DNA of 53,799 nt from an uncultured Prochlorococcus sp. Its GTDB lineage: Bacteria > Cyanobacteriota > Cyanobacteriia > PCC-6307 > Cyanobiaceae. The notes below the pieces were generated by a model that worked only from the letters and a program-made list of their open reading frames with translations, did not search any database and was not told where the DNA came from. A program made the translations under genes and the position numbers. Positions 1 through 53,799 of the stretch are shown one piece after another; positions within the stretch are counted from its first letter, which is position 1, and each line of letters opens with the position of its first letter. The stretch is from assembly GCA_902578845.1 (NCBI GenBank), contig CACHEM010000006.1, positions 1 through 53,799 on the forward strand, given 5' to 3'.

Positions 1-1
1 G

Positions 2-898
2 GTAATGAAAGCCAGGTTAAAGGTTGAATTAGAAAATGGGACGTTAGTCGAATTATTAGTCTTAGAAAGATCCCATGCATGTGTTTGGTTATGTTTGGCA
101 AAGTCAGCGAAAAAGTTAAAAATAAATAGAAAAATAATATTAAAATCTCCTTCTGCAGAAGATATTAATTTGATGGTTGATGGGGTTGATGAAGAAACTG
201 GAGGGAGATTTATTAAATTTCCTGAAAACATAACTGATCTCAATTCAATGAATGACCTTCTTGATAAATACGGGGAAATCCCTCTCCCGCCTTATATAAA
301 AAATACCGAAGAAGAATCTTTTCATGAGAATAGTTATCAAACTGAGTATGCAACTAATCCAGGGGCCGTTGCTGCGCCAACTGCTGGTTTGCACTTAAGC
401 AAAAGTCTTATTTCCAATCTAAAAAAAAAAGGAGTAATAATTTTACCGATAACTTTGCACGTGGGCTATGGAACATTCAAACCAATTGATCAAGAAGATC
501 TAAGTAACTTAAAACTTCATAAAGAATGGGTAAGTGTTAATAAGGAAGTAGTGGAGGAAATAAAAAGAATAAAGAAAACAGATAAAAGAATAATTGCTAT
601 TGGTACAACAAGCGTAAGAGCTCTTGAAAGTTGTTATTCTCACGAAATTAATGACTTTATTCCCATTGCTAAGTACGTAGATTTAGTAATTAAGCCAGGT
701 TATAAATTTAAGGTAGTTGATGGATTATTAACTAATTTTCATCTTCCTAAAAGTTCATTATTACTTTTAGTAAGTGCAATGATTGGTAGAGAAAGATTAT
801 TAGATTTGTATAAGAAAGCCATAAAAGAAAAATTTAGATTTTTCTCTTATGGCGATGCGATGTATATTTCACCAGATTCACTACTGGATAAAAAATAG
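2..898 (+). CDS. queA: QueA, tRNA queuosine synthesis enzyme (5'-truncated by window edge)
   Basis: S-adenosylmethionine:tRNA ribosyltransferase-isomerase, which transfers and isomerises the ribosyl part of SAM onto 7-aminomethyl-7-deazaguanine in tRNA to make epoxyqueuosine. The visible part carries the family blocks LPPYI, the tract around GAVAAPTAGLH, TLHVGYGTF, IAIGTTSVRALES, VVDGLLTNFHLPKS and the C-terminal FFSYGDAMYI. About 300 residues are present against 340-370 for the family. The reading frame is open to the window edge, and the first in-frame Met is internal, because it follows the position where NNTRV would lie. The N-terminus is therefore outside the window. It converges tail to tail with cysK, two bases apart. 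Confidence 0.95.
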   Translation, partial: VMKARLKVELENGTLVELLVLERSHACVWLCLAKSAKKLKINRKIILKSPSAEDINLMVDGVDEETGGRFIKFPENITDLNSMNDLLDKYGEIPLPPYIKNTEEESFHENSYQTEYATNPGAVAAPTAGLHLSKSLISNLKKKGVIILPITLHVGYGTFKPIDQEDLSNLKLHKEWVSVNKEVVEEIKRIKKTDKRIIAIGTTSVRALESCYSHEINDFIPIAKYVDLVIKPGYKFKVVDGLLTNFHLPKSSLLLLVSAMIGRERLLDLYKKAIKEKFRFFSYGDAMYISPDSLLDKK

Positions 899-900
899 AT

Positions 901-1887
901 TTATGCTTTGACTGGTTCTTGAATGATTCCGCTTGGAACTTCAGTAAACATAATTGATGATAAATACCTCTCTGCTAAATCAGGGAGAACAACTACAATT
1001 GTCTTCCCAGCATATTCATCTTGTTCAGCTAATCTAACAGCAGCAGCAGCAGCAGCTCCACAAGATATTCCTACTAATAGACCTTCCTCTTTAGCTAGTC
1101 TAAGAGCCATCTCTATAGATTCGTCATTTGTTACTTGTTCAACCTTGTCAACAATTGATAAGTCAAGGTTCTTAGGAATAAATCCTGCTCCAATTCCTTG
1201 AATTTTATGCGGTCCGGATTTAACCTCTTCTCCATTCATTGTCTGCGTAATAACAGGACTATGTGATGGTTCTACAGCTACAGAAGTAATATTCTTGCCC
1301 TTCTCTTGCTTAATGTATCTTGAAACTCCTGTAATTGTGCCGCCAGTTCCAACCCCTGCAACTAGGACATCAATTTCACCATCGCAATCATCCCAGATTT
1401 CTGGTCCAGTAGTTTTGTAATGAATTTCAGGGTTTGCTGGATTATCAAATTGACCTGGCATGAAATATTGAGAAGGATTACTTTCTGCAATTTCTTTTGC
1501 CTTAGCTATTGCTCCAGGCATACCTTTAGATGCCTCTGTTAAAACAATTTCAGCACCCAACACTGCCATAACCCTTCTTCTTTCAATTGACATGGATTCT
1601 GGCATTGTAAGGATCAGTTTATAACCTCTTGCTGAAGCAGTAAAAGCTAGAGCAATTCCTGTATTTCCAGAAGTTGGCTCAACAATAGTTTTGTCTTTTG
1701 TAAGTTTCCCACTTTTCTCGGCATCCCAAATCATGTTTGCGCCGATCCTACATTTGACACTATAAGCGGGGTTTCTACCTTCAATTTTTGCAAGTACTGT
1801 AGCTTTCGCGTTTTTAGTAACTGATTTTAATTTTACTAATGGAGTGTTTCCAATAGCAAAACTGTTGTCCTCATAAATTTTTGCCAT
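901..1887 (-). CDS. cysK: Cysteine synthase A (O-acetylserine sulfhydrylase)
   Basis: PLP enzyme that makes L-cysteine from O-acetylserine and sulfide, the last step of assimilatory sulfate reduction. The full-length 328-residue fold-type II protein has the PLP lysine in [11 protein letters not shown] near residue 45, the substrate loop [11 protein letters not shown], the phosphate-binding loop [10 protein letters not shown] and the C-terminal [10 protein letters not shown] segment. The start is ATG. It is the last gene of a minus-strand block behind rpsD and two trans-sulfuration enzymes, separated from them by about 85 bases, so it may also have its own promoter. The GCAGCAGCAGC run inside it encodes an alanine stretch and is not a repeat element. 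Confidence 0.96.
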
Positions 1888-1971
1888 TTATATATTGAGA
1901 AAATATATATTAATACTAACTATTATTCAGAAAAAGAGTATATAAGTTTCTATACGGTAAATACTAGGAAT

Positions 1972-3441
1972 TTAGAAATTATTTAATGCTTCAGAAAAGG
2001 TTTTCCATAATTGATCTTGGTCTTCTAATCCAACTGATACTCTAATAAGGTGCGAGGGTATACCAAAACTTTCAGCCCAATCCAACTCGTCATAATGAGC
2101 TAGTAAAACATAAGGACAAACTAGAGTAAATTTTGTACCTAAACTAGGTCCTTTAGATACTTTTAGAGAATCATAAAATTTTTTAGCTTTGTTCAATCCT
2201 CCATTTAATTCAAACGATAATAAGCAGCCGTATCCCCCATTAGAAGTAAGTAAAGAATTAAAATTTGGACAATTTTCAGGATGGAAAATATTTTTAATCT
2301 CGCTATGAGTCTCTAATCTTTTTTTTAATTCTAAACATGCTTTATTTTGTTCAAAAACTCTTTGATTTACATCTCTACTAACTTTCTCTAGATAAACTAT
2401 ATCTCCATCGGAAAGTATTGGAATATTAATCTCGTTTAATGCATTTCTAAACTGATCAATCCATTTGCTTTTTGGATTTAGTATTAATGATCCGGCAAGA
2501 ATATCACCACTACCTGAAAAAATTTTTGTAAGTGAAGTAAAAACTATATCTGCATGTTCTGTGGAATTTATATTTAAATTCGAACCAATTGTATCGTCAA
2601 CAATTAAGGGAATATTTACCTTTTTTGCAATTTTTGAAATTTTTTTAATGTTTACACATTTGAGCATTGGATTACTTGGAAGTTCAATAATTAATGCTGA
2701 TGGATTTATTCTTTTGATTTCTAATTCAATATCCGCGCAATTTTCTTCTGTAATTAACTTTGCTCCGTGAAAGATTTTCATTGGTAATTTAAGTACATCT
2801 ACATATGGAAAACCAACTTGGAGTGTTGGTTTAGCTGGAAATAATTTATATATGATTTCTAATGATGTATGCAATGCAGACATTCCAGATGAAGTTAAGT
2901 GAATATCATTAGAGTCAATTTTTGTAGATTTAGAAATTCTATTTTTTATTCTTTGAGAACATTCATTTACGTAAGATTTTGGAGGGCAATCTTCAAGACC
3001 TAGTTCTACAGCGGCAGCTCTTGAAGATAGACCAAGACCAGTATGTTGCCAAAAATATTTTGCATAAATACTTCCTTCTTTTTCAGTTATTAAGAAAGCT
3101 AAATTATTTCTTTTTTCTATTAACGAGAATTGTTCAGAAGTATTTCTATCAATGTATTTTTTAGCTTTAAAAGCTATTCTTTCATTCGGATATGGCCAGA
3201 TACTTTTATTGTTGTAGTAATTTTGTTTTTTTACTTTTTCGCATAATCTTTTCACTATGGGGTTTAGCCCGAATCGTGGGTAAATGGACTTCAATAAATT
3301 TATGCATTCTTGATCTTTTTCCTCGTAATTTATTACATCATTCCAAGTTGGTAATGCTACAGAAACAGCATGAATACTATCAGGAATTGCATATCCTAAC
3401 TCTAAATTTTTCCATATAGGTTTTTTAAGTAAATCTCTCAA
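1972..3441 (-). CDS. Cystathionine gamma-synthase-like PLP enzyme with fungal-type N-terminal extension
   Basis: Cys/Met-metabolism PLP enzyme, 489 residues, about 100 longer than ordinary bacterial MetB/MetC. The catalytic lysine is in SLTKIFSGSGD (about K306), with LPSNPML and VDDTIGSN as cofactor-pocket motifs. The N-terminal 100 residues (IPDSIHAVSVALPTWNDV, then YPRFGLNP) resemble, from memory, the long cystathionine gamma-synthases of fungi (yeast STR2, Neurospora met-7) rather than E. coli MetB. The likely reaction joins an O-acylhomoserine and cysteine to cystathionine. The start is TTG, three bases after the stop of the neighbouring short family member, so the two are almost surely co-transcribed. 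The exact substrate is not visible from sequence. Confidence 0.82.
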   Translation of the reverse strand: MRDLLKKPIWKNLELGYAIPDSIHAVSVALPTWNDVINYEEKDQECINLLKSIYPRFGLNPIVKRLCEKVKKQNYYNNKSIWPYPNERIAFKAKKYIDRNTSEQFSLIEKRNNLAFLITEKEGSIYAKYFWQHTGLGLSSRAAAVELGLEDCPPKSYVNECSQRIKNRISKSTKIDSNDIHLTSSGMSALHTSLEIIYKLFPAKPTLQVGFPYVDVLKLPMKIFHGAKLITEENCADIELEIKRINPSALIIELPSNPMLKCVNIKKISKIAKKVNIPLIVDDTIGSNLNINSTEHADIVFTSLTKIFSGSGDILAGSLILNPKSKWIDQFRNALNEINIPILSDGDIVYLEKVSRDVNQRVFEQNKACLELKKRLETHSEIKNIFHPENCPNFNSLLTSNGGYGCLLSFELNGGLNKAKKFYDSLKVSKGPSLGTKFTLVCPYVLLAHYDELDWAESFGIPSHLIRVSVGLEDQDQLWKTFSEALNNF

Positions 3442-3444
3442 TTT

Positions 3445-4608
3445 TCAGAATTTATTTAAAGCAAATAAAATGTCCGAGATTAAATCGTCTGTATCTTCAC
3501 ATCCAATTGATAATCTGACAAGAGCATCATCTATCCCTAGTAGATTTTTTGTTTTGTCATCAACAGAAGCATGAGTCATCGTTGCAGGGTGACAAATTAA
3601 ACTTTCAACTCCTCCAAGGCTTTCTGCTAGAGAGAAATATTTGAGAGATTTGCAAAATTTAAAAGTATCCTCTTTATTTAAGTTTAATTTTAGGGTGATC
3701 ATTGAACCTCCAGATTTCATTTGCGATTTTGCTAAATTAAATTGCGGATGTTCTTGATTAAAAGGGTAAATTACTTTACTAATAATTTTATGATTACCTA
3801 ATTCTTCAGAAATAAATTCTGCACTTTTAGTTTGTTGTTCGATTCTTAAAGGAAGAGTTTTTACTCCTCTCGTAATGAGCCAACTATCAAAAGGAGATGG
3901 TTGAAGCCCTAGAGCTTTTTGAGAGAAAAGCATCTTACTATTCCATTCCTCATTATTTGTAAGTACTGCTCCGCCAAGTGCGTCACTATGTCCATTAATG
4001 AATTTTGTGGTGCTTACAAGCGATAGTGTTGCACCAAGGTCCAATGGTTTTTGAATAAGAGCTGTAGAAAATGTGTTGTCTACAACTACTGGTATTTCGA
4101 GTTTATTCGCTTCATCACAAATCGCCTTAATATCGAGTACCTTCAAAAGTGGATTAGTTGGACTTTCTAGCCATATCAAGTTTGGTTCGAAGTTTGAAAT
4201 CTTTTTGTCGTTATTTTCGTTTGTAAAATCTGTGTATAAAACTTCTAGTCCAAATTTCTTGAAAACTTTTTCGAACATCCTCACTGTACAACCATAGAGA
4301 TTTGACTCGCAGAGTATCTTGTCACCTGATTTCAGTGTTGATGAAATTGCAGTTACCGCGCTAATTCCAGATCCAAAAACTGTACAGTATTTAGATTCTT
4401 CTATTGATTTAAGGATGTTTTCTAGAATTCTAAAGTTTGGATTGCCTGATCTTGTGTAGTCGAAATTATCTTTATTTCCATGTTTGAAAGTAGATGTAGA
4501 AAAAATAGGAGGCATAACGCATCCAGTTTCTTCTGCAAATGTTTTCCCATGGTGAATAGATAAGGTCTTAACACCTGGCTTTTCTATATTATTTTCCTTA
4601 TTTCCCAT
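3445..4608 (-). CDS. metB: Trans-sulfuration PLP enzyme (cystathionine gamma-synthase/beta-lyase family)
   Basis: Standard-length (387 residues) Cys/Met-metabolism enzyme. It has the neighbouring-subunit PLP motif YTRSGNPN (residues 51-58), the SPTNPLLKV and VVVDNTFSTA segments and the catalytic lysine in STTKFINGHSD (K202). Family members act as cystathionine gamma-synthase, beta-lyase or gamma-lyase, and sequence alone does not separate these. Paired with the long synthase-like paralogue directly downstream, a division of labour is plausible: one makes cystathionine and the other cleaves it to homocysteine. The ATG start lies downstream of the rpsD terminator, so it probably heads its own unit. 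The symbol is tentative; metC is equally possible. Confidence 0.85.
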   Translation of the reverse strand: MGNKENNIEKPGVKTLSIHHGKTFAEETGCVMPPIFSTSTFKHGNKDNFDYTRSGNPNFRILENILKSIEESKYCTVFGSGISAVTAISSTLKSGDKILCESNLYGCTVRMFEKVFKKFGLEVLYTDFTNENNDKKISNFEPNLIWLESPTNPLLKVLDIKAICDEANKLEIPVVVDNTFSTALIQKPLDLGATLSLVSTTKFINGHSDALGGAVLTNNEEWNSKMLFSQKALGLQPSPFDSWLITRGVKTLPLRIEQQTKSAEFISEELGNHKIISKVIYPFNQEHPQFNLAKSQMKSGGSMITLKLNLNKEDTFKFCKSLKYFSLAESLGGVESLICHPATMTHASVDDKTKNLLGIDDALVRLSIGCEDTDDLISDILFALNKF

Positions 4609-4631
4609 TATTTTTAAAAATAAGAATTAAA

Positions 4632-4665
4632 TTAAATCTCTCTTTTTTTTTAAAGAGAGATTTAA
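4632..4665 (-). terminator. Perfect 14-bp inverted repeat downstream of rpsD
   Basis: TTAAATCTCTCTTT (4632-4645) and its exact complement (4652-4665) flank a short T-only loop. It sits 20 bases after the rpsD stop and 24 bases before the next gene's start, in the direction of rpsD transcription, and is followed on the minus strand by an A/T tract. A terminator is the simplest reading. The stem is AT-rich and the trailing U-run is interrupted, so it could be leaky or act as an mRNA 3' end. Confidence 0.65.
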
Positions 4666-4685
4666 TAATCCAAAGAAAAGTAGTA

Positions 4686-5294
4686 TTAAACTTTTCTTGA
4701 ATAATATTCAACAACTAGTAGTTCGTTTATTTCAAGAGCCACCCACTCTCTATCGCATTTCCCATTTATTTTTCCCGTTAATTTAGGCTTGTCTAAATCA
4801 AGATGAGGTGGGACATTTGCTAAGCCAGGGAATTCTATATTACCTTCTACAAGTTTTTTGCTTGCTTTGTTTTCTTTAATTCCGATTACATCGCCTGATT
4901 TGCATTGATAACCAGCAATATCAAGAACCTTTCCATTAACGGTTACATGGCCATGATTTACTAATTGTCTTGAGCCTGGAATGGTACCTCCAAAACCTAA
5001 TCTAAAACAAACATTATCAAGTCTGTTTTCTAAAAGTCTTAGTAAGTTAGTACCTGTAGATCCTTCTTGAGCTCTAGCTTTTTTCACATAGCGTACTAGT
5101 TGTTTTTCAGAAACTCCATAATTAAACCTAAGTTTCTGCTTTTCTTCTAGACGAATTGCATATTCTGATCGCTTGCGACGGGCTTGGCCGTGCTGACCTG
5201 GAGGATTAGACTTCTTTGAAGCTTTCCTGGTGAGACCTGGTAGTTCTCCCAAGCGACGCGTAACCCTTAATCTGGGGCCGCGGTATCTTGACAT
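4686..5294 (-). CDS. rpsD: 30S ribosomal protein S4
   Basis: Primary 16S rRNA-binding protein of the small subunit. The full-length 202-residue product begins [20 protein letters not shown] and carries the basic N-terminal domain and a clear S4 RNA-binding domain from about residue 90 ([17 protein letters not shown], then NHGHVTVNG). It ends with YYSRKV. As is usual in cyanobacteria, it is away from the alpha operon. It is transcribed divergently from yidD and followed by a strong inverted repeat. Base composition is less AT-rich than its neighbours, as expected for a highly expressed ribosomal gene. Confidence 0.98.
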
Positions 5295-5383
5295 AATTTT
5301 AAATTAAATAGAAATTTGCAATAAATTGGATAATTGATTAAATTCAATTAAACTAATTACTACTGGAAATATTATTTTACATC

Positions 5384-5626
5384 ATGAAAGTGTTCAAAAC
5401 TATTAATAAATCAATTACTTCTATACTTCTTTTATTGATTTCGTTTTATCAAAAGTGGTTTTCTCCTTTTTTTGGACCAAGATGCAGATTTATTCCAAGT
5501 TGCAGCTCTTATGGATATGAGGCAATAACTAGACATGGTCCTTGGAAGGGAGGGTGGTTAACTTTAAAAAGATTAAGCAGATGTCATCCTTTAACTCCCT
5601 GTGGATGTGACCCTGTGCCTGACTAA
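5384..5626 (+). CDS. yidD: YidD-type membrane protein insertion efficiency factor
   Basis: Small (80-residue) amphipathic protein that assists YidC-mediated insertion of inner or thylakoid membrane proteins. The diagnostic run is visible: an N-terminal hydrophobic helix ([16 protein letters not shown]), [37 protein letters not shown] and the CGCDPVP ending. All conserved cysteines are present. It starts a plus-strand run; the next gene begins four bases after its stop. Elsewhere yidD is often next to rnpA-yidC, but here it is next to a glutaredoxin-like gene and murE. Confidence 0.95.
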
Positions 5627-5630
5627 ATGA

Positions 5631-5933
5631 ATGAAAATATTTATTTTTGTTAGGCAGGGATGTTGCCTTTGTGATTCATTAAAAAACAAACTGGCAAAAA
5701 TAAATCTTAATGAGTTATTCCCTAATCTAGAGGAGCTTGAAGAAATTGATATTGATAGGGTCGATTTATATAAAGATAAATATAAAAAATATGATTATGA
5801 AGTACCTGTTATTGCAGTTGAAAGAATTAGGTCCGAGGAGATCATAGAATTGCCTCGCATTTCTCCAAGATTAAAAGATGATCAATTAAAGAATTGGTTT
5901 CAAAAAAATATTAGTACCATTCTGGAGAAATAA
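5631..5933 (+). CDS. Glutaredoxin-like DUF836 protein
   Basis: A 100-residue thioredoxin-fold protein of the DUF836/YruB-like type. The start MKIFIFVRQGCCLCD places the redox-type cysteines at about residues 11, 12 and 14 at the end of the first strand. A cis-proline-like VPVIAVERI segment follows near residue 63, and the C-terminal helix contains RLKDDQLKNWF. The motif is CxLC rather than the CPYC of classical glutaredoxins, so disulfide or glutathione chemistry is possible but unproven. It is four bases from yidD and nine from murE, so it belongs to that transcript. The physiological partner is unknown. Confidence 0.75.
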   Translation: MKIFIFVRQGCCLCDSLKNKLAKINLNELFPNLEELEEIDIDRVDLYKDKYKKYDYEVPVIAVERIRSEEIIELPRISPRLKDDQLKNWFQKNISTILEK

Positions 5934-5942
5934 TTTTTTTAT

Positions 5943-7478
5943 ATGAGATCTATAAAATTATTTAAACTTTTAGATTTGGTAGGAATTATTCCTTCGTTAA
6001 ATCTTATCGATCAAGAAATCAATAATATTTCTTTTAACTCTAAAGAAGTACAAAAAGGAACTTTATTTTTAGGAATGCCTGGTTTAAATGTTGATGGAGG
6101 AAAATTTTGCATTGAGGCAATTGAAAATGGCGCGGAGGCTGCCATTATTGGGTCTGCTGCAAAAGAGAAAATTGGATCTATTGATCGAGAAAGGATTTTG
6201 GTTATTGAGGATAATTTAGATTATATTTTTGGTCAAATTGTCGCTGAGTTTTGGAATAGGCCTTCAAGAAAACTTAAACTTATTGGTGTTACTGGTACAA
6301 ATGGAAAAACGACAATTACTTTCTTATTGGAATATCTTTTAAAAAAATCAGGGAAAAAGACTGCATTATTTGGGACCTTATTCAATAGATGGCCTGGCTT
6401 CTCAGAAGTGGCTTCTCATACAACTGATTTCGCCGATAAACTTCAAAAGAAATTAAATGCTGCTGTTGAGGCAGAATCTGAATTCGCGATATTAGAGGTA
6501 AGTTCTCATTCTATTGCTCAAAAGAGGATATCAGGTTGCGAATTTGAGGGGGCTATTTTTACTAATTTAACTCAAGATCATCTTGATTATCACTCAGATA
6601 TGGAATCTTATTTTCAAACAAAAAGAAAATTGTTTTTCCCACCTTATTTAATAGAAAAGGATGGAATTTCTGTATTAAATCACGATGACCCTTGGATATC
6701 TAAATTATCGTCTGATATTGAAAAAAGATCTTCATTAGTGTCTACAAAGATTACTGAAAGTGAATTTGAAAATGATGATTTTTTTTTCGTAACAGATAAA
6801 AAATTTACTGAAAATGGCTCAACCTGCATTTTTCATACACCCAAGGAAAAAATTCAACTTTTTGTTCCACTTGTCGGTGAATTTAATTTAATGAATGCGA
6901 TTCAAGCAATAACAATTTTGTATAAACTTAATTTTTCTTTAAAAGATCTATCAAAGTTGATACGATCTTTCCCGGGCGCTCCTGGGCGAATGGAGAAAAT
7001 AGAAATTGATAATGATTACGTTGCAAGATCACTTCCAACAGTAATTGTTGATTATGCCCACACGCCTGATGGATTGAAAAAAGTTTTGCAATCAATTAAA
7101 AAACTTTGTAAGGGGAAACTTATTACTGTTTTTGGCTGTGGCGGAGATCGAGATCTTGGTAAAAGGCCTTTAATGGGATCAATAGCTGAAGAGTTTTCTG
7201 ATCAACTTTTTATAACTTCAGATAATCCAAGATCAGAAGAACCCCAAAAGATAGTAAATGATATTTTGATGGGTATAAAAAAAAGAGAAAAAATAACAAT
7301 TGAAATTGATAGATTTAAAGCAATAAATGAATCTATTAAATTTGCCAATAAAAAAGATATTGTTTTAATTGCAGGAAAAGGACATGAAGACTACCAAATT
7401 CTCAATGATAAAATTATTAATTTTGATGATAGAAAAATAGCTTATAAATTATTAAAAGAAAAAAATAAATCTCAATAA
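5943..7478 (+). CDS. murE: UDP-MurNAc-L-Ala-D-Glu:meso-diaminopimelate ligase
   Basis: Cytoplasmic Mur ligase that adds meso-DAP to the peptidoglycan stem peptide. It is 511 residues. The order is an N-terminal UDP-substrate domain, a central ATPase domain with GVTGTNGKTT (about residues 117-126), the HTTDF and SSHSIAQKR loops and the carbamylated-lysine region YFQTKRKLFF, and a C-terminal domain with FGCGGDRDLGKRP. The DNPRSEEP motif is the one that selects DAP rather than lysine, as expected for a Gram-negative wall. GKGHEDYQ is near the end. It is the third gene of the yidD-glutaredoxin-murE run. Confidence 0.97.
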   Translation: MRSIKLFKLLDLVGIIPSLNLIDQEINNISFNSKEVQKGTLFLGMPGLNVDGGKFCIEAIENGAEAAIIGSAAKEKIGSIDRERILVIEDNLDYIFGQIVAEFWNRPSRKLKLIGVTGTNGKTTITFLLEYLLKKSGKKTALFGTLFNRWPGFSEVASHTTDFADKLQKKLNAAVEAESEFAILEVSSHSIAQKRISGCEFEGAIFTNLTQDHLDYHSDMESYFQTKRKLFFPPYLIEKDGISVLNHDDPWISKLSSDIEKRSSLVSTKITESEFENDDFFFVTDKKFTENGSTCIFHTPKEKIQLFVPLVGEFNLMNAIQAITILYKLNFSLKDLSKLIRSFPGAPGRMEKIEIDNDYVARSLPTVIVDYAHTPDGLKKVLQSIKKLCKGKLITVFGCGGDRDLGKRPLMGSIAEEFSDQLFITSDNPRSEEPQKIVNDILMGIKKREKITIEIDRFKAINESIKFANKKDIVLIAGKGHEDYQILNDKIINFDDRKIAYKLLKEKNKSQ

Positions 7479-7559
7479 AATCTCCTAATCAAATAAGAAA
7501 GATCTTTACGCAAATCACAAGAAAAGTTTCTTAGAATTAATGGAGTTATTTTTAAAAAA

Positions 7560-8264
7560 ATGAAAGGCTTAGCCTTAGTTGTAGGGGCAGGTGGAATTGG
7601 AACACAACTAGCTAGAGATCTGAATGAAAGTGAAAAAGATTTAGATGTTGTTTTGTGTGGAAGAAAAAGTGAATTTAATCCTTTTTGGGAATTAGATATA
7701 GAGGATTCTCAATCCCTTTTGCAGTTAAAAAATAAAATATCAAATCATCCTTCAAAATTAAGGCTAGTTGTTAATGCTACAGGTAGACTTCATACTGATT
7801 CTCTTCAACCAGAAAAAAGATTACAACATCTTGATAAAAAAAATATGATGGAAAGTTTTTCAATAAATGCCTTTTCTCCTATTTTATTAGCGAAAGCGAT
7901 TGAAGAATTTATACCAAAAGATGTTGAGTTTAATTTTGCAAGTATAAGTGCAAGAGTTGGGAGCATTGGAGATAATCAAACTGGAGGATGGTATTCATAT
8001 AGAGCTGCAAAATCTGCGCAAAATCAGTTTTTTAAATCTTTAAGTATTGAATGGGCTAGACGTTTCCCAAAGGCTACTATCACATTGCTTCATCCAGGAA
8101 CAGTAGATACTGATTTATCTAGACCTTTTCATAAATTTGTTCCAGAACATAAATTATTTAGTAAAGAAAAATCTTCCCAATTCTTGATCAATATTATTAA
8201 AAATCAATCACCAGAATCCACAGGAAAATTTATTGCATGGGACAGCTCGGAGATACCTTGGTAA
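7560..8264 (+). CDS. Short-chain dehydrogenase/reductase, C-factor-like
   Basis: SDR-fold oxidoreductase of 234 residues. The nucleotide-binding motif is GAGGIGTQLA at the very N-terminus (variant of GxxxGxG), followed by VVNATGRLH in place of the usual NNAG. The catalytic Tyr and Lys lie in WYSYRAAKSAQ, with a serine in FASISARVGS. HPGTVDTDLSRPF is the C-terminal loop also seen in CsgA/C-factor-type SDRs. The substrate is unknown. It is 80 bases after murE on the same strand and converges with the cysteine-lyase-like gene. Confidence 0.8.
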   Translation: MKGLALVVGAGGIGTQLARDLNESEKDLDVVLCGRKSEFNPFWELDIEDSQSLLQLKNKISNHPSKLRLVVNATGRLHTDSLQPEKRLQHLDKKNMMESFSINAFSPILLAKAIEEFIPKDVEFNFASISARVGSIGDNQTGGWYSYRAAKSAQNQFFKSLSIEWARRFPKATITLLHPGTVDTDLSRPFHKFVPEHKLFSKEKSSQFLINIIKNQSPESTGKFIAWDSSEIPW

Positions 8265-8288
8265 ACTAAATTTTTTATCAAAAGATCT

Positions 8289-9461
8289 TTAAGTCAAATT
8301 TTTTATTTCTCTAGCAAGTAAATCAATCTCAGCTTCTGTAGTCATTTGATGTACGCATGCTCTAAACCATTTTGGATCTTCTAAAACTCTAATCCAAATT
8401 TTATTTTCTCCAAGTTTCTTTACAAATTTATCCTTATCTTTAATATTTTCGATATTAAAACTAACAATCCCATTTAAATATTTTTTTTCTAAAACTAATT
8501 CAACACCCTTTGATTGATTTAATTCATCCCAAAGTTTTCCACTTAATTTTTTGATATTTTTGTTTTTTTCTTTTTCATGGCAATCTTTATCCAAAAGATC
8601 TAAAGAATTCCTGAGCCCAGCAAGTAAAGGAATACAAGAGGTAGCTATTTCAAATTTCCTTGCATCATCATGAAAAAGATTATCTGAAGGCTCATAAATG
8701 CCTTGTTCTTTTTTTAAGGATTTCCAACCAATTATTGTTGGATCTGTTTCATGAATAAATTTATCTGAGACATAAATGGCTCCAAGTCCTTCTGGTCCAC
8801 ATGCCCATTTATGAGAAGTTATTGAATATAAATCAGAATAAAAAACTTCTTTTTCAATATTTATGTGCCCAAAGGTTTGAGCACCATCAATAAGTAAATA
8901 AGAATCTTCTCGATTATTTTTTAATTCTATAGAAATTTGTTTTAAAGGAATTTTATATCCAAAGTTCCATAAGATATGAGAAATAATAAGGATCTTAGTC
9001 TTACAATTTATATTTTTCAAAATCTCTAAAATTATATTTTCGTCGTTTAGATTTTTAATTTTTTGGATTGGCAAAATTTTGAATATTAATTTATTTCTTC
9101 TGCAAAATTCTCGACTTGCAGCCACTACTCCAGGATGTTCACAGTCACTTATTAACAACTCTTCTCCCTCTTCTACTTTTATTCCCCAAAAGGGCAAAAT
9201 CATACCGGAAGAGATATTTTCGGTAAAAGCTACATTCTTTGAATTGATACCTAATTTTTGCGCAATGATTCTTTTTGTGGTCAATATTTCTTTGTAAATA
9301 AAAGGCCACATATCATTGGTAAATGGTCCTAAATCTTGGATAATTTCCCAAGTTTTAACTATTGCTTCAAGAGAAGATTTTGGTAATGGTCCTTGACCGC
9401 CATAGTTGAAATAATACTTATTTTTTAATGCGGGTATTTGATCTCTTAGATTATTTCTCAT
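8289..9461 (-). CDS. Aminotransferase class V protein, probable L-cysteine/cystine lyase (C-DES type)
   Basis: PLP enzyme of the class V/NifS fold, 390 residues. The PLP lysine is in SITSHKWACGPEG, with LLIDGAQTFGHI before it and NFGGQGP-like NYGGQGPLP at the N-terminus. The opening and the ENISSGMILPFWG segment match, from memory, the cyanobacterial C-DES cysteine/cystine C-S lyases better than the IscS/SufS desulfurases, because the mobile catalytic-cysteine loop of SufS is not apparent. Such lyases release persulfide, pyruvate and ammonia, and could feed Fe-S assembly. Start ATG. Isopenicillin-N-epimerase-like annotation is an alternative name for the same family. Confidence 0.78.
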   Translation of the reverse strand: MRNNLRDQIPALKNKYYFNYGGQGPLPKSSLEAIVKTWEIIQDLGPFTNDMWPFIYKEILTTKRIIAQKLGINSKNVAFTENISSGMILPFWGIKVEEGEELLISDCEHPGVVAASREFCRRNKLIFKILPIQKIKNLNDENIILEILKNINCKTKILIISHILWNFGYKIPLKQISIELKNNREDSYLLIDGAQTFGHINIEKEVFYSDLYSITSHKWACGPEGLGAIYVSDKFIHETDPTIIGWKSLKKEQGIYEPSDNLFHDDARKFEIATSCIPLLAGLRNSLDLLDKDCHEKEKNKNIKKLSGKLWDELNQSKGVELVLEKKYLNGIVSFNIENIKDKDKFVKKLGENKIWIRVLEDPKWFRACVHQMTTEAEIDLLAREIKNLT

Positions 9462-9497
9462 GGAAATTTATTTTATATTTTTAACTCTTGAATTTTT

Positions 9498-10292
9498 TTA
9501 AATATTGCCCACTAAAGTTACTGTTCTAAATTCAATATCCTCAATTACTTTCCAAGGTTCAGCACTCCTTTCTGCAAATTTTAAATTTTTAAATCCTAGT
9601 TCTTTAAAATCACTTATAAACTCTGGCTCGTACCATGCTCCACTAATACATCCTGTCCATAAATCATGATCATTTTGCAATCTTAAAGGAACTTTTTTGT
9701 TAGAAACGATATCGCTAATTGCAATTCTTCCATTATCGTTTAAAACTCTTTTTATGTTATTTAGAAGGTTATTTCTAGATTCTGGACTTACCAAGTTTAA
9801 AACGCAATTACTTAAAATAATATCAACTGATTTATCTGCGATTAATGGATTTAAATCTTTATCTAATTCATCAAGTTTTTCAATTGAACCTTCTAGAAAT
9901 TCTGTATTGTTGAAACCTATATTTTTTGAAACTTCTTTAGAGGCTAATCTTGATAAAGAAAGCATGTCAGGATTCTGATCAACTCCAATAACTTTCCCTT
10001 CTTTTCCAACAATTTGGGCACAAATGAAAGCATTTTTGCCGCTACCACTTCCAAGGTCTAAGACTATATCATTTTTTTGAACATATTTTGTTGGATCACC
10101 ACACCCATAGTCTCTTTCTATAACCTCTTGAGGAATTGCTTCAAGTAAAACGGGATTAAACCCAACTGGTGTACAAAGACAACTTTCTTTTTCTTGTGCT
10201 GCTGAGCCATATCTTTCTTGAATCGCATCTTTATGATCGAATAGATTAGGTGCTTTATTCGATGTGTTTGTATTACAGCAACTTTCAGACAT
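9498..10292 (-). CDS. arsM: SAM-dependent methyltransferase, putative arsenite methyltransferase
   Basis: Class I methyltransferase. SAM motif I is DIVLDLGSGSGKNAF; acidic motif II follows (KVIGVDQNPDML). The ArsM-type signatures are visible: a Cys-rich N-terminus (SESCC, then CLCTPVGF), the DYGCGDPTKYV tract, a cysteine in LSNCVLNLVSPE and another in GCISGAWYEPEF, the last two matching the arsenic-binding cysteines of the family. The predicted role is methylation of As(III), though activity on other thiophilic substrates is possible. I start at the ATG giving MSESCC; an upstream TTG in frame would run into the neighbouring terminator hairpin. No arsR or other ars genes are adjacent. Confidence 0.78.
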   Translation of the reverse strand: MSESCCNTNTSNKAPNLFDHKDAIQERYGSAAQEKESCLCTPVGFNPVLLEAIPQEVIERDYGCGDPTKYVQKNDIVLDLGSGSGKNAFICAQIVGKEGKVIGVDQNPDMLSLSRLASKEVSKNIGFNNTEFLEGSIEKLDELDKDLNPLIADKSVDIILSNCVLNLVSPESRNNLLNNIKRVLNDNGRIAISDIVSNKKVPLRLQNDHDLWTGCISGAWYEPEFISDFKELGFKNLKFAERSAEPWKVIEDIEFRTVTLVGNI

Positions 10293-10329
10293 GTTTTTTA
10301 AAGGACTCTTGATAAATATAGCCAAAAAA

Positions 10330-10354
10330 AAAAGCCCCTGAAAAAGGGGCTTTT
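10330..10354 (-). terminator. Rho-independent terminator of the DUF4278 gene
   Basis: AAAAGCCCCT (10330-10339) pairs with AGGGGCTTTT (10345-10354) around the loop GAAAA. Read on the minus strand, it ends in a run of about ten T residues, 16 bases after the DUF4278 stop. It is a textbook intrinsic terminator. It also insulates the methyltransferase gene, whose ATG follows about 40 bases later. Confidence 0.9.
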
Positions 10355-10370
10355 AATTTGTTTAATTAAA

Positions 10371-10544
10371 TTATTTAGTGTAATTAACACCTCTGTAATT
10401 TAATTCTGCTTTTTCATTACTTGAAGAAGCGTCATCCATTCTGTTGGTGTATACGTTTCTTCTGTAGGTAAGTTCAACAAGTTGCTTTTTAGCAGCTTCT
10501 TTGTTTTGAACGTAGTTTTTACCTCTGTAAGTTAAAGTAGTCAT
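10371..10544 (-). CDS. DUF4278 small protein under riboswitch control
   Basis: A 57-residue protein built of three imperfect repeats around Tyr-Arg: LTYRGKNY, LTYRRNVY and LNYRGVNY, the DUF4278 signature of cyanobacteria. There is no membrane segment or catalytic motif, and the function is unknown. The frame can be extended upstream to 88 residues, but that extension translates straight through the conserved RNA fold at 10564-10616 and is GC-rich unlike the gene. I therefore use the ATG 20 bases downstream of the fold. A promoter, an NtcA-like palindrome and a terminator frame it as a monocistronic unit. By analogy with glutamine-riboswitch-controlled GifB, it could be a nitrogen-responsive regulator; this is inference. 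Confidence 0.85.
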   Translation of the reverse strand: MTTLTYRGKNYVQNKEAAKKQLVELTYRRNVYTNRMDDASSSNEKAELNYRGVNYTK

Positions 10545-10563
10545 GTTTCGATGTGACACACGG

Positions 10564-10616
10564 CCATCCCCCGTTCCATGGTATGACTCGAACTGCGCCC
10601 TCAAAGAGGGTGAACG
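10564..10616 (-). promoter_or_regulatory. Glutamine-riboswitch-like leader RNA (glnA/Downstream-peptide class)
   Basis: Read on the minus strand, the leader begins CGTTCACCCTC and contains GGGCGCAGTTCGAG. P1 is CGTTC (10612-10616) with GAACG (10572-10576). P2 is CCCTC with GAGGG (10598-10602 with 10606-10610) and a three-base loop. A pseudoknot can form between CCAT (10578-10581) and ATGG (10564-10567). This layout, and the position in front of a very short ORF, match the Downstream-peptide motif of marine picocyanobacteria, a relative of the glnA RNA that binds glutamine. The start codon lies 20 bases after the pseudoknot, so translational control or nearby folding is plausible. Confidence 0.82.
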
Positions 10617-10620
10617 AAAA

Positions 10621-10634
10621 GTAGCAATTGCTAC
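10621..10634. promoter_or_regulatory. Candidate NtcA-binding palindrome at the transcription start
   Basis: GTAGCAATTGCTAC is a perfect 14-bp palindrome and an exact GTA-N8-TAC NtcA consensus. It begins six bases downstream of the minus-strand -10 box, so it covers the expected +1 region. NtcA activator sites usually lie about 22 bases upstream of the -10, so a site here would act as a repressor. That is the arrangement expected for a gene shut off in nitrogen starvation. Alternatively it is the first hairpin of the transcript. Confidence 0.6.
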
Positions 10635-10640
10635 CAAATT

Positions 10641-10670
10641 ATTATAAGCGTATTTTTAACTGCATGTCTA
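10641..10670 (-). promoter_or_regulatory. Sigma-70-type promoter of the DUF4278 unit
   Basis: On the minus strand TAGACA (10665-10670; one mismatch to TTGACA) is followed after 18 bases by a perfect TATAAT (10641-10646). The predicted start is near 10634, giving a leader of about 90 bases that contains the whole riboswitch-like fold. Confidence 0.65.
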
Positions 10671-10796
10671 GCTTTTACAAATAGAAACGAAGATTTAATT
10701 TTTTTTTAATTATTATCTTAGGTAAATTTTTTTATAAATAGTCTCTAAAAAGGTTTATGTTTATATTTGGTTTAATCTTCATGTAACTATTTATTT

Positions 10797-11054
10797 ATGA
10801 CAGGTTTTTTATATTTCTTGGGAAATACTTTAAGGTGGCCAGTGTTAAAGCCAAAAGAATTTTTTTCACTACATGCTTATTTTTCAATTATTTATTTGAT
10901 AACTTTTACTTTGAGTAAATATGATGTAAGCCAATCAAATTTAGTTTTTACTTTAGGAATTCTTGCACCTCTTTTAATCGCTATTGGTCAAGGACTTCCA
11001 ATTGATTGCCTTGATATGGAATCATCTTTGTTGAAGGAATTAAAAACTAAATAA
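10797..11054 (+). CDS. Hypothetical small membrane protein
   Basis: An 85-residue protein I do not recognise. It has two hydrophobic segments, roughly residues 26-42 (FFSLHAYFSIIYLITFTL) and 48-65 (LVFTLGILAPLLIAIG), joined by a short polar loop, and a charged C-terminus (LLKELKTK). The start MTGFLYFLGNTLRW is followed by a KPKEF turn. It is a single-gene unit between the DUF4278 locus and nfu, converging with nfu. Codon use is like its neighbours, so it is likely a real lineage-specific gene. No function can be inferred. Confidence 0.65.
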   Translation: MTGFLYFLGNTLRWPVLKPKEFFSLHAYFSIIYLITFTLSKYDVSQSNLVFTLGILAPLLIAIGQGLPIDCLDMESSLLKELKTK

Positions 11055-11076
11055 TATATATTTCAATTAAAAATTT

Positions 11077-11322
11077 TTATAAAACCTGGACAACTTCGCT
11101 TATTTCAGGAATCATTTCTTTTAACTTTCTTTCAATACCCATTTTGAGAGTCATAGTGCTACTTGGGCAACTACCACATGCTCCTTGAAGTCTGACTTTG
11201 ACAATTGGACCATCTATTTCAGCAATCTCTACATTACCTCCATCAGAAATTAAAAAAGGTCTTAGCTCGTCAAGGACTTTTTCCACATTTTCGTTTGTCA
11301 GCGAGAGTGTTTCAGTACTCAT
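11077..11322 (-). CDS. NifU-like Fe-S scaffold (Nfu)
   Basis: An 81-residue stand-alone NifU C-terminal domain that carries and delivers [4Fe-4S] or [2Fe-2S] clusters. It shows [17 protein letters not shown] at residues 18-34 and the cluster-binding CxxC in [18 protein letters not shown]. In cyanobacteria this Nfu type is the main scaffold supplying photosystem I and other proteins. The start is ATG. It is divergent from mqo, with about 70 bases between, and convergent with the small membrane protein gene. Confidence 0.93.
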
Positions 11323-11392
11323 AATTTTGGATTAACTTTATAATAAGCCTAGAAAGAAATCTGATTAATTGCAAAAAAGATAATTTTCTGTT

Positions 11393-12889
11393 GTGACTTC
11401 ATCTAAAAATCCCACTAATGACAATAACTACTTTGATGCGGTCTTAGTAGGAGCAGGGATAATGAGTAGTACTTTAGCCCTCCTAATTTCAGAAGTTTTA
11501 CCAGATATAAAATTTCTTATTATAGAAAAATTAAATGCTCCAGGAAGTGAAAGTACTGGCGCTTTTAATAATGCAGGTACAGGACATGCGGCTAATTGCG
11601 AATTAAACTATACCCCTTTAGATGAAAAAGGAAATCTAAAAATAGATAAAGCGCTCTCAATAAATCGTTCTTTTGAAACATCAATGTCTTTATGGGCCTC
11701 ATTGTATGAAGCAGGGAAAATTGATATTGAGAAGTTTCTAAAATTTATTCCTCATATTAGCTTTGTATCTGGTCAGGATAATATTTCTTTTTTAAAAAAA
11801 AGATTTCAGAAAATGACCGAAAATCCTGAATTTATCGATATGGAATTTTCTACATCTTTTGATGAAATTTCATCATGGGCTCCTCTAATAACAAAAGATA
11901 GAAATCCATCTACTCAAATTGCTGCTACCAGAATAGGTAGAGGAACTGATATTAACTTTGAGGCTCTAACTAAAGAGTATTTGTCATTAGTTTCCTTAAA
12001 CAAAAATGTTGAAATTAGATACAAAACAGAATTAGTAGATTTAAAGAAAATTGATAAGAAACAATGGGAACTAGAAATCAGTTCTGAAGGTAGAAAAACT
12101 TCAATTAGAACAGGCTATGTTTTTCTTGGTGCTGGTGGAAAAACAATTAATTATTTACAAAAATCAAAAATTCCAGAAGCAAAAAGTTATGGTGGATTTC
12201 CTGTTAGTGGGAAATGGCTTATTTGCGAGAAAAAAGATCTAACAGAAAAACATAATTCAAAAGTTTACGGTAAAGCTGATATTGGATCGCCACCAATGTC
12301 TGTGCCTCATTTAGATACCAGATGGATTGATAATAAAAAACTTCTTTTATATGGACCTTTTGCTGGATTTACAACGAAATTTCTAAAACAAAGTTCATAC
12401 TTTGACTTATTTAGTTCAATTAAAAAGAATAATATTTTTTCTATGTTAGACGTTGGTTTCAAGAACAACGATTTAATTAATTACCTAATATCACAATCAT
12501 TAAAGAACCATAACTCAAGAGTTGAGAATTTAAAGAATATGATGCCATCAGCTAATCCTTCTGATTGGTATTTAAAGAATGCTGGTCAAAGAGTCCAAAT
12601 AATTAAAAAAACTGAAGGTGGTGGTTCTTTGAAATTTGGAACTGAGATTGTAAATTCTTCTGATGGATCATTATCTGCTTTGTTGGGAGCCTCTCCAGGA
12701 GCAAGTACTGCGGTTTCAATTATGGTTGAGGTTCTAGAAAAATCTGTTTTATTTTTAAACGATAAGCATAATCTTAAGAAAAAAATAAATGACTTAATTT
12801 ATCCAGAACTATCAGTCTCTGAAAATTACAGTATCTTCATAAAAGAAATTAAAAAAAGAAATAATTCCATTTTTGGTTTCCATCCATAA
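11393..12889 (+). CDS. mqo: Malate:quinone oxidoreductase
   Basis: FAD-dependent peripheral membrane enzyme that oxidises malate to oxaloacetate and reduces the quinone pool. It is 498 residues. The dinucleotide-binding motif is [17 protein letters not shown] near residue 17; the MQO family blocks are [53 protein letters not shown] and [10 protein letters not shown]. The C-terminal [15 protein letters not shown] closes the FAD site. The start is GTG. It is the marine picocyanobacterial route from malate to oxaloacetate without NAD malate dehydrogenase. Confidence 0.95.
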
Positions 12890-12944
12890 TTCTAATTAGC
12901 TAGTATTGATCAAGATGTAATAATAGGAGAATTTTTCTTTCTAT

Positions 12945-14753
12945 ATGACTGATATATCGGTTTCAAAAATTAGAAATTTCTGCATAATCGCTCATATTGA
13001 CCATGGTAAATCTACCCTTGCAGATAGGTTGCTTCAAGATACTGGTACTGTGCAGCAAAGGGATATGCAAGAACAATTTTTGGACAGTATGGATCTTGAA
13101 AGAGAGAGAGGAATTACTATCAAGTTACAAGCCGCTAGGATGAAATATAAAGCTGACGATTCTCAAGAATATGTTCTGAACTTAATAGATACTCCAGGGC
13201 ATGTTGATTTCTCTTATGAGGTTAGTAGATCTCTTCAAGCTTGTGAAGGCGCCTTACTTGTTGTTGATGCAAGTCAAGGAGTAGAAGCTCAAACCTTAGC
13301 TAATGTTTATCTTGCCTTAGAAAATAATCTTGAAATAATTCCTGTTTTAAATAAAGTTGATTTACCAGGGGCTGATGCTGAAAAAATAAAACAAGAAATA
13401 GAGGAAATTATTGGACTTGATACATCTAATGCAATAAATTGTTCAGCAAAAACTGGAGTTGGTATTAAAGATATTTTGGAAGCAATCGTAAGAAGAGTAC
13501 CTCCTCCTCAAGATGAAATTAAACTACCTACAAAGGCACTGATTTTTGATTCTTATTATGATCCGTACAGGGGAGTTATTGTTTATTTCAGGGTGATATC
13601 TGGGTCTCTAAATAAGAGAGAAAAAATATTATTAATGGCAAGTAAGAAAAATTATGAACTAGATGAGATAGGAATAATGGCGCCTGATCAGCAGCAAGTT
13701 GATGAATTACATGCAGGAGAAGTTGGATATTTAGCTGCTTCTATAAAATCAGTTGCTGATGCAAGAGTTGGAGATACGATTACTCTTTTAAATTCACCTG
13801 CCAATGATCCTTTGCCTGGATATAAGACAGCAAATCCTATGGTTTTTTGTGGCTTATTCCCGACTGATGCTGATCAATTCCCAGATTTAAGAATATCACT
13901 AGAAAAATTACAATTATCTGATGCAGCTTTAAAATATGAGCCCGAAACCAGTAGCGCAATGGGCTTCGGATTTAGGTGCGGATTCCTAGGACTTCTTCAT
14001 ATGGAGATTGTTCAAGAAAGATTAGAAAGAGAATATGACTTGGATCTAATCGTAACGGCACCATCAGTTATTTATAAAGTTAATTTAAATCAGCAGGAAC
14101 ATATCTTTATTGATAATCCTTCTACAATTCCTGATCCACAACTTAGAGAATCAATAGAAGAGCCTTATGTGAAAATGGAAATTTATGCTCCCAATGAATT
14201 TAATGGAACATTAATGGGTTTATGTCAGGAAAGAAGGGGAGTATTTATAGATATGAAATACATAACAACAGATCGAGTTACCTTGATTTATGAAATTCCA
14301 TTAGCAGAAGTTGTTACAGATTTTTTTGATCAAATGAAAAGTAGAACCCAAGGTTATGCATCAATGGAATATCATTTGATTGGATATAGAAAAAATGACC
14401 TTGTTAGATTAGATGTTCTAATAAATTCAGAAAGAGCAGATCCATTAACTTCTATTGTTCATAAAGATAAGGCTTATGGAATTGGCAGAAGTTTAGTTGA
14501 GAAATTAAAAGAACTTATTCCAAAACAACAATTTAAAATACCTATTCAAGCATCAATCGGTAGCAGGATTATTGCAAGTGAAAGCATAAGTGCTTTGCGA
14601 AAAGATGTTTTATCTAAATGTTATGGAGGGGATATTTCTAGGAAAAAGAAACTTTTAAAGAAACAAGCCAAAGGTAAAAAGAGGATGAAGGCAATGGGTA
14701 AAGTTGAAGTCCCACAAGAAGCTTTTATGGCTGTCTTGAAATTAAACCAGTAA
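12945..14753 (+). CDS. lepA: Elongation factor 4 (LepA)
   Basis: Translational GTPase that acts on stalled or mistranslocated ribosomes. It is 602 residues. The GTPase motifs are [10 protein letters not shown] (G1), RGITIK (G2), DTPGHVDF (G3), NKVDLPGA (G4) and SAKTG (G5). Domains II and III/V follow with [12 protein letters not shown] and [15 protein letters not shown]. The C-terminal LepA-specific domain ends in the basic tract [18 protein letters not shown]. The ATG start follows a weak AGGAG about 15 bases upstream. It is about 55 bases after mqo on the same strand. Confidence 0.97.
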
Positions 14754-14832
14754 TTTCTTTTAATTTAAAATTTACAGCTATTTATTTTTAAAAGAATTGG
14801 GTATATTTCATTTATATCTTTAAAAAAAGATT

Positions 14833-15678
14833 TTGAATATTAACTCATTTAATCGTGTCGGCGCAAATATCAGAAAAGCTGGATTTTTAATTGTACTTTT
14901 TTATCTTCTTGTTGTTTTAATAATGAAATTTTTAGAGGCCAATAATTTTTTTGGCTATTCATTTTCAATGTTAAGCAATGATATCTTTGCCCCTCCTTCT
15001 CTTAATCATTTTTGTGGCACAGATAGATTAGGAAGAGATGTTTGCTTAAGAACTTTGCAAGGATCATCATTAGCTATAGAAGTTGTGTTCTTAGCTATTC
15101 TTTTTTCATTAAGTTTGGGTTTGCCATTAGGATTATTAAGTGGATATTTTGGTGGTTTTTTTGATAAATGCTTATCACTAATAATGGATACTATTTTTTC
15201 AATACCTGTAATTTTGCTTTCAGTTGTTGTGGCTTTTGTATTGGGTAAGGGTATCCTTAACGCGGCTTTGGCATTGTGTATTGTTTACTCTCCTCAATAT
15301 TTTAGATTAATCAGAAATCAGACAATATTGGTTAAATCCGAAACTTATGTGGAGGCAGCTCAAGTTGCGGGAGCTGATGTTAAAAAAATTATTTTTAAAT
15401 ATATTCTCCCAAATGTAATAACTCCATTGCCTATTCTGCTTACCCTAAATGCTGCAGATGCTGTTTTGGTATTAGGAAGTTTAGGATTTTTAGGCCTCGG
15501 CGTTCCTGCAGATGTCCCAGAGTGGGGAAGTGATTTAAATCTGGCTCTTGCCGCTTTACCTACAGGTATATGGTGGACGGCTTTGTTCCCTGGTTTAGCA
15601 ATGTTTTTTTTGGTTTTAGGTCTTTCTTTTATAGGAGAGGACCTTGAAGAAATTTTTGATAGTCAAAATTCTGAATAA
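14833..15678 (+). CDS. Peptide/nickel-type ABC transporter permease (DppC/OppC family)
   Basis: Inner-membrane permease of a peptide-type importer, 281 residues. An N-terminal OppC-like helix is followed by the signature FAPPSLNHFCGTDRLGRDV, then a BPD_transp_1 domain with about five helices and the ATPase-contacting EAA loop in EAAQVAGADVKKI-FKYILPN. The usual partners (DppB permease, DppD/F ATPases, binding protein) are not next to it; neighbours are lepA and trmH. It must work with components encoded elsewhere or have been retained for another role. The start is TTG; no better upstream start is visible. Confidence 0.88.
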   Translation: MNINSFNRVGANIRKAGFLIVLFYLLVVLIMKFLEANNFFGYSFSMLSNDIFAPPSLNHFCGTDRLGRDVCLRTLQGSSLAIEVVFLAILFSLSLGLPLGLLSGYFGGFFDKCLSLIMDTIFSIPVILLSVVVAFVLGKGILNAALALCIVYSPQYFRLIRNQTILVKSETYVEAAQVAGADVKKIIFKYILPNVITPLPILLTLNAADAVLVLGSLGFLGLGVPADVPEWGSDLNLALAALPTGIWWTALFPGLAMFFLVLGLSFIGEDLEEIFDSQNSE

Positions 15679-15680
15679 AT

Positions 15681-16352
15681 TTAGTTATCTGTAATAGGAT
15701 CAAGTTCTCCTTGATCATTCAACTTTGGATATTCTTTAGCTGATTTTTTATAAACCGCAGCTAATTCTGGGTAACACCATTCAAAAAGTGTTTTTTGATA
15801 TTCATCTATATTTAACCCTTCTCCATTAGAGGGCAATATACCTTTATTTTTTCTTTGGCGAACAGCTTCAAATAATAATATAGAAGCAGCAACTGAAACA
15901 TTCAGAGATTGAACCATACCCCTCATAGGTATAAAAATTGATTGATCAACCATTGATATAAGTTCATTACTTAGTCCCCATTTTTCTGCTCCTAAAACAA
16001 AACATGTATTTTGAGAATAATCAAAATTTCTATAATCTATTGATTCACTATTAAGAGTAGTTCCATATAATCTAAAACCCTTATTCTTTAAATCAGATAT
16101 TGCCGTGATAGTGTTTTCATGATTATTCAGTTTTACCCATTTTTGACTTCCTTGAGCAGTACTATTGTAAGTCTTAACGGCATTCGTTTTGCTAATAAAA
16201 TTTGCTTCGAAAACTCCTGCCGCATCACATGTCCTTAATATCGCAGATAAATTATGTGGTTTATTGACATCCTCAACTAAAACAGTCAAGTTTTTCATTC
16301 TGCAATCTAAAACACTTTTGATTCGTTCAAATCTTCTTGGCAAAATTGACAT
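15681..16352 (-). CDS. trmH: tRNA (guanosine-18-2'-O)-methyltransferase
   Basis: SPOUT-family enzyme that methylates the ribose of G18 in the tRNA D-loop. It is 223 residues. The three SPOUT motifs are visible: NLSAILRTCDAAGVF (motif 1, with the catalytic Arg), CFVLGAEKWGLS (motif 2) and IPMRGMVQSLNVSVAASILL (motif 3, which forms the SAM knot). The N-terminal ERIKSVLDCRMKNLTVLVEDV is typical of TrmH. It converges with the DppC-like gene with two bases between. Confidence 0.93.
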   Translation of the reverse strand: MSILPRRFERIKSVLDCRMKNLTVLVEDVNKPHNLSAILRTCDAAGVFEANFISKTNAVKTYNSTAQGSQKWVKLNNHENTITAISDLKNKGFRLYGTTLNSESIDYRNFDYSQNTCFVLGAEKWGLSNELISMVDQSIFIPMRGMVQSLNVSVAASILLFEAVRQRKNKGILPSNGEGLNIDEYQKTLFEWCYPELAAVYKKSAKEYPKLNDQGELDPITDN

Positions 16353-16448
16353 TTATAATTTTTTCACACTTTTAAATTATATTCAAAAAATATTGATTAC
16401 CTATTAAATCTCTTGGTTTATAATATTTTGGTAGTTTAAATTAACTCA

Positions 16449-16652
16449 ATGGCATACATAGAATGGGACTATACAGTAATAACAAGTATGGTAGAAAAAC
16501 AAGGGTGGGATCTACCTGATCGTGAATCGGAAGAATGGAATAAATTTAACGATGAATTAGGAGAAAAAATGAGAGGTGTTGGACTTATTTTTGAAAAATA
16601 TTGTAAATTTACTCCTGATATAGGAGAAGGAGTTCATCTTCTAGATGACTGA
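16449..16652 (+). CDS. Hypothetical 67-residue acidic protein
   Basis: Small soluble protein rich in Glu, Asp and Trp (YIEWDYTVI, KQGWDLPDRESEEWNKF). There are no membrane segments, no cysteine pair (a single Cys) and no known motif. It ends GEGVHLLDD. It is a single ATG-initiated gene, divergent from trmH and followed by a 10-bp perfect inverted repeat. The pattern of regularly spaced charged and aromatic residues suggests a real folded protein. I do not recognise a family with a known function. Confidence 0.7.
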   Translation: MAYIEWDYTVITSMVEKQGWDLPDRESEEWNKFNDELGEKMRGVGLIFEKYCKFTPDIGEGVHLLDD

Positions 16653-16667
16653 CCATAAATAATTTTA

Positions 16668-16697
16668 AACCATTGATGTATCCCTTAATCAATGGTT
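16668..16697 (+). terminator. Perfect 10-bp inverted repeat after the 67-residue gene
   Basis: AACCATTGAT (16668-16677) and ATCAATGGTT (16688-16697) enclose a ten-base loop. It begins 16 bases after the stop codon. The following bases (CATTAATTAATAAG) are AT-rich but not a clean T-run. It may be a weak terminator, an RNA 3' stabiliser or a palindromic operator in front of the photolyase cluster; sequence does not decide. Confidence 0.5.
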
Positions 16698-16829
16698 CAT
16701 TAATTAATAAGATAATATAATTTCACTAAATTAGAACTGGCAATTATTAAGGCTTTATAAAGTTTGTACTCAAAAAAAAAATTTTTATTCCACAAAAAAG
16801 TTATTTAATTTCTATATTTGAATAAAAAT

Positions 16830-17222
16830 ATGAAAAATAAATTAACCTTTTTATTCGATGGTGGTTGTCCACTTTGTTTGAGAGAAACAAATTTTCTTAA
16901 AAAAAGAGATACCTTAAAGCAAATTGCATTTATAGATATTAATAGTAAGGATTATGATCAAAGTCTTTTTAATGACATCTCATATTCAGAAGCTATGTCA
17001 AACCTGCATGGGATTATTGAAAATGGTGAAATTATTAGGGGACTAGATGTACTTGCCTATTCTTATGAATTAGTTGGTTTAGGTTGGGTTTATTATCCCT
17101 TGAAGATTAAGCTCTTATCTCCATTATTGAGATTGGTTTACAGATATTGGGCAAAATATAGACTTCAAATTACAGGTAGATCCGATATTGAAAAACTTTG
17201 TACCTCACAATGTGAACAATAA
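16830..17222 (+). CDS. DUF393 thiol-disulfide oxidoreductase-like (DCC family) protein
   Basis: A protein of about 130 residues opening with LTFLFDGGCPLCLRE, the DxxCxxC motif that defines the DCC/DUF393 group of thioredoxin-like proteins. Later segments IAFIDINSKDYD, GLDVLAYSYELVGLGWVY and YRYWAKYRLQ also match the family. Its redox role is presumed, not shown. I use the ATG at 16830; a TTG four codons upstream is also possible. It is the first gene of a tight run ending in the photolyase, with the next start two bases after its stop. Confidence 0.82.
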   Translation: MKNKLTFLFDGGCPLCLRETNFLKKRDTLKQIAFIDINSKDYDQSLFNDISYSEAMSNLHGIIENGEIIRGLDVLAYSYELVGLGWVYYPLKIKLLSPLLRLVYRYWAKYRLQITGRSDIEKLCTSQCEQ

Positions 17223-17224
17223 AT

Positions 17225-17461
17225 ATGGAAAGTATCGATATAGACAGAATAATAGAAATGTGTTGGGAAGATAGAACACCCTTTGAAGCTATCGAGTATC
17301 AATTTGGTTTAAAAGAGGAAGATGCGATAAAAATTATGCGTCAAAATCTTAAACCCAAATCTTTCAAAGTCTGGAGAAAGAGAGTTTCGGGAAGAAATAC
17401 AAAACATATGGCCCTTAAAGATTCAACTAGATTTAAATCTACTCATAAAAGAAAATTTTAA
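17225..17461 (+). CDS. TIGR03643/DUF2805 small basic protein
   Basis: A 78-residue protein. The N-terminal part is acidic and helical (DIDRIIEMCWEDRTPFEAI, then FGLKEEDAIKIMR), followed by the basic stretch LKPKSFKVWRKRVSGRNTKH that is the family hallmark. The arrangement, a helix-turn-helix-like N-terminus and an Arg/Lys-rich tail, would suit nucleic-acid binding; that is inference. Family members are known from marine bacteria and cyanobacteria, often beside photolyase-like genes. It is two bases after the DUF393 gene and three before the DUF2256 gene, so it is surely in the same transcript. Confidence 0.8.
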   Translation: MESIDIDRIIEMCWEDRTPFEAIEYQFGLKEEDAIKIMRQNLKPKSFKVWRKRVSGRNTKHMALKDSTRFKSTHKRKF

Positions 17462-17464
17462 ATT

Positions 17465-17596
17465 TTGAAAAATCTTTCTACAAAAACTTGTCCTGTTTGC
17501 AATAGGCCTTTTGAGTGGCGTAAAAAATGGAAAAACTGTTGGGATGATGTTATCTACTGTTCAAAAAGATGCAGTAACAGGAAGTCGCAAAGATGA
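17465..17596 (+). CDS. DUF2256 zinc-ribbon-like micro-protein
   Basis: A 43-residue protein. The sequence shows two cysteine pairs: [15 protein letters not shown], then the [14 protein letters not shown] tail, giving CxxC-x(n)-CxxxC spacing typical of a one-zinc finger, with a third cysteine in KNCWDD. This is the DUF2256 pattern. It starts at TTG three bases after the TIGR03643 stop and overlaps the photolyase start by four bases (ATGA), which suggests translational coupling. The function is unknown; a nucleic-acid- or photolyase-binding accessory role is inferred from position only. Confidence 0.85.
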
Positions 17597-19083
17597 AACA
17601 AGTATCAATTATTTTCCCGAATCAACTTTTTAGAGAAAGCCCAATCTTAAAAATAAATTGTGAAGTTTTGATTTTGGAAGACTCATTATTTTTTGGAAAT
17701 GATAAATTTCATAAATTAATTAACCATAAAAATAAGTTAGTTTTTCATAGAGCATCTATGCTCGCTTATAAAAATTATTTAGAAATATCTGGCTTTAAAG
17801 TTTTATATATCGAAAACAAGAACAGTGTTTCTACAGTTGATTACTTATCGGAATTTATTAAAAATAAATATCAGAAAATAAATCTCATTGACCCTCATGA
17901 TTTTTTAATAATGAAGAGGATTAATAATTTTGTTGAAAGTAATAATTTAGCTTTAAATATTTTGCCTTCTCCTATGTTTATGAGCAGTGAAGATTTAAAA
18001 GATTTATTTGCATCAAATGCAAAAAAACCTCTTATGGGGAGATTTTATGAGAATCAAAGAAAGAGCCAAAAGATATTAGTTAATCCTGATGATACACCTG
18101 AAGGTGGTAAATGGAGTTTCGATGAAATGAATAGAAAAAAATTACCAAAAAAAATAAATATACCCGATACACCTAAATTACAAAAAAATAAATTTGTAGT
18201 TAATGCAGAAAGGTCATTAGCCAATTTTGATATTGAGTTTATTGGAGAAAGTAATAACTTTTTATATCCAACTAATTTTGAAGAGGCAGATGAATGGTTA
18301 AATGATTTTTTTAAAAATAGATTTTTCTTGTTTGGAGATTATGAGGATACTATTTCTAAAGAAAATTCTTTTTTATGGCACAGTTTACTTTCTCCTCTTT
18401 TAAATAGCGGCTTATTAACCCCAGATGTAGTGGTAAATAAAGCATTACTTTTTGCGAAAAATAATAATGTTCCTATTAACTCTTTAGAGGGTTTTATTCG
18501 TCAAATTATTGGATGGAGAGAATTTATTTGCCTCGTCTATAAAAAGTACGGAACAAAGATGCGAAATAGTAATTTTTGGAATTTTGAAGATAAGCCAATT
18601 CCAAAATCTTTTTATCAAGGAAATACAGGAATTGAACCATTAGACGTTGTTATAAAAAATATTATTAAATTTGGTTATTGTCATCATATTGAGCGGCTAA
18701 TGATTGTTGGCAACTTTATGCTTCTATGTAGAATTCACCCAAACCAAGTTTATAAATGGTTTATGGAAATGTTTATTGATTCCTATGATTGGGTTATGGT
18801 CCCAAATGTTTACGGAATGAGTCAGTTTAGTGATGGTGGTATCTTTTCAACAAAGCCATATATATCAAGCTCTAATTATGTAAAAAAAATGTCTAATTTT
18901 AAAAGTGGCCCATGGTGTGAAATATGGGATGGCTTATTTTGGAAATTTATTAAAGATAATGAAAGCTTTTTTAGAAAGCAATATCGTCTGGCAATGTTAA
19001 CGAGAAATCTTGATAAAATGTCAGAGGAAAAATTAAATAATCACTTAAAAACTGCCGATAAATTTTTAAGAGATATTCAATAA
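17593..19083 (+). CDS. DPRP-family cryptochrome/photolyase lacking Fe-S cluster ligands
   Basis: A 496-residue flavoprotein of the deoxyribodipyrimidine photolyase-related (FeS-BCP/PhrB-type) group, whose studied members repair (6-4) photoproducts. The N-terminal antenna domain starts IIFPNQLF; the FAD domain carries [12 protein letters not shown] (residues 300-311), the active-site pair in [10 protein letters not shown] (H364, H365) and [13 protein letters not shown]. Relatives hold a [4Fe-4S] cluster with four cysteines. Here the first is P349, and the CxxC...C loop after KKMS is deleted to [10 protein letters not shown] (residues 436-445), leaving one cysteine (C442). The fold is otherwise complete. 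Repair activity is likely but the electron path may differ. Confidence 0.88.
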
Positions 19084-19186
19084 ATTAAGACTAATAAACT
19101 ACAGATGTCTTTGAAAAATTAAAAGAATATTATGTTATGAAGAAATATTAAGTACGGATGTTAACTTAGAAAATTAGATTTATCTA

Positions 19187-19366
19187 ATGGAAATTGGAAC
19201 ACTTTTTTTAAAAAGTAATTCGACAGGAATTATCACTTTTTCTGAATTAGATTGGATAACTACCCATCAATCTAATTTCACTAGGTTGGAGGAATCCATA
19301 GCAATTAAATTAGGCAGAATGCTTGATGCAGGATCTATCAATATTGGTTGCCGTTTGAAATTTTGA
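19187..19366 (+). CDS. Hypothetical 59-residue protein
   Basis: Small soluble protein with a clear ATG start. The sequence runs EIGTLFLKS, then GIITFSELDWITTHQSNF and RLEESIAIKLGRMLDAG, ending INIGCRLKF. The beta-then-helix pattern and absence of low-complexity sequence suggest a folded domain. I cannot assign a family. It lies 103 bases after the photolyase on the same strand and 19 bases before another tiny gene. Confidence 0.65.
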   Translation: MEIGTLFLKSNSTGIITFSELDWITTHQSNFTRLEESIAIKLGRMLDAGSINIGCRLKF

Positions 19367-19385
19367 ATAAGTTTTTATTTTAACA

Positions 19386-19529
19386 ATGAAGTATCAAGAA
19401 GAAAAAAAAATATTTTTTCGAGAAAGAATTCATTCTTTAAATATCTTTCTTTTTTTAGGATTTAATCTGTCACTTATTTCTATCTTAGGTTTTATTTGGT
19501 TTAATACTGCAATTGAAAAAGTAGTTTAA
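19386..19529 (+). CDS. Single-pass membrane micro-protein
   Basis: A 47-residue protein with a charged N-terminus (KYQEEKKIFFRERIHS) and one long hydrophobic helix (LNIFLFLGFNLSLISILGFI, continuing WFN), ending TAIEKVV. It resembles the many one-helix accessory proteins of cyanobacterial membranes, but I recognise no photosystem or NDH subunit in it. The ATG start is 19 bases after the preceding small gene, so co-expression is likely. Confidence 0.55.
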   Translation: MKYQEEKKIFFRERIHSLNIFLFLGFNLSLISILGFIWFNTAIEKVV

Positions 19530-19579
19530 ATTTTTAAATTTTTTGTATATTAAAGTTATCTTTAAAAATAAATTATATT

Positions 19580-20896
19580 TTGAGCATAGGAATTCTACAA
19601 AGAAAGGCAGCTTGGGAAATTTTATTAAAAGTTAGTGCTGGTGATTTTTCTGATCTTGCTCTTGAAAAGGTTTTAAAAAATTATCAATTTAATTCTCTTG
19701 ATATAGCTTTTATTACGGAATTATCTTTTGGATGCATAAGGTATAGAAAATTTCTTGATCTTTGGATGGATCATACATCAAAAATTACTCATAAAAAGCA
19801 GCCTCCAAAATTAAGATGGCTTCTACATATAGGTTTATATCAACTATTGAAAATGGATAAAATTCCATTTCCTGCTGCTATTTCTACCACTGTAGAAGTA
19901 GCTAAAAAAACAGATTTAAATGGTTTAGCGGGAACTGTAAATGCGATATTGAGAAATGCATCAAGAAAATTAGAACAAAAAATTTTTCCTGAATTATCTT
20001 CTGATAGAAAAGAAAGAATTTCATATCTTGAATCATTCCCATTATGGCTTGTGAAGGATCTTTATAAATGGGTAGGTAATAGCGAGGGTGAAAATATCAT
20101 TAAGGCATTTAATAAAAAACCATCAATTGATTTGAGAATTAACCAATTAAAAACTAATTTAGATAACTTTTTGAAAGTACTTCATGATAATAAAATTGAT
20201 GCTGCAATTATTAAAGATTTACATAATGGAATTTCTTTAAAATCTAATCCAAGATCTATAAAAAATTTACCAGGATATAGTGATGGACTTTGGACAATTC
20301 AAGATAGATCTTCTCAATGGATAGCACCTCTCTTAAATCCAAAAGAAGGTGAAAAGATTTTAGATGCTTGTGCAGCTCCAGGAAGTAAGTCTACCCACCT
20401 AGCAGAATTAACAAATGATAGTGCTGAAATCATTGCCGTAGATAGATCAGCAAAAAGATTGAAAATACTGCAATCAAATTTAGAAAGGTTAAATTTGAAA
20501 TCTGTTAATACCCTTAAGGCTGATGCTACGAGTTTGATTGAATCAAATCCTAAGTTTATATCTTATTTTGATAAGATTTTATTAGATGCTCCATGTTCAG
20601 GCATTGGAACTCTTTCTAGAAATCCAGATTCTAGATGGTCTTTAAGTAAAGAAAAAATAAAATCTTTAACTTTATTACAGGAAAAACTTTTGGAGAGTAT
20701 TTTTCCTCTTTTGAAAAAAGAGGGCACTTTAGTTTATTCAACTTGTACTATTTGTCCCGATGAAAATAATCTATTAATTGAACGATTTATTGAAAAAAAC
20801 AAAACTTTAAAATTGGTTAGCCAAAAGCAAATTTTACCTAGCTTGGATTATCCTGGTGATGGATTTTATTCTGCAATAATTTCTTATAAATCTTAA
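19580..20896 (+). CDS. rsmB: 16S rRNA (cytosine-967-C5)-methyltransferase
   Basis: Rossmann-fold m5C methyltransferase, 438 residues. An N-terminal NusB-like domain (LQRKAAWEILLKV to the NAILRNASRKL helix) precedes the catalytic domain. The SAM motif is LDACAAPGSKSTHLAEL; the catalytic core is LLDAPCSGIGTLSRNPDSRW, and the second conserved cysteine is in LVYSTCTICPDEN. The start is TTG, giving MSIGILQRKAA. It converges with the PBP gene. The same gene is called sun or fmu in other bacteria. Confidence 0.95.
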   Translation: MSIGILQRKAAWEILLKVSAGDFSDLALEKVLKNYQFNSLDIAFITELSFGCIRYRKFLDLWMDHTSKITHKKQPPKLRWLLHIGLYQLLKMDKIPFPAAISTTVEVAKKTDLNGLAGTVNAILRNASRKLEQKIFPELSSDRKERISYLESFPLWLVKDLYKWVGNSEGENIIKAFNKKPSIDLRINQLKTNLDNFLKVLHDNKIDAAIIKDLHNGISLKSNPRSIKNLPGYSDGLWTIQDRSSQWIAPLLNPKEGEKILDACAAPGSKSTHLAELTNDSAEIIAVDRSAKRLKILQSNLERLNLKSVNTLKADATSLIESNPKFISYFDKILLDAPCSGIGTLSRNPDSRWSLSKEKIKSLTLLQEKLLESIFPLLKKEGTLVYSTCTICPDENNLLIERFIEKNKTLKLVSQKQILPSLDYPGDGFYSAIISYKS

Positions 20897-20905
20897 AAAT
20901 ATAAT

Positions 20906-22684
20906 TTATTTTTTAATTGGAATTTTATAAATTTCAGATATGAACTTCTTCCATAAATAAGCTGCATTCCCACTAGATAATTCAGATTCTTTGTTATCGT
21001 CGTAACCTATCCAGATCCCTGTTGTAATATTATTAATGGAACCAATAAACCAGAGATCTTTATTTCCATCAGATGTGCCTGTTTTCCCATAAATTTTCTT
21101 TCCTTTTATAGAGGCTGCTTTTGAAGTGCCTTCTTTTACAGATTTTTCAAGAAGTTGATTTATTTTCTTGTTTATTTTTACATCTAATATTTTCTTGGAA
21201 ATAGATTTATTTACCCAAATAGGTTTTTTTTTAAACGATTCTATTTTTTCTATGATTTCAGGGCTTTGAATTTTCCCATTATTGTTTATTGCAGAATATG
21301 CATTTGTGATGTTTAAAAGATTATCTCCGTAGGCGCCAATAGCTAATGATGGGAATTCCTCAAACTCTTGCTCGTAACCTAGTCCAAATAAATTCGCTAA
21401 ATTAATAATATTTTTTAAGCCGATTTTTTTTGTTATTGAAATTGGAACGATATTTGATGAACTTTTAAATGATTCAATCAAAGATATTGAACCTCTATAG
21501 TCTTCTGAAAAATTTTTTGGGCAATAACTTTCCCAGCATATTGGTAAGTCTTCAAATTTATCGCTTAATTTTATTCCTTCTATTAATGCAGCAGCATAAG
21601 GGATTATTTTAAAAGTAGAACCTAAAGGTCTTACAGATGAAATCACTCTATTGTATTCATTAATTGATGGATTTTTGCTGGTTATCATTGTCCTGATTAG
21701 TCCTGTGTTTGATTCGATAGATAAGAGACCAAATTCAAGTTCTTTAGGCCCTGCATATCTTGATATTTTTTGACCTTTTTCTTGCCAATCTTTGTTGATA
21801 GAAGATTTAATTCTTAAAAACTTATAATCTTTTTTACTTCCAATTTTTTTATCTGTTTCCTGAAGAATAAAGTTTATTAGTAATTTATCATCTAAAAAAT
21901 TATCAGCTGTTTGATAATTTAACTTTATTTTTTCTTTAATAGCCTTGTTCTTATTTGCAAGAGAAATATATCCATCAATATACATTGATTCAAGAACTTT
22001 ATTTCTATTTTTAATAGCTAGTTCTAAATTTTGATAAGGTGAATAAATTGATGGAGCTGGAGCTAATCCTGCAATTAATGCGATCTCTGATAATGTCAAT
22101 TCTTCTATAAATTTTCCAAAATAAACTTGGGCAGCCTCGTCTACCCCATATGCTCCTGATCCTAGATAAATATTATTTAAATATAATTTTAAAATTTGAT
22201 TTTTATTATATCTAAATTCAAGTATGAGTGATATAAATATTTCTTTGATTTTTCTTTGAAAACTTAAATCATTATTTAGAAAAAGTAATCTAGCAACTTG
22301 TTGAGAAATCGTACTTCCTCCTTCTTTAACATAACCACTTCTAATATTTTGAATAAGGGCACGTGAAATACTTTTTAAATCTATTCCATTATGTTTATAA
22401 AATCTTTTATCCTCAGAAGATATAAAAGAATGTTTAAGAAAAAATGGAATTTTATGATAACGATTATCTATTTCAAATTTGCGGCTTAATTTGCTTATTA
22501 TCTTATTATCAGAAGATGATATTACGTAAGAATATTTGGTTTCCCGAGACTTTTTATTTTTAGAAACGTCAAATTTTAAGGTACTAAATATTAGACTAAA
22601 AAAGTAAAAAAATATTCCAGAAAAAATTAATATTGGAATTATTAAAACAAAAGATTTGAATTTAATCTTTTGCACCTTAAGCAA
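20906..22684 (-). CDS. Class A penicillin-binding protein (PBP1-type)
   Basis: Bifunctional peptidoglycan glycosyltransferase/transpeptidase, 592 residues. After an N-terminal transmembrane anchor (FVLIIPILIFSGIFFYFFSL), the glycosyltransferase domain has SSEDKRFYKHNGID, EGGSTISQQVARLL and LYLNNIYLGSGAYGVDEAA. The transpeptidase domain has the catalytic serine in SxxK (RPLGSTFKI), the SxN motif in SSSNIV and KTGT in YGKTGTSDG. It is short for the family, with no C-terminal extension. The start is TTG and overlaps the chlG stop by eight bases, so it is co-transcribed behind chlG. Confidence 0.94.
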   Translation of the reverse strand: MLKVQKIKFKSFVLIIPILIFSGIFFYFFSLIFSTLKFDVSKNKKSRETKYSYVISSSDNKIISKLSRKFEIDNRYHKIPFFLKHSFISSEDKRFYKHNGIDLKSISRALIQNIRSGYVKEGGSTISQQVARLLFLNNDLSFQRKIKEIFISLILEFRYNKNQILKLYLNNIYLGSGAYGVDEAAQVYFGKFIEELTLSEIALIAGLAPAPSIYSPYQNLELAIKNRNKVLESMYIDGYISLANKNKAIKEKIKLNYQTADNFLDDKLLINFILQETDKKIGSKKDYKFLRIKSSINKDWQEKGQKISRYAGPKELEFGLLSIESNTGLIRTMITSKNPSINEYNRVISSVRPLGSTFKIIPYAAALIEGIKLSDKFEDLPICWESYCPKNFSEDYRGSISLIESFKSSSNIVPISITKKIGLKNIINLANLFGLGYEQEFEEFPSLAIGAYGDNLLNITNAYSAINNNGKIQSPEIIEKIESFKKKPIWVNKSISKKILDVKINKKINQLLEKSVKEGTSKAASIKGKKIYGKTGTSDGNKDLWFIGSINNITTGIWIGYDDNKESELSSGNAAYLWKKFISEIYKIPIKK

Positions 22685-23624
22685 CTAAAAAACTATGTCC
22701 TATCGCTAAAGCTGTAACTAACATTCCAGTTATAAGGAACGGTTGGGCACTTGCTTGATATTTGACATCAAACTTTAGAGGATCTCTTAGTAACCACATA
22801 TCTTGAAATGTAATTTGTGGAATTACCAATAAAACCAAAATTACAGAGGCTAAATGTTGACCAATAATGACTAATACTAAAACCATTGCTAATTGAAAAA
22901 TATCAATCAGTCCTGCACTTATTCTACTCGCATTTTTAATTCCAAATACTACTGGTAGAGAATTCAAGCCTAGCTTTGAGTCCCCTTCAACACTTTTGAA
23001 ATCATTAATAACAGCAATTCCAAGTCCTGAGAGGCTATAAGCAAGTGTTAGTATCGCCGTAACGATAGTTAATTTCCCAAACAAGGCTTGTCCTGCCCAC
23101 CAAGGTAAAGCTATATAAGATGCTCCTAATGCATAATTTCCAAGCCAACCATTCTGTTTTAATTTGAGTGGTGGAGCAGAATAAATATAACTAACAAAGG
23201 AACCTCCTAATGCCAAAAGTAAGACGGAGGGGAAGCTGTGCTTAGCATATAAATCTAATAGAAAAGCAACTATTAAACCCGCTATAAGTAATACCCAAAT
23301 TTGAATTTTTACATCTTTAATTGAAATTTTTCCAGAAGGAATTGGTCTATTTGGTTCGTTAATTGCATCAATTTCTTTATCAAAAAAATCATTTATGGTT
23401 TGGGTATACCCAGCCAGAAGTGGTCCACTCATCAACATACATGCTAATGAAGCTAGAACATTTCTAAATGTCCATTCAAAATTCCCACTTGCAGCTGCTC
23501 CACAAATAACTCCCCATATCAAAGGGATCCACGTTATGGGTTTCATTAACTGTATACGGAGTTTCCATATACTTGATGTTTCAGAGGCACCCTTAATTCC
23601 TAATAGTTGTTTTGGATCATTCAC
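22677..23624 (-). CDS. chlG: Chlorophyll synthase
   Basis: Thylakoid-membrane prenyltransferase that esterifies (divinyl) chlorophyllide a with phytyl or geranylgeranyl diphosphate, the last step of chlorophyll synthesis. It is 315 residues of UbiA fold with about eight helices. The two Asp-rich motifs are NDFFDKEIDAINEPNRPIPSG (first 20 shown in part by NDFFDKEIDAINEPNRPI) and NDFKSVEGDSKLG. PLWWAGQALFG-type loop appears as LPWWAGQALFG. The start is GTG. It lies nine bases after a DUF2862 gene on the same strand. Confidence 0.95.
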   Translation of the reverse strand: MNDPKQLLGIKGASETSSIWKLRIQLMKPITWIPLIWGVICGAAASGNFEWTFRNVLASLACMLMSGPLLAGYTQTINDFFDKEIDAINEPNRPIPSGKISIKDVKIQIWVLLIAGLIVAFLLDLYAKHSFPSVLLLALGGSFVSYIYSAPPLKLKQNGWLGNYALGASYIALPWWAGQALFGKLTIVTAILTLAYSLSGLGIAVINDFKSVEGDSKLGLNSLPVVFGIKNASRISAGLIDIFQLAMVLVLVIIGQHLASVILVLLVIPQITFQDMWLLRDPLKFDVKYQASAQPFLITGMLVTALAIGHSFLVA

Positions 23625-23632
23625 TTTACTCT

Positions 23633-23857
23633 TTAACCTTTCTCAATTTCTTCTGGGAAAAACCAATTTTGCTCACCATTCTGAAATTTTGCGGTGATCC
23701 CAATACTTCTGCCGTCTGTCATTTTATAGCCTGTTATTACGGCTTTAGGATTTGAGGATATTTGATCGATTAATTTAGCTGGTAGTCTATCTTTTACTTT
23801 GTTAATGTTAATTTTGATTTTACTACCGATTTTGGGTAATAATTTTGTTTCAGCCAT
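23633..23857 (-). CDS. DUF2862 protein
   Basis: A 74-residue conserved cyanobacterial protein. It is a small beta-rich domain: PKIGSKIKININKVKDRLP, then VITGYKMTDGRSIGITAKF and NWFFPEEIE. SH3-like or NdhO-like folds have similar size and spacing, but I cannot equate it to an NDH subunit. The start is ATG. It heads the chlG-PBP transcript, nine bases before chlG, which hints at expression with pigment synthesis. Confidence 0.72.
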   Translation of the reverse strand: MAETKLLPKIGSKIKININKVKDRLPAKLIDQISSNPKAVITGYKMTDGRSIGITAKFQNGEQNWFFPEEIEKG

Positions 23858-23916
23858 AAGAGGTAAAATGGAAGCTATTATGCAAGATTAACAGCATTTG
23901 GACAATTTTTACTAAA

Positions 23917-24687
23917 ATGGTAGCTCTTCGTTTAATTCCTTGTTTAGATGTCGCCTATGGCAGAGTGGTTAAAGGTGTAAATTTTGTTAACTTGAGAGAC
24001 TCAGGCGATCCAGTTGAATTGGCTTGTAAGTATTCTGATGAGGGCGCAGATGAATTAGTATTCTTAGATATTAGAGCTAGTGTAGAAAATAGAAATACAT
24101 TAGTTGACCTTGTCTCTAGGACCGCAAAATCAGTAAAAATTCCATTTACAGTTGGTGGAGGAATCGATTCTGTTTCTTCAATTAATGATCTTTTAAGAGC
24201 TGGAGCGGACAAAGTGAGTTTGAATTCTTCTGCTGTTAGAAATCCAGATTTAATTTCTAAAAGTTCTAGAGAATTTGGCAATCAATGTATAGTGATAGCA
24301 ATTGATGCTAAAAGAAAAGTTAATAAGACTGATGAATGGGAGGTATATGTAAAAGGAGGGAGAGAAAATACTGAAATAGATGTATTAAGTTGGGCAAAGA
24401 GAGTTGAGGAGTTAGGCGCAGGGGAAATTTTGCTTACTTCAATGGATGGTGATGGCACGCAGAATGGATACGATTTACATCTGACTGAATCTGTTGCCAA
24501 TATTGTTAACATCCCAGTGATTGCTTCTGGAGGAGCGGGTTGTTTAGAAGATATCTATGACGTTTTCAATGAAGGCAGGGCATCTGCCGCACTTTTAGCA
24601 TCATTACTTCATGATAAGAAACTTTCTTTAAGAGAAATAAAGACTTTCCTCCTCGAAAAAAAACTTCCAATTAGACCATATGAATAA
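23917..24687 (+). CDS. hisF: Imidazole glycerol phosphate synthase cyclase subunit
   Basis: TIM-barrel subunit that, with HisH, converts PRFAR and ammonia into IGP and AICAR in histidine synthesis. It is 256 residues. The N-terminal [18 protein letters not shown] holds the first catalytic Asp; the second is in IVIAIDAKR. Phosphate-binding loops are TVGGGIDS and IASGGAG, with [12 protein letters not shown] between. The start is ATG. hisH is not adjacent, as is common in cyanobacteria, where his genes are scattered. Confidence 0.97.
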
Positions 24688-24732
24688 AAAATCTAATTTA
24701 ATACCAAAAAGAAATAAGTTAAAACTTTTAAA

Positions 24733-25434
24733 ATGAAATTCACAAAAACTATCGAAGTCAAAAATATATTTAATAAAATTTCTCATAAGTATGACTTTTT
24801 AAATAATCTATTAAGTTTTGGGCTGCACAGATTATGGAAAAGGAAATTAGTTAATTTATTGGAACCCTTAAATGGTGAAGATTGGGCTGATTTATGTTGC
24901 GGAACTGGAGATTTAGCATTCTTAATCTCTGAGAGAGTTAGTCCAAGCGGTTCAATTACTGGGATTGACAGTGCAGAGGATATTTTAAATATTGCAAAAA
25001 AAAAATCAGAGCTTAAAAAAAATAAATTTATTAAGTGGGAAATTCAAGATGTATTAGAAATTAATAATTATTCAAAAAATTTTGATGGGATTTGTATGTC
25101 ATATGGACTGAGAAACTTGAATAATGTTGAAGAAGGAATAAAAAAAGTTTTTGATCTTTTGAAGGATAAGGGAAGGGCAGGAGTTTTGGATTTTAATCAC
25201 TCAACAAGAAATTCTTTATCCAATATTTTTCAGAAAATTTATTTGAGATTAATTGTAGTAACCATTTCGCGGCTTTTTAATTTAGGTCCAGAGTACGCAT
25301 ATATTGAAAAAAGTATTAGTAATTTTCCAAAGAAAAATGAGCTTATAAATATTGCTAAGGAAGTTGGATTTAAAAAAGCTGAATATAGGACTATTTTGGG
25401 GGGGCAAATGGGAATACTAATTTTAACTAAATAA
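24733..25434 (+). CDS. menG: UbiE/MenG demethylquinone C-methyltransferase
   Basis: Class I SAM methyltransferase, 233 residues, of the UbiE family. It has VKNIFNKISHKYDFLNN at the start, SAM motif I in DWADLCCGTGDLAF, SYGLRNLNNVEEG and the C-terminal GGQMGILIL. In cyanobacteria this enzyme methylates demethylphylloquinone to phylloquinone, the photosystem I A1 electron carrier. It lies 45 bases after hisF and converges with a DUF721 gene. The ubiquinone-type name is inherited from E. coli; cyanobacteria do not make ubiquinone. Confidence 0.93.
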   Translation: MKFTKTIEVKNIFNKISHKYDFLNNLLSFGLHRLWKRKLVNLLEPLNGEDWADLCCGTGDLAFLISERVSPSGSITGIDSAEDILNIAKKKSELKKNKFIKWEIQDVLEINNYSKNFDGICMSYGLRNLNNVEEGIKKVFDLLKDKGRAGVLDFNHSTRNSLSNIFQKIYLRLIVVTISRLFNLGPEYAYIEKSISNFPKKNELINIAKEVGFKKAEYRTILGGQMGILILTK

Positions 25435-25439
25435 AGAAT

Positions 25440-25925
25440 TTAATTTTTTGTTTTTCTCCAACAAAAAGAACACTTTCCCCATCTTTTGATTTCGCCCTCA
25501 GGAGTAGGGGAATTACAAAGAGTACAAATGCACATATTATTTTGATTGATTCTGCTTGGATGCTTTGCCCAAACTATCTTTGCATTAGTAGCTTTGATAT
25601 TTTTATTTTTAATTTCATAATTTTGTATTATTTTTATTTCATTCAAAGTTATTCCAATTTTCTCGATTCTCTCTTTTAATTTATGCTTGTTGTAGATTAA
25701 AGCTTGACGCCACTGTGGATGATTTACTGCAATAGTAAGTATTTTTTTTTCAATATTTAATGGTTTACATTCTTGAAATAGTTCTAAGCCGATTAAGTTC
25801 TTCCAGTTTTCATTGATTTTAGTGAGTATCTCTAAGTCTCCGCAGGATTTTTTGAAATTATCAAGACAATTTTTTAATGGATGTGGATTCCTTCTATTAA
25901 CTATTGGCAAATACTTTTTCTCCAA
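25440..25925 (-). CDS. DUF721 protein with C-terminal Cys-rich domain
   Basis: A 161-residue protein in two parts. The N-terminal DUF721 domain (about residues 20-105) shows NWKNLIGLELFQECKPL and NHPQWRQALIYNKHKLKERI. The C-terminal part has two cysteine pairs (MCICTLCNSPTPEGEIKRWG, then CSFCW), a likely zinc ribbon. DUF721 is found in putative nucleic-acid-associated proteins near DnaA/RecF in actinobacteria. An RNA- or DNA-binding role is plausible. It converges with menG and is divergent from birA. Confidence 0.8.
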   Translation of the reverse strand: MEKKYLPIVNRRNPHPLKNCLDNFKKSCGDLEILTKINENWKNLIGLELFQECKPLNIEKKILTIAVNHPQWRQALIYNKHKLKERIEKIGITLNEIKIIQNYEIKNKNIKATNAKIVWAKHPSRINQNNMCICTLCNSPTPEGEIKRWGKCSFCWRKTKN

Positions 25926-26000
25926 TTTGTAATATTTACTTATTAAGACTAAAGTTAATCTAATCTTTAAAAAGATGCTCGTTGTTTTAATAAAGAATTT

Positions 26001-26750
26001 GTGAAAGTTATTGGACCTGCAGCTAAGACAGTTTTTTATTTAAAAAAAATTCAGGGTCAATATCCAACCTGGACACTTCATTACAAAATAAAATGTAAAA
26101 GTACCGAAAATGAGCTAGCAAACTTGCTTGAATATTCTGAAATAAAGAAAAACAAGCCAGTAGCGATAATCGCAAGAGAACAGTTCTCAGGGGTTGGCCA
26201 AAACTCAAAAACTTGGGTTTCTCCAAAAGGCGGGATTTGGTTAAGTGCAGCTTACCCAATATTTTCAAAAGAATTTGCATTTCAAATATTTAATTTATCT
26301 TTAGGTATTAAGTTATGTGAAATGCTTAGACAAGAGAATATAAATGTTTGTTTGAAATGGCCAAATGATATTTTTTTTGGTTCAAAAAAGTTGATTGGAT
26401 TTTTACCAAGGGTAATAACAAGAGGCAAAGAAATTATTTATGTAAGAATAGGACTTGGCATGAATGTTTTAAATTACACTCCATCTGAAGGTATTTCACT
26501 ATCAAAAGTACTTCAAACTAAAAATATTAATTATCATTATTGGACAGCCAAAGTTCTTAAAGCTTTTAATGATGCAATTGAATGTAATAAGAAAAAAGAA
26601 TATGTAATTAAATCTGCAAATAAGTTTCTTACTAAAAGTTTTTTACCTAGTGGTTATTGTCCTCATTCATGGAAAATTAGAGATATTGATTCGAATGGAA
26701 ATTTAAGAATTGAAAATGAAACTCAACTAAAGGTAATTAAAAGGTTTTGA
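26001..26750 (+). CDS. birA: Biotin--[acetyl-CoA-carboxylase] ligase
   Basis: Biotin protein ligase of the single-domain group that lacks the DNA-binding N-terminus, 249 residues. It shows AIIAREQFSGVGQNSKTW (variant of the GRGRxG biotinyl-AMP loop), the GGIWLSAAYPI strand and LKWPNDIFFGSKKLIGFL with the catalytic Lys. The loop lacks the classical GRGR residues; a Q-N replaces them, which may be worth checking for activity. Its target is the biotin carboxyl carrier of acetyl-CoA carboxylase. The start is GTG. It converges with the ABC ATPase gene, two bases apart. Confidence 0.88.
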   Translation: MKVIGPAAKTVFYLKKIQGQYPTWTLHYKIKCKSTENELANLLEYSEIKKNKPVAIIAREQFSGVGQNSKTWVSPKGGIWLSAAYPIFSKEFAFQIFNLSLGIKLCEMLRQENINVCLKWPNDIFFGSKKLIGFLPRVITRGKEIIYVRIGLGMNVLNYTPSEGISLSKVLQTKNINYHYWTAKVLKAFNDAIECNKKKEYVIKSANKFLTKSFLPSGYCPHSWKIRDIDSNGNLRIENETQLKVIKRF

Positions 26751-26752
26751 AT

Positions 26753-27439
26753 TTAATTAACTTTTAATTCAACTATTCTTCCATCCTTAAATCTGGCTAT
26801 TTTTTTTGCGCGATTTGCAACTTCATCTTCATGCGTAACTAAAACTATAGTTATTCCAGATTCATGCAGCTTGTCAAAAAGATTTAATACATCTTCAGTG
26901 GTTTTTGAATCTAGTGCTCCAGTAGGTTCGTCTGCTAACAAAATTGCGGGGTTATTGATAATAGCCCTCGCTATAGCAACTCGTTGTTGTTGACCTCCGG
27001 ATAATTGGTTTGGGCGATTATTCATTCTTTCTGAAAGGCCAACTTTTTTTAAGGCATTCTTACCTCGCTCTAATCTTTGTTCAGGCTCAATACCAGCATA
27101 AATCATTGGCAAAGTTACGTTTTCAAGTGCAGTTGCGTCCGAAAGAAGATGAAATTGTTGAAAAACGAAGCCTAATTTTTGGTTGCGTATTTCCGCGAGC
27201 TCATCATCAGATAAATTCTCAACAGGAATACCATTTAATTTATAAATACCTTCAGATGGTCTATCTAGACATCCAATAATATTCATGGCTGTACTTTTGC
27301 CTGAGCCACTTGCTCCCATTACAGCTAAATAATCACCTTTATAAATTTCTAAGTTTATGCTGTCTAAGGCTTTAACAGTTAGATCTTCTTTCCCATATGT
27401 TTTAGATATATTTTCTAAACTCGCGACTTTCTTAGACAT
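26753..27439 (-). CDS. ABC transporter ATP-binding protein, LolD/MacB/DevA-like
   Basis: A 228-residue ATPase. Walker A is MGASGSGKSTAMNIIGCL, the Q-loop is GFVFQQFHLL, the signature is NQLSGGQQQRVAIARA, Walker B is ILLADEPTGALDS and the switch His is in VTHEDEV. The MNIIGCLDRPSEG insertion is typical of the LolD/MacB/DevA class that powers MacB-type permeases. No permease is adjacent; ndhB lies directly upstream on the same strand, with 16 bases between. Its membrane partner must be encoded elsewhere. Confidence 0.9.
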   Translation of the reverse strand: MSKKVASLENISKTYGKEDLTVKALDSINLEIYKGDYLAVMGASGSGKSTAMNIIGCLDRPSEGIYKLNGIPVENLSDDELAEIRNQKLGFVFQQFHLLSDATALENVTLPMIYAGIEPEQRLERGKNALKKVGLSERMNNRPNQLSGGQQQRVAIARAIINNPAILLADEPTGALDSKTTEDVLNLFDKLHESGITIVLVTHEDEVANRAKKIARFKDGRIVELKVN

Positions 27440-27455
27440 TTATTGAATAATTCTT

Positions 27456-28976
27456 CTAGGAAATATTATTTGCTGTGGCAATAATATCTTGTAAGAAAGG
27501 AGTTTCTGAAACTGCTGTATTAGCTAATTTAAAAAGAGGATTAGACAGGATTCCTCCAAGAGCAGTTACTGCGACACAAGTATAAAGTGCAACTCTCAAG
27601 GGAGGTAATCCTACAATTCCCCAATTAATTTCAGGATATGATTTGACGATTTCAGAAGCTTCCTGTGGTTCTTTAACTACCATCATTTTTATCACAGAAA
27701 TGTAGTAATAAATAGATATAACTGAAGTTACTAATCCAACTATTACTAATAGATATTGATGATTTGCCCAACCTGCAAAGAACAAATATATCTTTCCAAA
27801 AAATCCTAACATTGGAGGTAAACCTCCAAGAGATAGAAGACATAGGCTTAAGCCTAATGTTATGAGAGGATCTTTTTGGTAAAGTCCTGAGTAATCAAGA
27901 ATTCTGTCAGAACCAGTTCTTAGTGAGAAAAGTATTACACAAGAAAATGCACCCAAATTCATAAACAAATATGCAGCCAAATACAAAACAGCTGCTGATA
28001 AACCATCTTGTGTGCCAGATACTATTCCAATCATTACAAATCCGGCTTGTCCAATAGAACTGTAAGCTAGCATCCGTTTCATTGAGGTTTGAGCTAGAGC
28101 TACAACATTTCCTAAAGCCATGCTTAATATGGCCAAAATAGTAAATAAAAGTTTCCATTCTTCGTCAAAAGAAGAGAAAGTTGTGCTTAATATTCTTATT
28201 GCAAATGCAAAGCCCGCTGTTTTTGAACCAACAGATAAAAAAGCTACTACAGGCGTAGGTGAACCCTCATATACATCAGGAGTCCATTGATGAAAAGGAA
28301 CAGCAGCAATTTTAAATGCAACTGTTGATAAGACAAATACAAGAGCTAGTGAAGTAATGAAGGATGGCTTATTGATAATCTCTAAGCCTATTGTCGCTAA
28401 GTTTGTTGAGCCACTTAATCCATAAAGAAAAGAAGATCCATACAAATAAACAGCAGCAGCAGCTGATCCAACAAGAAGGTATTTTAAGGCCGCTTCTGAA
28501 CTTCTTGGATCTCTCTTGAGGTAACCTGAAAGTAAGTAGCTTGCTACAGATAAAGTTTCCAGAGATATAAATACACTAATAAGGTCAGTAGATCCACACA
28601 AAAGCATTGCCCCAAGGGTGGCTGAAAGAACTATTGCAGCAAACTCTCCAATAGGGCTACCACTTTGTTCTGTATACCGCCAACTTATAAGTAAAGATAC
28701 TAAGGTTGATAAAGATATTATTGCTCTAAATGCGATTGCTAAATTATCTGAATTAAAGGACCCAAGGAAAGCGCTTTCTACGGGATTACTCCATTGCAAT
28801 GCCAAACTAACAAGAGAGCTTCCAATTGATAAATAGCAAATTATTGGTGCCCATTTTGATGCAGTTTTTTCTCCAGCTAAATCTACAAGAAGTGTTCCAA
28901 CAATACCTAGTAAAATAAAAGCCTCTGGAATAATGGCTTGTGCATTTAAATTAATTGTAAAGATTTCGTTGGGCAC
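27456..28976 (-). CDS. ndhB: NDH-1 complex subunit NdhB
   Basis: Antiporter-like membrane subunit of the photosynthetic complex I (NDH-1), taking part in respiration, cyclic electron flow and CO2 uptake. It is 506 residues with about 14 helices. Typical blocks are [54 protein letters not shown] and [17 protein letters not shown], plus [14 protein letters not shown]. The start is ATG. It is the first gene of a pair with the ABC ATPase. Confidence 0.96.
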
Positions 28977-29040
28977 TTTATTAAATTGGATTAAATTAGA
29001 TGTTTGATTGTAAGGGTCTAAGAGTTAATCTTAACTTGAT

Positions 29041-29046
29041 TATAAT
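29041..29046 (+). promoter_or_regulatory. Candidate -10 box for topA
   Basis: A perfect TATAAT stands in the 175-base divergent region between ndhB and topA, 105 bases before the topA start. No convincing -35 hexamer accompanies it; picocyanobacterial promoters often lack one. The rest of the interval shows no other structure I can name. Confidence 0.3.
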
Positions 29047-29151
29047 TTGTGGGTATGATTTTTGAAATTTTCAGAAGAAATTACTTGAAAAAGCTTCAAA
29101 TAATCATAATATGCCCTAACTGAACAAAAACACCAATTTTTGAAATAAACC

Positions 29152-31758
29152 TTGGATCACACACTTGTTATTGTTGAAAGTCCCACCAAAGCAAAAACTA
29201 TAAGAAAGTTTTTGCCCTCTAATTATGAAGTTCTCGCTTCAATGGGACACGTAAGAGATCTTCCAAAAGGAGCTGCTGAAATACCTGCTGCGGTTAAAAA
29301 GGAAAAATGGTCAAGGATAGGAGTTAATACAACAGAGGATTTTGAACCACTATATATAGTTCCAAAAGATAAGAAAAAGGTTGTCAAAGAGTTGAAAGAT
29401 GCATTGAAAGGCGCGACCCAGCTTTTACTGGCAACTGATGAAGATAGAGAGGGAGAGAGTATTAGCTGGCATCTTCTGCAAATACTTAAGCCTAAAATAC
29501 CCACTAAGAGAATGGTTTTTCATGAAATTACGAAGAAGGCAATTAATAAAGCTTTAGACCAAACAAGAGAAATTGATATGGAACTTGTTCAGGCTCAAGA
29601 AACAAGAAGAATCTTGGACAGGCTTTTTGGATATGAATTATCTCCTTTACTTTGGAAGAAGGTAGCCCCACGACTATCTGCTGGTCGTGTTCAATCAGTT
29701 TCTGTAAGACTTCTTGTTAGGAGAGAGAGAGAAAGAAGATCCTTTAAAAAAGCTAGTTACTGGGGGATTAAAGCTTCCCTAGTCAAAGATAATATTTCTT
29801 TCGAAACTAAATTATTTAGTTTAAAGGGTCAAAGAATTTCTAATGGTTCCGACTTCGATGAACAAACAGGCAAATTAAAACAAGGAAATAAATCTTTAAT
29901 AATTGGAGAAGATAAAGTTAATGATTTATTGAAGACTTTTTCCGCCGAGGATTGGAGAGTCTCAAAAATCGAAAAAAAGCCATCCATTCGTAAGCCAGTT
30001 CCTCCATTTACAACTAGCACATTACAACAAGAAGCAAATAGGAAGCTTCGTTTGTCTGCAAGAGAAACTATGAGATGTGCACAAGGTCTATATGAGAGAG
30101 GTTTCATAACATATATGAGAACTGATTCAGTTCATCTCTCCGAACAAGCCACAAGAGCTGCTAGAGAATGTGTCAGTTCTATGTATGGAAAAGAATATTT
30201 ATCTAACTCACCAAGACAATTTAATTCAACTGCAAGAAATGCCCAAGAAGCTCACGAAGCTATTAGGCCCGCAGGTGAGGTATTTAAAACACCAAAGGAA
30301 ACTAATCTAACTGGTAGAGACTTATCACTTTACGATTTAATTTGGAAAAGAACAGTAGCTAGTCAAATGGCGGAAGCTAGGCTAACAATGATTAATGCTG
30401 AAATTAGCGTAGGGGATGGATTATTTAAATCGAGCGGGAAAAGTATTGATTTCGCAGGATTCTTCAGAGCTTATGTCGAGGGAAGTGATGACCCAAGTTC
30501 ATCACTTGAACAACAAGAAATTATTCTCCCAAACTTAAAAACTGGAACATTTCTTGAAGTTAATAATAAGGAATCTACTTTTCATGAAACTAAACCACCT
30601 GCAAGATACACAGAGGCTGCATTAGTTAAAGTTCTTGAAAAAGAAGGGATTGGAAGACCTTCTACCTATGCCAGCATTATTGGGACCATAGTTGATAGAG
30701 GTTATGCGAATATATCTTCCAATACTTTAGCTCCAACGTTTACAGCTTTTGCTGTTACTGCTTTATTAGAAGAACATTTTCCTGATCTGGTTGATACTAC
30801 TTTTACTGCAAAAATGGAATCTTCATTGGATGAAATATCTTCAGGCAATCTTGAGTGGTTACCATACCTCGAAACTTTCTATAAAGGTAAAAATGGTTTG
30901 GAAGTAAAGGTTCAGAAAACAGAGGGTGATATTGATGGTAAAGCTTATAGACAAGTTGATTTCGAAGACCTTCCTTGCGTAGTAAGAATAGGATCTAACG
31001 GACCTTGGCTAGAGGGTACAAAAATTGATGAATCTGGTAATGAAATTCAGGCTAAAGGTAATCTTCCAATGGATATTACTCCTGGAGATTTAGATATAAA
31101 ACAAGTTGATCAAATTTTAAGTGGCCCATCGGATCTTGGAACTGATCCAAAAACTGGTGAAAAAGTCTTTTTAAGATTTGGTCCTTATGGACCTTACGTA
31201 CAATTGGGAAATAATGATCAAGACAAAGCTAAACCAAGAAGAGCTTCATTACCCAAAGAGTTGAAAACTGATGATCTAACTCTAGATGAGGCTCTTCTAC
31301 TTTTAAGTTTGCCTAGATTGTTAGGAGTTCATCCTGAAGGAGGAGTTGTTGAGGCTGATAGAGGAAGATTTGGCCCCTATATCAAATGGATTAAAAATGA
31401 AAATGAATCTGAAAACAGATCCTTAAAGAAAGAGGATGATGTTTTTACAGTTGATATAGAACGCGCACTAGAAATTCTCTCGATGCCAAAAATGGGTAGA
31501 GGTGGTCAAGAGGTACTTAAAGACTTTGGAAAAACGAAAGAATTTAAAGAAAAAATTCAAATATTAAATGGAAGATATGGCGTTTATTTAAAATGTGGCA
31601 AAACTAATGTTTCGATTGCTAAAGATACTGACATAGAAAAAATTACCATAGATGACGCAGTATCTCTTTTAGAAGAAAAACTTAAGGATAAAAAAGGCGC
31701 GATTTTAAAAAAAACAAAGATTAGTAATAAAAAAACTATAAGGAAAAAGAAAAGTTAG
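29152..31758 (+). CDS. topA: DNA topoisomerase I
   Basis: Type IA topoisomerase that relaxes negative supercoils, 868 residues. The Toprim domain starts VIVESPTKAKTIRKFL and has the metal motif ATDEDREGESISWHLL. The catalytic tyrosine is in GFITYMRTDSVHLS. Three C-terminal repeats of topoisomerase I type replace zinc fingers (RFGPYGPYVQLG, GRFGPYIKW, GRYGVYLKCGK), and the tail is Lys-rich. The start is TTG, chosen because it gives the conserved MDHTLVIVES opening. It leads a five-gene plus-strand run that includes CobT-like and transport genes. Confidence 0.97.
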   Translation: MDHTLVIVESPTKAKTIRKFLPSNYEVLASMGHVRDLPKGAAEIPAAVKKEKWSRIGVNTTEDFEPLYIVPKDKKKVVKELKDALKGATQLLLATDEDREGESISWHLLQILKPKIPTKRMVFHEITKKAINKALDQTREIDMELVQAQETRRILDRLFGYELSPLLWKKVAPRLSAGRVQSVSVRLLVRRERERRSFKKASYWGIKASLVKDNISFETKLFSLKGQRISNGSDFDEQTGKLKQGNKSLIIGEDKVNDLLKTFSAEDWRVSKIEKKPSIRKPVPPFTTSTLQQEANRKLRLSARETMRCAQGLYERGFITYMRTDSVHLSEQATRAARECVSSMYGKEYLSNSPRQFNSTARNAQEAHEAIRPAGEVFKTPKETNLTGRDLSLYDLIWKRTVASQMAEARLTMINAEISVGDGLFKSSGKSIDFAGFFRAYVEGSDDPSSSLEQQEIILPNLKTGTFLEVNNKESTFHETKPPARYTEAALVKVLEKEGIGRPSTYASIIGTIVDRGYANISSNTLAPTFTAFAVTALLEEHFPDLVDTTFTAKMESSLDEISSGNLEWLPYLETFYKGKNGLEVKVQKTEGDIDGKAYRQVDFEDLPCVVRIGSNGPWLEGTKIDESGNEIQAKGNLPMDITPGDLDIKQVDQILSGPSDLGTDPKTGEKVFLRFGPYGPYVQLGNNDQDKAKPRRASLPKELKTDDLTLDEALLLLSLPRLLGVHPEGGVVEADRGRFGPYIKWIKNENESENRSLKKEDDVFTVDIERALEILSMPKMGRGGQEVLKDFGKTKEFKEKIQILNGRYGVYLKCGKTNVSIAKDTDIEKITIDDAVSLLEEKLKDKKGAILKKTKISNKKTIRKKKS

Positions 31759-31764
31759 AAAATT

Positions 31765-32355
31765 ATGATTTTAAAAAAAAAAGAATTTTTTTTATTAATT
31801 TTTTTAATTTTCTTGCAATCATGCTCTGGAGGGAGGATTGGAAATTTTCTTGAAAGTAGTTTTAATGATTTAGAAAAAACAAGCAAAAATGAAGATTTAC
31901 AAAATAACTTATTTAATAAAAACGATATAAATTTAGAAAAAGAAAACAAAAAATTTGATGATAAAAAAAATAAAAAAATAAAAAAAGTAGAAAAGCAAAA
32001 AAATGTTCCAGAAAATAAAAACGATACAAATCTAGAAAAAGAAAACAAGAAAATTAATGTTATAAAAAATAAAAAAATTAAAAAAGTAGAAAAGCAAAAA
32101 AATGTTTCAGAAAATAAAAAGGATATAAATTTAGAAAAAATACCAAAACAAAAAAATAAAACTATTACGAATCTTTCAAAAAAACGAAAAACTGAGCTTC
32201 AATCTTACAAAATAATATTCATCTTAAAAGATGTAGATCCAAAAGACCCTACAGAAGAGTTGAGTTCCATATTAAGTAATTCTGAGGTAAATTTTGAAAT
32301 AGAAAAGATTGAACGTATCTTTGATACAAAAAATAAAAGTATGAATAAAAATTAA
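31765..32355 (+). CDS. Lys/Asn-rich predicted lipoprotein with internal repeats
   Basis: A 196-residue protein with a signal peptide (KKKEFFLLIFLIFLQSC) and a lipobox ending at C20. A highly charged middle part holds two 33-residue copies and part of a third, with units such as NLEKENKK, KIKKVEKQKNV and ENK. The C-terminal 55 residues look globular: YKIIFILKDVDPKDPTEELS, then NFEIEKIERIFD. The linker may bridge from membrane to a partner. The function is unknown. The ATG is six bases after topA, and the DUF2232 gene follows. Confidence 0.72.
   Translation: MILKKKEFFLLIFLIFLQSCSGGRIGNFLESSFNDLEKTSKNEDLQNNLFNKNDINLEKENKKFDDKKNKKIKKVEKQKNVPENKNDTNLEKENKKINVIKNKKIKKVEKQKNVSENKKDINLEKIPKQKNKTITNLSKKRKTELQSYKIIFILKDVDPKDPTEELSSILSNSEVNFEIEKIERIFDTKNKSMNKN
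31921..32139 (+). repeat. 99-bp in-frame tandem repeat in the lipoprotein gene
   Basis: AACGATATAAATTTAGAAAA at 31921, a near copy at 32020 and a partial third copy at 32119 are exactly 99 bases apart, keeping the frame. They encode the 33-residue charged linker unit. The unit is A-rich and poor in G and C. The copies differ by several substitutions, so the duplication is not very recent. Confidence 0.85.
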
Positions 32356-32375
32356 TTAAAGATATTCAACAAAAA

Positions 32376-33014
32376 ATGAAAATAACAACAAAAACTGAAG
32401 CATTGAATATTGTCGAGACCTCATATTTAGCATCTCTTTCGTCTTTATTATGGGTTGCATTATATTATTTGCCAATTGGGGGAGCTTTATTAAGGTTGAT
32501 TTTACCGCTCCCAATGATCTTGTTGCACTTGCGAAGAGGAACTAAAACTGCATTGGAAGGACTCCTAATACAATTTCTACTTTTATTCATAATTATGGGT
32601 CCAGTTAGAGGCACTTTATTTTTATTTCCTTATGGGATCTTGGCTTTTTGGTTGGGTTGGTGTTGGTTTAGAGAAAAAAGTTGGAGATTTAGTTTGACTG
32701 TAGGAGTTATTATTGGAACTCTTGGCTTTTTCATACGAGTAGTTGCATTATCTATGTTGGTTGATGACAATCTTTGGGTGTTAATTACTAGAGCAAGTTA
32801 TGGTTTACTAGAAAAGTTGATTGGATTATTAAATTTACCTTTTTCCCCCTCAATTTTAAGTATCCAATTAGGTGCAATTTTTTTAATAATTTTTCAAGAA
32901 ATAGTTTATGTTTTAACGGTACATGTAGTTGCCTATTCTCTGTTTCCAAGATTTAAATTAAATATCCCGGATCCACCAAGATTATTAAATAGCTTAGTTG
33001 ATTTAAATAATTGA
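32376..33014 (+). CDS. DUF2232 multi-pass membrane protein
   Basis: A 212-residue protein with about six hydrophobic segments. It begins EALNIVETSYLASLSSLLW and continues with YYLPIGGALLRLILPLPMIL, HLRRGTKTALEGLLIQFLLL and RGTLFLFPYGILAFWLGW. The LHLRRG-LEG motif and GPVRG are typical of the cyanobacterial DUF2232 family. The function is unknown; the C-terminus is cytosolic-looking (PRFKLNIPDPPRLLNSL). Its stop overlaps the next gene's TTG start by four bases, which indicates translational coupling. Confidence 0.8.
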   Translation: MKITTKTEALNIVETSYLASLSSLLWVALYYLPIGGALLRLILPLPMILLHLRRGTKTALEGLLIQFLLLFIIMGPVRGTLFLFPYGILAFWLGWCWFREKSWRFSLTVGVIIGTLGFFIRVVALSMLVDDNLWVLITRASYGLLEKLIGLLNLPFSPSILSIQLGAIFLIIFQEIVYVLTVHVVAYSLFPRFKLNIPDPPRLLNSLVDLNN

Positions 33015-34183
33015 AAAAAGTAGAAATGTATCTTGCAGAATTAGGGATAATTTTTTTTGGTAATGAATCCAATAAAAAAAGACAACTTAATAAGATAGAA
33101 ATACTGAAAAAGAATATTAATAATTTCAAAATATTTCTTGTAATTGCAGGGACTAATACATCTCAAATTCCAGGAATTTCCGCTGCAGGCATCAATGCAA
33201 AATCAAGGCGAACAACTGCGCTCGCAGATGCCGAATTTTTGCTTGAAGGTGCTTCAAAAGATCATAAATATAAATTGCCTCTTCTACATGCAGGAGTAAC
33301 TCCGGCACTAATAAGTCATGTTTGTTCAAAGCTTATAAATATTTATCCAGTAATTGTTCCTCTGGGAATAGGAGCAAAGCCTTATTTCAATCATTTGACT
33401 ATAGAGGATAGAGATTTGGGCCCATCAAATTGTCTTACTTCCGGTCAATCTATGACTAAAGAGAGAGTTTTAAATCTTTATGATAAAGGTCTTGCGATAG
33501 GAAAATCCTTAAAAAACCCAGTTTTAGTTGCTGAATCTGTACCGGGGGGCACCACAACAGCTCAGGCAGTAATGGAAGCTTTTGGTTTGCAGGTATCTAA
33601 TTTAGTAGGGAGTAGTTTATTTAAAGCTCCAAGAGAACTTAGAAGACGAGTAGTTAAAAAAGGACTTTTTAATGCAAATTTCAAGGCTGATTTCGACTCT
33701 TTTGATGTTGTCGCGGCGGTAGGTGATCCTTTCCAAGCTTTCTCAATGGGTCTATTAATTGGTGCCAGGTTAGCAAAGCAACCTGTCATATTGTCTGGCG
33801 GAAGTCAGATGTTAGCAGTCATTTTGCTTGTATTAGAATTCTTAGATGAAAAAAATAAAGATGACTTTATTGAAGATGTTTTTATTGCGACAACTGGGTG
33901 GCTCGTGAAAGATAATTCACTAAATGATTTAGTAAATCTAATTAATGAAAAATATGATGTCAAATTATTAGGTTATGCGAGTCCTTTAAACTTCAAATCT
34001 TCAAAATACAAAGAATTGAAGGATTATGAATTAGGTCATGTAAAAGAAGGTGTAGGTGCTGGTGGAATATCATTGCTTGCTTTCTTAGATGGATTTAAAA
34101 ATGAAGAAATAGTTTCATTGTGTCAACAAAATCTGGAAATGATGAAGGGCCTAGGTCAAATTTCTTTAGAGAAGGATTGCTGA
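33011..34183 (+). CDS. cobT: CobT-like nicotinate-nucleotide phosphoribosyltransferase (UPF0284/TIGR00303)
   Basis: A 390-residue enzyme of the archaeal/cyanobacterial CobT group that transfers phosphoribose to the lower-ligand base of cobalamin. Visible blocks include LVIAGTNTSQIPGISAAGIN, LEGASKDHKYKLPLLHAGVT, VAESVPGGTTTAQAVMEAFG, KPVILSGGSQM and HVKEGVGAGGISLLAFL. Known marine picocyanobacteria make pseudocobalamin, so adenine may be the acceptor. The start is TTG in a four-base overlap with DUF2232; an ATG five codons later is an alternative. It abuts the PotD-like gene with no gap. Confidence 0.85.
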   Translation: MKKVEMYLAELGIIFFGNESNKKRQLNKIEILKKNINNFKIFLVIAGTNTSQIPGISAAGINAKSRRTTALADAEFLLEGASKDHKYKLPLLHAGVTPALISHVCSKLINIYPVIVPLGIGAKPYFNHLTIEDRDLGPSNCLTSGQSMTKERVLNLYDKGLAIGKSLKNPVLVAESVPGGTTTAQAVMEAFGLQVSNLVGSSLFKAPRELRRRVVKKGLFNANFKADFDSFDVVAAVGDPFQAFSMGLLIGARLAKQPVILSGGSQMLAVILLVLEFLDEKNKDDFIEDVFIATTGWLVKDNSLNDLVNLINEKYDVKLLGYASPLNFKSSKYKELKDYELGHVKEGVGAGGISLLAFLDGFKNEEIVSLCQQNLEMMKGLGQISLEKDC

Positions 34184-35182
34184 ATGTTTTCAAAATTTGC
34201 AACCAGAAGAGAATTTTTAAATTGTGGTAAGCTTTCGCTTTTATTTTTCTTAAACTCTTGCAGTAATCTACCTAATAAAGTAAAAATTGCACTACAAAAT
34301 TCTTTTTATCCAGAATCTTTTAAAGATACGATTCCAAAAGATTGGAAGCTGGAAAATATTAATTTTGAAAATATTCTTTTACAAAAAAACAGAAACTCAA
34401 TTTTCAATTCTGACTTTACTTTAATAAACGATGGTTGGATTGATAGTATAGATTTTGGAGAATTTGAAAAAATAAAGGAATATGCACTTATCCAAAATTT
34501 GGATAAGAGAGCGATAGATTTTTTAGGAAGTTTTAATCAAAATCAAAGTAGTAAATTATTTCCTATTGGCGTAGTACCTTATACGATTATTTTTAAAAAT
34601 AATAAAGAATTAGTAAATTCAGCTAGAACTTCTTGGGATTTCCTTCTTTCTAAAAAATTAACTGGAAAAATTATTTTTCCACAAAGTCCCAGAATAATAT
34701 TGTCAATTGCTAAAAAAATTAATACATCTAATTCTTTAAAAAAACTCAAAAGCCAAGCAATGTTATTTGATGATAAAAATATGCTCAATTGGTTGATTAA
34801 TTCTGATGCTTGTGTCGCAATAGTTCCTTATAGTCTATGTTCAAAATATTTAAAAATAGATCCAAGGCTCTCTTTAGTTTTCCCAAGCCAAGGCGTACCT
34901 TTGATGTGGCATTTTCTACTTAGTCGATCAAATCTAAATAATGCAATATTAATTAAATGGATTAAATCTTTAGAAAATAAATCAACAGTAGATAAATTAG
35001 TAAGCCAGGGTTGGTATCTTCCATTCAAAAGTGATTATTTGCAAAGTAAATATAAAAATGAAATGCTCCCCATCTCAGGACCTTCTGAGAAATGTTGGGA
35101 AAATAGTTGGTCTTTCCCTGTCTTAACAAAAGAACAAAAAATTAATCTTAAAAATATGTGGAATGAGTCCTTATCCCCATAA
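34184..35182 (+). CDS. PotD-like polyamine-type binding lipoprotein
   Basis: Solute-binding protein of the spermidine/putrescine type, 332 residues. The N-terminus has a twin-arginine signal (ATRREFLNCGKLSLL) followed by a lipobox ending at C26 (FFLNSC), so it is probably Tat-exported and lipid-anchored. Later blocks are FPIGVVPYTIIFKN, TSWDFLLSKKLTGKIIFP and ACVAIVPYSLCSKYL. No permease or ATPase is adjacent, so it may be an orphan or have evolved another use. The ATG is directly after the cobT stop. Its end overlaps the convergent aldo/keto reductase by 12 bases. Confidence 0.75.
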   Translation: MFSKFATRREFLNCGKLSLLFFLNSCSNLPNKVKIALQNSFYPESFKDTIPKDWKLENINFENILLQKNRNSIFNSDFTLINDGWIDSIDFGEFEKIKEYALIQNLDKRAIDFLGSFNQNQSSKLFPIGVVPYTIIFKNNKELVNSARTSWDFLLSKKLTGKIIFPQSPRIILSIAKKINTSNSLKKLKSQAMLFDDKNMLNWLINSDACVAIVPYSLCSKYLKIDPRLSLVFPSQGVPLMWHFLLSRSNLNNAILIKWIKSLENKSTVDKLVSQGWYLPFKSDYLQSKYKNEMLPISGPSEKCWENSWSFPVLTKEQKINLKNMWNESLSP

Positions 35183-36313
35183 TCTTTTTGTAGGATTTTC
35201 AATTAATAAGTTATGAGTTTCCTTTAATAAATTTGGTATATCTAATTTACTAGGACATTTAGGAACACATTCATTACATTCTTGACAAAATGAGGAATTT
35301 TTTTCTTCCCACCAGTGGCCAGCTTTTCCTATTAAATTGTATCTTTCTTTTGAAAATTCTAATTGGCCATAACCAACAGATATATTTCTTAAACGGAGTA
35401 TTTCTGGAATAGGCACTGCATTTGGACATGGAATACAAGATCTACATTGTTCACATTTGGTTGAGTTTAATCTTTCATTAGAAACTTCCTCAATTTTATT
35501 AAGGGCGCTTTTTTCAATTTTTGTAAGCTTCTCGAATGAGTTTCTAAGTTTATGTGCAAATTCAAAATCTTTTTTGTTTGTCGCCCCCAAGGATAAAGTT
35601 GTAATGCCTTTTGCAAGAAGAAATCTATACGCTAATTCTAATGGATGAAAAGGCTTAGAGGCCTCTATCAAAATATCACTTGGAGAATACAATCTACCGC
35701 CTTTATCTGCAGGTGATATTGCTAATACTCCCATACCTTTTTTTATAGCTTCCTCTGCTAAAGCAATCTTAGATTGATCTAAATAATGTAAATGAAGACT
35801 ACAAAAAGTAAAAACTTCACAGTTAATTGCATCTTTAATTAGTGAATAACTTCCGTGAGAACTAAAACCGACTTGATCAACTAGTTCCTTCTCAAGTATC
35901 CAAGATATGAATTTCTTTCCCTCTCCAACAAGAACCCAATCTAGATGTTGTTTTAAGTTGAGTCCGTGAATTGCAAGATTATTAATTTTCTCGCGATTTA
36001 AATTTTTAAGAGACTTTTTAAAATTATTTTTTAAAAATTCAAAATCACCCTTTGGTAAAACTTTGGAAGTAATCACCCAATTTTTTTCTTTTATATTCTC
36101 TTCTATTGCTAATTTTTTTATTGAATTTCCAATAAGTGATTCAGCATCACCATAAGAGGGTGCTGTTTCTATATGGTTAATTCCTACATAATATGCATTT
36201 TTTATTATGCTATACATTTTTTCGAGACTTTCAGTTGCTCGCATTGTCCCTAAAGAGAATAAGCTCACTTTCGCCCCTCTACCAAATGATCTTTTTTGTG
36301 AATTAATAATCAT
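35171..36313 (-). CDS. Aldo/keto reductase with C-terminal ferredoxin-like Fe-S domain
   Basis: A 380-residue oxidoreductase. The TIM-barrel part begins RGAKVSLFSLGTMRATE, with HIETAPSYGDAESLIG containing the catalytic Tyr and SKVLPKGDF. The C-terminal part has clusters of cysteines CEQCRSCIPCPNAVPIP and FCQECNECVPKCPSKLDIP, enough for two [4Fe-4S] clusters. Proteins of this layout are found in many bacteria, but their substrate is unknown. The start is ATG. It is divergent from ribE and converges with the PotD-like gene. Confidence 0.88.
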   Translation of the reverse strand: MIINSQKRSFGRGAKVSLFSLGTMRATESLEKMYSIIKNAYYVGINHIETAPSYGDAESLIGNSIKKLAIEENIKEKNWVITSKVLPKGDFEFLKNNFKKSLKNLNREKINNLAIHGLNLKQHLDWVLVGEGKKFISWILEKELVDQVGFSSHGSYSLIKDAINCEVFTFCSLHLHYLDQSKIALAEEAIKKGMGVLAISPADKGGRLYSPSDILIEASKPFHPLELAYRFLLAKGITTLSLGATNKKDFEFAHKLRNSFEKLTKIEKSALNKIEEVSNERLNSTKCEQCRSCIPCPNAVPIPEILRLRNISVGYGQLEFSKERYNLIGKAGHWWEEKNSSFCQECNECVPKCPSKLDIPNLLKETHNLLIENPTKRLWG

Positions 36314-36425
36314 CTAAATATGATCAATTTCTTTTTATTTACTCTTTAATTTATTTATAGTTGAAAATCATTTAAAGTAAATTAAAGTAAATATAAAATT
36401 TTGCAAAAATATTTTTCTTAAATCT

Positions 36426-37079
36426 ATGTTTACAGGAATAATTCAATCAGTTGGAAAACTAAGACAAGAAAAAAATATTTTAGAAATTGAAATTCTAGAT
36501 AATTTATTTGATATGGCAATCGGTGACAGCATAGCTGTTGATGGAATTTGTTTGACAGTTAAAGAGATTTTTCAAAATAAATTTACTGTTGATGTAAGTG
36601 AGGAGACATTAAAAAAAACAACTTTAGGAGTAAAGTCGAACCTGAATCAGATTGTTAATTTGGAGCCCGCTCTTAGGGTGTCTGACCGTCTAGGAGGGCA
36701 TATAGTAAGCGGACATGTTGATGGCCTTGGAACAGTTGAGAATATAGAAAAATTAGAGAAATCTTGGCTCTTATCAATAAAGTGGAAAAATATTAATTTT
36801 TCAAAATATGTAGTTAATAAAGGGAGTATTTGCGTAAATGGTATTAGTCTTACGATTGCAAAATATGAGCGGGAAGGAGAAATATTTACTATTGCGATAA
36901 TTCCTCATACTTGGCATAATACAAATCTGAATAAATTAAATATCGGTGACAGCGTAAACCTTGAGGCAGATGCACTAATTAAATATGTAGAGAAATTACT
37001 TTTATTTAATAAAAATAGTAATCAAGATTTATCTTCTAATAATATTTCTTCCGAGTGGCTTAAAGAAAACGGTTGGTAA
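36426..37079 (+). CDS. ribE: Riboflavin synthase alpha chain
   Basis: Enzyme that dismutates two 6,7-dimethyl-8-ribityllumazine molecules to riboflavin. It is 217 residues with two lumazine-binding domains. The first opens MFTGIIQSVGKL and has SIAVDGICLTVKEI; the second has GGHIVSGHVDGLGTVE and SICVNGISLTIAK. The ATG start is the conserved one. No FMN riboswitch is visible upstream. It converges with the cyAbrB-type gene, ten bases apart. The symbol ribC is also used. Confidence 0.97.
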   Translation: MFTGIIQSVGKLRQEKNILEIEILDNLFDMAIGDSIAVDGICLTVKEIFQNKFTVDVSEETLKKTTLGVKSNLNQIVNLEPALRVSDRLGGHIVSGHVDGLGTVENIEKLEKSWLLSIKWKNINFSKYVVNKGSICVNGISLTIAKYEREGEIFTIAIIPHTWHNTNLNKLNIGDSVNLEADALIKYVEKLLLFNKNSNQDLSSNNISSEWLKENGW

Positions 37080-37089
37080 AATATATTTT

Positions 37090-37443
37090 TTAATTTAATG
37101 GAATCAGATAAATTGTTTTTGACTCTTTTTTAAGATCGATTTTAAATTCCTGACCAGGTTCTAGACCTAATTTTTTGGTGTAGGCATGACCAATTAATAG
37201 GTTCCCATTGCCATGAACTTTAGTTTTGAATTCTGTCTGTCTGCCTCTTGAAGCTCTATTACCATTTTTCCCCAAACGACCATTTCCTATTTTGTAACCC
37301 TTAGCTTCGATAAGCGCCCTATAAAAACTTTTTCTTAAGATTCTTCCGCTAGGACCAACGTAACCACAACCTTTTGCTATCTCATCTTCAGATTTTTTAC
37401 TTAATAATTTTGCTTTTTCAAGAAGTTCTTTTCCTTCTAGCAT
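37090..37443 (-). CDS. cyAbrB-type transcriptional regulator
   Basis: A 117-residue AbrB-like DNA-binding protein of the cyanobacterial type. The conserved GYVGPSGRILRKSFYRALIEAKG tract (shown in part as GYVGPSGRILRKSFYRALIE) and the C-terminal basic and hydrophobic segment GHAYTKKLGLEPGQEFKI are present. Family members regulate nitrogen- and carbon-related genes in other cyanobacteria. The start is ATG. It is the gene just after ctaE in the opposite reading of the same strand, but separated by about 100 bases. Confidence 0.9.
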   Translation of the reverse strand: MLEGKELLEKAKLLSKKSEDEIAKGCGYVGPSGRILRKSFYRALIEAKGYKIGNGRLGKNGNRASRGRQTEFKTKVHGNGNLLIGHAYTKKLGLEPGQEFKIDLKKESKTIYLIPLN

Positions 37444-37540
37444 TATCTGACAAATTTCTAATTATATATTCTTACTAAAAAGTAGAACTGTGGCAATATA
37501 AATTAATAAAAAATATATTTAATTTTTTTAATTTAGTTTT

Positions 37541-38143
37541 TTACAAAAGATACAAGATAATAAATAAAATAACCCATATTCCATCTACAAAATGCCAGTA
37601 CAATTCAACAGCTTCCAATGGGAACATATTTTGACTAGTTAATCTTCCGCCATTAATTCTCGATTGCCAAGCAATAATTAAAATCATTAAAGTGCCTAAA
37701 GTGACATGTAATCCATGAAAACCAGTAAGGGCATAAAAAGTACTTGCAAATAAATTATCTGTTAATCCAAAGGGTAAATGAAAATATTCAAATAATTGAC
37801 ATATTAAAAATATAATTCCGAGAAAAGCAGTAATAAATAACCATTTTTGGGAATCAGAGTTTTTATCTTTGAAAAGTGCTTTGCCTGCTTTATGGAAAGT
37901 TGCACTACTAACAAGTAACAAAATTGTATTGAGTGTAGGTATTGGAAGTTCTAATTCATAAATAGCACCATCAGGTAATGGATTTACTGCTTTATAAGTT
38001 AAATAAGCAGCAAAGAATCCAGCAAAAGTCATTCCGTCCGCAATTAGGAAAGTTATAAGACCAAACATTCTGAAGTCTTCATGTGTTTCATTAACTTCAG
38101 AATTATTTTTTTGAATTTCTTTTGAGCTATCTAGAGTTGTCAT
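37541..38143 (-). CDS. ctaE: Cytochrome c oxidase subunit III
   Basis: Membrane subunit of the aa3-type oxidase, 200 residues with five helices. Blocks seen are FGLITFLIADGMTFAGFFAA, FYALTGFHGLHVTLGTLMIL and VELYWHFVDGIWVILFIILY. It is the short five-helix version. The start is ATG. It is last in ctaC-ctaD-ctaE, six bases after ctaD, so this is one operon. Confidence 0.96.
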   Translation of the reverse strand: MTTLDSSKEIQKNNSEVNETHEDFRMFGLITFLIADGMTFAGFFAAYLTYKAVNPLPDGAIYELELPIPTLNTILLLVSSATFHKAGKALFKDKNSDSQKWLFITAFLGIIFLICQLFEYFHLPFGLTDNLFASTFYALTGFHGLHVTLGTLMILIIAWQSRINGGRLTSQNMFPLEAVELYWHFVDGIWVILFIILYLL

Positions 38144-38149
38144 ATGTTT

Positions 38150-39775
38150 TTATTTTTGTTCAGAAATTTCTTTACCATAACCATAAGGTTCTTCAACTAA
38201 TGGAGCTTCTCCTTCCCAATTTTCTACTGGAGGTGGAGAAGATGTTAACCATTCAGGTGTAAGTGCATTCCAAGGGTTATCTCCTGCATCTTTTCCATTT
38301 CTAACGCTAAGGAATATATTAATTAAAAAAGGAATTGTACTTATAGCCATCAAAAGAGCGCCAAGGCTACTAATTTGATTAACGAACTGGAATTGAGGAT
38401 CATATTCTGCAACTCGTCTTGGCATTCCATTTAAACCAAGCCAATGTTGAGGAGCAAAGCACAAGTTAAATCCAATAAAGGTAATGATAAAATGTAAAAT
38501 TCCTAATTTTTCATTGAGCATTTTTCCAGTTACTTTGGGGAACCAATGATAAATTGAAGAGAAAATAATAAAAACAGTACCTCCATAAACTATGTAATGG
38601 AAATGAGCTACAACGAAGTAGGTATCATGTACGTGAATATCGAAAGGTACCTGTGCCAAAGCAACTCCTGTAATACCTCCAAAAACAAAATTTATAATAA
38701 ATCCGCAAGAGAATAGCATTGCACTATTGATGGAAATTTTACCTCCCCATAATGTTGCAACCCAATTAAAAAATTTTATACCTGTTGGTACAGCAATAAA
38801 TGCTGTAGCGATAGTAAAGAACAATCTCATCCAAGGGGGCGTTCCACTCGTAAACATGTGATGCGCCCAAACAACTAAACCTAAAACTACTATCCCCATT
38901 ATTGAAAAAACCATTGTTGTATATCCAAATAGTGGTTTTCTAGCATGTACAGGAAGTATTTCACTAACTAAACCAAAGGCAGGAAGGACCATAATGTATA
39001 CAGCTGGATGAGAATAAAACCAAAATAAATGCTGATAAACTACGACATTGCCACCCAAAACAGGATTGAAAAACCCTGTATTAGCGATAATATCGAAGCT
39101 AAGCAGAATTAAAGTGCCTGCTAAAACAGGAGTTGACAAAACAACTAATAAACTTGTCCCAAGCATTGCCCAACAATACATTGGCAATTGCATAAGTTTT
39201 AATCCTGGCCTTCTTAATTTGATAATGGTCGCTATAAAGTTTATTCCACCAAATATAGAACTGCCTCCAAGTAAAAGAACGCTAAGAATCCAAATAATTT
39301 GCCCCGATTGAGGAGTAGTTATACTTAAGGGAGGATAAGCCGTCCATCCAGCCTGAGCAGCACCCTCAACAAAATAGCTTGCTACAAGCATCAAACCTGA
39401 AGGAGGAATCAACCAAAAAGCCACCGCATTTAATCTTGGGAATGCCATATCTCTCGCACCTACATAAAATGGAATTAAATAATTGCCAAAAGCACCGTTA
39501 ACTACAGGTACTATCCAAAGGAATATCATTATTGTTCCGTGTAAAGTTAAAACTTGGTTATAAACATCTCTTGGCATAAAATCAGACATTGGACTAGCTA
39601 GTTCAATTCTTATAGCGCTCGCTAAGGTTCCTCCTATTAAATAGAAAAGAAAACCGCAAACTAAGTATTGTATCCCAATTACTTTATGATCAAGGCTAAA
39701 ACTAAAGTATCTAAGCCAGCCTTTAGGTTGAAGGCTTTCATTATTAGTTTTTTGTGGTTCAATTGATATCGTCAT
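38150..39775 (-). CDS. ctaD: Cytochrome c oxidase subunit I
   Basis: Catalytic subunit that reduces O2 at haem a3/CuB, 541 residues and about 12 helices. Ligand motifs are visible: LTLHGTIMIFLW (haem a), FWFYSHPAVYIMVLPAFG (CuB His and Tyr helix), WAHHMFTSGTPP (CuB His pair) and HFHYIVYGG (haem ligands). The conserved HDTYFVVAHFHYIVYGGT block is present. The start is ATG, overlapping the ctaC stop by four bases. It is an A-type oxidase by these motifs. Confidence 0.98.
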   Translation of the reverse strand: MTISIEPQKTNNESLQPKGWLRYFSFSLDHKVIGIQYLVCGFLFYLIGGTLASAIRIELASPMSDFMPRDVYNQVLTLHGTIMIFLWIVPVVNGAFGNYLIPFYVGARDMAFPRLNAVAFWLIPPSGLMLVASYFVEGAAQAGWTAYPPLSITTPQSGQIIWILSVLLLGGSSIFGGINFIATIIKLRRPGLKLMQLPMYCWAMLGTSLLVVLSTPVLAGTLILLSFDIIANTGFFNPVLGGNVVVYQHLFWFYSHPAVYIMVLPAFGLVSEILPVHARKPLFGYTTMVFSIMGIVVLGLVVWAHHMFTSGTPPWMRLFFTIATAFIAVPTGIKFFNWVATLWGGKISINSAMLFSCGFIINFVFGGITGVALAQVPFDIHVHDTYFVVAHFHYIVYGGTVFIIFSSIYHWFPKVTGKMLNEKLGILHFIITFIGFNLCFAPQHWLGLNGMPRRVAEYDPQFQFVNQISSLGALLMAISTIPFLINIFLSVRNGKDAGDNPWNALTPEWLTSSPPPVENWEGEAPLVEEPYGYGKEISEQK

Positions 39776-40575
39776 AAATTTATCTCTGGCTTTTTATTTT
39801 TGTTAAACCATTCTTCGTAATCAGATTCTTCTTCAACAATTATGGAGGCTCTCATACCTCCATGATATGGGCCACATAATTCTGCGCAAATTATCGGATA
39901 TTTACCAACTTTTGTAGGAGTAAAATTTAGAATAGTTGGTTGTCCGGGAATAATATCCTGTTTAATTCTGAACTCTGGAACCCAAAAAGCATGAATGACA
40001 TCTTTGGATTCCATTTTCATTGATACTTTTTGATCAACAGGAACGTGTAGTTCTCCTGATATGAAATTGCCCTTGGGATAATTGAATAGAAATGCAAATT
40101 GCATAGCTGAAACTTCAATTGATAAATTATTTATTGCTATTTCATTATCAGAAGTTTGACTTATTCCAGCCCAAATTTTTTCAGCGTTAGAACTCATCAT
40201 TTCGTGGTTATGATTTAGTTCTTTCATCCCTCCCATTCGATCGTAGATGTTGTAGCTATATAATCCTATAAATAAAACAATTATTGAAGGGATAATTGTC
40301 CATACAATTTCTAAGCTTAAATTCCCCTCTAAAGCTATACCATCGCCTATCTGATCATTTCTTTTCCTAAACTTATATAAGCTATAAATAACTGCTATTG
40401 TCATTCCTATAAAAATAATTAATCCAATGATGAAAAGAATTTTAAAAAGTTCATCATAAATTGGTGCATTAATACTTGCTTCCGCTGGGAGTAAATTTAC
40501 ATTAAAACCAATCCAAAATGATATAGCAAAAACGAGTGAAATAATTAGTATTAAATAAATATTTTTATTTAACAA
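39772..40575 (-). CDS. ctaC: Cytochrome c oxidase subunit II
   Basis: CuA-carrying subunit, 267 residues. An N-terminal hydrophobic signal/anchor precedes a second helix (FIGLIIFIGMTIAVIYSLYK region), then a periplasmic or lumenal cupredoxin domain. The CuA motif is CAELCGPYHGGM (C-x3-C-x3-H-x2-M), with the upstream His in DVIHAFWVPEF. The start is ATG. It leads the ctaCDE operon and is divergent from ctaA across 214 bases, in which I see only AT-rich sequence and no named structure. Confidence 0.97.
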   Translation of the reverse strand: MLNKNIYLILIISLVFAISFWIGFNVNLLPAEASINAPIYDELFKILFIIGLIIFIGMTIAVIYSLYKFRKRNDQIGDGIALEGNLSLEIVWTIIPSIIVLFIGLYSYNIYDRMGGMKELNHNHEMMSSNAEKIWAGISQTSDNEIAINNLSIEVSAMQFAFLFNYPKGNFISGELHVPVDQKVSMKMESKDVIHAFWVPEFRIKQDIIPGQPTILNFTPTKVGKYPIICAELCGPYHGGMRASIIVEEESDYEEWFNKNKKPEINL

Positions 40576-40789
40576 TTGATCTCTAAAAATTAGTATATAT
40601 ATTTCAAGATATTCAATTTTTTTAATCCTGCATCGTTTGTTAAAAGAAAAACATTTAAATTCACAACTTCTTAAGATTTTTGAAATAAAAGGCGTATTAT
40701 TAATAACTTTTTAGAGTTAATTGTCAGGGAAAAAAGATTAAATTAGTAAATTATTTTTTAAATTAAACATATTTATTTTTAATTAATGT

Positions 40790-41764
40790 TTGGTTTTTGA
40801 ATCCAATTTATTATGCAAAATAAAAGGTTTTATCCATTTGATTAATAACCAATTATATAAATCAAAATATCTAACAATTTTTAAAAGGTTGGGAAATCAT
40901 AGTGTACTTGCACTAATTGCACTAATCGTAATTGGAGGTGCTACGAGAGTCATGGATGCGGGACTTGCATGTCCAGATTGGCCATTATGTTATGGATCAT
41001 TTTTGCCTTTTCATCATATGAACCTAAGAGTATTTCTAGAGTGGTTTCATCGTTTAGATGCTTTTCTGGTTGGAATATTAATTCTTTTTAAATTTGCCCT
41101 TTCAATTATTTGGAAAAATGAAATTCCAAATTGGTTACCTAAAACTTATTCATTTTTACTTTTTCTCGTTATTGTTCAAGGATCTTTTGGAGCTTTAACA
41201 GTAATAAACCTGCTTGATTCATTTACTGTTACTGGCCATCTTTTAATAGCTTTTCTACTTCTCATCACAACAATTTCAATAAATCAAAATTTAGAAAATG
41301 ACGACATAGAAGAGCCATTAATTTGGTGGAGATTATTGTTGTTTGTTCCTCTTTTACTTAGTCTGATTCAATCTTTTATTGGAGTAAGGCTTTCATCAAC
41401 CTGGTCAGCACAAATTTGCTTATCTTTTAATAAACAATGTCTAATTCTAAATACTCATAAATTATTTGCTTTTCCAATTGCTTTTTCAATTCTATTGATT
41501 ATTGCTACCGCAATTTATAAGAGAAGTTTGCTTAATGAAAATTGGAAATATCTCTCCGCACTTATTTTTCTCTTGTTTTCCCAAATTGCTTTTGGTGTTT
41601 TAAGTCTTAAAACAAATTTGAATGAACCTATTTTTATTATTGGTCATCAACTTAACGCTTCTTTATTTATTGCGATATTAACAACATTAATTTTTAGAAA
41701 TCCCTTTACCAAAAAGGGTCTAAACCACTCCCTAAATTCCCAAATGGTCGGTATCAATTCATGA
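40790..41764 (+). CDS. ctaA: Haem A synthase
   Basis: COX15/CtaA-type membrane enzyme that oxidises haem O to haem A, 324 residues and about eight helices. The signature is [21 protein letters not shown] followed by the FHHMN and WFHRLDAF His-containing segments, with [11 protein letters not shown] and [11 protein letters not shown] in the second half. The start is uncertain: I use the TTG, but the first 30 residues before [12 protein letters not shown] are unusual and a later start is possible. It overlaps ctaB by four bases (ATGA), so the two are translationally coupled. Confidence 0.9.
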
Positions 41765-42762
41765 ACAGTAGTAACTTAGAAAACTTGAACTATAAATCTT
41801 CAATAAGGAATGAAGTTGTACCTTCAAGAAAAAGGTTAACTTTACCCCCTTGGCTTGAAGTAGCAAAACCTAGATTAATACCACTTTTATTGGCAACAAC
41901 TTTGGGAGGAATGGCTTTAACAGAAGAATGGCCTTTGTCTTCCCCGAAACTTATCTGTACTTTAGGAGGAGGCGCTTTGGCAGCAGCAGCAGCAGGAGCT
42001 CTTAATTGCTTGTGGGAAATGGAATTAGATAAAAGGATGACGAGAACTAGCAAAAGAGCTTTACCAGCAGGAAAGTTATCATCTGAGACTGTATTTTTAG
42101 CGGCCGTATCATGTACTTTGGCAGCTTCCATGCTTTTAGTAAGTGGTGTAAATTATTTGGCTGCGGGTTTAACTCTTCTTGGTTTATTTAGCTACGTAAT
42201 TTTATATACAGTTATTTTAAAACCTCGTACAACAAAAAATATTGTTTTCGGAGGAATTGCTGGTGCAATACCACCTTTAGTTGGAGCATCTGCTGCAACA
42301 GGGCATGTAGGCCTTAGTGGTTGGTGGTTGTTTGGTTTAGTAATGTTATGGACCCCAGCTCATTTTTGGGCACTTGCAATTTTGTTGAAGGATGATTACG
42401 CATCTGTTGGTATTCCTATGCTTCCGTCTGTTAAAGGATCTGTCTTTACTGCAAAAGCGATTTCTCGTTACGGATGGGCAACAGTTCTAATGAGTATTAT
42501 GGGAGTTTTTGCTTTACCTGAAGGGGGTCTCTTATACGGAATTATGTTATTACCATTTAATGGAAGACTTTTGCAATTAATAAATGAATTAAAGAAATCT
42601 CCTGATGATCTTTCAAGAGCAAAGTCTCTTTTTAGGTGGTCTATTCTATATATGTTTGGCATTTGTCTTTTGTTATTAATTTCCAGAACCCAACTATCCG
42701 TAGAATTTGAGCAGCAATCTACGCAAATATTTTTATCTATAGTATCTCTGCTTAGTAATTAA
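41761..42762 (+). CDS. ctaB: Protohaem IX farnesyltransferase (haem O synthase)
   Basis: UbiA-fold membrane enzyme that adds farnesyl to haem b, 333 residues. It shows [17 protein letters not shown], the Asp-rich [20 protein letters not shown] tract and [18 protein letters not shown] near residue 200. The N-terminal 30 residues are extra but plausible. The start is ATG, overlapping the ctaA stop. With ctaA and the divergent ctaCDE, the whole A-type oxidase assembly set is in 5 kb. Confidence 0.96.
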
Positions 42763-42798
42763 ATTAGATGTAAAATGTTTTTTAAGTAAATATTAAGT

Positions 42799-43818
42799 TT
42801 GATGAATTATATAAAAGTTAAAGGGCTCTCAAAATCTTATTCAGATATCAATGCATTAAAAAATTTATCGATGGAAATTGAAGCTGGCACCTTATTCGGA
42901 ATACTAGGTCCAAATGGTGCTGGTAAATCAACACTAATAAAAATACTAGCTACTTTAATAGAGCCTGATAGTGGAGAAGTTTTTATAAATAATATTAATC
43001 TGATAAAAAATTCAAGGAAAATTAGAGAATTAATTGGTTATGTTGCCCAAGACATTTCACTTGATAAAATATTAACTGGAAGAGAGCTTTTGGATTTTCA
43101 ATCAGATTTATATCACATCAACAAAAACAAAAAATTTGAAAGGATAAAGAAATTAATAGATCAATTAGAAATGAATGATTGGATTGATCGTAAGTGCGGA
43201 ACTTATTCAGGGGGAATGAAAAGAAGAATAGATCTGGCAGCTGGACTTTTACATTTGCCCCAAGTATTAATTTTGGATGAACCTACAGTTGGTTTAGATA
43301 TTGAGAGTAGAAATATTATATGGCAACTTTTGAAAGATTTGAGAAATAATGGAATGACCATTATTTTAAGCAGTCACTATCTTGATGAAATAGATAAATT
43401 GGCAGACAGGTTAGTGATAATTGATGATGGAAGAGTTATAGCACAAGGGACTCCTGCAGAGCTCAAAAATAAATTAGGAGGAGATAGAGTAACTTTGAAA
43501 GTAAGAGAATTTAGTAATCAGGAAGAGGCAAAAAATATATGTCAAATTTTATCTTCAATAGATGGAATTAGTCAGATTATCATAAATGAAGCTCAAGGTT
43601 TCTCGATAAATTTTGTAGCAGATAAGGAAAAAGATTTACTTACGAAGCTAAAAGTGGAATTGGCCTTCTCAAATTTTGAAATTTTTTCTCTTACCCAAAG
43701 TCAGCCAAGCTTGGATGATGTATATCTACAGGCAACTGGGAAAACATTATTGGATGCTGAAATTTCTATGGCAGGGAAAAGAGACCTAAAAAAAGAATCA
43801 AAGCAATCCATGCGATAA
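42799..43818 (+). CDS. ABC-2-type exporter ATP-binding protein (DrrA/CcmA-like)
   Basis: A 339-residue ATPase. Walker A is GPNGAGKSTLIKILA, the signature is YSGGMKRRIDLAAGL, Walker B is VLILDEPTVGLD and the switch His is in LSSHYLDEID. A C-terminal regulatory domain follows (FSLTQSQPSLDDVYLQATGK). This is the drug-exporter/daunorubicin-resistance class that works with ABC-2 permeases; its permease follows 47 bases downstream. It is the first of three genes after ctaB. The substrate is unknown. Confidence 0.93.
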   Translation: MMNYIKVKGLSKSYSDINALKNLSMEIEAGTLFGILGPNGAGKSTLIKILATLIEPDSGEVFINNINLIKNSRKIRELIGYVAQDISLDKILTGRELLDFQSDLYHINKNKKFERIKKLIDQLEMNDWIDRKCGTYSGGMKRRIDLAAGLLHLPQVLILDEPTVGLDIESRNIIWQLLKDLRNNGMTIILSSHYLDEIDKLADRLVIIDDGRVIAQGTPAELKNKLGGDRVTLKVREFSNQEEAKNICQILSSIDGISQIIINEAQGFSINFVADKEKDLLTKLKVELAFSNFEIFSLTQSQPSLDDVYLQATGKTLLDAEISMAGKRDLKKESKQSMR

Positions 43819-43865
43819 AAAAATTTTGGTTAACTAACTATAATGAATACTAATTACTACTAATT

Positions 43866-44690
43866 ATGGAATTACAACAGTATAATTTATTTTTTTTATA
43901 TCAAGAAACATTTGCCTTAACAAAGAGATTATTTATTCAATTAAAAAGAAGACCATCAACTCTTTTAGCAGGAATATTACAACCAATAATTTGGCTTTTT
44001 TTATTTGGGGCATTATTTTCTAAAGCTCCTGAAGGTTTTTTACCAGGAGTTGATTCTTATGGGAATTTTTTAGGAGCAGGACTTATTGTTTTTACTGCTT
44101 TTAGCGGAGCCCTAAACTCTGGTCTTCCTTTAATGTTTGATAGAGAGTTTGGATTTCTTAATAGATTACTTGTGGCTCCCTTGACCAGTAGATTATCCAT
44201 AGTTTTATCTTCTTTTTTTTACATAACAATCTTGAGCTTTGTTCAGAGTATTGTAATAATGATTGTTTCATACATTTTGGGTTATGGATGGCCCAACTTA
44301 TATGGTTTAGGAATTGTATTTACAACACTAATTTTACTAGTTCTTTTTGTGACATCAATAAGTTTATGTTTAGCGTTTGTTTTGCCGGGACATATTGAAT
44401 TAATCGCTCTTATATTTGTAATAAATTTACCTCTTCTATTTGCGAGTACTGCTTTGGCTCCAATCTCTTTTATGCCAAATTGGTTGGGATGGTTAGCTTC
44501 ATTAAATCCATTAACTTTTGCTATTGAACCTATTAGGACTGCCTATACACAAACTATGGATTTAGAATTAGTGGCTTTACATGCCCCATATGGTGATTTA
44601 ACTTGTAAGAGTTGTATCTCAATTTTATTTTCTTTAACAGTTTTCTCCTTGATTATCATAAGGCCTCTGTTAAATAGAAAGTTAAATTAG
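43866..44690 (+). CDS. ABC-2-type exporter permease
   Basis: A 274-residue permease with about six helices. The N-terminal amphipathic FALTKRLFIQLKRRPSTLLA helix is followed by QPIIWLFLFGALF, then the ABC-2 core FDREFGFLNRLLVAPLTSRL and ASTALAPISFMPNWLGWLAS. LNPLTFAIEPIRTAYTQ near the end is diagnostic. A TATAAT at 43839-43844 in the gap before it could give a separate start, though joint transcription with the ATPase is more likely. Confidence 0.93.
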   Translation: MELQQYNLFFLYQETFALTKRLFIQLKRRPSTLLAGILQPIIWLFLFGALFSKAPEGFLPGVDSYGNFLGAGLIVFTAFSGALNSGLPLMFDREFGFLNRLLVAPLTSRLSIVLSSFFYITILSFVQSIVIMIVSYILGYGWPNLYGLGIVFTTLILLVLFVTSISLCLAFVLPGHIELIALIFVINLPLLFASTALAPISFMPNWLGWLASLNPLTFAIEPIRTAYTQTMDLELVALHAPYGDLTCKSCISILFSLTVFSLIIIRPLLNRKLN

Positions 44691-44697
44691 AAATTTT

Positions 44698-45129
44698 ATG
44701 CTTTTAAAAAATCATTTAATAAAAATTTTTAAACAAGCCTCTTTAGAAAATAATTTTTTGCTTAAAGAAAATGTTGTTCTTAAGTGGGTCCATAGATTTG
44801 GGATTGATTCATTAAATGATTTATTAATCCATAGTTCACTGCAAAAAGAAAATCAGCGTGAAGAAGAAAATCAAGAACAGATTTCTTTAATTGATGAAGT
44901 ACATGAAGAAAATCAAGAACAAATTAAGCTTGAATTATCAAAAACTTCTGAAAATATTGAAGAAACAAAGTGGGAATCAAATGGCCTGGAAACTTCTAGC
45001 AGCAATGAAATATCTAGCAAAAATCAAAATTCTGATAAAATAAATCAATTTACTGAAACCCCAAAATTACCCCTACCTTATATTAAAAATTTAAGAAAGT
45101 GGATTAACAACGATAAAAAAGCTAGTTAG
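44698..45129 (+). CDS. Hypothetical Glu/Asn-rich protein downstream of ABC exporter
   Basis: A 143-residue protein in two halves. The N-terminal 45 residues look helical and basic (LLKNHLIKIFKQASLENNFL, then LKWVHRFGIDSLNDLLI). The rest is acidic and low in complexity, with two copies of EENQEQI separated by about 20 residues, ending PLPYIKNLRKWINN. There is no membrane segment. It is seven bases after the permease stop and converges with groEL. I do not recognise a family. Confidence 0.6.
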   Translation: MLLKNHLIKIFKQASLENNFLLKENVVLKWVHRFGIDSLNDLLIHSSLQKENQREEENQEQISLIDEVHEENQEQIKLELSKTSENIEETKWESNGLETSSSNEISSKNQNSDKINQFTETPKLPLPYIKNLRKWINNDKKAS

Positions 45130-45132
45130 CTT

Positions 45133-46854
45133 TTACATCATACCCGGCATTCCCATGCCACCCATTCCTGGCATTCCCATGCCACCCATTCCTGGCATTC
45201 CCATGCCACCCATTCCTGGCATTCCCATGCCACCCATTCCTCCCATTGGATCTTCACCTGGTCCTCCAGTGGTCGCGGGTTCAGGCTCTGGAATGTCGGC
45301 CATCGCAACTTCTGTTGTGAGGAGCATAGCTGCAATAGATACTGAATCTTGAAGAGCTAATCTTATTACTTTGGTTGGATCTAATATTCCTGAATCTTTT
45401 AAATCCTCATATTTTCCTGAATTAGCATTAAAGCCTTTGTTAAGTCTTTTAATTTCAGCGACAACTACATCTCCATTAAAACCAGCATTTTTTACTATTT
45501 GTTTGGTGGGTTCCAAAAGGGCTTCTTTTACTATATTTATCCCTGTTCTTAAATCATCTGAAGATGATTCACTTAAATTTAAAAGGTCATCTGATATTTC
45601 AATTAAAGTTTGTCCTCCTCCAGAAACAACACCCTCTTCAATGGCAGCTTTCGTAGCATTAAGGGAATCTTCGATTCTCAACTTTTTATACTTCATCTCT
45701 GTTTCTGTAGCAGCTCCTACTTTGATAAGAGCTACTCCTCCGGCGAGTTTGGCTATCCTTTCATTGATTTTATCCTGATCATACTCAGATTCAGTTATAT
45801 TAACTTCCCTCTTTAATTTCTCTACTCGCGCTTTAACTAAATCTTTAGTGTCTTCGAAGGCAACTATTGTAGTTTTATCTTTTGTGATAGTTATTTTTTT
45901 TGCTTTACCTAAATCATTAATCGATACTTTATCAAGTGTCATCGATTTATCTTCGCTAATTAACTTAGCCCCTGTAAGAATTGCAATATCTTCAAGGGCA
46001 GCTTTTCTTCTCTCACCAAATAGCGGAGCTCTCACGGAAGCTACATTTAAAACCCCACTATTCTTATTCAAAACCAGAGTGGTTAAAGCCTCTCCTTCGA
46101 TATCTTCAGCAAGAATTAGAAAAGGTGAGCCTATCTTTTGAATTTCTTCAAGTATTGGAACTAGATCAACTAAAGTTGAGATTTTTTGATCAGTTATTAA
46201 TATTTTAGGGTTTTCAAGTTCACAAACTTGTCTTTCTTGGTCTGTTATGAAATATGGAGAACTATAACCTCTATCAAAAGACATTCCTTCAGTTATATCT
46301 AATTCTGTTTCTAATGATTGAGATTCTTCAACAGTTATTACACCATCTGAAGTAACAATATCCATTGCTTTCGAAATTATAGATCCAATTTCTTCATCAC
46401 CTCCAGCACTAACTGTTGCAACTTTTTGGATATCAGAACCACTTAATGAAATACTTTTGGAACTTAATTTTTCTAAGACAAAAGCTAGGCCTGCCTCCAT
46501 ACCTTTTTTTAACTCCATAGGGTTGGCACCAGAAGCAATATTTTTTAATCCCTCCTGAACCATCTTCTGAGTCAAAATGGTTGCTGTTGTAGTCCCATCA
46601 CCAGCGCTCTCTTTTGTCTTGGATGCAACTTGTTCTATTAATTTCGCACCTAAATTAGAAATAGGGTTTTCAATCTCGATCTCTTTAGCAACTGTAGATC
46701 CATCTCTTACTATATCCGGCGAACCAAATTTCTTTTCTATTACAACGTTTTTTGCTTTTGGCCCAATAGTAACCTTTACTGCATTAGCTACAAAATTCAC
46801 ACCTTTTTCTAGCGCTTCTCTTGATTCATTTGAAAAACTTAACTGTTTAGCCAT
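45133..46854 (-). CDS. groL: Chaperonin GroEL2 (no adjacent groES)
   Basis: 60-kDa chaperonin, 573 residues, with the equatorial motifs [19 protein letters not shown] and [14 protein letters not shown] (ATP hydrolysis Asp) and the apical helices around [18 protein letters not shown]. It lacks the neighbouring groES of canonical groESL operons, and no CIRCE inverted repeat is visible upstream, so it is the second, differently regulated paralogue of cyanobacteria. The C-terminus is unusually long: four GGMGMPGM octapeptides in place of the short GGM tail. The start is ATG. Confidence 0.95.
45146..45241 (-). repeat. 24-bp perfect tandem repeat encoding the GroEL2 tail
   Basis: Four identical 24-base units (plus-strand unit begins GGCATTCCCATGCC) start at 45146, 45170, 45194 and 45218. 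They encode GGMGMPGM repeats at the chaperonin C-terminus. The identity at nucleotide level shows recent slippage-type duplication, so the copy number may vary between strains or cells. Confidence 0.95.
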
Positions 46855-46985
46855 GTTTACTCGATCTTTAATCTTATTCTAATCTCCCATAGAATCATTT
46901 TTAAGGGATATTTAATTAAGTGGGGAAAGCCGAATTTCTTTTCATGAGACATACAAATTAACTCAAATAAGAGTATCTTTAAGTT

Positions 46986-47165
46986 ATGGAAGAAACAAAT
47001 AATCTTATTTTTACTCTTACCGCAATCTTCGCTATTGCTATGACATTAATATATTTTCCTTTGAGATTTTTCTTGACATTAACTGCTAGAAGTCGAAGAC
47101 TTAAACTTTTACAGAAAATTAGGAGGTTAAGAGATGAATTGGGCCAGCCTTATGAAAGTACATAA
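46986..47165 (+). CDS. Small one-helix membrane protein
   Basis: A 59-residue protein starting MEETNNLIFTLTAIFAIAMT. One hydrophobic segment (IFTLTAIFAIAMTLIYFPL) is followed by a very basic helix: FFLTLTARSRRLKLLQKIRRL, with RDELGQPYEST at the end (the basic helix is shown in part as LTARSRRLKLLQKIRRLRD). The membrane-plus-basic-tail layout suggests a membrane-anchored binding or scaffold peptide. It is divergent from groEL2 and its stop abuts the fabG stop. I know of no function. Confidence 0.75.
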   Translation: MEETNNLIFTLTAIFAIAMTLIYFPLRFFLTLTARSRRLKLLQKIRRLRDELGQPYEST

Positions 47166-47915
47166 TTAAATACTCATACCTCCGTCTATACTTATTGTTT
47201 GCCCTGTAATATAACTTCCAGCATTACTTGACACTAAGAATGACACTAAGTTTGCAATTTGAGTACAACTTCCTAATTTCCCTAAAGGGATAACTTTAAG
47301 TATCTCTTCAGTATTAAGTTTTTCAGTCATTTCTGTTTCTATAAAGCCTGGAGCTATCGCATTTACGTTTATACCTCTTGAAGCAAATTCTTTAGCACAA
47401 GTTTTGGTGAATCCAATAACTCCAGCTTTAGCTGCAGAATAATTTGCTTGACCGGGATTACCAATTATTCCAACAACAGATGAAATATTTACAATACTAC
47501 CACTTCTTTTTTTCATCATAAATTTTGAAGCATATTTTGTACAAAGAAAAACCCCTTTTAAGTTTGTATTTAATACATCGTCCCATTGTTCCGATTTCAT
47601 TCTCATCAATAGTCCATCTCTAGTAATACCTGCATTGTTAATAAGAATATCAATGGAGCCAGTAATTTTTATGATTTCTTCAAAAGCTGAACTGACAGAA
47701 TCCTCTCTTGATACATCAAATTTTAATTTATGAGCTTTACCTCCCGAATTTTTTATTGAATTTACAACTTCTTCAGCTTTTTCATCAGAAGAAGAGTAAT
47801 TAATAAAAACTTCTGCTCCTAAGCGGCTTAGTTCTAAAGCAATTTCTTTACCAATTCCTCTGCTAGCTCCAGTGATTAAAGCAACTTTGCCTGATAATGA
47901 ATCTTTATTGGACAT
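47166..47915 (-). CDS. fabG: 3-oxoacyl-[acyl-carrier-protein] reductase
   Basis: NADPH-dependent SDR that performs the first reduction in fatty acid elongation, 249 residues. It has TGASRGIGKEIA (NADP site), NNAGITRDGLLMRM, the catalytic ISSVVGIIGNPGQANYSAAK tract and the C-terminal GSYITGQTISIDGGMSI. The start is ATG. It is divergent from ispD, with 92 bases between; a TATAAT at 47974-47979 points toward ispD. Confidence 0.96.
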   Translation of the reverse strand: MSNKDSLSGKVALITGASRGIGKEIALELSRLGAEVFINYSSSDEKAEEVVNSIKNSGGKAHKLKFDVSREDSVSSAFEEIIKITGSIDILINNAGITRDGLLMRMKSEQWDDVLNTNLKGVFLCTKYASKFMMKKRSGSIVNISSVVGIIGNPGQANYSAAKAGVIGFTKTCAKEFASRGINVNAIAPGFIETEMTEKLNTEEILKVIPLGKLGSCTQIANLVSFLVSSNAGSYITGQTISIDGGMSI

Positions 47916-48007
47916 TATGAAATTTTATAATTTTCAATCGTAGTACTATTTGTGTAAAGATATTGCTTTTATTTATAATTGTCTAGAAAATATTAAGTCC
48001 TTTTATT

Positions 48008-48679
48008 GTGCACTTTTTAATACCAGCTGCAGGAAGTGGTAGCAGAATGAAAGCTGGAAAAAATAAATTACTTATTGAACTAGAGGGAGAGTCTTTGATT
48101 TATTGGACACTCAAATCTGTATTTTCTGCAAGCTCAACAAACTGGGTTGGAATAATTGGGCAACCGAAAGATAAAAATTTATTATTAAATTCAGCAAAGG
48201 ATTTTGCCCAAAAAGTTCATTGGATTAATGGTGGTGACACCAGACAAAAGTCAGTTTTTAATGGTTTAAAAGCGTTACCAAAAGATGCTAAAAAAGTTTT
48301 AATACATGATGGTGCTAGATGTCTAATTAATCCTGAATTGATAGACCTTTGTGCCAAGCAATTAGATGAAAATGAAGCTGTAATTTTGGCTACTAAGGTA
48401 ACTGACACAATAAAGATTGTTGATAATGAAGGTTTTATTAAAGAAACACCAGATAGAAATTATTTATGGGCAGCGCAAACTCCTCAGGGCTTTTTAGTAG
48501 ATAGATTAAAAAAAGCTCATAAGATGGCAATTGATAAAAAATGGAAAGTCACAGATGATGCCTCACTATTCGAAATGCTTAATTGGAAAGTGAAGATTAT
48601 TGAAGGAACTTATTCAAATATAAAGATTACATCCCCTATCGATTTGAAAATAGCAAAACTTTTTGTGAAGAACCTCTAG
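48008..48679 (+). CDS. ispD: 2-C-methyl-D-erythritol 4-phosphate cytidylyltransferase
   Basis: MEP-pathway enzyme that makes CDP-ME for isoprenoids, including carotenoid and chlorophyll side chains. It is 223 residues. The nucleotide-binding motif is LIPAAGSGSRMKAGKNKLLI, and VLIHDGARCLINPELI, ATKVTDTIK and LWAAQTPQGF follow. The start is GTG. It converges with ldcA with no bases between. Confidence 0.95.
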   Translation: MHFLIPAAGSGSRMKAGKNKLLIELEGESLIYWTLKSVFSASSTNWVGIIGQPKDKNLLLNSAKDFAQKVHWINGGDTRQKSVFNGLKALPKDAKKVLIHDGARCLINPELIDLCAKQLDENEAVILATKVTDTIKIVDNEGFIKETPDRNYLWAAQTPQGFLVDRLKKAHKMAIDKKWKVTDDASLFEMLNWKVKIIEGTYSNIKITSPIDLKIAKLFVKNL

Positions 48680-49549
48680 TTAAAAATGTGTATTGATACT
48701 AAGAATTCCATCATCACCATTTAAGGTGGCTTCGTATCCTAAAGGAATGCAAGCATTTCCCGATATGTGGCCTATTGGAAGGTCAAAAAGAATAGGAAAA
48801 TCAAACTCTTGGAGTCTTTCAATAATGCAGTTTTTTAGTAAATCTTTCCATTCAAGTTCGCAGGAATCATCAGAAAAACTTCCGAATCCAATACCCGCAA
48901 TTTTAGTAAGTGTTTTAGTCATCCTTAGGTAAGTCAACATGCGATCAATTTTATAAATATCTTCATTAATATCTTCAAAAATTATTATTTTCCCTTTGCA
49001 ATCTGGAAAGTGAGTAGTACCAATTAAAAAAGTGGCAATAGTTAAGTTAGAAACGATAATTTCTCCTTTAGCTTTTCCACCTCTTAAAGGAATTCCTCTT
49101 ATGTCCTCAACATATCCCTCAAAAAGTAAATTTCTTAATCTCTCAAGACTCCACTCTGGCTCTTTGAAAAGGCCGGTAACCATAGGCCCGTGAATAGAAC
49201 CTATAAATCCTTGAGAATATTTTGATAGTAATAAAGAACATGTATCTGAGAATCCAAGCATTAAACCATGTTGCCAAAAAGGTTCTTTTTCTAATAGTCT
49301 TGCTGAACCCCAACCCCCTTTTGCAAAAATGATTAGCTTACTATTTTGTGCTTTTTCCAGTTCTTCAAATCTAGTAGAATCATCACCTGCAAAATAACCA
49401 AATTTTTTTGACAGGGAATTATTTACATTAATTTCCAAGCCCCAGTTTTTTAAAATTTCTATCCCTTTTTGAAAATTTTCCTCTTCATCAATAAAGGAGC
49501 CTGGAGCTAAAATATCTATTAGATCACCTTTTTTTAATCTGGAAACCAT
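48680..49549 (-). CDS. ldcA: LD-carboxypeptidase (LdcA/MccF family)
   Basis: Serine peptidase of the S66 family that removes the terminal D-Ala from tetrapeptides in wall recycling, 289 residues. It begins LKKGDLIDILAPGSFIDEEE, has FAKGGWGSARLLE and MLGFSDTCSLLLSKYSQGF with the nucleophile serine, then SIHGPMVTGL. The C-terminal half has IIFEDINEDIYKIDRMLTYL and LPIGHISGNACIPLG. MccF-type resistance proteins share the fold. The start is ATG; ubiA lies ten bases upstream on the same strand. Confidence 0.88.
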   Translation of the reverse strand: MVSRLKKGDLIDILAPGSFIDEEENFQKGIEILKNWGLEINVNNSLSKKFGYFAGDDSTRFEELEKAQNSKLIIFAKGGWGSARLLEKEPFWQHGLMLGFSDTCSLLLSKYSQGFIGSIHGPMVTGLFKEPEWSLERLRNLLFEGYVEDIRGIPLRGGKAKGEIIVSNLTIATFLIGTTHFPDCKGKIIIFEDINEDIYKIDRMLTYLRMTKTLTKIAGIGFGSFSDDSCELEWKDLLKNCIIERLQEFDFPILFDLPIGHISGNACIPLGYEATLNGDDGILSINTHF

Positions 49550-49558
49550 ATTTAGAAT

Positions 49559-50467
49559 TTATGAGGCAATAATAATTCCTAATAAAAGGACTCCTCCATA
49601 AATTGATTGATTTTTGAAGTGATTCCCAATATTTTTTATTGATTGTTTTTCCTCAGGAAATACTTTTAGTATATCTCGCTGCATTAAGATTGCCGTTGTA
49701 AGCCAAATTGGCCAAAAAATAAAATCCATTTGGTTAATAAATCCGCATAATGCGAGAAAAATAGAAGTTAAAAAATAACAAATTTGAATAGTTACTTTTG
49801 TATAGTTCTGGAGGTTAACAGCAGAACTATTTATTCCAATTTTGATATCATATTTTTTATCTGCTAAAGCATAAATCGTGTCAAAGCCAAAAGTCCAAAA
49901 AATAGTAGCTAGCCAGCAAAACAATAAAACAAGACTATTTAAATTGCCTTCATTAGCGGCCCAGGGAATTAAGACAGCAAAACCCCAGCATATGGATAAT
50001 ATTAATTGAGGATATTTAAACCATCTTTTAGCAGAAGGATAAATTAAAATAATAGGCAAAGCTAAAAAAGCAAGTGAAATTGAAAGGATCCTGCCATGTT
50101 GAGGTAGTGACAAAGTTAAAAAGAAACTACATAAAATTAGAATGAAAAGAATTGAATAAGCCGTTTTAAGACTGATTTTATTTGAGGCTAGAGGTCTATT
50201 TTTTGTCCTAATAACTTTTTGATCAATTTTTTTATCCCAAATATCATTAATTACGCAGCCTAATCCACTTACTAATAAACCTCCAAGGATTATTCTAAAC
50301 AACATTAAAAATGTTGGATTAGCACCAGGAGTTAAATATAAACTCCACCCAGCAGGTATAAGTAAGATCATTCTTCCAGTCGGCTTATTCCACCTTAATA
50401 ATTCAAAAAAAGGACTTAATTTAATTTGTCGATTTTTATTCTGCATATAACCTATTGTATATTTCAT
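49559..50467 (-). CDS. ubiA: 4-hydroxybenzoate polyprenyltransferase (UbiA)
   Basis: Membrane prenyltransferase for plastoquinone biosynthesis, 302 residues. It starts near LLRWNKPTGRMILLIPAGWS; the first Asp-rich motif is GCVINDIWDKKIDQKVIRTK, and the second is in the FGFDTIYALADKKYDIKIG segment. About eight helices are visible. The ATG at 50465-50467 is used; a second ATG seven codons later (MQNKNRQ) is possible. It lies just upstream of ldcA on the minus strand and is divergent from ppx. Confidence 0.92.
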   Translation of the reverse strand: MKYTIGYMQNKNRQIKLSPFFELLRWNKPTGRMILLIPAGWSLYLTPGANPTFLMLFRIILGGLLVSGLGCVINDIWDKKIDQKVIRTKNRPLASNKISLKTAYSILFILILCSFFLTLSLPQHGRILSISLAFLALPIILIYPSAKRWFKYPQLILSICWGFAVLIPWAANEGNLNSLVLLFCWLATIFWTFGFDTIYALADKKYDIKIGINSSAVNLQNYTKVTIQICYFLTSIFLALCGFINQMDFIFWPIWLTTAILMQRDILKVFPEEKQSIKNIGNHFKNQSIYGGVLLLGIIIAS

Positions 50468-50571
50468 AACTTTAAATAATCTTACTAGGATTAAATGATT
50501 TCTATTAATTAATAATCAATCTTGGGTATATTTATTAATGGATTAAAGATATCTGCATCTTATAAAAAGAA

Positions 50572-52167
50572 ATGATAAAGAAACAAGATTTAAGATATTC
50601 CCCAGAAAAGCAAATTTTAGTAGCTTCGATCGATATAGGAACTAACTCTACACATCTCTTGGTAGCAGAAATTAATCTAGAATTAAAATCATTTTCAATA
50701 AAATTCACCGATAAATCAACCACTCGTCTTGGAGAAAGAGATGAGGAGGGGAATCTTACTGAAGAATCAATCCAAAGAGCATTAGTTACTCTTAAGCGAT
50801 TTAAGGAATATTGTAAAAGTAATGGAGTAAAACAAATAGTAACAGCAGCAACAAGTGCAGTTAGGGAAGCTCCAAACGGTCAAGATTTAATTAGAAGAGT
50901 TCTTGATGAAACTGATATTCAAATAGAAATGATAAGTGGTTCTGAGGAAGCCAGATTAATTTATCTTGGTGTTCTTTCTGGTATGGCTTTTGAAGATCAG
51001 ACTTTTGTAATCATAGATATTGGAGGAGGCTCTACAGAATTAATACTTGCAGATAAAAAAGATGCAATAGCTCTTACAAGTTCGAGAATTGGTGCGGTAA
51101 GACTTAAGAATGATTTTTTAAATAAAGAGTCTTTAAATTCAGAAAGAATGAGTTTTCTAACAACTTTTATTAAAGGATCTTTAGAACCATCCGTTCGAAA
51201 AATAATGAGCAGATCTAAGGGTGATAAGCCTTTATCTATGATTGCAACGAGTGGCACTGCAACCTCATTAGGAAATTTGATTTCAGATGATTTAGGAGAA
51301 TCAAAACAAAAGTTGCATGGTTATAAATTCAAAAGGGAAAGTTTACAGAATGTATTGGAAAAACTAATTAAATTGCCAGTTTCGGAAATCAAGAAAATAC
51401 CTTCATTAAGTGAGAGAAGATCAGAAATAATTGTTCCAGGAGCATTGATATTAAACACCGCAATGGAGATGTTGAACTTTAATGAATTAACTATAAGTGA
51501 GAGGGCGCTTAGAGAGGGTTTAGTTGTTAATTGGATGCTTCGTAAAGGGATAATAAAAAACGAGTTAAATATTCAAAGCAATATTAGAAAAACAACCATA
51601 ATTCATCAGGCCAGAAAGTTTGGCGTAGATAGTACAAGAGCTGAGAAAGTTATCGATATTGCCTTTCAAATCTACGATCAGACTAAAAATATCTTTCATA
51701 GCGACAATGAACCTAAAGCTAAAGAACTTCTTTGGGCAGCTTCTAATCTTTATAATTGTGGGAAATACGTGAATGTTGGTTCATATCACAAACACTCTTG
51801 GTACTTAATAAAAAATTGTGAGTTGTTGGGATATTCTGAATCAGAAACAAATATTATTGCTTCAATTGCTAGGTACCATAGAAAGACTTTACCCAAGAAA
51901 AGACATGAGTCTTGGCAAAATATAATATCCAAAGAAGATAAAACATTAGTTCTTGAAATGTCATTAATCCTGAGACTAGCAGCAGCTCTTGATCAAAGAC
52001 CTGACAAGGTGATCTCCTCAGTTCAAATAAGATTGCAGGAAAATAATCTTACATTTCAACTTATCCCTTTAAATAGAAACCATGATCTTCTTCTTGAAAA
52101 ATGGAACTTAGGATTATGCCGCAATGTAATAAAAGAACTAAAGAATTTGGATTTAAAAGTTATTTAG
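50572..52167 (+). CDS. ppx: Exopolyphosphatase (Ppx/GppA family)
   Basis: Enzyme that trims polyphosphate and/or hydrolyses pppGpp, 531 residues. The ASKHA ATPase fold is shown by ASIDIGTNSTHLLVAEI at residue 18, ATSAVREAPNG, VIIDIGGGSTELILA and SERALREGLVVNWML. A C-terminal HD-like domain follows (HQARKFGVDSTRAEKV, with the later SYHKHSWYLIKNCELLG and ARYHRK). The start is ATG. It ends with an eight-base overlap with the convergent RodZ-like gene. Confidence 0.95.
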   Translation: MIKKQDLRYSPEKQILVASIDIGTNSTHLLVAEINLELKSFSIKFTDKSTTRLGERDEEGNLTEESIQRALVTLKRFKEYCKSNGVKQIVTAATSAVREAPNGQDLIRRVLDETDIQIEMISGSEEARLIYLGVLSGMAFEDQTFVIIDIGGGSTELILADKKDAIALTSSRIGAVRLKNDFLNKESLNSERMSFLTTFIKGSLEPSVRKIMSRSKGDKPLSMIATSGTATSLGNLISDDLGESKQKLHGYKFKRESLQNVLEKLIKLPVSEIKKIPSLSERRSEIIVPGALILNTAMEMLNFNELTISERALREGLVVNWMLRKGIIKNELNIQSNIRKTTIIHQARKFGVDSTRAEKVIDIAFQIYDQTKNIFHSDNEPKAKELLWAASNLYNCGKYVNVGSYHKHSWYLIKNCELLGYSESETNIIASIARYHRKTLPKKRHESWQNIISKEDKTLVLEMSLILRLAAALDQRPDKVISSVQIRLQENNLTFQLIPLNRNHDLLLEKWNLGLCRNVIKELKNLDLKVI

Positions 52168-52654
52168 TTTTTTTTATAAGTTCTTGTTTTGGAGTTTGAT
52201 TCTGAGAAGAATCTGAAAATAAATTGAAAATTAAGGATGAGGCGATTAGTCCGAGAAAGCCTGAAATTAAAATAAATATTAGGAATCCTAGTGGATTAAA
52301 ATTCTTAGATTGCCTAGATTTATAATTTTTTTTGGAAACTTCTTCAACTATTTCTTCAACTTTCACTTCTTTCCTCTCTGTCTTGAATTCATCCATTAAA
52401 AATTCTGTATCAAGTTTTAGCTTCTGTGAAATCCGTCTAATCATTGCTTTGATAAATACTTTTTCAGGTAGTTTTTCTTCGTTACCTTCCTCTATGGCTT
52501 CAAGTTGATGAGCTCCAATTTTTAAATCAGAAGCCAATTCTTCAATTGATTGGTTCTTACTTAACCTAGCCTCTTTAATGAAATTTCCGATTCTCTTTAA
52601 AGAGGAATCTCCTCCTTTATTGTTGATTCCCGAAACAGATTTTATTTCTTTCAA
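52160..52654 (-). CDS. Short RodZ-like HTH membrane protein
   Basis: A 164-residue protein. The N-terminal part is an HTH_25-type domain as in RodZ (IGNFIKEARLSKNQSIEELA, then GAHQLEAIEEGNEEKLPEKV and FIKAMIRRISQKLKLD). A Glu-rich linker and one transmembrane helix (FNPLGFLIFILISGFLGLIA) follow, then only about 25 residues. Full RodZ has a large periplasmic domain, which is missing here. It could be a reduced cell-shape scaffold. The start is TTG; no ATG lies nearby. cobM follows upstream on the same strand. Confidence 0.8.
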   Translation of the reverse strand: MKEIKSVSGINNKGGDSSLKRIGNFIKEARLSKNQSIEELASDLKIGAHQLEAIEEGNEEKLPEKVFIKAMIRRISQKLKLDTEFLMDEFKTERKEVKVEEIVEEVSKKNYKSRQSKNFNPLGFLIFILISGFLGLIASSLIFNLFSDSSQNQTPKQELIKKTK

Positions 52655-52709
52655 AGCAGATAAATTTTTACTAATTATAGTAATTAATATTTTTCTATCA
52701 ACTTTAAGA

Positions 52710-53465
52710 TTATTTATTCCTAAAGAGATGCTTATAAGATGGATTATAAAGATTAGATCTTTTTTGAGAATTACTAATTGCTGGGCTAATTATGTAAATG
52801 GTTGTTCTAATTAGTTTTTTCTCAATAGAAAATTTTTCCATATCTTTTAATTCTATTAATGATGTCCATCCATCATCCCAAGATACTCTAAATCCAACAA
52901 TCACTTTAGTCTCTGGAGGGTAAAACTCTAGTAAAGTTTCTTGAGACCTTTTCACATGCCTAGCACTTAGATATAGACATATAGAGGAATTGTGTTTCGC
53001 AAGATCTTTCAGAGATTCTTTTTCGGGCATCCCTGTTCGACCTCCTGCTCTAGTTAAAATTATTGTTTGCGTTACGTCAGGGATGGTTAACTCAGCTTCA
53101 TGATATGCTGCAGCAACTTGAAAAGCACTTACTCCAGGAACAACCTCGATTTCAATTTTTTCGTTTTTTAAAATTTCGATTTGCTCTCTAATTGCTCCAA
53201 AAAGGCAAGGGTCTCCATCATGCAACCTTACAACAGTTTTCCCTGCCTGAAATTTTTCTATCATAATTGAGGTGATTTGCTCTAAGTTAAGTGAACTCGT
53301 TTTTATTTTTTCAGAACCTTCTTTAGCAGAATCTAAAATCTTTTCAGGAATTAGAGAATCAGTCCAAATAATGACATCTGCAATTTTTATCTTTTTTAAT
53401 GCTTTTAAAGTTAATAATTCTGGATCGCCTGGACCAACACCAATAAAGGATATTTTGTTATCCAT
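52710..53465 (-). CDS. cobM: Precorrin-4 C11-methyltransferase
   Basis: SAM-dependent tetrapyrrole methylase of cobalamin synthesis, about 251 residues. It starts [20 protein letters not shown], with [55 protein letters not shown] and [17 protein letters not shown]. These are the CobM/CbiF-specific blocks. I place the start at the ATG giving MDNKISFIG, which overlaps the lgt stop by eight bases; a GTG six codons upstream is possible but less likely. Confidence 0.93.
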
Positions 53466-53799
53466 TCTTTCTATTTTTCCCACTATATGTTCTCAATCTT
53501 AAAAAAAATATTCCAATTAATCCAGAAGAAAATAGAAAAATACTTATAAATTGCGCCATTCTTATACCGCCATCACAGAAAGGTGGAAGTCCACCAATGC
53601 ATAGTGGGTCAGTTCTTAAACCTTCAATCCAGAATCGTCCAAAGCTATAATTTATTAAATAAAGACAGCTAATAAAGCCAGGCCTGAAAAAATCTGTTTT
53701 ATTTTGTTTATTAAAGGTAATAATAAGGACTATGAAAATCAAAAGATTCCACAATGACTCATAGAGAAATGTAGGATGAAAAAATTCATAATTAATAAA
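53458..53799 (-). CDS. lgt: Prolipoprotein diacylglyceryl transferase (C-terminal part, cut by window edge)
   Basis: Membrane enzyme that adds the diacylglyceryl group to the lipobox Cys of prelipoproteins. Only the C-terminal 113 residues are inside the window. They begin [20 protein letters not shown] (minus strand from 53799), the conserved HPTFLYES motif, and continue to [20 protein letters not shown], a family hallmark, then a final helix. The gene extends upstream beyond the window, so its start is not visible. Two predicted lipoproteins in this window would be its substrates. Confidence 0.93.

Follow-up and report, generated by a model that had tools for sequence, protein, structure and literature searches.

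A palindrome matching the NtcA consensus and a Glutamine-II riboswitch in front of a small DUF4278 gene of Prochlorococcus

Our analysis of a 53,799-nt stretch of DNA from an uncultured Prochlorococcus sp. (the window) points to a nitrogen-sufficiency gene under two nitrogen sensors, NtcA acting on the DNA and glutamine acting on the RNA, a reading to which we assign a probability of roughly 0.85. When nitrogen is short, NtcA activated by 2-oxoglutarate would bind a GTA-N8-TAC palindrome filling positions +1 to +14, and the bound protein would block transcription initiation. The mRNA, starting at or beside the palindrome, would carry a Glutamine-II aptamer whose CGUUC/GAACG pseudoknot would be stabilised by glutamine, freeing the start region and turning translation on under plentiful nitrogen. 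The product would be a 57-aa protein of the DUF4278 type, which in IF17, an inactivating factor of glutamine synthetase, makes up the N-terminal half. Glutamine binding, the ON behaviour and the lower level of Yfr6 RNA without nitrogen are taken from the literature. Besides the papers cited below by PMC number we drew on three further ones (PMC2864571, PMC11288750, PMC6778093); what is published on this class agrees with the logic that a first-pass annotation of the window had predicted, namely low expression in nitrogen starvation and high expression with glutamine.

Layout of the locus and its promoter

Read on the minus strand, positions 10670 to 10371 contain promoter, palindrome, riboswitch and DUF4278 ORF in that order (Table 1). 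The TAGACA-N18-TATAAT promoter named in the first-pass annotation is present at 10670-10641, carries 11 of the 12 consensus bases and ranks first of five promoter-like sites in a scan of 10200-10900, shuffles of which gave a mean of 2.9 (sd 1.9). Six bases lie between TATAAT and the palindrome, and four more between the palindrome and the CGTTC of the aptamer. An ungapped alignment of 169 distinct loci on the palindrome gave a -10 element, T64 A85 T59 A60 A66 T70 (per cent), in columns -12 to -7, and a TANNNT hexamer stood 6 nt ahead of the palindrome in 74 of 172 loci, the commonest gap, followed by a gap of 22 nt (34 loci). The ATG and the 57-residue DUF4278 gene annotated downstream were borne out as well: the frame opens at 10544, and its product scores 42.9 bits with PF14105 (cut-off 25.3), residues 2-55 aligning with positions 1-57 of the 57 in the profile.

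Five terminator-like sites, on the two strands together, came out of a pattern scan of the region, compared with 0.3 in shuffled sequence. The terminator at 10330-10354 suggests that the gene is probably transcribed alone, as a single-gene mRNA of about 300 nt. Beyond it, at 9498-10325 on the minus strand, the window holds a SAM-dependent methyltransferase gene (Methyltransf_31, 87.3 bits), then a class-V aminotransferase gene. The methyltransferase presumably resembles arsenite methyltransferases.

Table 1. Features of the locus, in window coordinates.
Feature	Position	Strand	Basis or detail
Sigma-70 type promoter	10641..10670	-	TAGACA 10670-10665, 18 nt, TATAAT 10646-10641
GTAGCAATTGCTAC, probable NtcA operator at +1..+14, first G the presumed transcription start	10621..10634	-	conservation, Yfr6 analogy
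Glutamine-II riboswitch aptamer	10563..10619	-	Rfam RF01704, 64.7 bits
Pseudoknot PK	CGUUC 10616-10612 / GAACG 10576-10572	-	Rfam alignment
P1	CCCUC 10610-10606 / GAGGG 10602-10598	-	Rfam alignment
P2	GUCAU 10587-10583 / AUGGC 10567-10563, plus CC/GG	-	Rfam alignment
Linker from aptamer to ATG, putative expression platform, no clear Shine-Dalgarno sequence	10545..10562	-	sequence
57-codon DUF4278 gene, three LxYR(G/R)xxY repeats, 6.7 kDa, pI 9.7	10371..10544	-	PF14105 42.9 bits
Intrinsic terminator	10330..10354	-	10-pair stem, then T run

The leader RNA

The leader had been attributed to a glnA/Downstream-peptide class, and only the second half of that name holds. The covariance-model search that the annotation had proposed gave a match to RF01704 (Glutamine-II, type 2, Downstream-peptide) at 64.7 bits, well over the gathering threshold of 33 (E 2e-13), across the full length of the model (1-60/60); it is the sole match above Rfam gathering thresholds in the whole window. 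The RF01739 glnA (type 1) model reached 19.9 bits, under its threshold of 35, so that the leader does not belong to that class. Among the helices proposed earlier, the CCCTC/GAGGG hairpin corresponds to P1, and the CGTTC...GAACG pairing is present, but as the pseudoknot helix of the Rfam alignment and not as an ordinary stem, the 5' CGUUC pairing with GAACG in the P2 loop. A CCAT/ATGG pseudoknot has to be dropped, there being no such helix in the class, where P2 is formed by GUCAU/AUGGC plus CC/GG. The sequence crystallised in PMC6698751 has the same pseudoknot arrangement in the excerpt available. We found no substantive difference between the window aptamer and the RF01704 class, with which it shares sequence, pseudoknot, helices, host group and the place ahead of a small ORF; its stem GUCAU/AUGGC recurs in 25 of 167 distinct aptamers. 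By its sequence the leader RNA is thus classed as a glutamine riboswitch, glutamine binding being taken from published members, which bind L-glutamine and raise expression. These are described as ON switches by GFP fusion and as probably translational by proximity, the ribosome site presumably being covered by an alternative structure (excerpts of PMC6698751).

Glutamine-II matches occur in 61 of 61 genomes searched of the genus and in 92 of 151 searched of the family. We worked with 180 loci, the higher-scoring among the matches listed (60 from a first set, 119 other listed family matches and one from the genus list; one further family match, in G001, was already counted as L030), no two of which are exact duplicates. 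The first-pass annotation had asked whether compensatory changes occur across strains, and they were found in P1, P2 and the pseudoknot. A completely paired P2 of no fewer than 5 bp is present in 166 of 167 distinct aptamers, which use 42 different stems; in a swapped-strand control the figure was 463 of 835. Of 167 distinct aptamers (L259 excluded), 164 have the pseudoknot CGTTC/GAACG and 3 have CGTCC/GGACG, and P1 changes from CCCTC/GAGGG to CTCTC/GAGAG, with wobble intermediates, in 2 of 81 orthologues, while 2 of the 81 have one broken P1 pair; these counts include the window, its 80 orthologue loci being the best 80 of 190 relatives, chosen by 98-100% protein identity. The aptamers with both pseudoknot sides changed (L251, L253-L256) precede a 33-aa YRG protein starting MVNMYFNGKSF, for which a scan of one member (L254) gave no Pfam match. 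Four other loci (L218, L219, L260, L244) have the palindrome and a Glutamine-II aptamer ahead of a 104-109 aa protein that lacks the YRG motif and, in the one member scanned, matches no Pfam family over cut-off.

How the aptamer might act on the start region was approached by folding. By eye, the P2 strand AGUCAU is complementary to the start-codon AUGACU, UUCGA to UCGAA upstream of the start codon and, in paralogues, AGUUCGA to UCGGACU. In a swap test on 81 representatives, drawn from 190 distinct loci of 261 parsed (those lacking a YRG-like frame or having an unusual start distance being excluded), start-region closure cost 6.06 kcal/mol with the native aptamer versus 5.98 kcal/mol with a foreign one (p 0.82), the start region alone giving 4.17 kcal/mol. 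The window leader ranked high in this test, with about 1 in 40 foreign aptamers achieving equal closure of the start region, but shuffled leaders matched or beat it in 40 of 60 cases (13 to 46 of 60 for five other leaders). We therefore set aside a defined ribosome-site switch derived from folding, native leaders doing no better than foreign aptamers or shuffles.

The aptamer itself contains an ATG (CCATGG), from which translation could start, yielding an N-terminally extended protein and disrupting the aptamer. This ATG shares the frame of the ORF in 76 of the 80 orthologues. Another 3 of the 80 have it in a different frame, as does the window with its linker shorter by one base, 1 orthologue has none, and the G016 orthologue has CCAGGG, so that we regard such a start as very improbable and keep the ATG at 10544. 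A leader peptide from the same ATG, ending in ATGA on the start codon, was also considered and rejected; it needs the shorter linker of the window, which is not conserved (no more than 3 of 80 orthologues have this ATG in another frame).

The palindrome and the transcript start

The palindrome meets the GTA-N8-TAC consensus of an NtcA site exactly. Six GTA-N8-TAC sites were found in the window against 5.3 expected, no more than by chance; the longer GTAGC-N4-GCTAC occurs once in the window and in none of 100 shuffles. What our study adds is the position: in 172 of 180 Glutamine-II loci the 40 nt upstream of the aptamer contain GTA-N8-TAC, at 3-9 nt from the aptamer, compared with 8 of 1425 forty-base control windows further upstream. 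In the cross-genome comparison of the palindrome suggested by the first-pass annotation, GTAGC-N4-GCTAC was kept in 80 of 80 orthologue loci, picked by protein identity as above. The 172 of 180 loci speak against a combination special to this locus.

The palindrome is not needed for every Glutamine-II gene, as shown by the 8 of 180 loci and the lower-scoring class without it. The eight are L151, L176, L259 and five loci (L173, L203, L214, L216, L220) in which the aptamer stands before a 46-aa DUF4278-like frame, possibly a case of riboswitch control without NtcA. The lower-scoring Prochlorococcus class (L271-L276) precedes a 54-56 aa protein (MN-L..IREKI...) and showed no GTA-N8-TAC palindrome by eye in 6 loci parsed of 10 fetched; one member of the protein was scanned and matched no Pfam family over cut-off. 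The L274 aptamer matches the sequence given as RS01 in the crystallographic study (PMC6698751). Conversely, 24 of 34 GTAGC-N4-GCTAC sites in 12 genomes, and 10 of 12 in six genus genomes, adjoin a Glutamine-II match, while 10 of the 34 lie away from one, four of them inside long reading frames (L261, L263, L265, L267). Another of the ten, around position 1504 of L262, is the same GTAGCAACCGCTAC palindrome; the start codon of a 385-aa protein lies on the other strand, 77 nt from the first palindrome base. By eye this protein resembles a secreted, porin-like one, and no Glutamine-II match lies nearby.

The second addition concerns the transcript start. Yfr6 of MED4 has published coordinates of complement 627729..627972 and a 5' end called a G (PMC1242208, PMC2518516, in excerpt). 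At these coordinates of genome G016, which we take as MED4, the 244-nt RNA begins with GTAGCAACCGCTAC, and the published end is thus the palindrome's first G (the ORF starts at nt 97 of the RNA in the paper and at nt 98 by coordinates here, a one-base discrepancy). By analogy, the window palindrome would start at +1 and the window transcript at 10634. The first-pass annotation had put an NtcA palindrome over the expected start site; the palindrome does lie at 10634-10621, downstream of the -10, as it does before many paralogues and in many species, and the Yfr6 analogy sharpens its position to one starting exactly at +1. In the literature searched, with partial coverage, we found no statement of such a +1 position across loci, and we do not claim novelty for it.

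At NtcA-activated promoters the site is centred near -41.5 (excerpt of PMC3898017). The palindrome is not in that position; with the first G taken as +1, its centre falls near +7.5, which fits repression, and on its sequence and placement the palindrome is probably a repressing NtcA operator. Its position would suit an RNA function too: as a 5'-terminal hairpin, GUAGC-N4-GCUAC could protect the mRNA or aid aptamer folding, instead of or besides serving as a DNA operator. The palindrome forms the first 14 nt of Yfr6 RNA, starting at its published 5' end, forms a stem in 7 of the 8 leaders that were folded and is listed as terminator-like by the pattern scan, and such a hairpin would likewise hold a fixed distance to the -10. 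Against this, pair 5/10 shows the RNA-breaking C.A 18 times and the wobble U.G 7 times among 169 distinct palindromes, relatedness ignored. As DNA, C.A and U.G are mirror images, and the excess of C.A at this inner pair mildly favours a DNA site. The constancy of GTA/TAC among the 169 is uninformative, since it defines the pattern, and only L176 of the eight loci without the pattern has a symmetric change (GCA/TGC). Taken together, we consider the hairpin unlikely. A little less likely again is binding of the palindrome by another regulator, for example another Crp-family protein. MED4 encodes three Crp-type regulators including NtcA, according to the excerpted literature, and the conserved core GTAGC-N4-GCTAC is longer than GTA-N8-TAC; yet the site is an exact NtcA consensus and belongs to genes that are linked to glutamine and reduced when nitrogen is missing, and NtcA remains our preferred binder.

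The DUF4278 protein and comparison with known systems

Variable columns number 3, 2 and 22 at codon positions 1, 2 and 3 among the 80 orthologues, which were chosen by protein identity. Three LxYR(G/R)xxY repeats and 13 invariant residues stand out in an alignment of the window protein with 41 of 72 distinct proteins listed; the 33-aa paralogues have two repeats. An AlphaFold model shows three beta hairpins at low confidence (pLDDT 65.8, pTM 0.20), and no sequence relative was found in the PDB at E up to 1. Phage copies were also looked for. A tblastn search of 50,697 phage records gave no match at E up to 0.01, none of 16 stretches of viral contigs fitting the peptide pattern encoded a relative, and a looser scan for the palindrome plus CGTTCA gave at least 120 viral stretches, with no Glutamine-II-like aptamer by regular expression in 80 loci.

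All 7 of 7 neighbouring ORFs were matched in G016 in the same order and on the same strand, the DUF4278 protein at 93% identity. DUF4278 is matched twice in G016, by the 57-aa gene, the only one of that size, and by the 33-aa Yfr6 frame. Prochlorococcus MED4 encodes PMM1846, a 7 kDa DUF4278 protein with a glutamine riboswitch in its 5' UTR that raises expression when nitrogen is in excess, and a 2018 review, in the excerpt available, speaks of the NtcA motif in its promoter as a consensus motif only (PMC6316151). The window gene agrees with PMM1846 in its DUF4278 protein of similar mass, its glutamine riboswitch and its NtcA motif, and from synteny, size and uniqueness it is probably the orthologue. 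The combination of riboswitch and NtcA motif before this likely orthologue is therefore already known, and that part of our finding is in print in substance.

Yfr6 shares the palindrome, the aptamer, a DUF4278-like peptide and the transcript end at the palindrome's first G with the window gene, but is a paralogue, with 33 aa and two repeats as against 57 aa and three. Its RNA goes down on nitrogen depletion, in a signal that one legend calls inconstant (excerpts of PMC1242208, PMC2518516). Over 32 residues the G016 57-aa protein and the Yfr6 peptide share 69% identity. This is close to the 67% published for PMED4_04601, whose antisense RNA increases at an early stage of phage infection (excerpt of PMC2518516), and PMED4_04601 may be the same gene as the 57-aa DUF4278 gene of G016.

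More broadly, we lean towards the view that marine picocyanobacteria use one fixed two-input cassette as standard control of a small-protein family, with a promoter and an NtcA operator at exactly +1 to +14, 3-9 nt from a Glutamine-II aptamer, copied with DUF4278 paralogues and occasionally placed on other genes such as that of the 104-109 aa protein. If so, the same mRNA would be gated twice, by 2-oxoglutarate via DNA and by glutamine via RNA. The locus shows a streamlined, very abundant phototroph that probably senses its nitrogen supply twice over on a single small mRNA. The recurrent +1 palindrome makes the NtcA-plus-riboswitch design directly testable and offers a simple pattern for regulon searches.

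A further close system is gifB of Synechocystis, which encodes IF17. NtcA repression, predicted for the window gene, and a glutamine ON riboswitch ahead of a DUF4278 protein are common to both, and the first-pass annotation, which saw an unrelated protein here, erred in this respect, DUF4278 being the N-terminal half of IF17 (excerpt of PMC6316151). The two differ in the riboswitch, gifB having a type 1 (glnA) aptamer, a class whose threshold the window aptamer does not reach (19.9 bits, threshold 35), and in the protein, IF17 having a further C-terminal part. By the Pfam profile, and with IF features taken from the review description only, that C-terminal part is absent from the 57-aa protein, which is DUF4278 from end to end. 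The N-terminal part of IF17 is reported as dispensable for its function (excerpt of PMC6316151), which makes direct inhibition of glutamine synthetase by the 57-aa protein doubtful; the short DUF4278 proteins thus consist solely of the part that IF17 is reported to do without.
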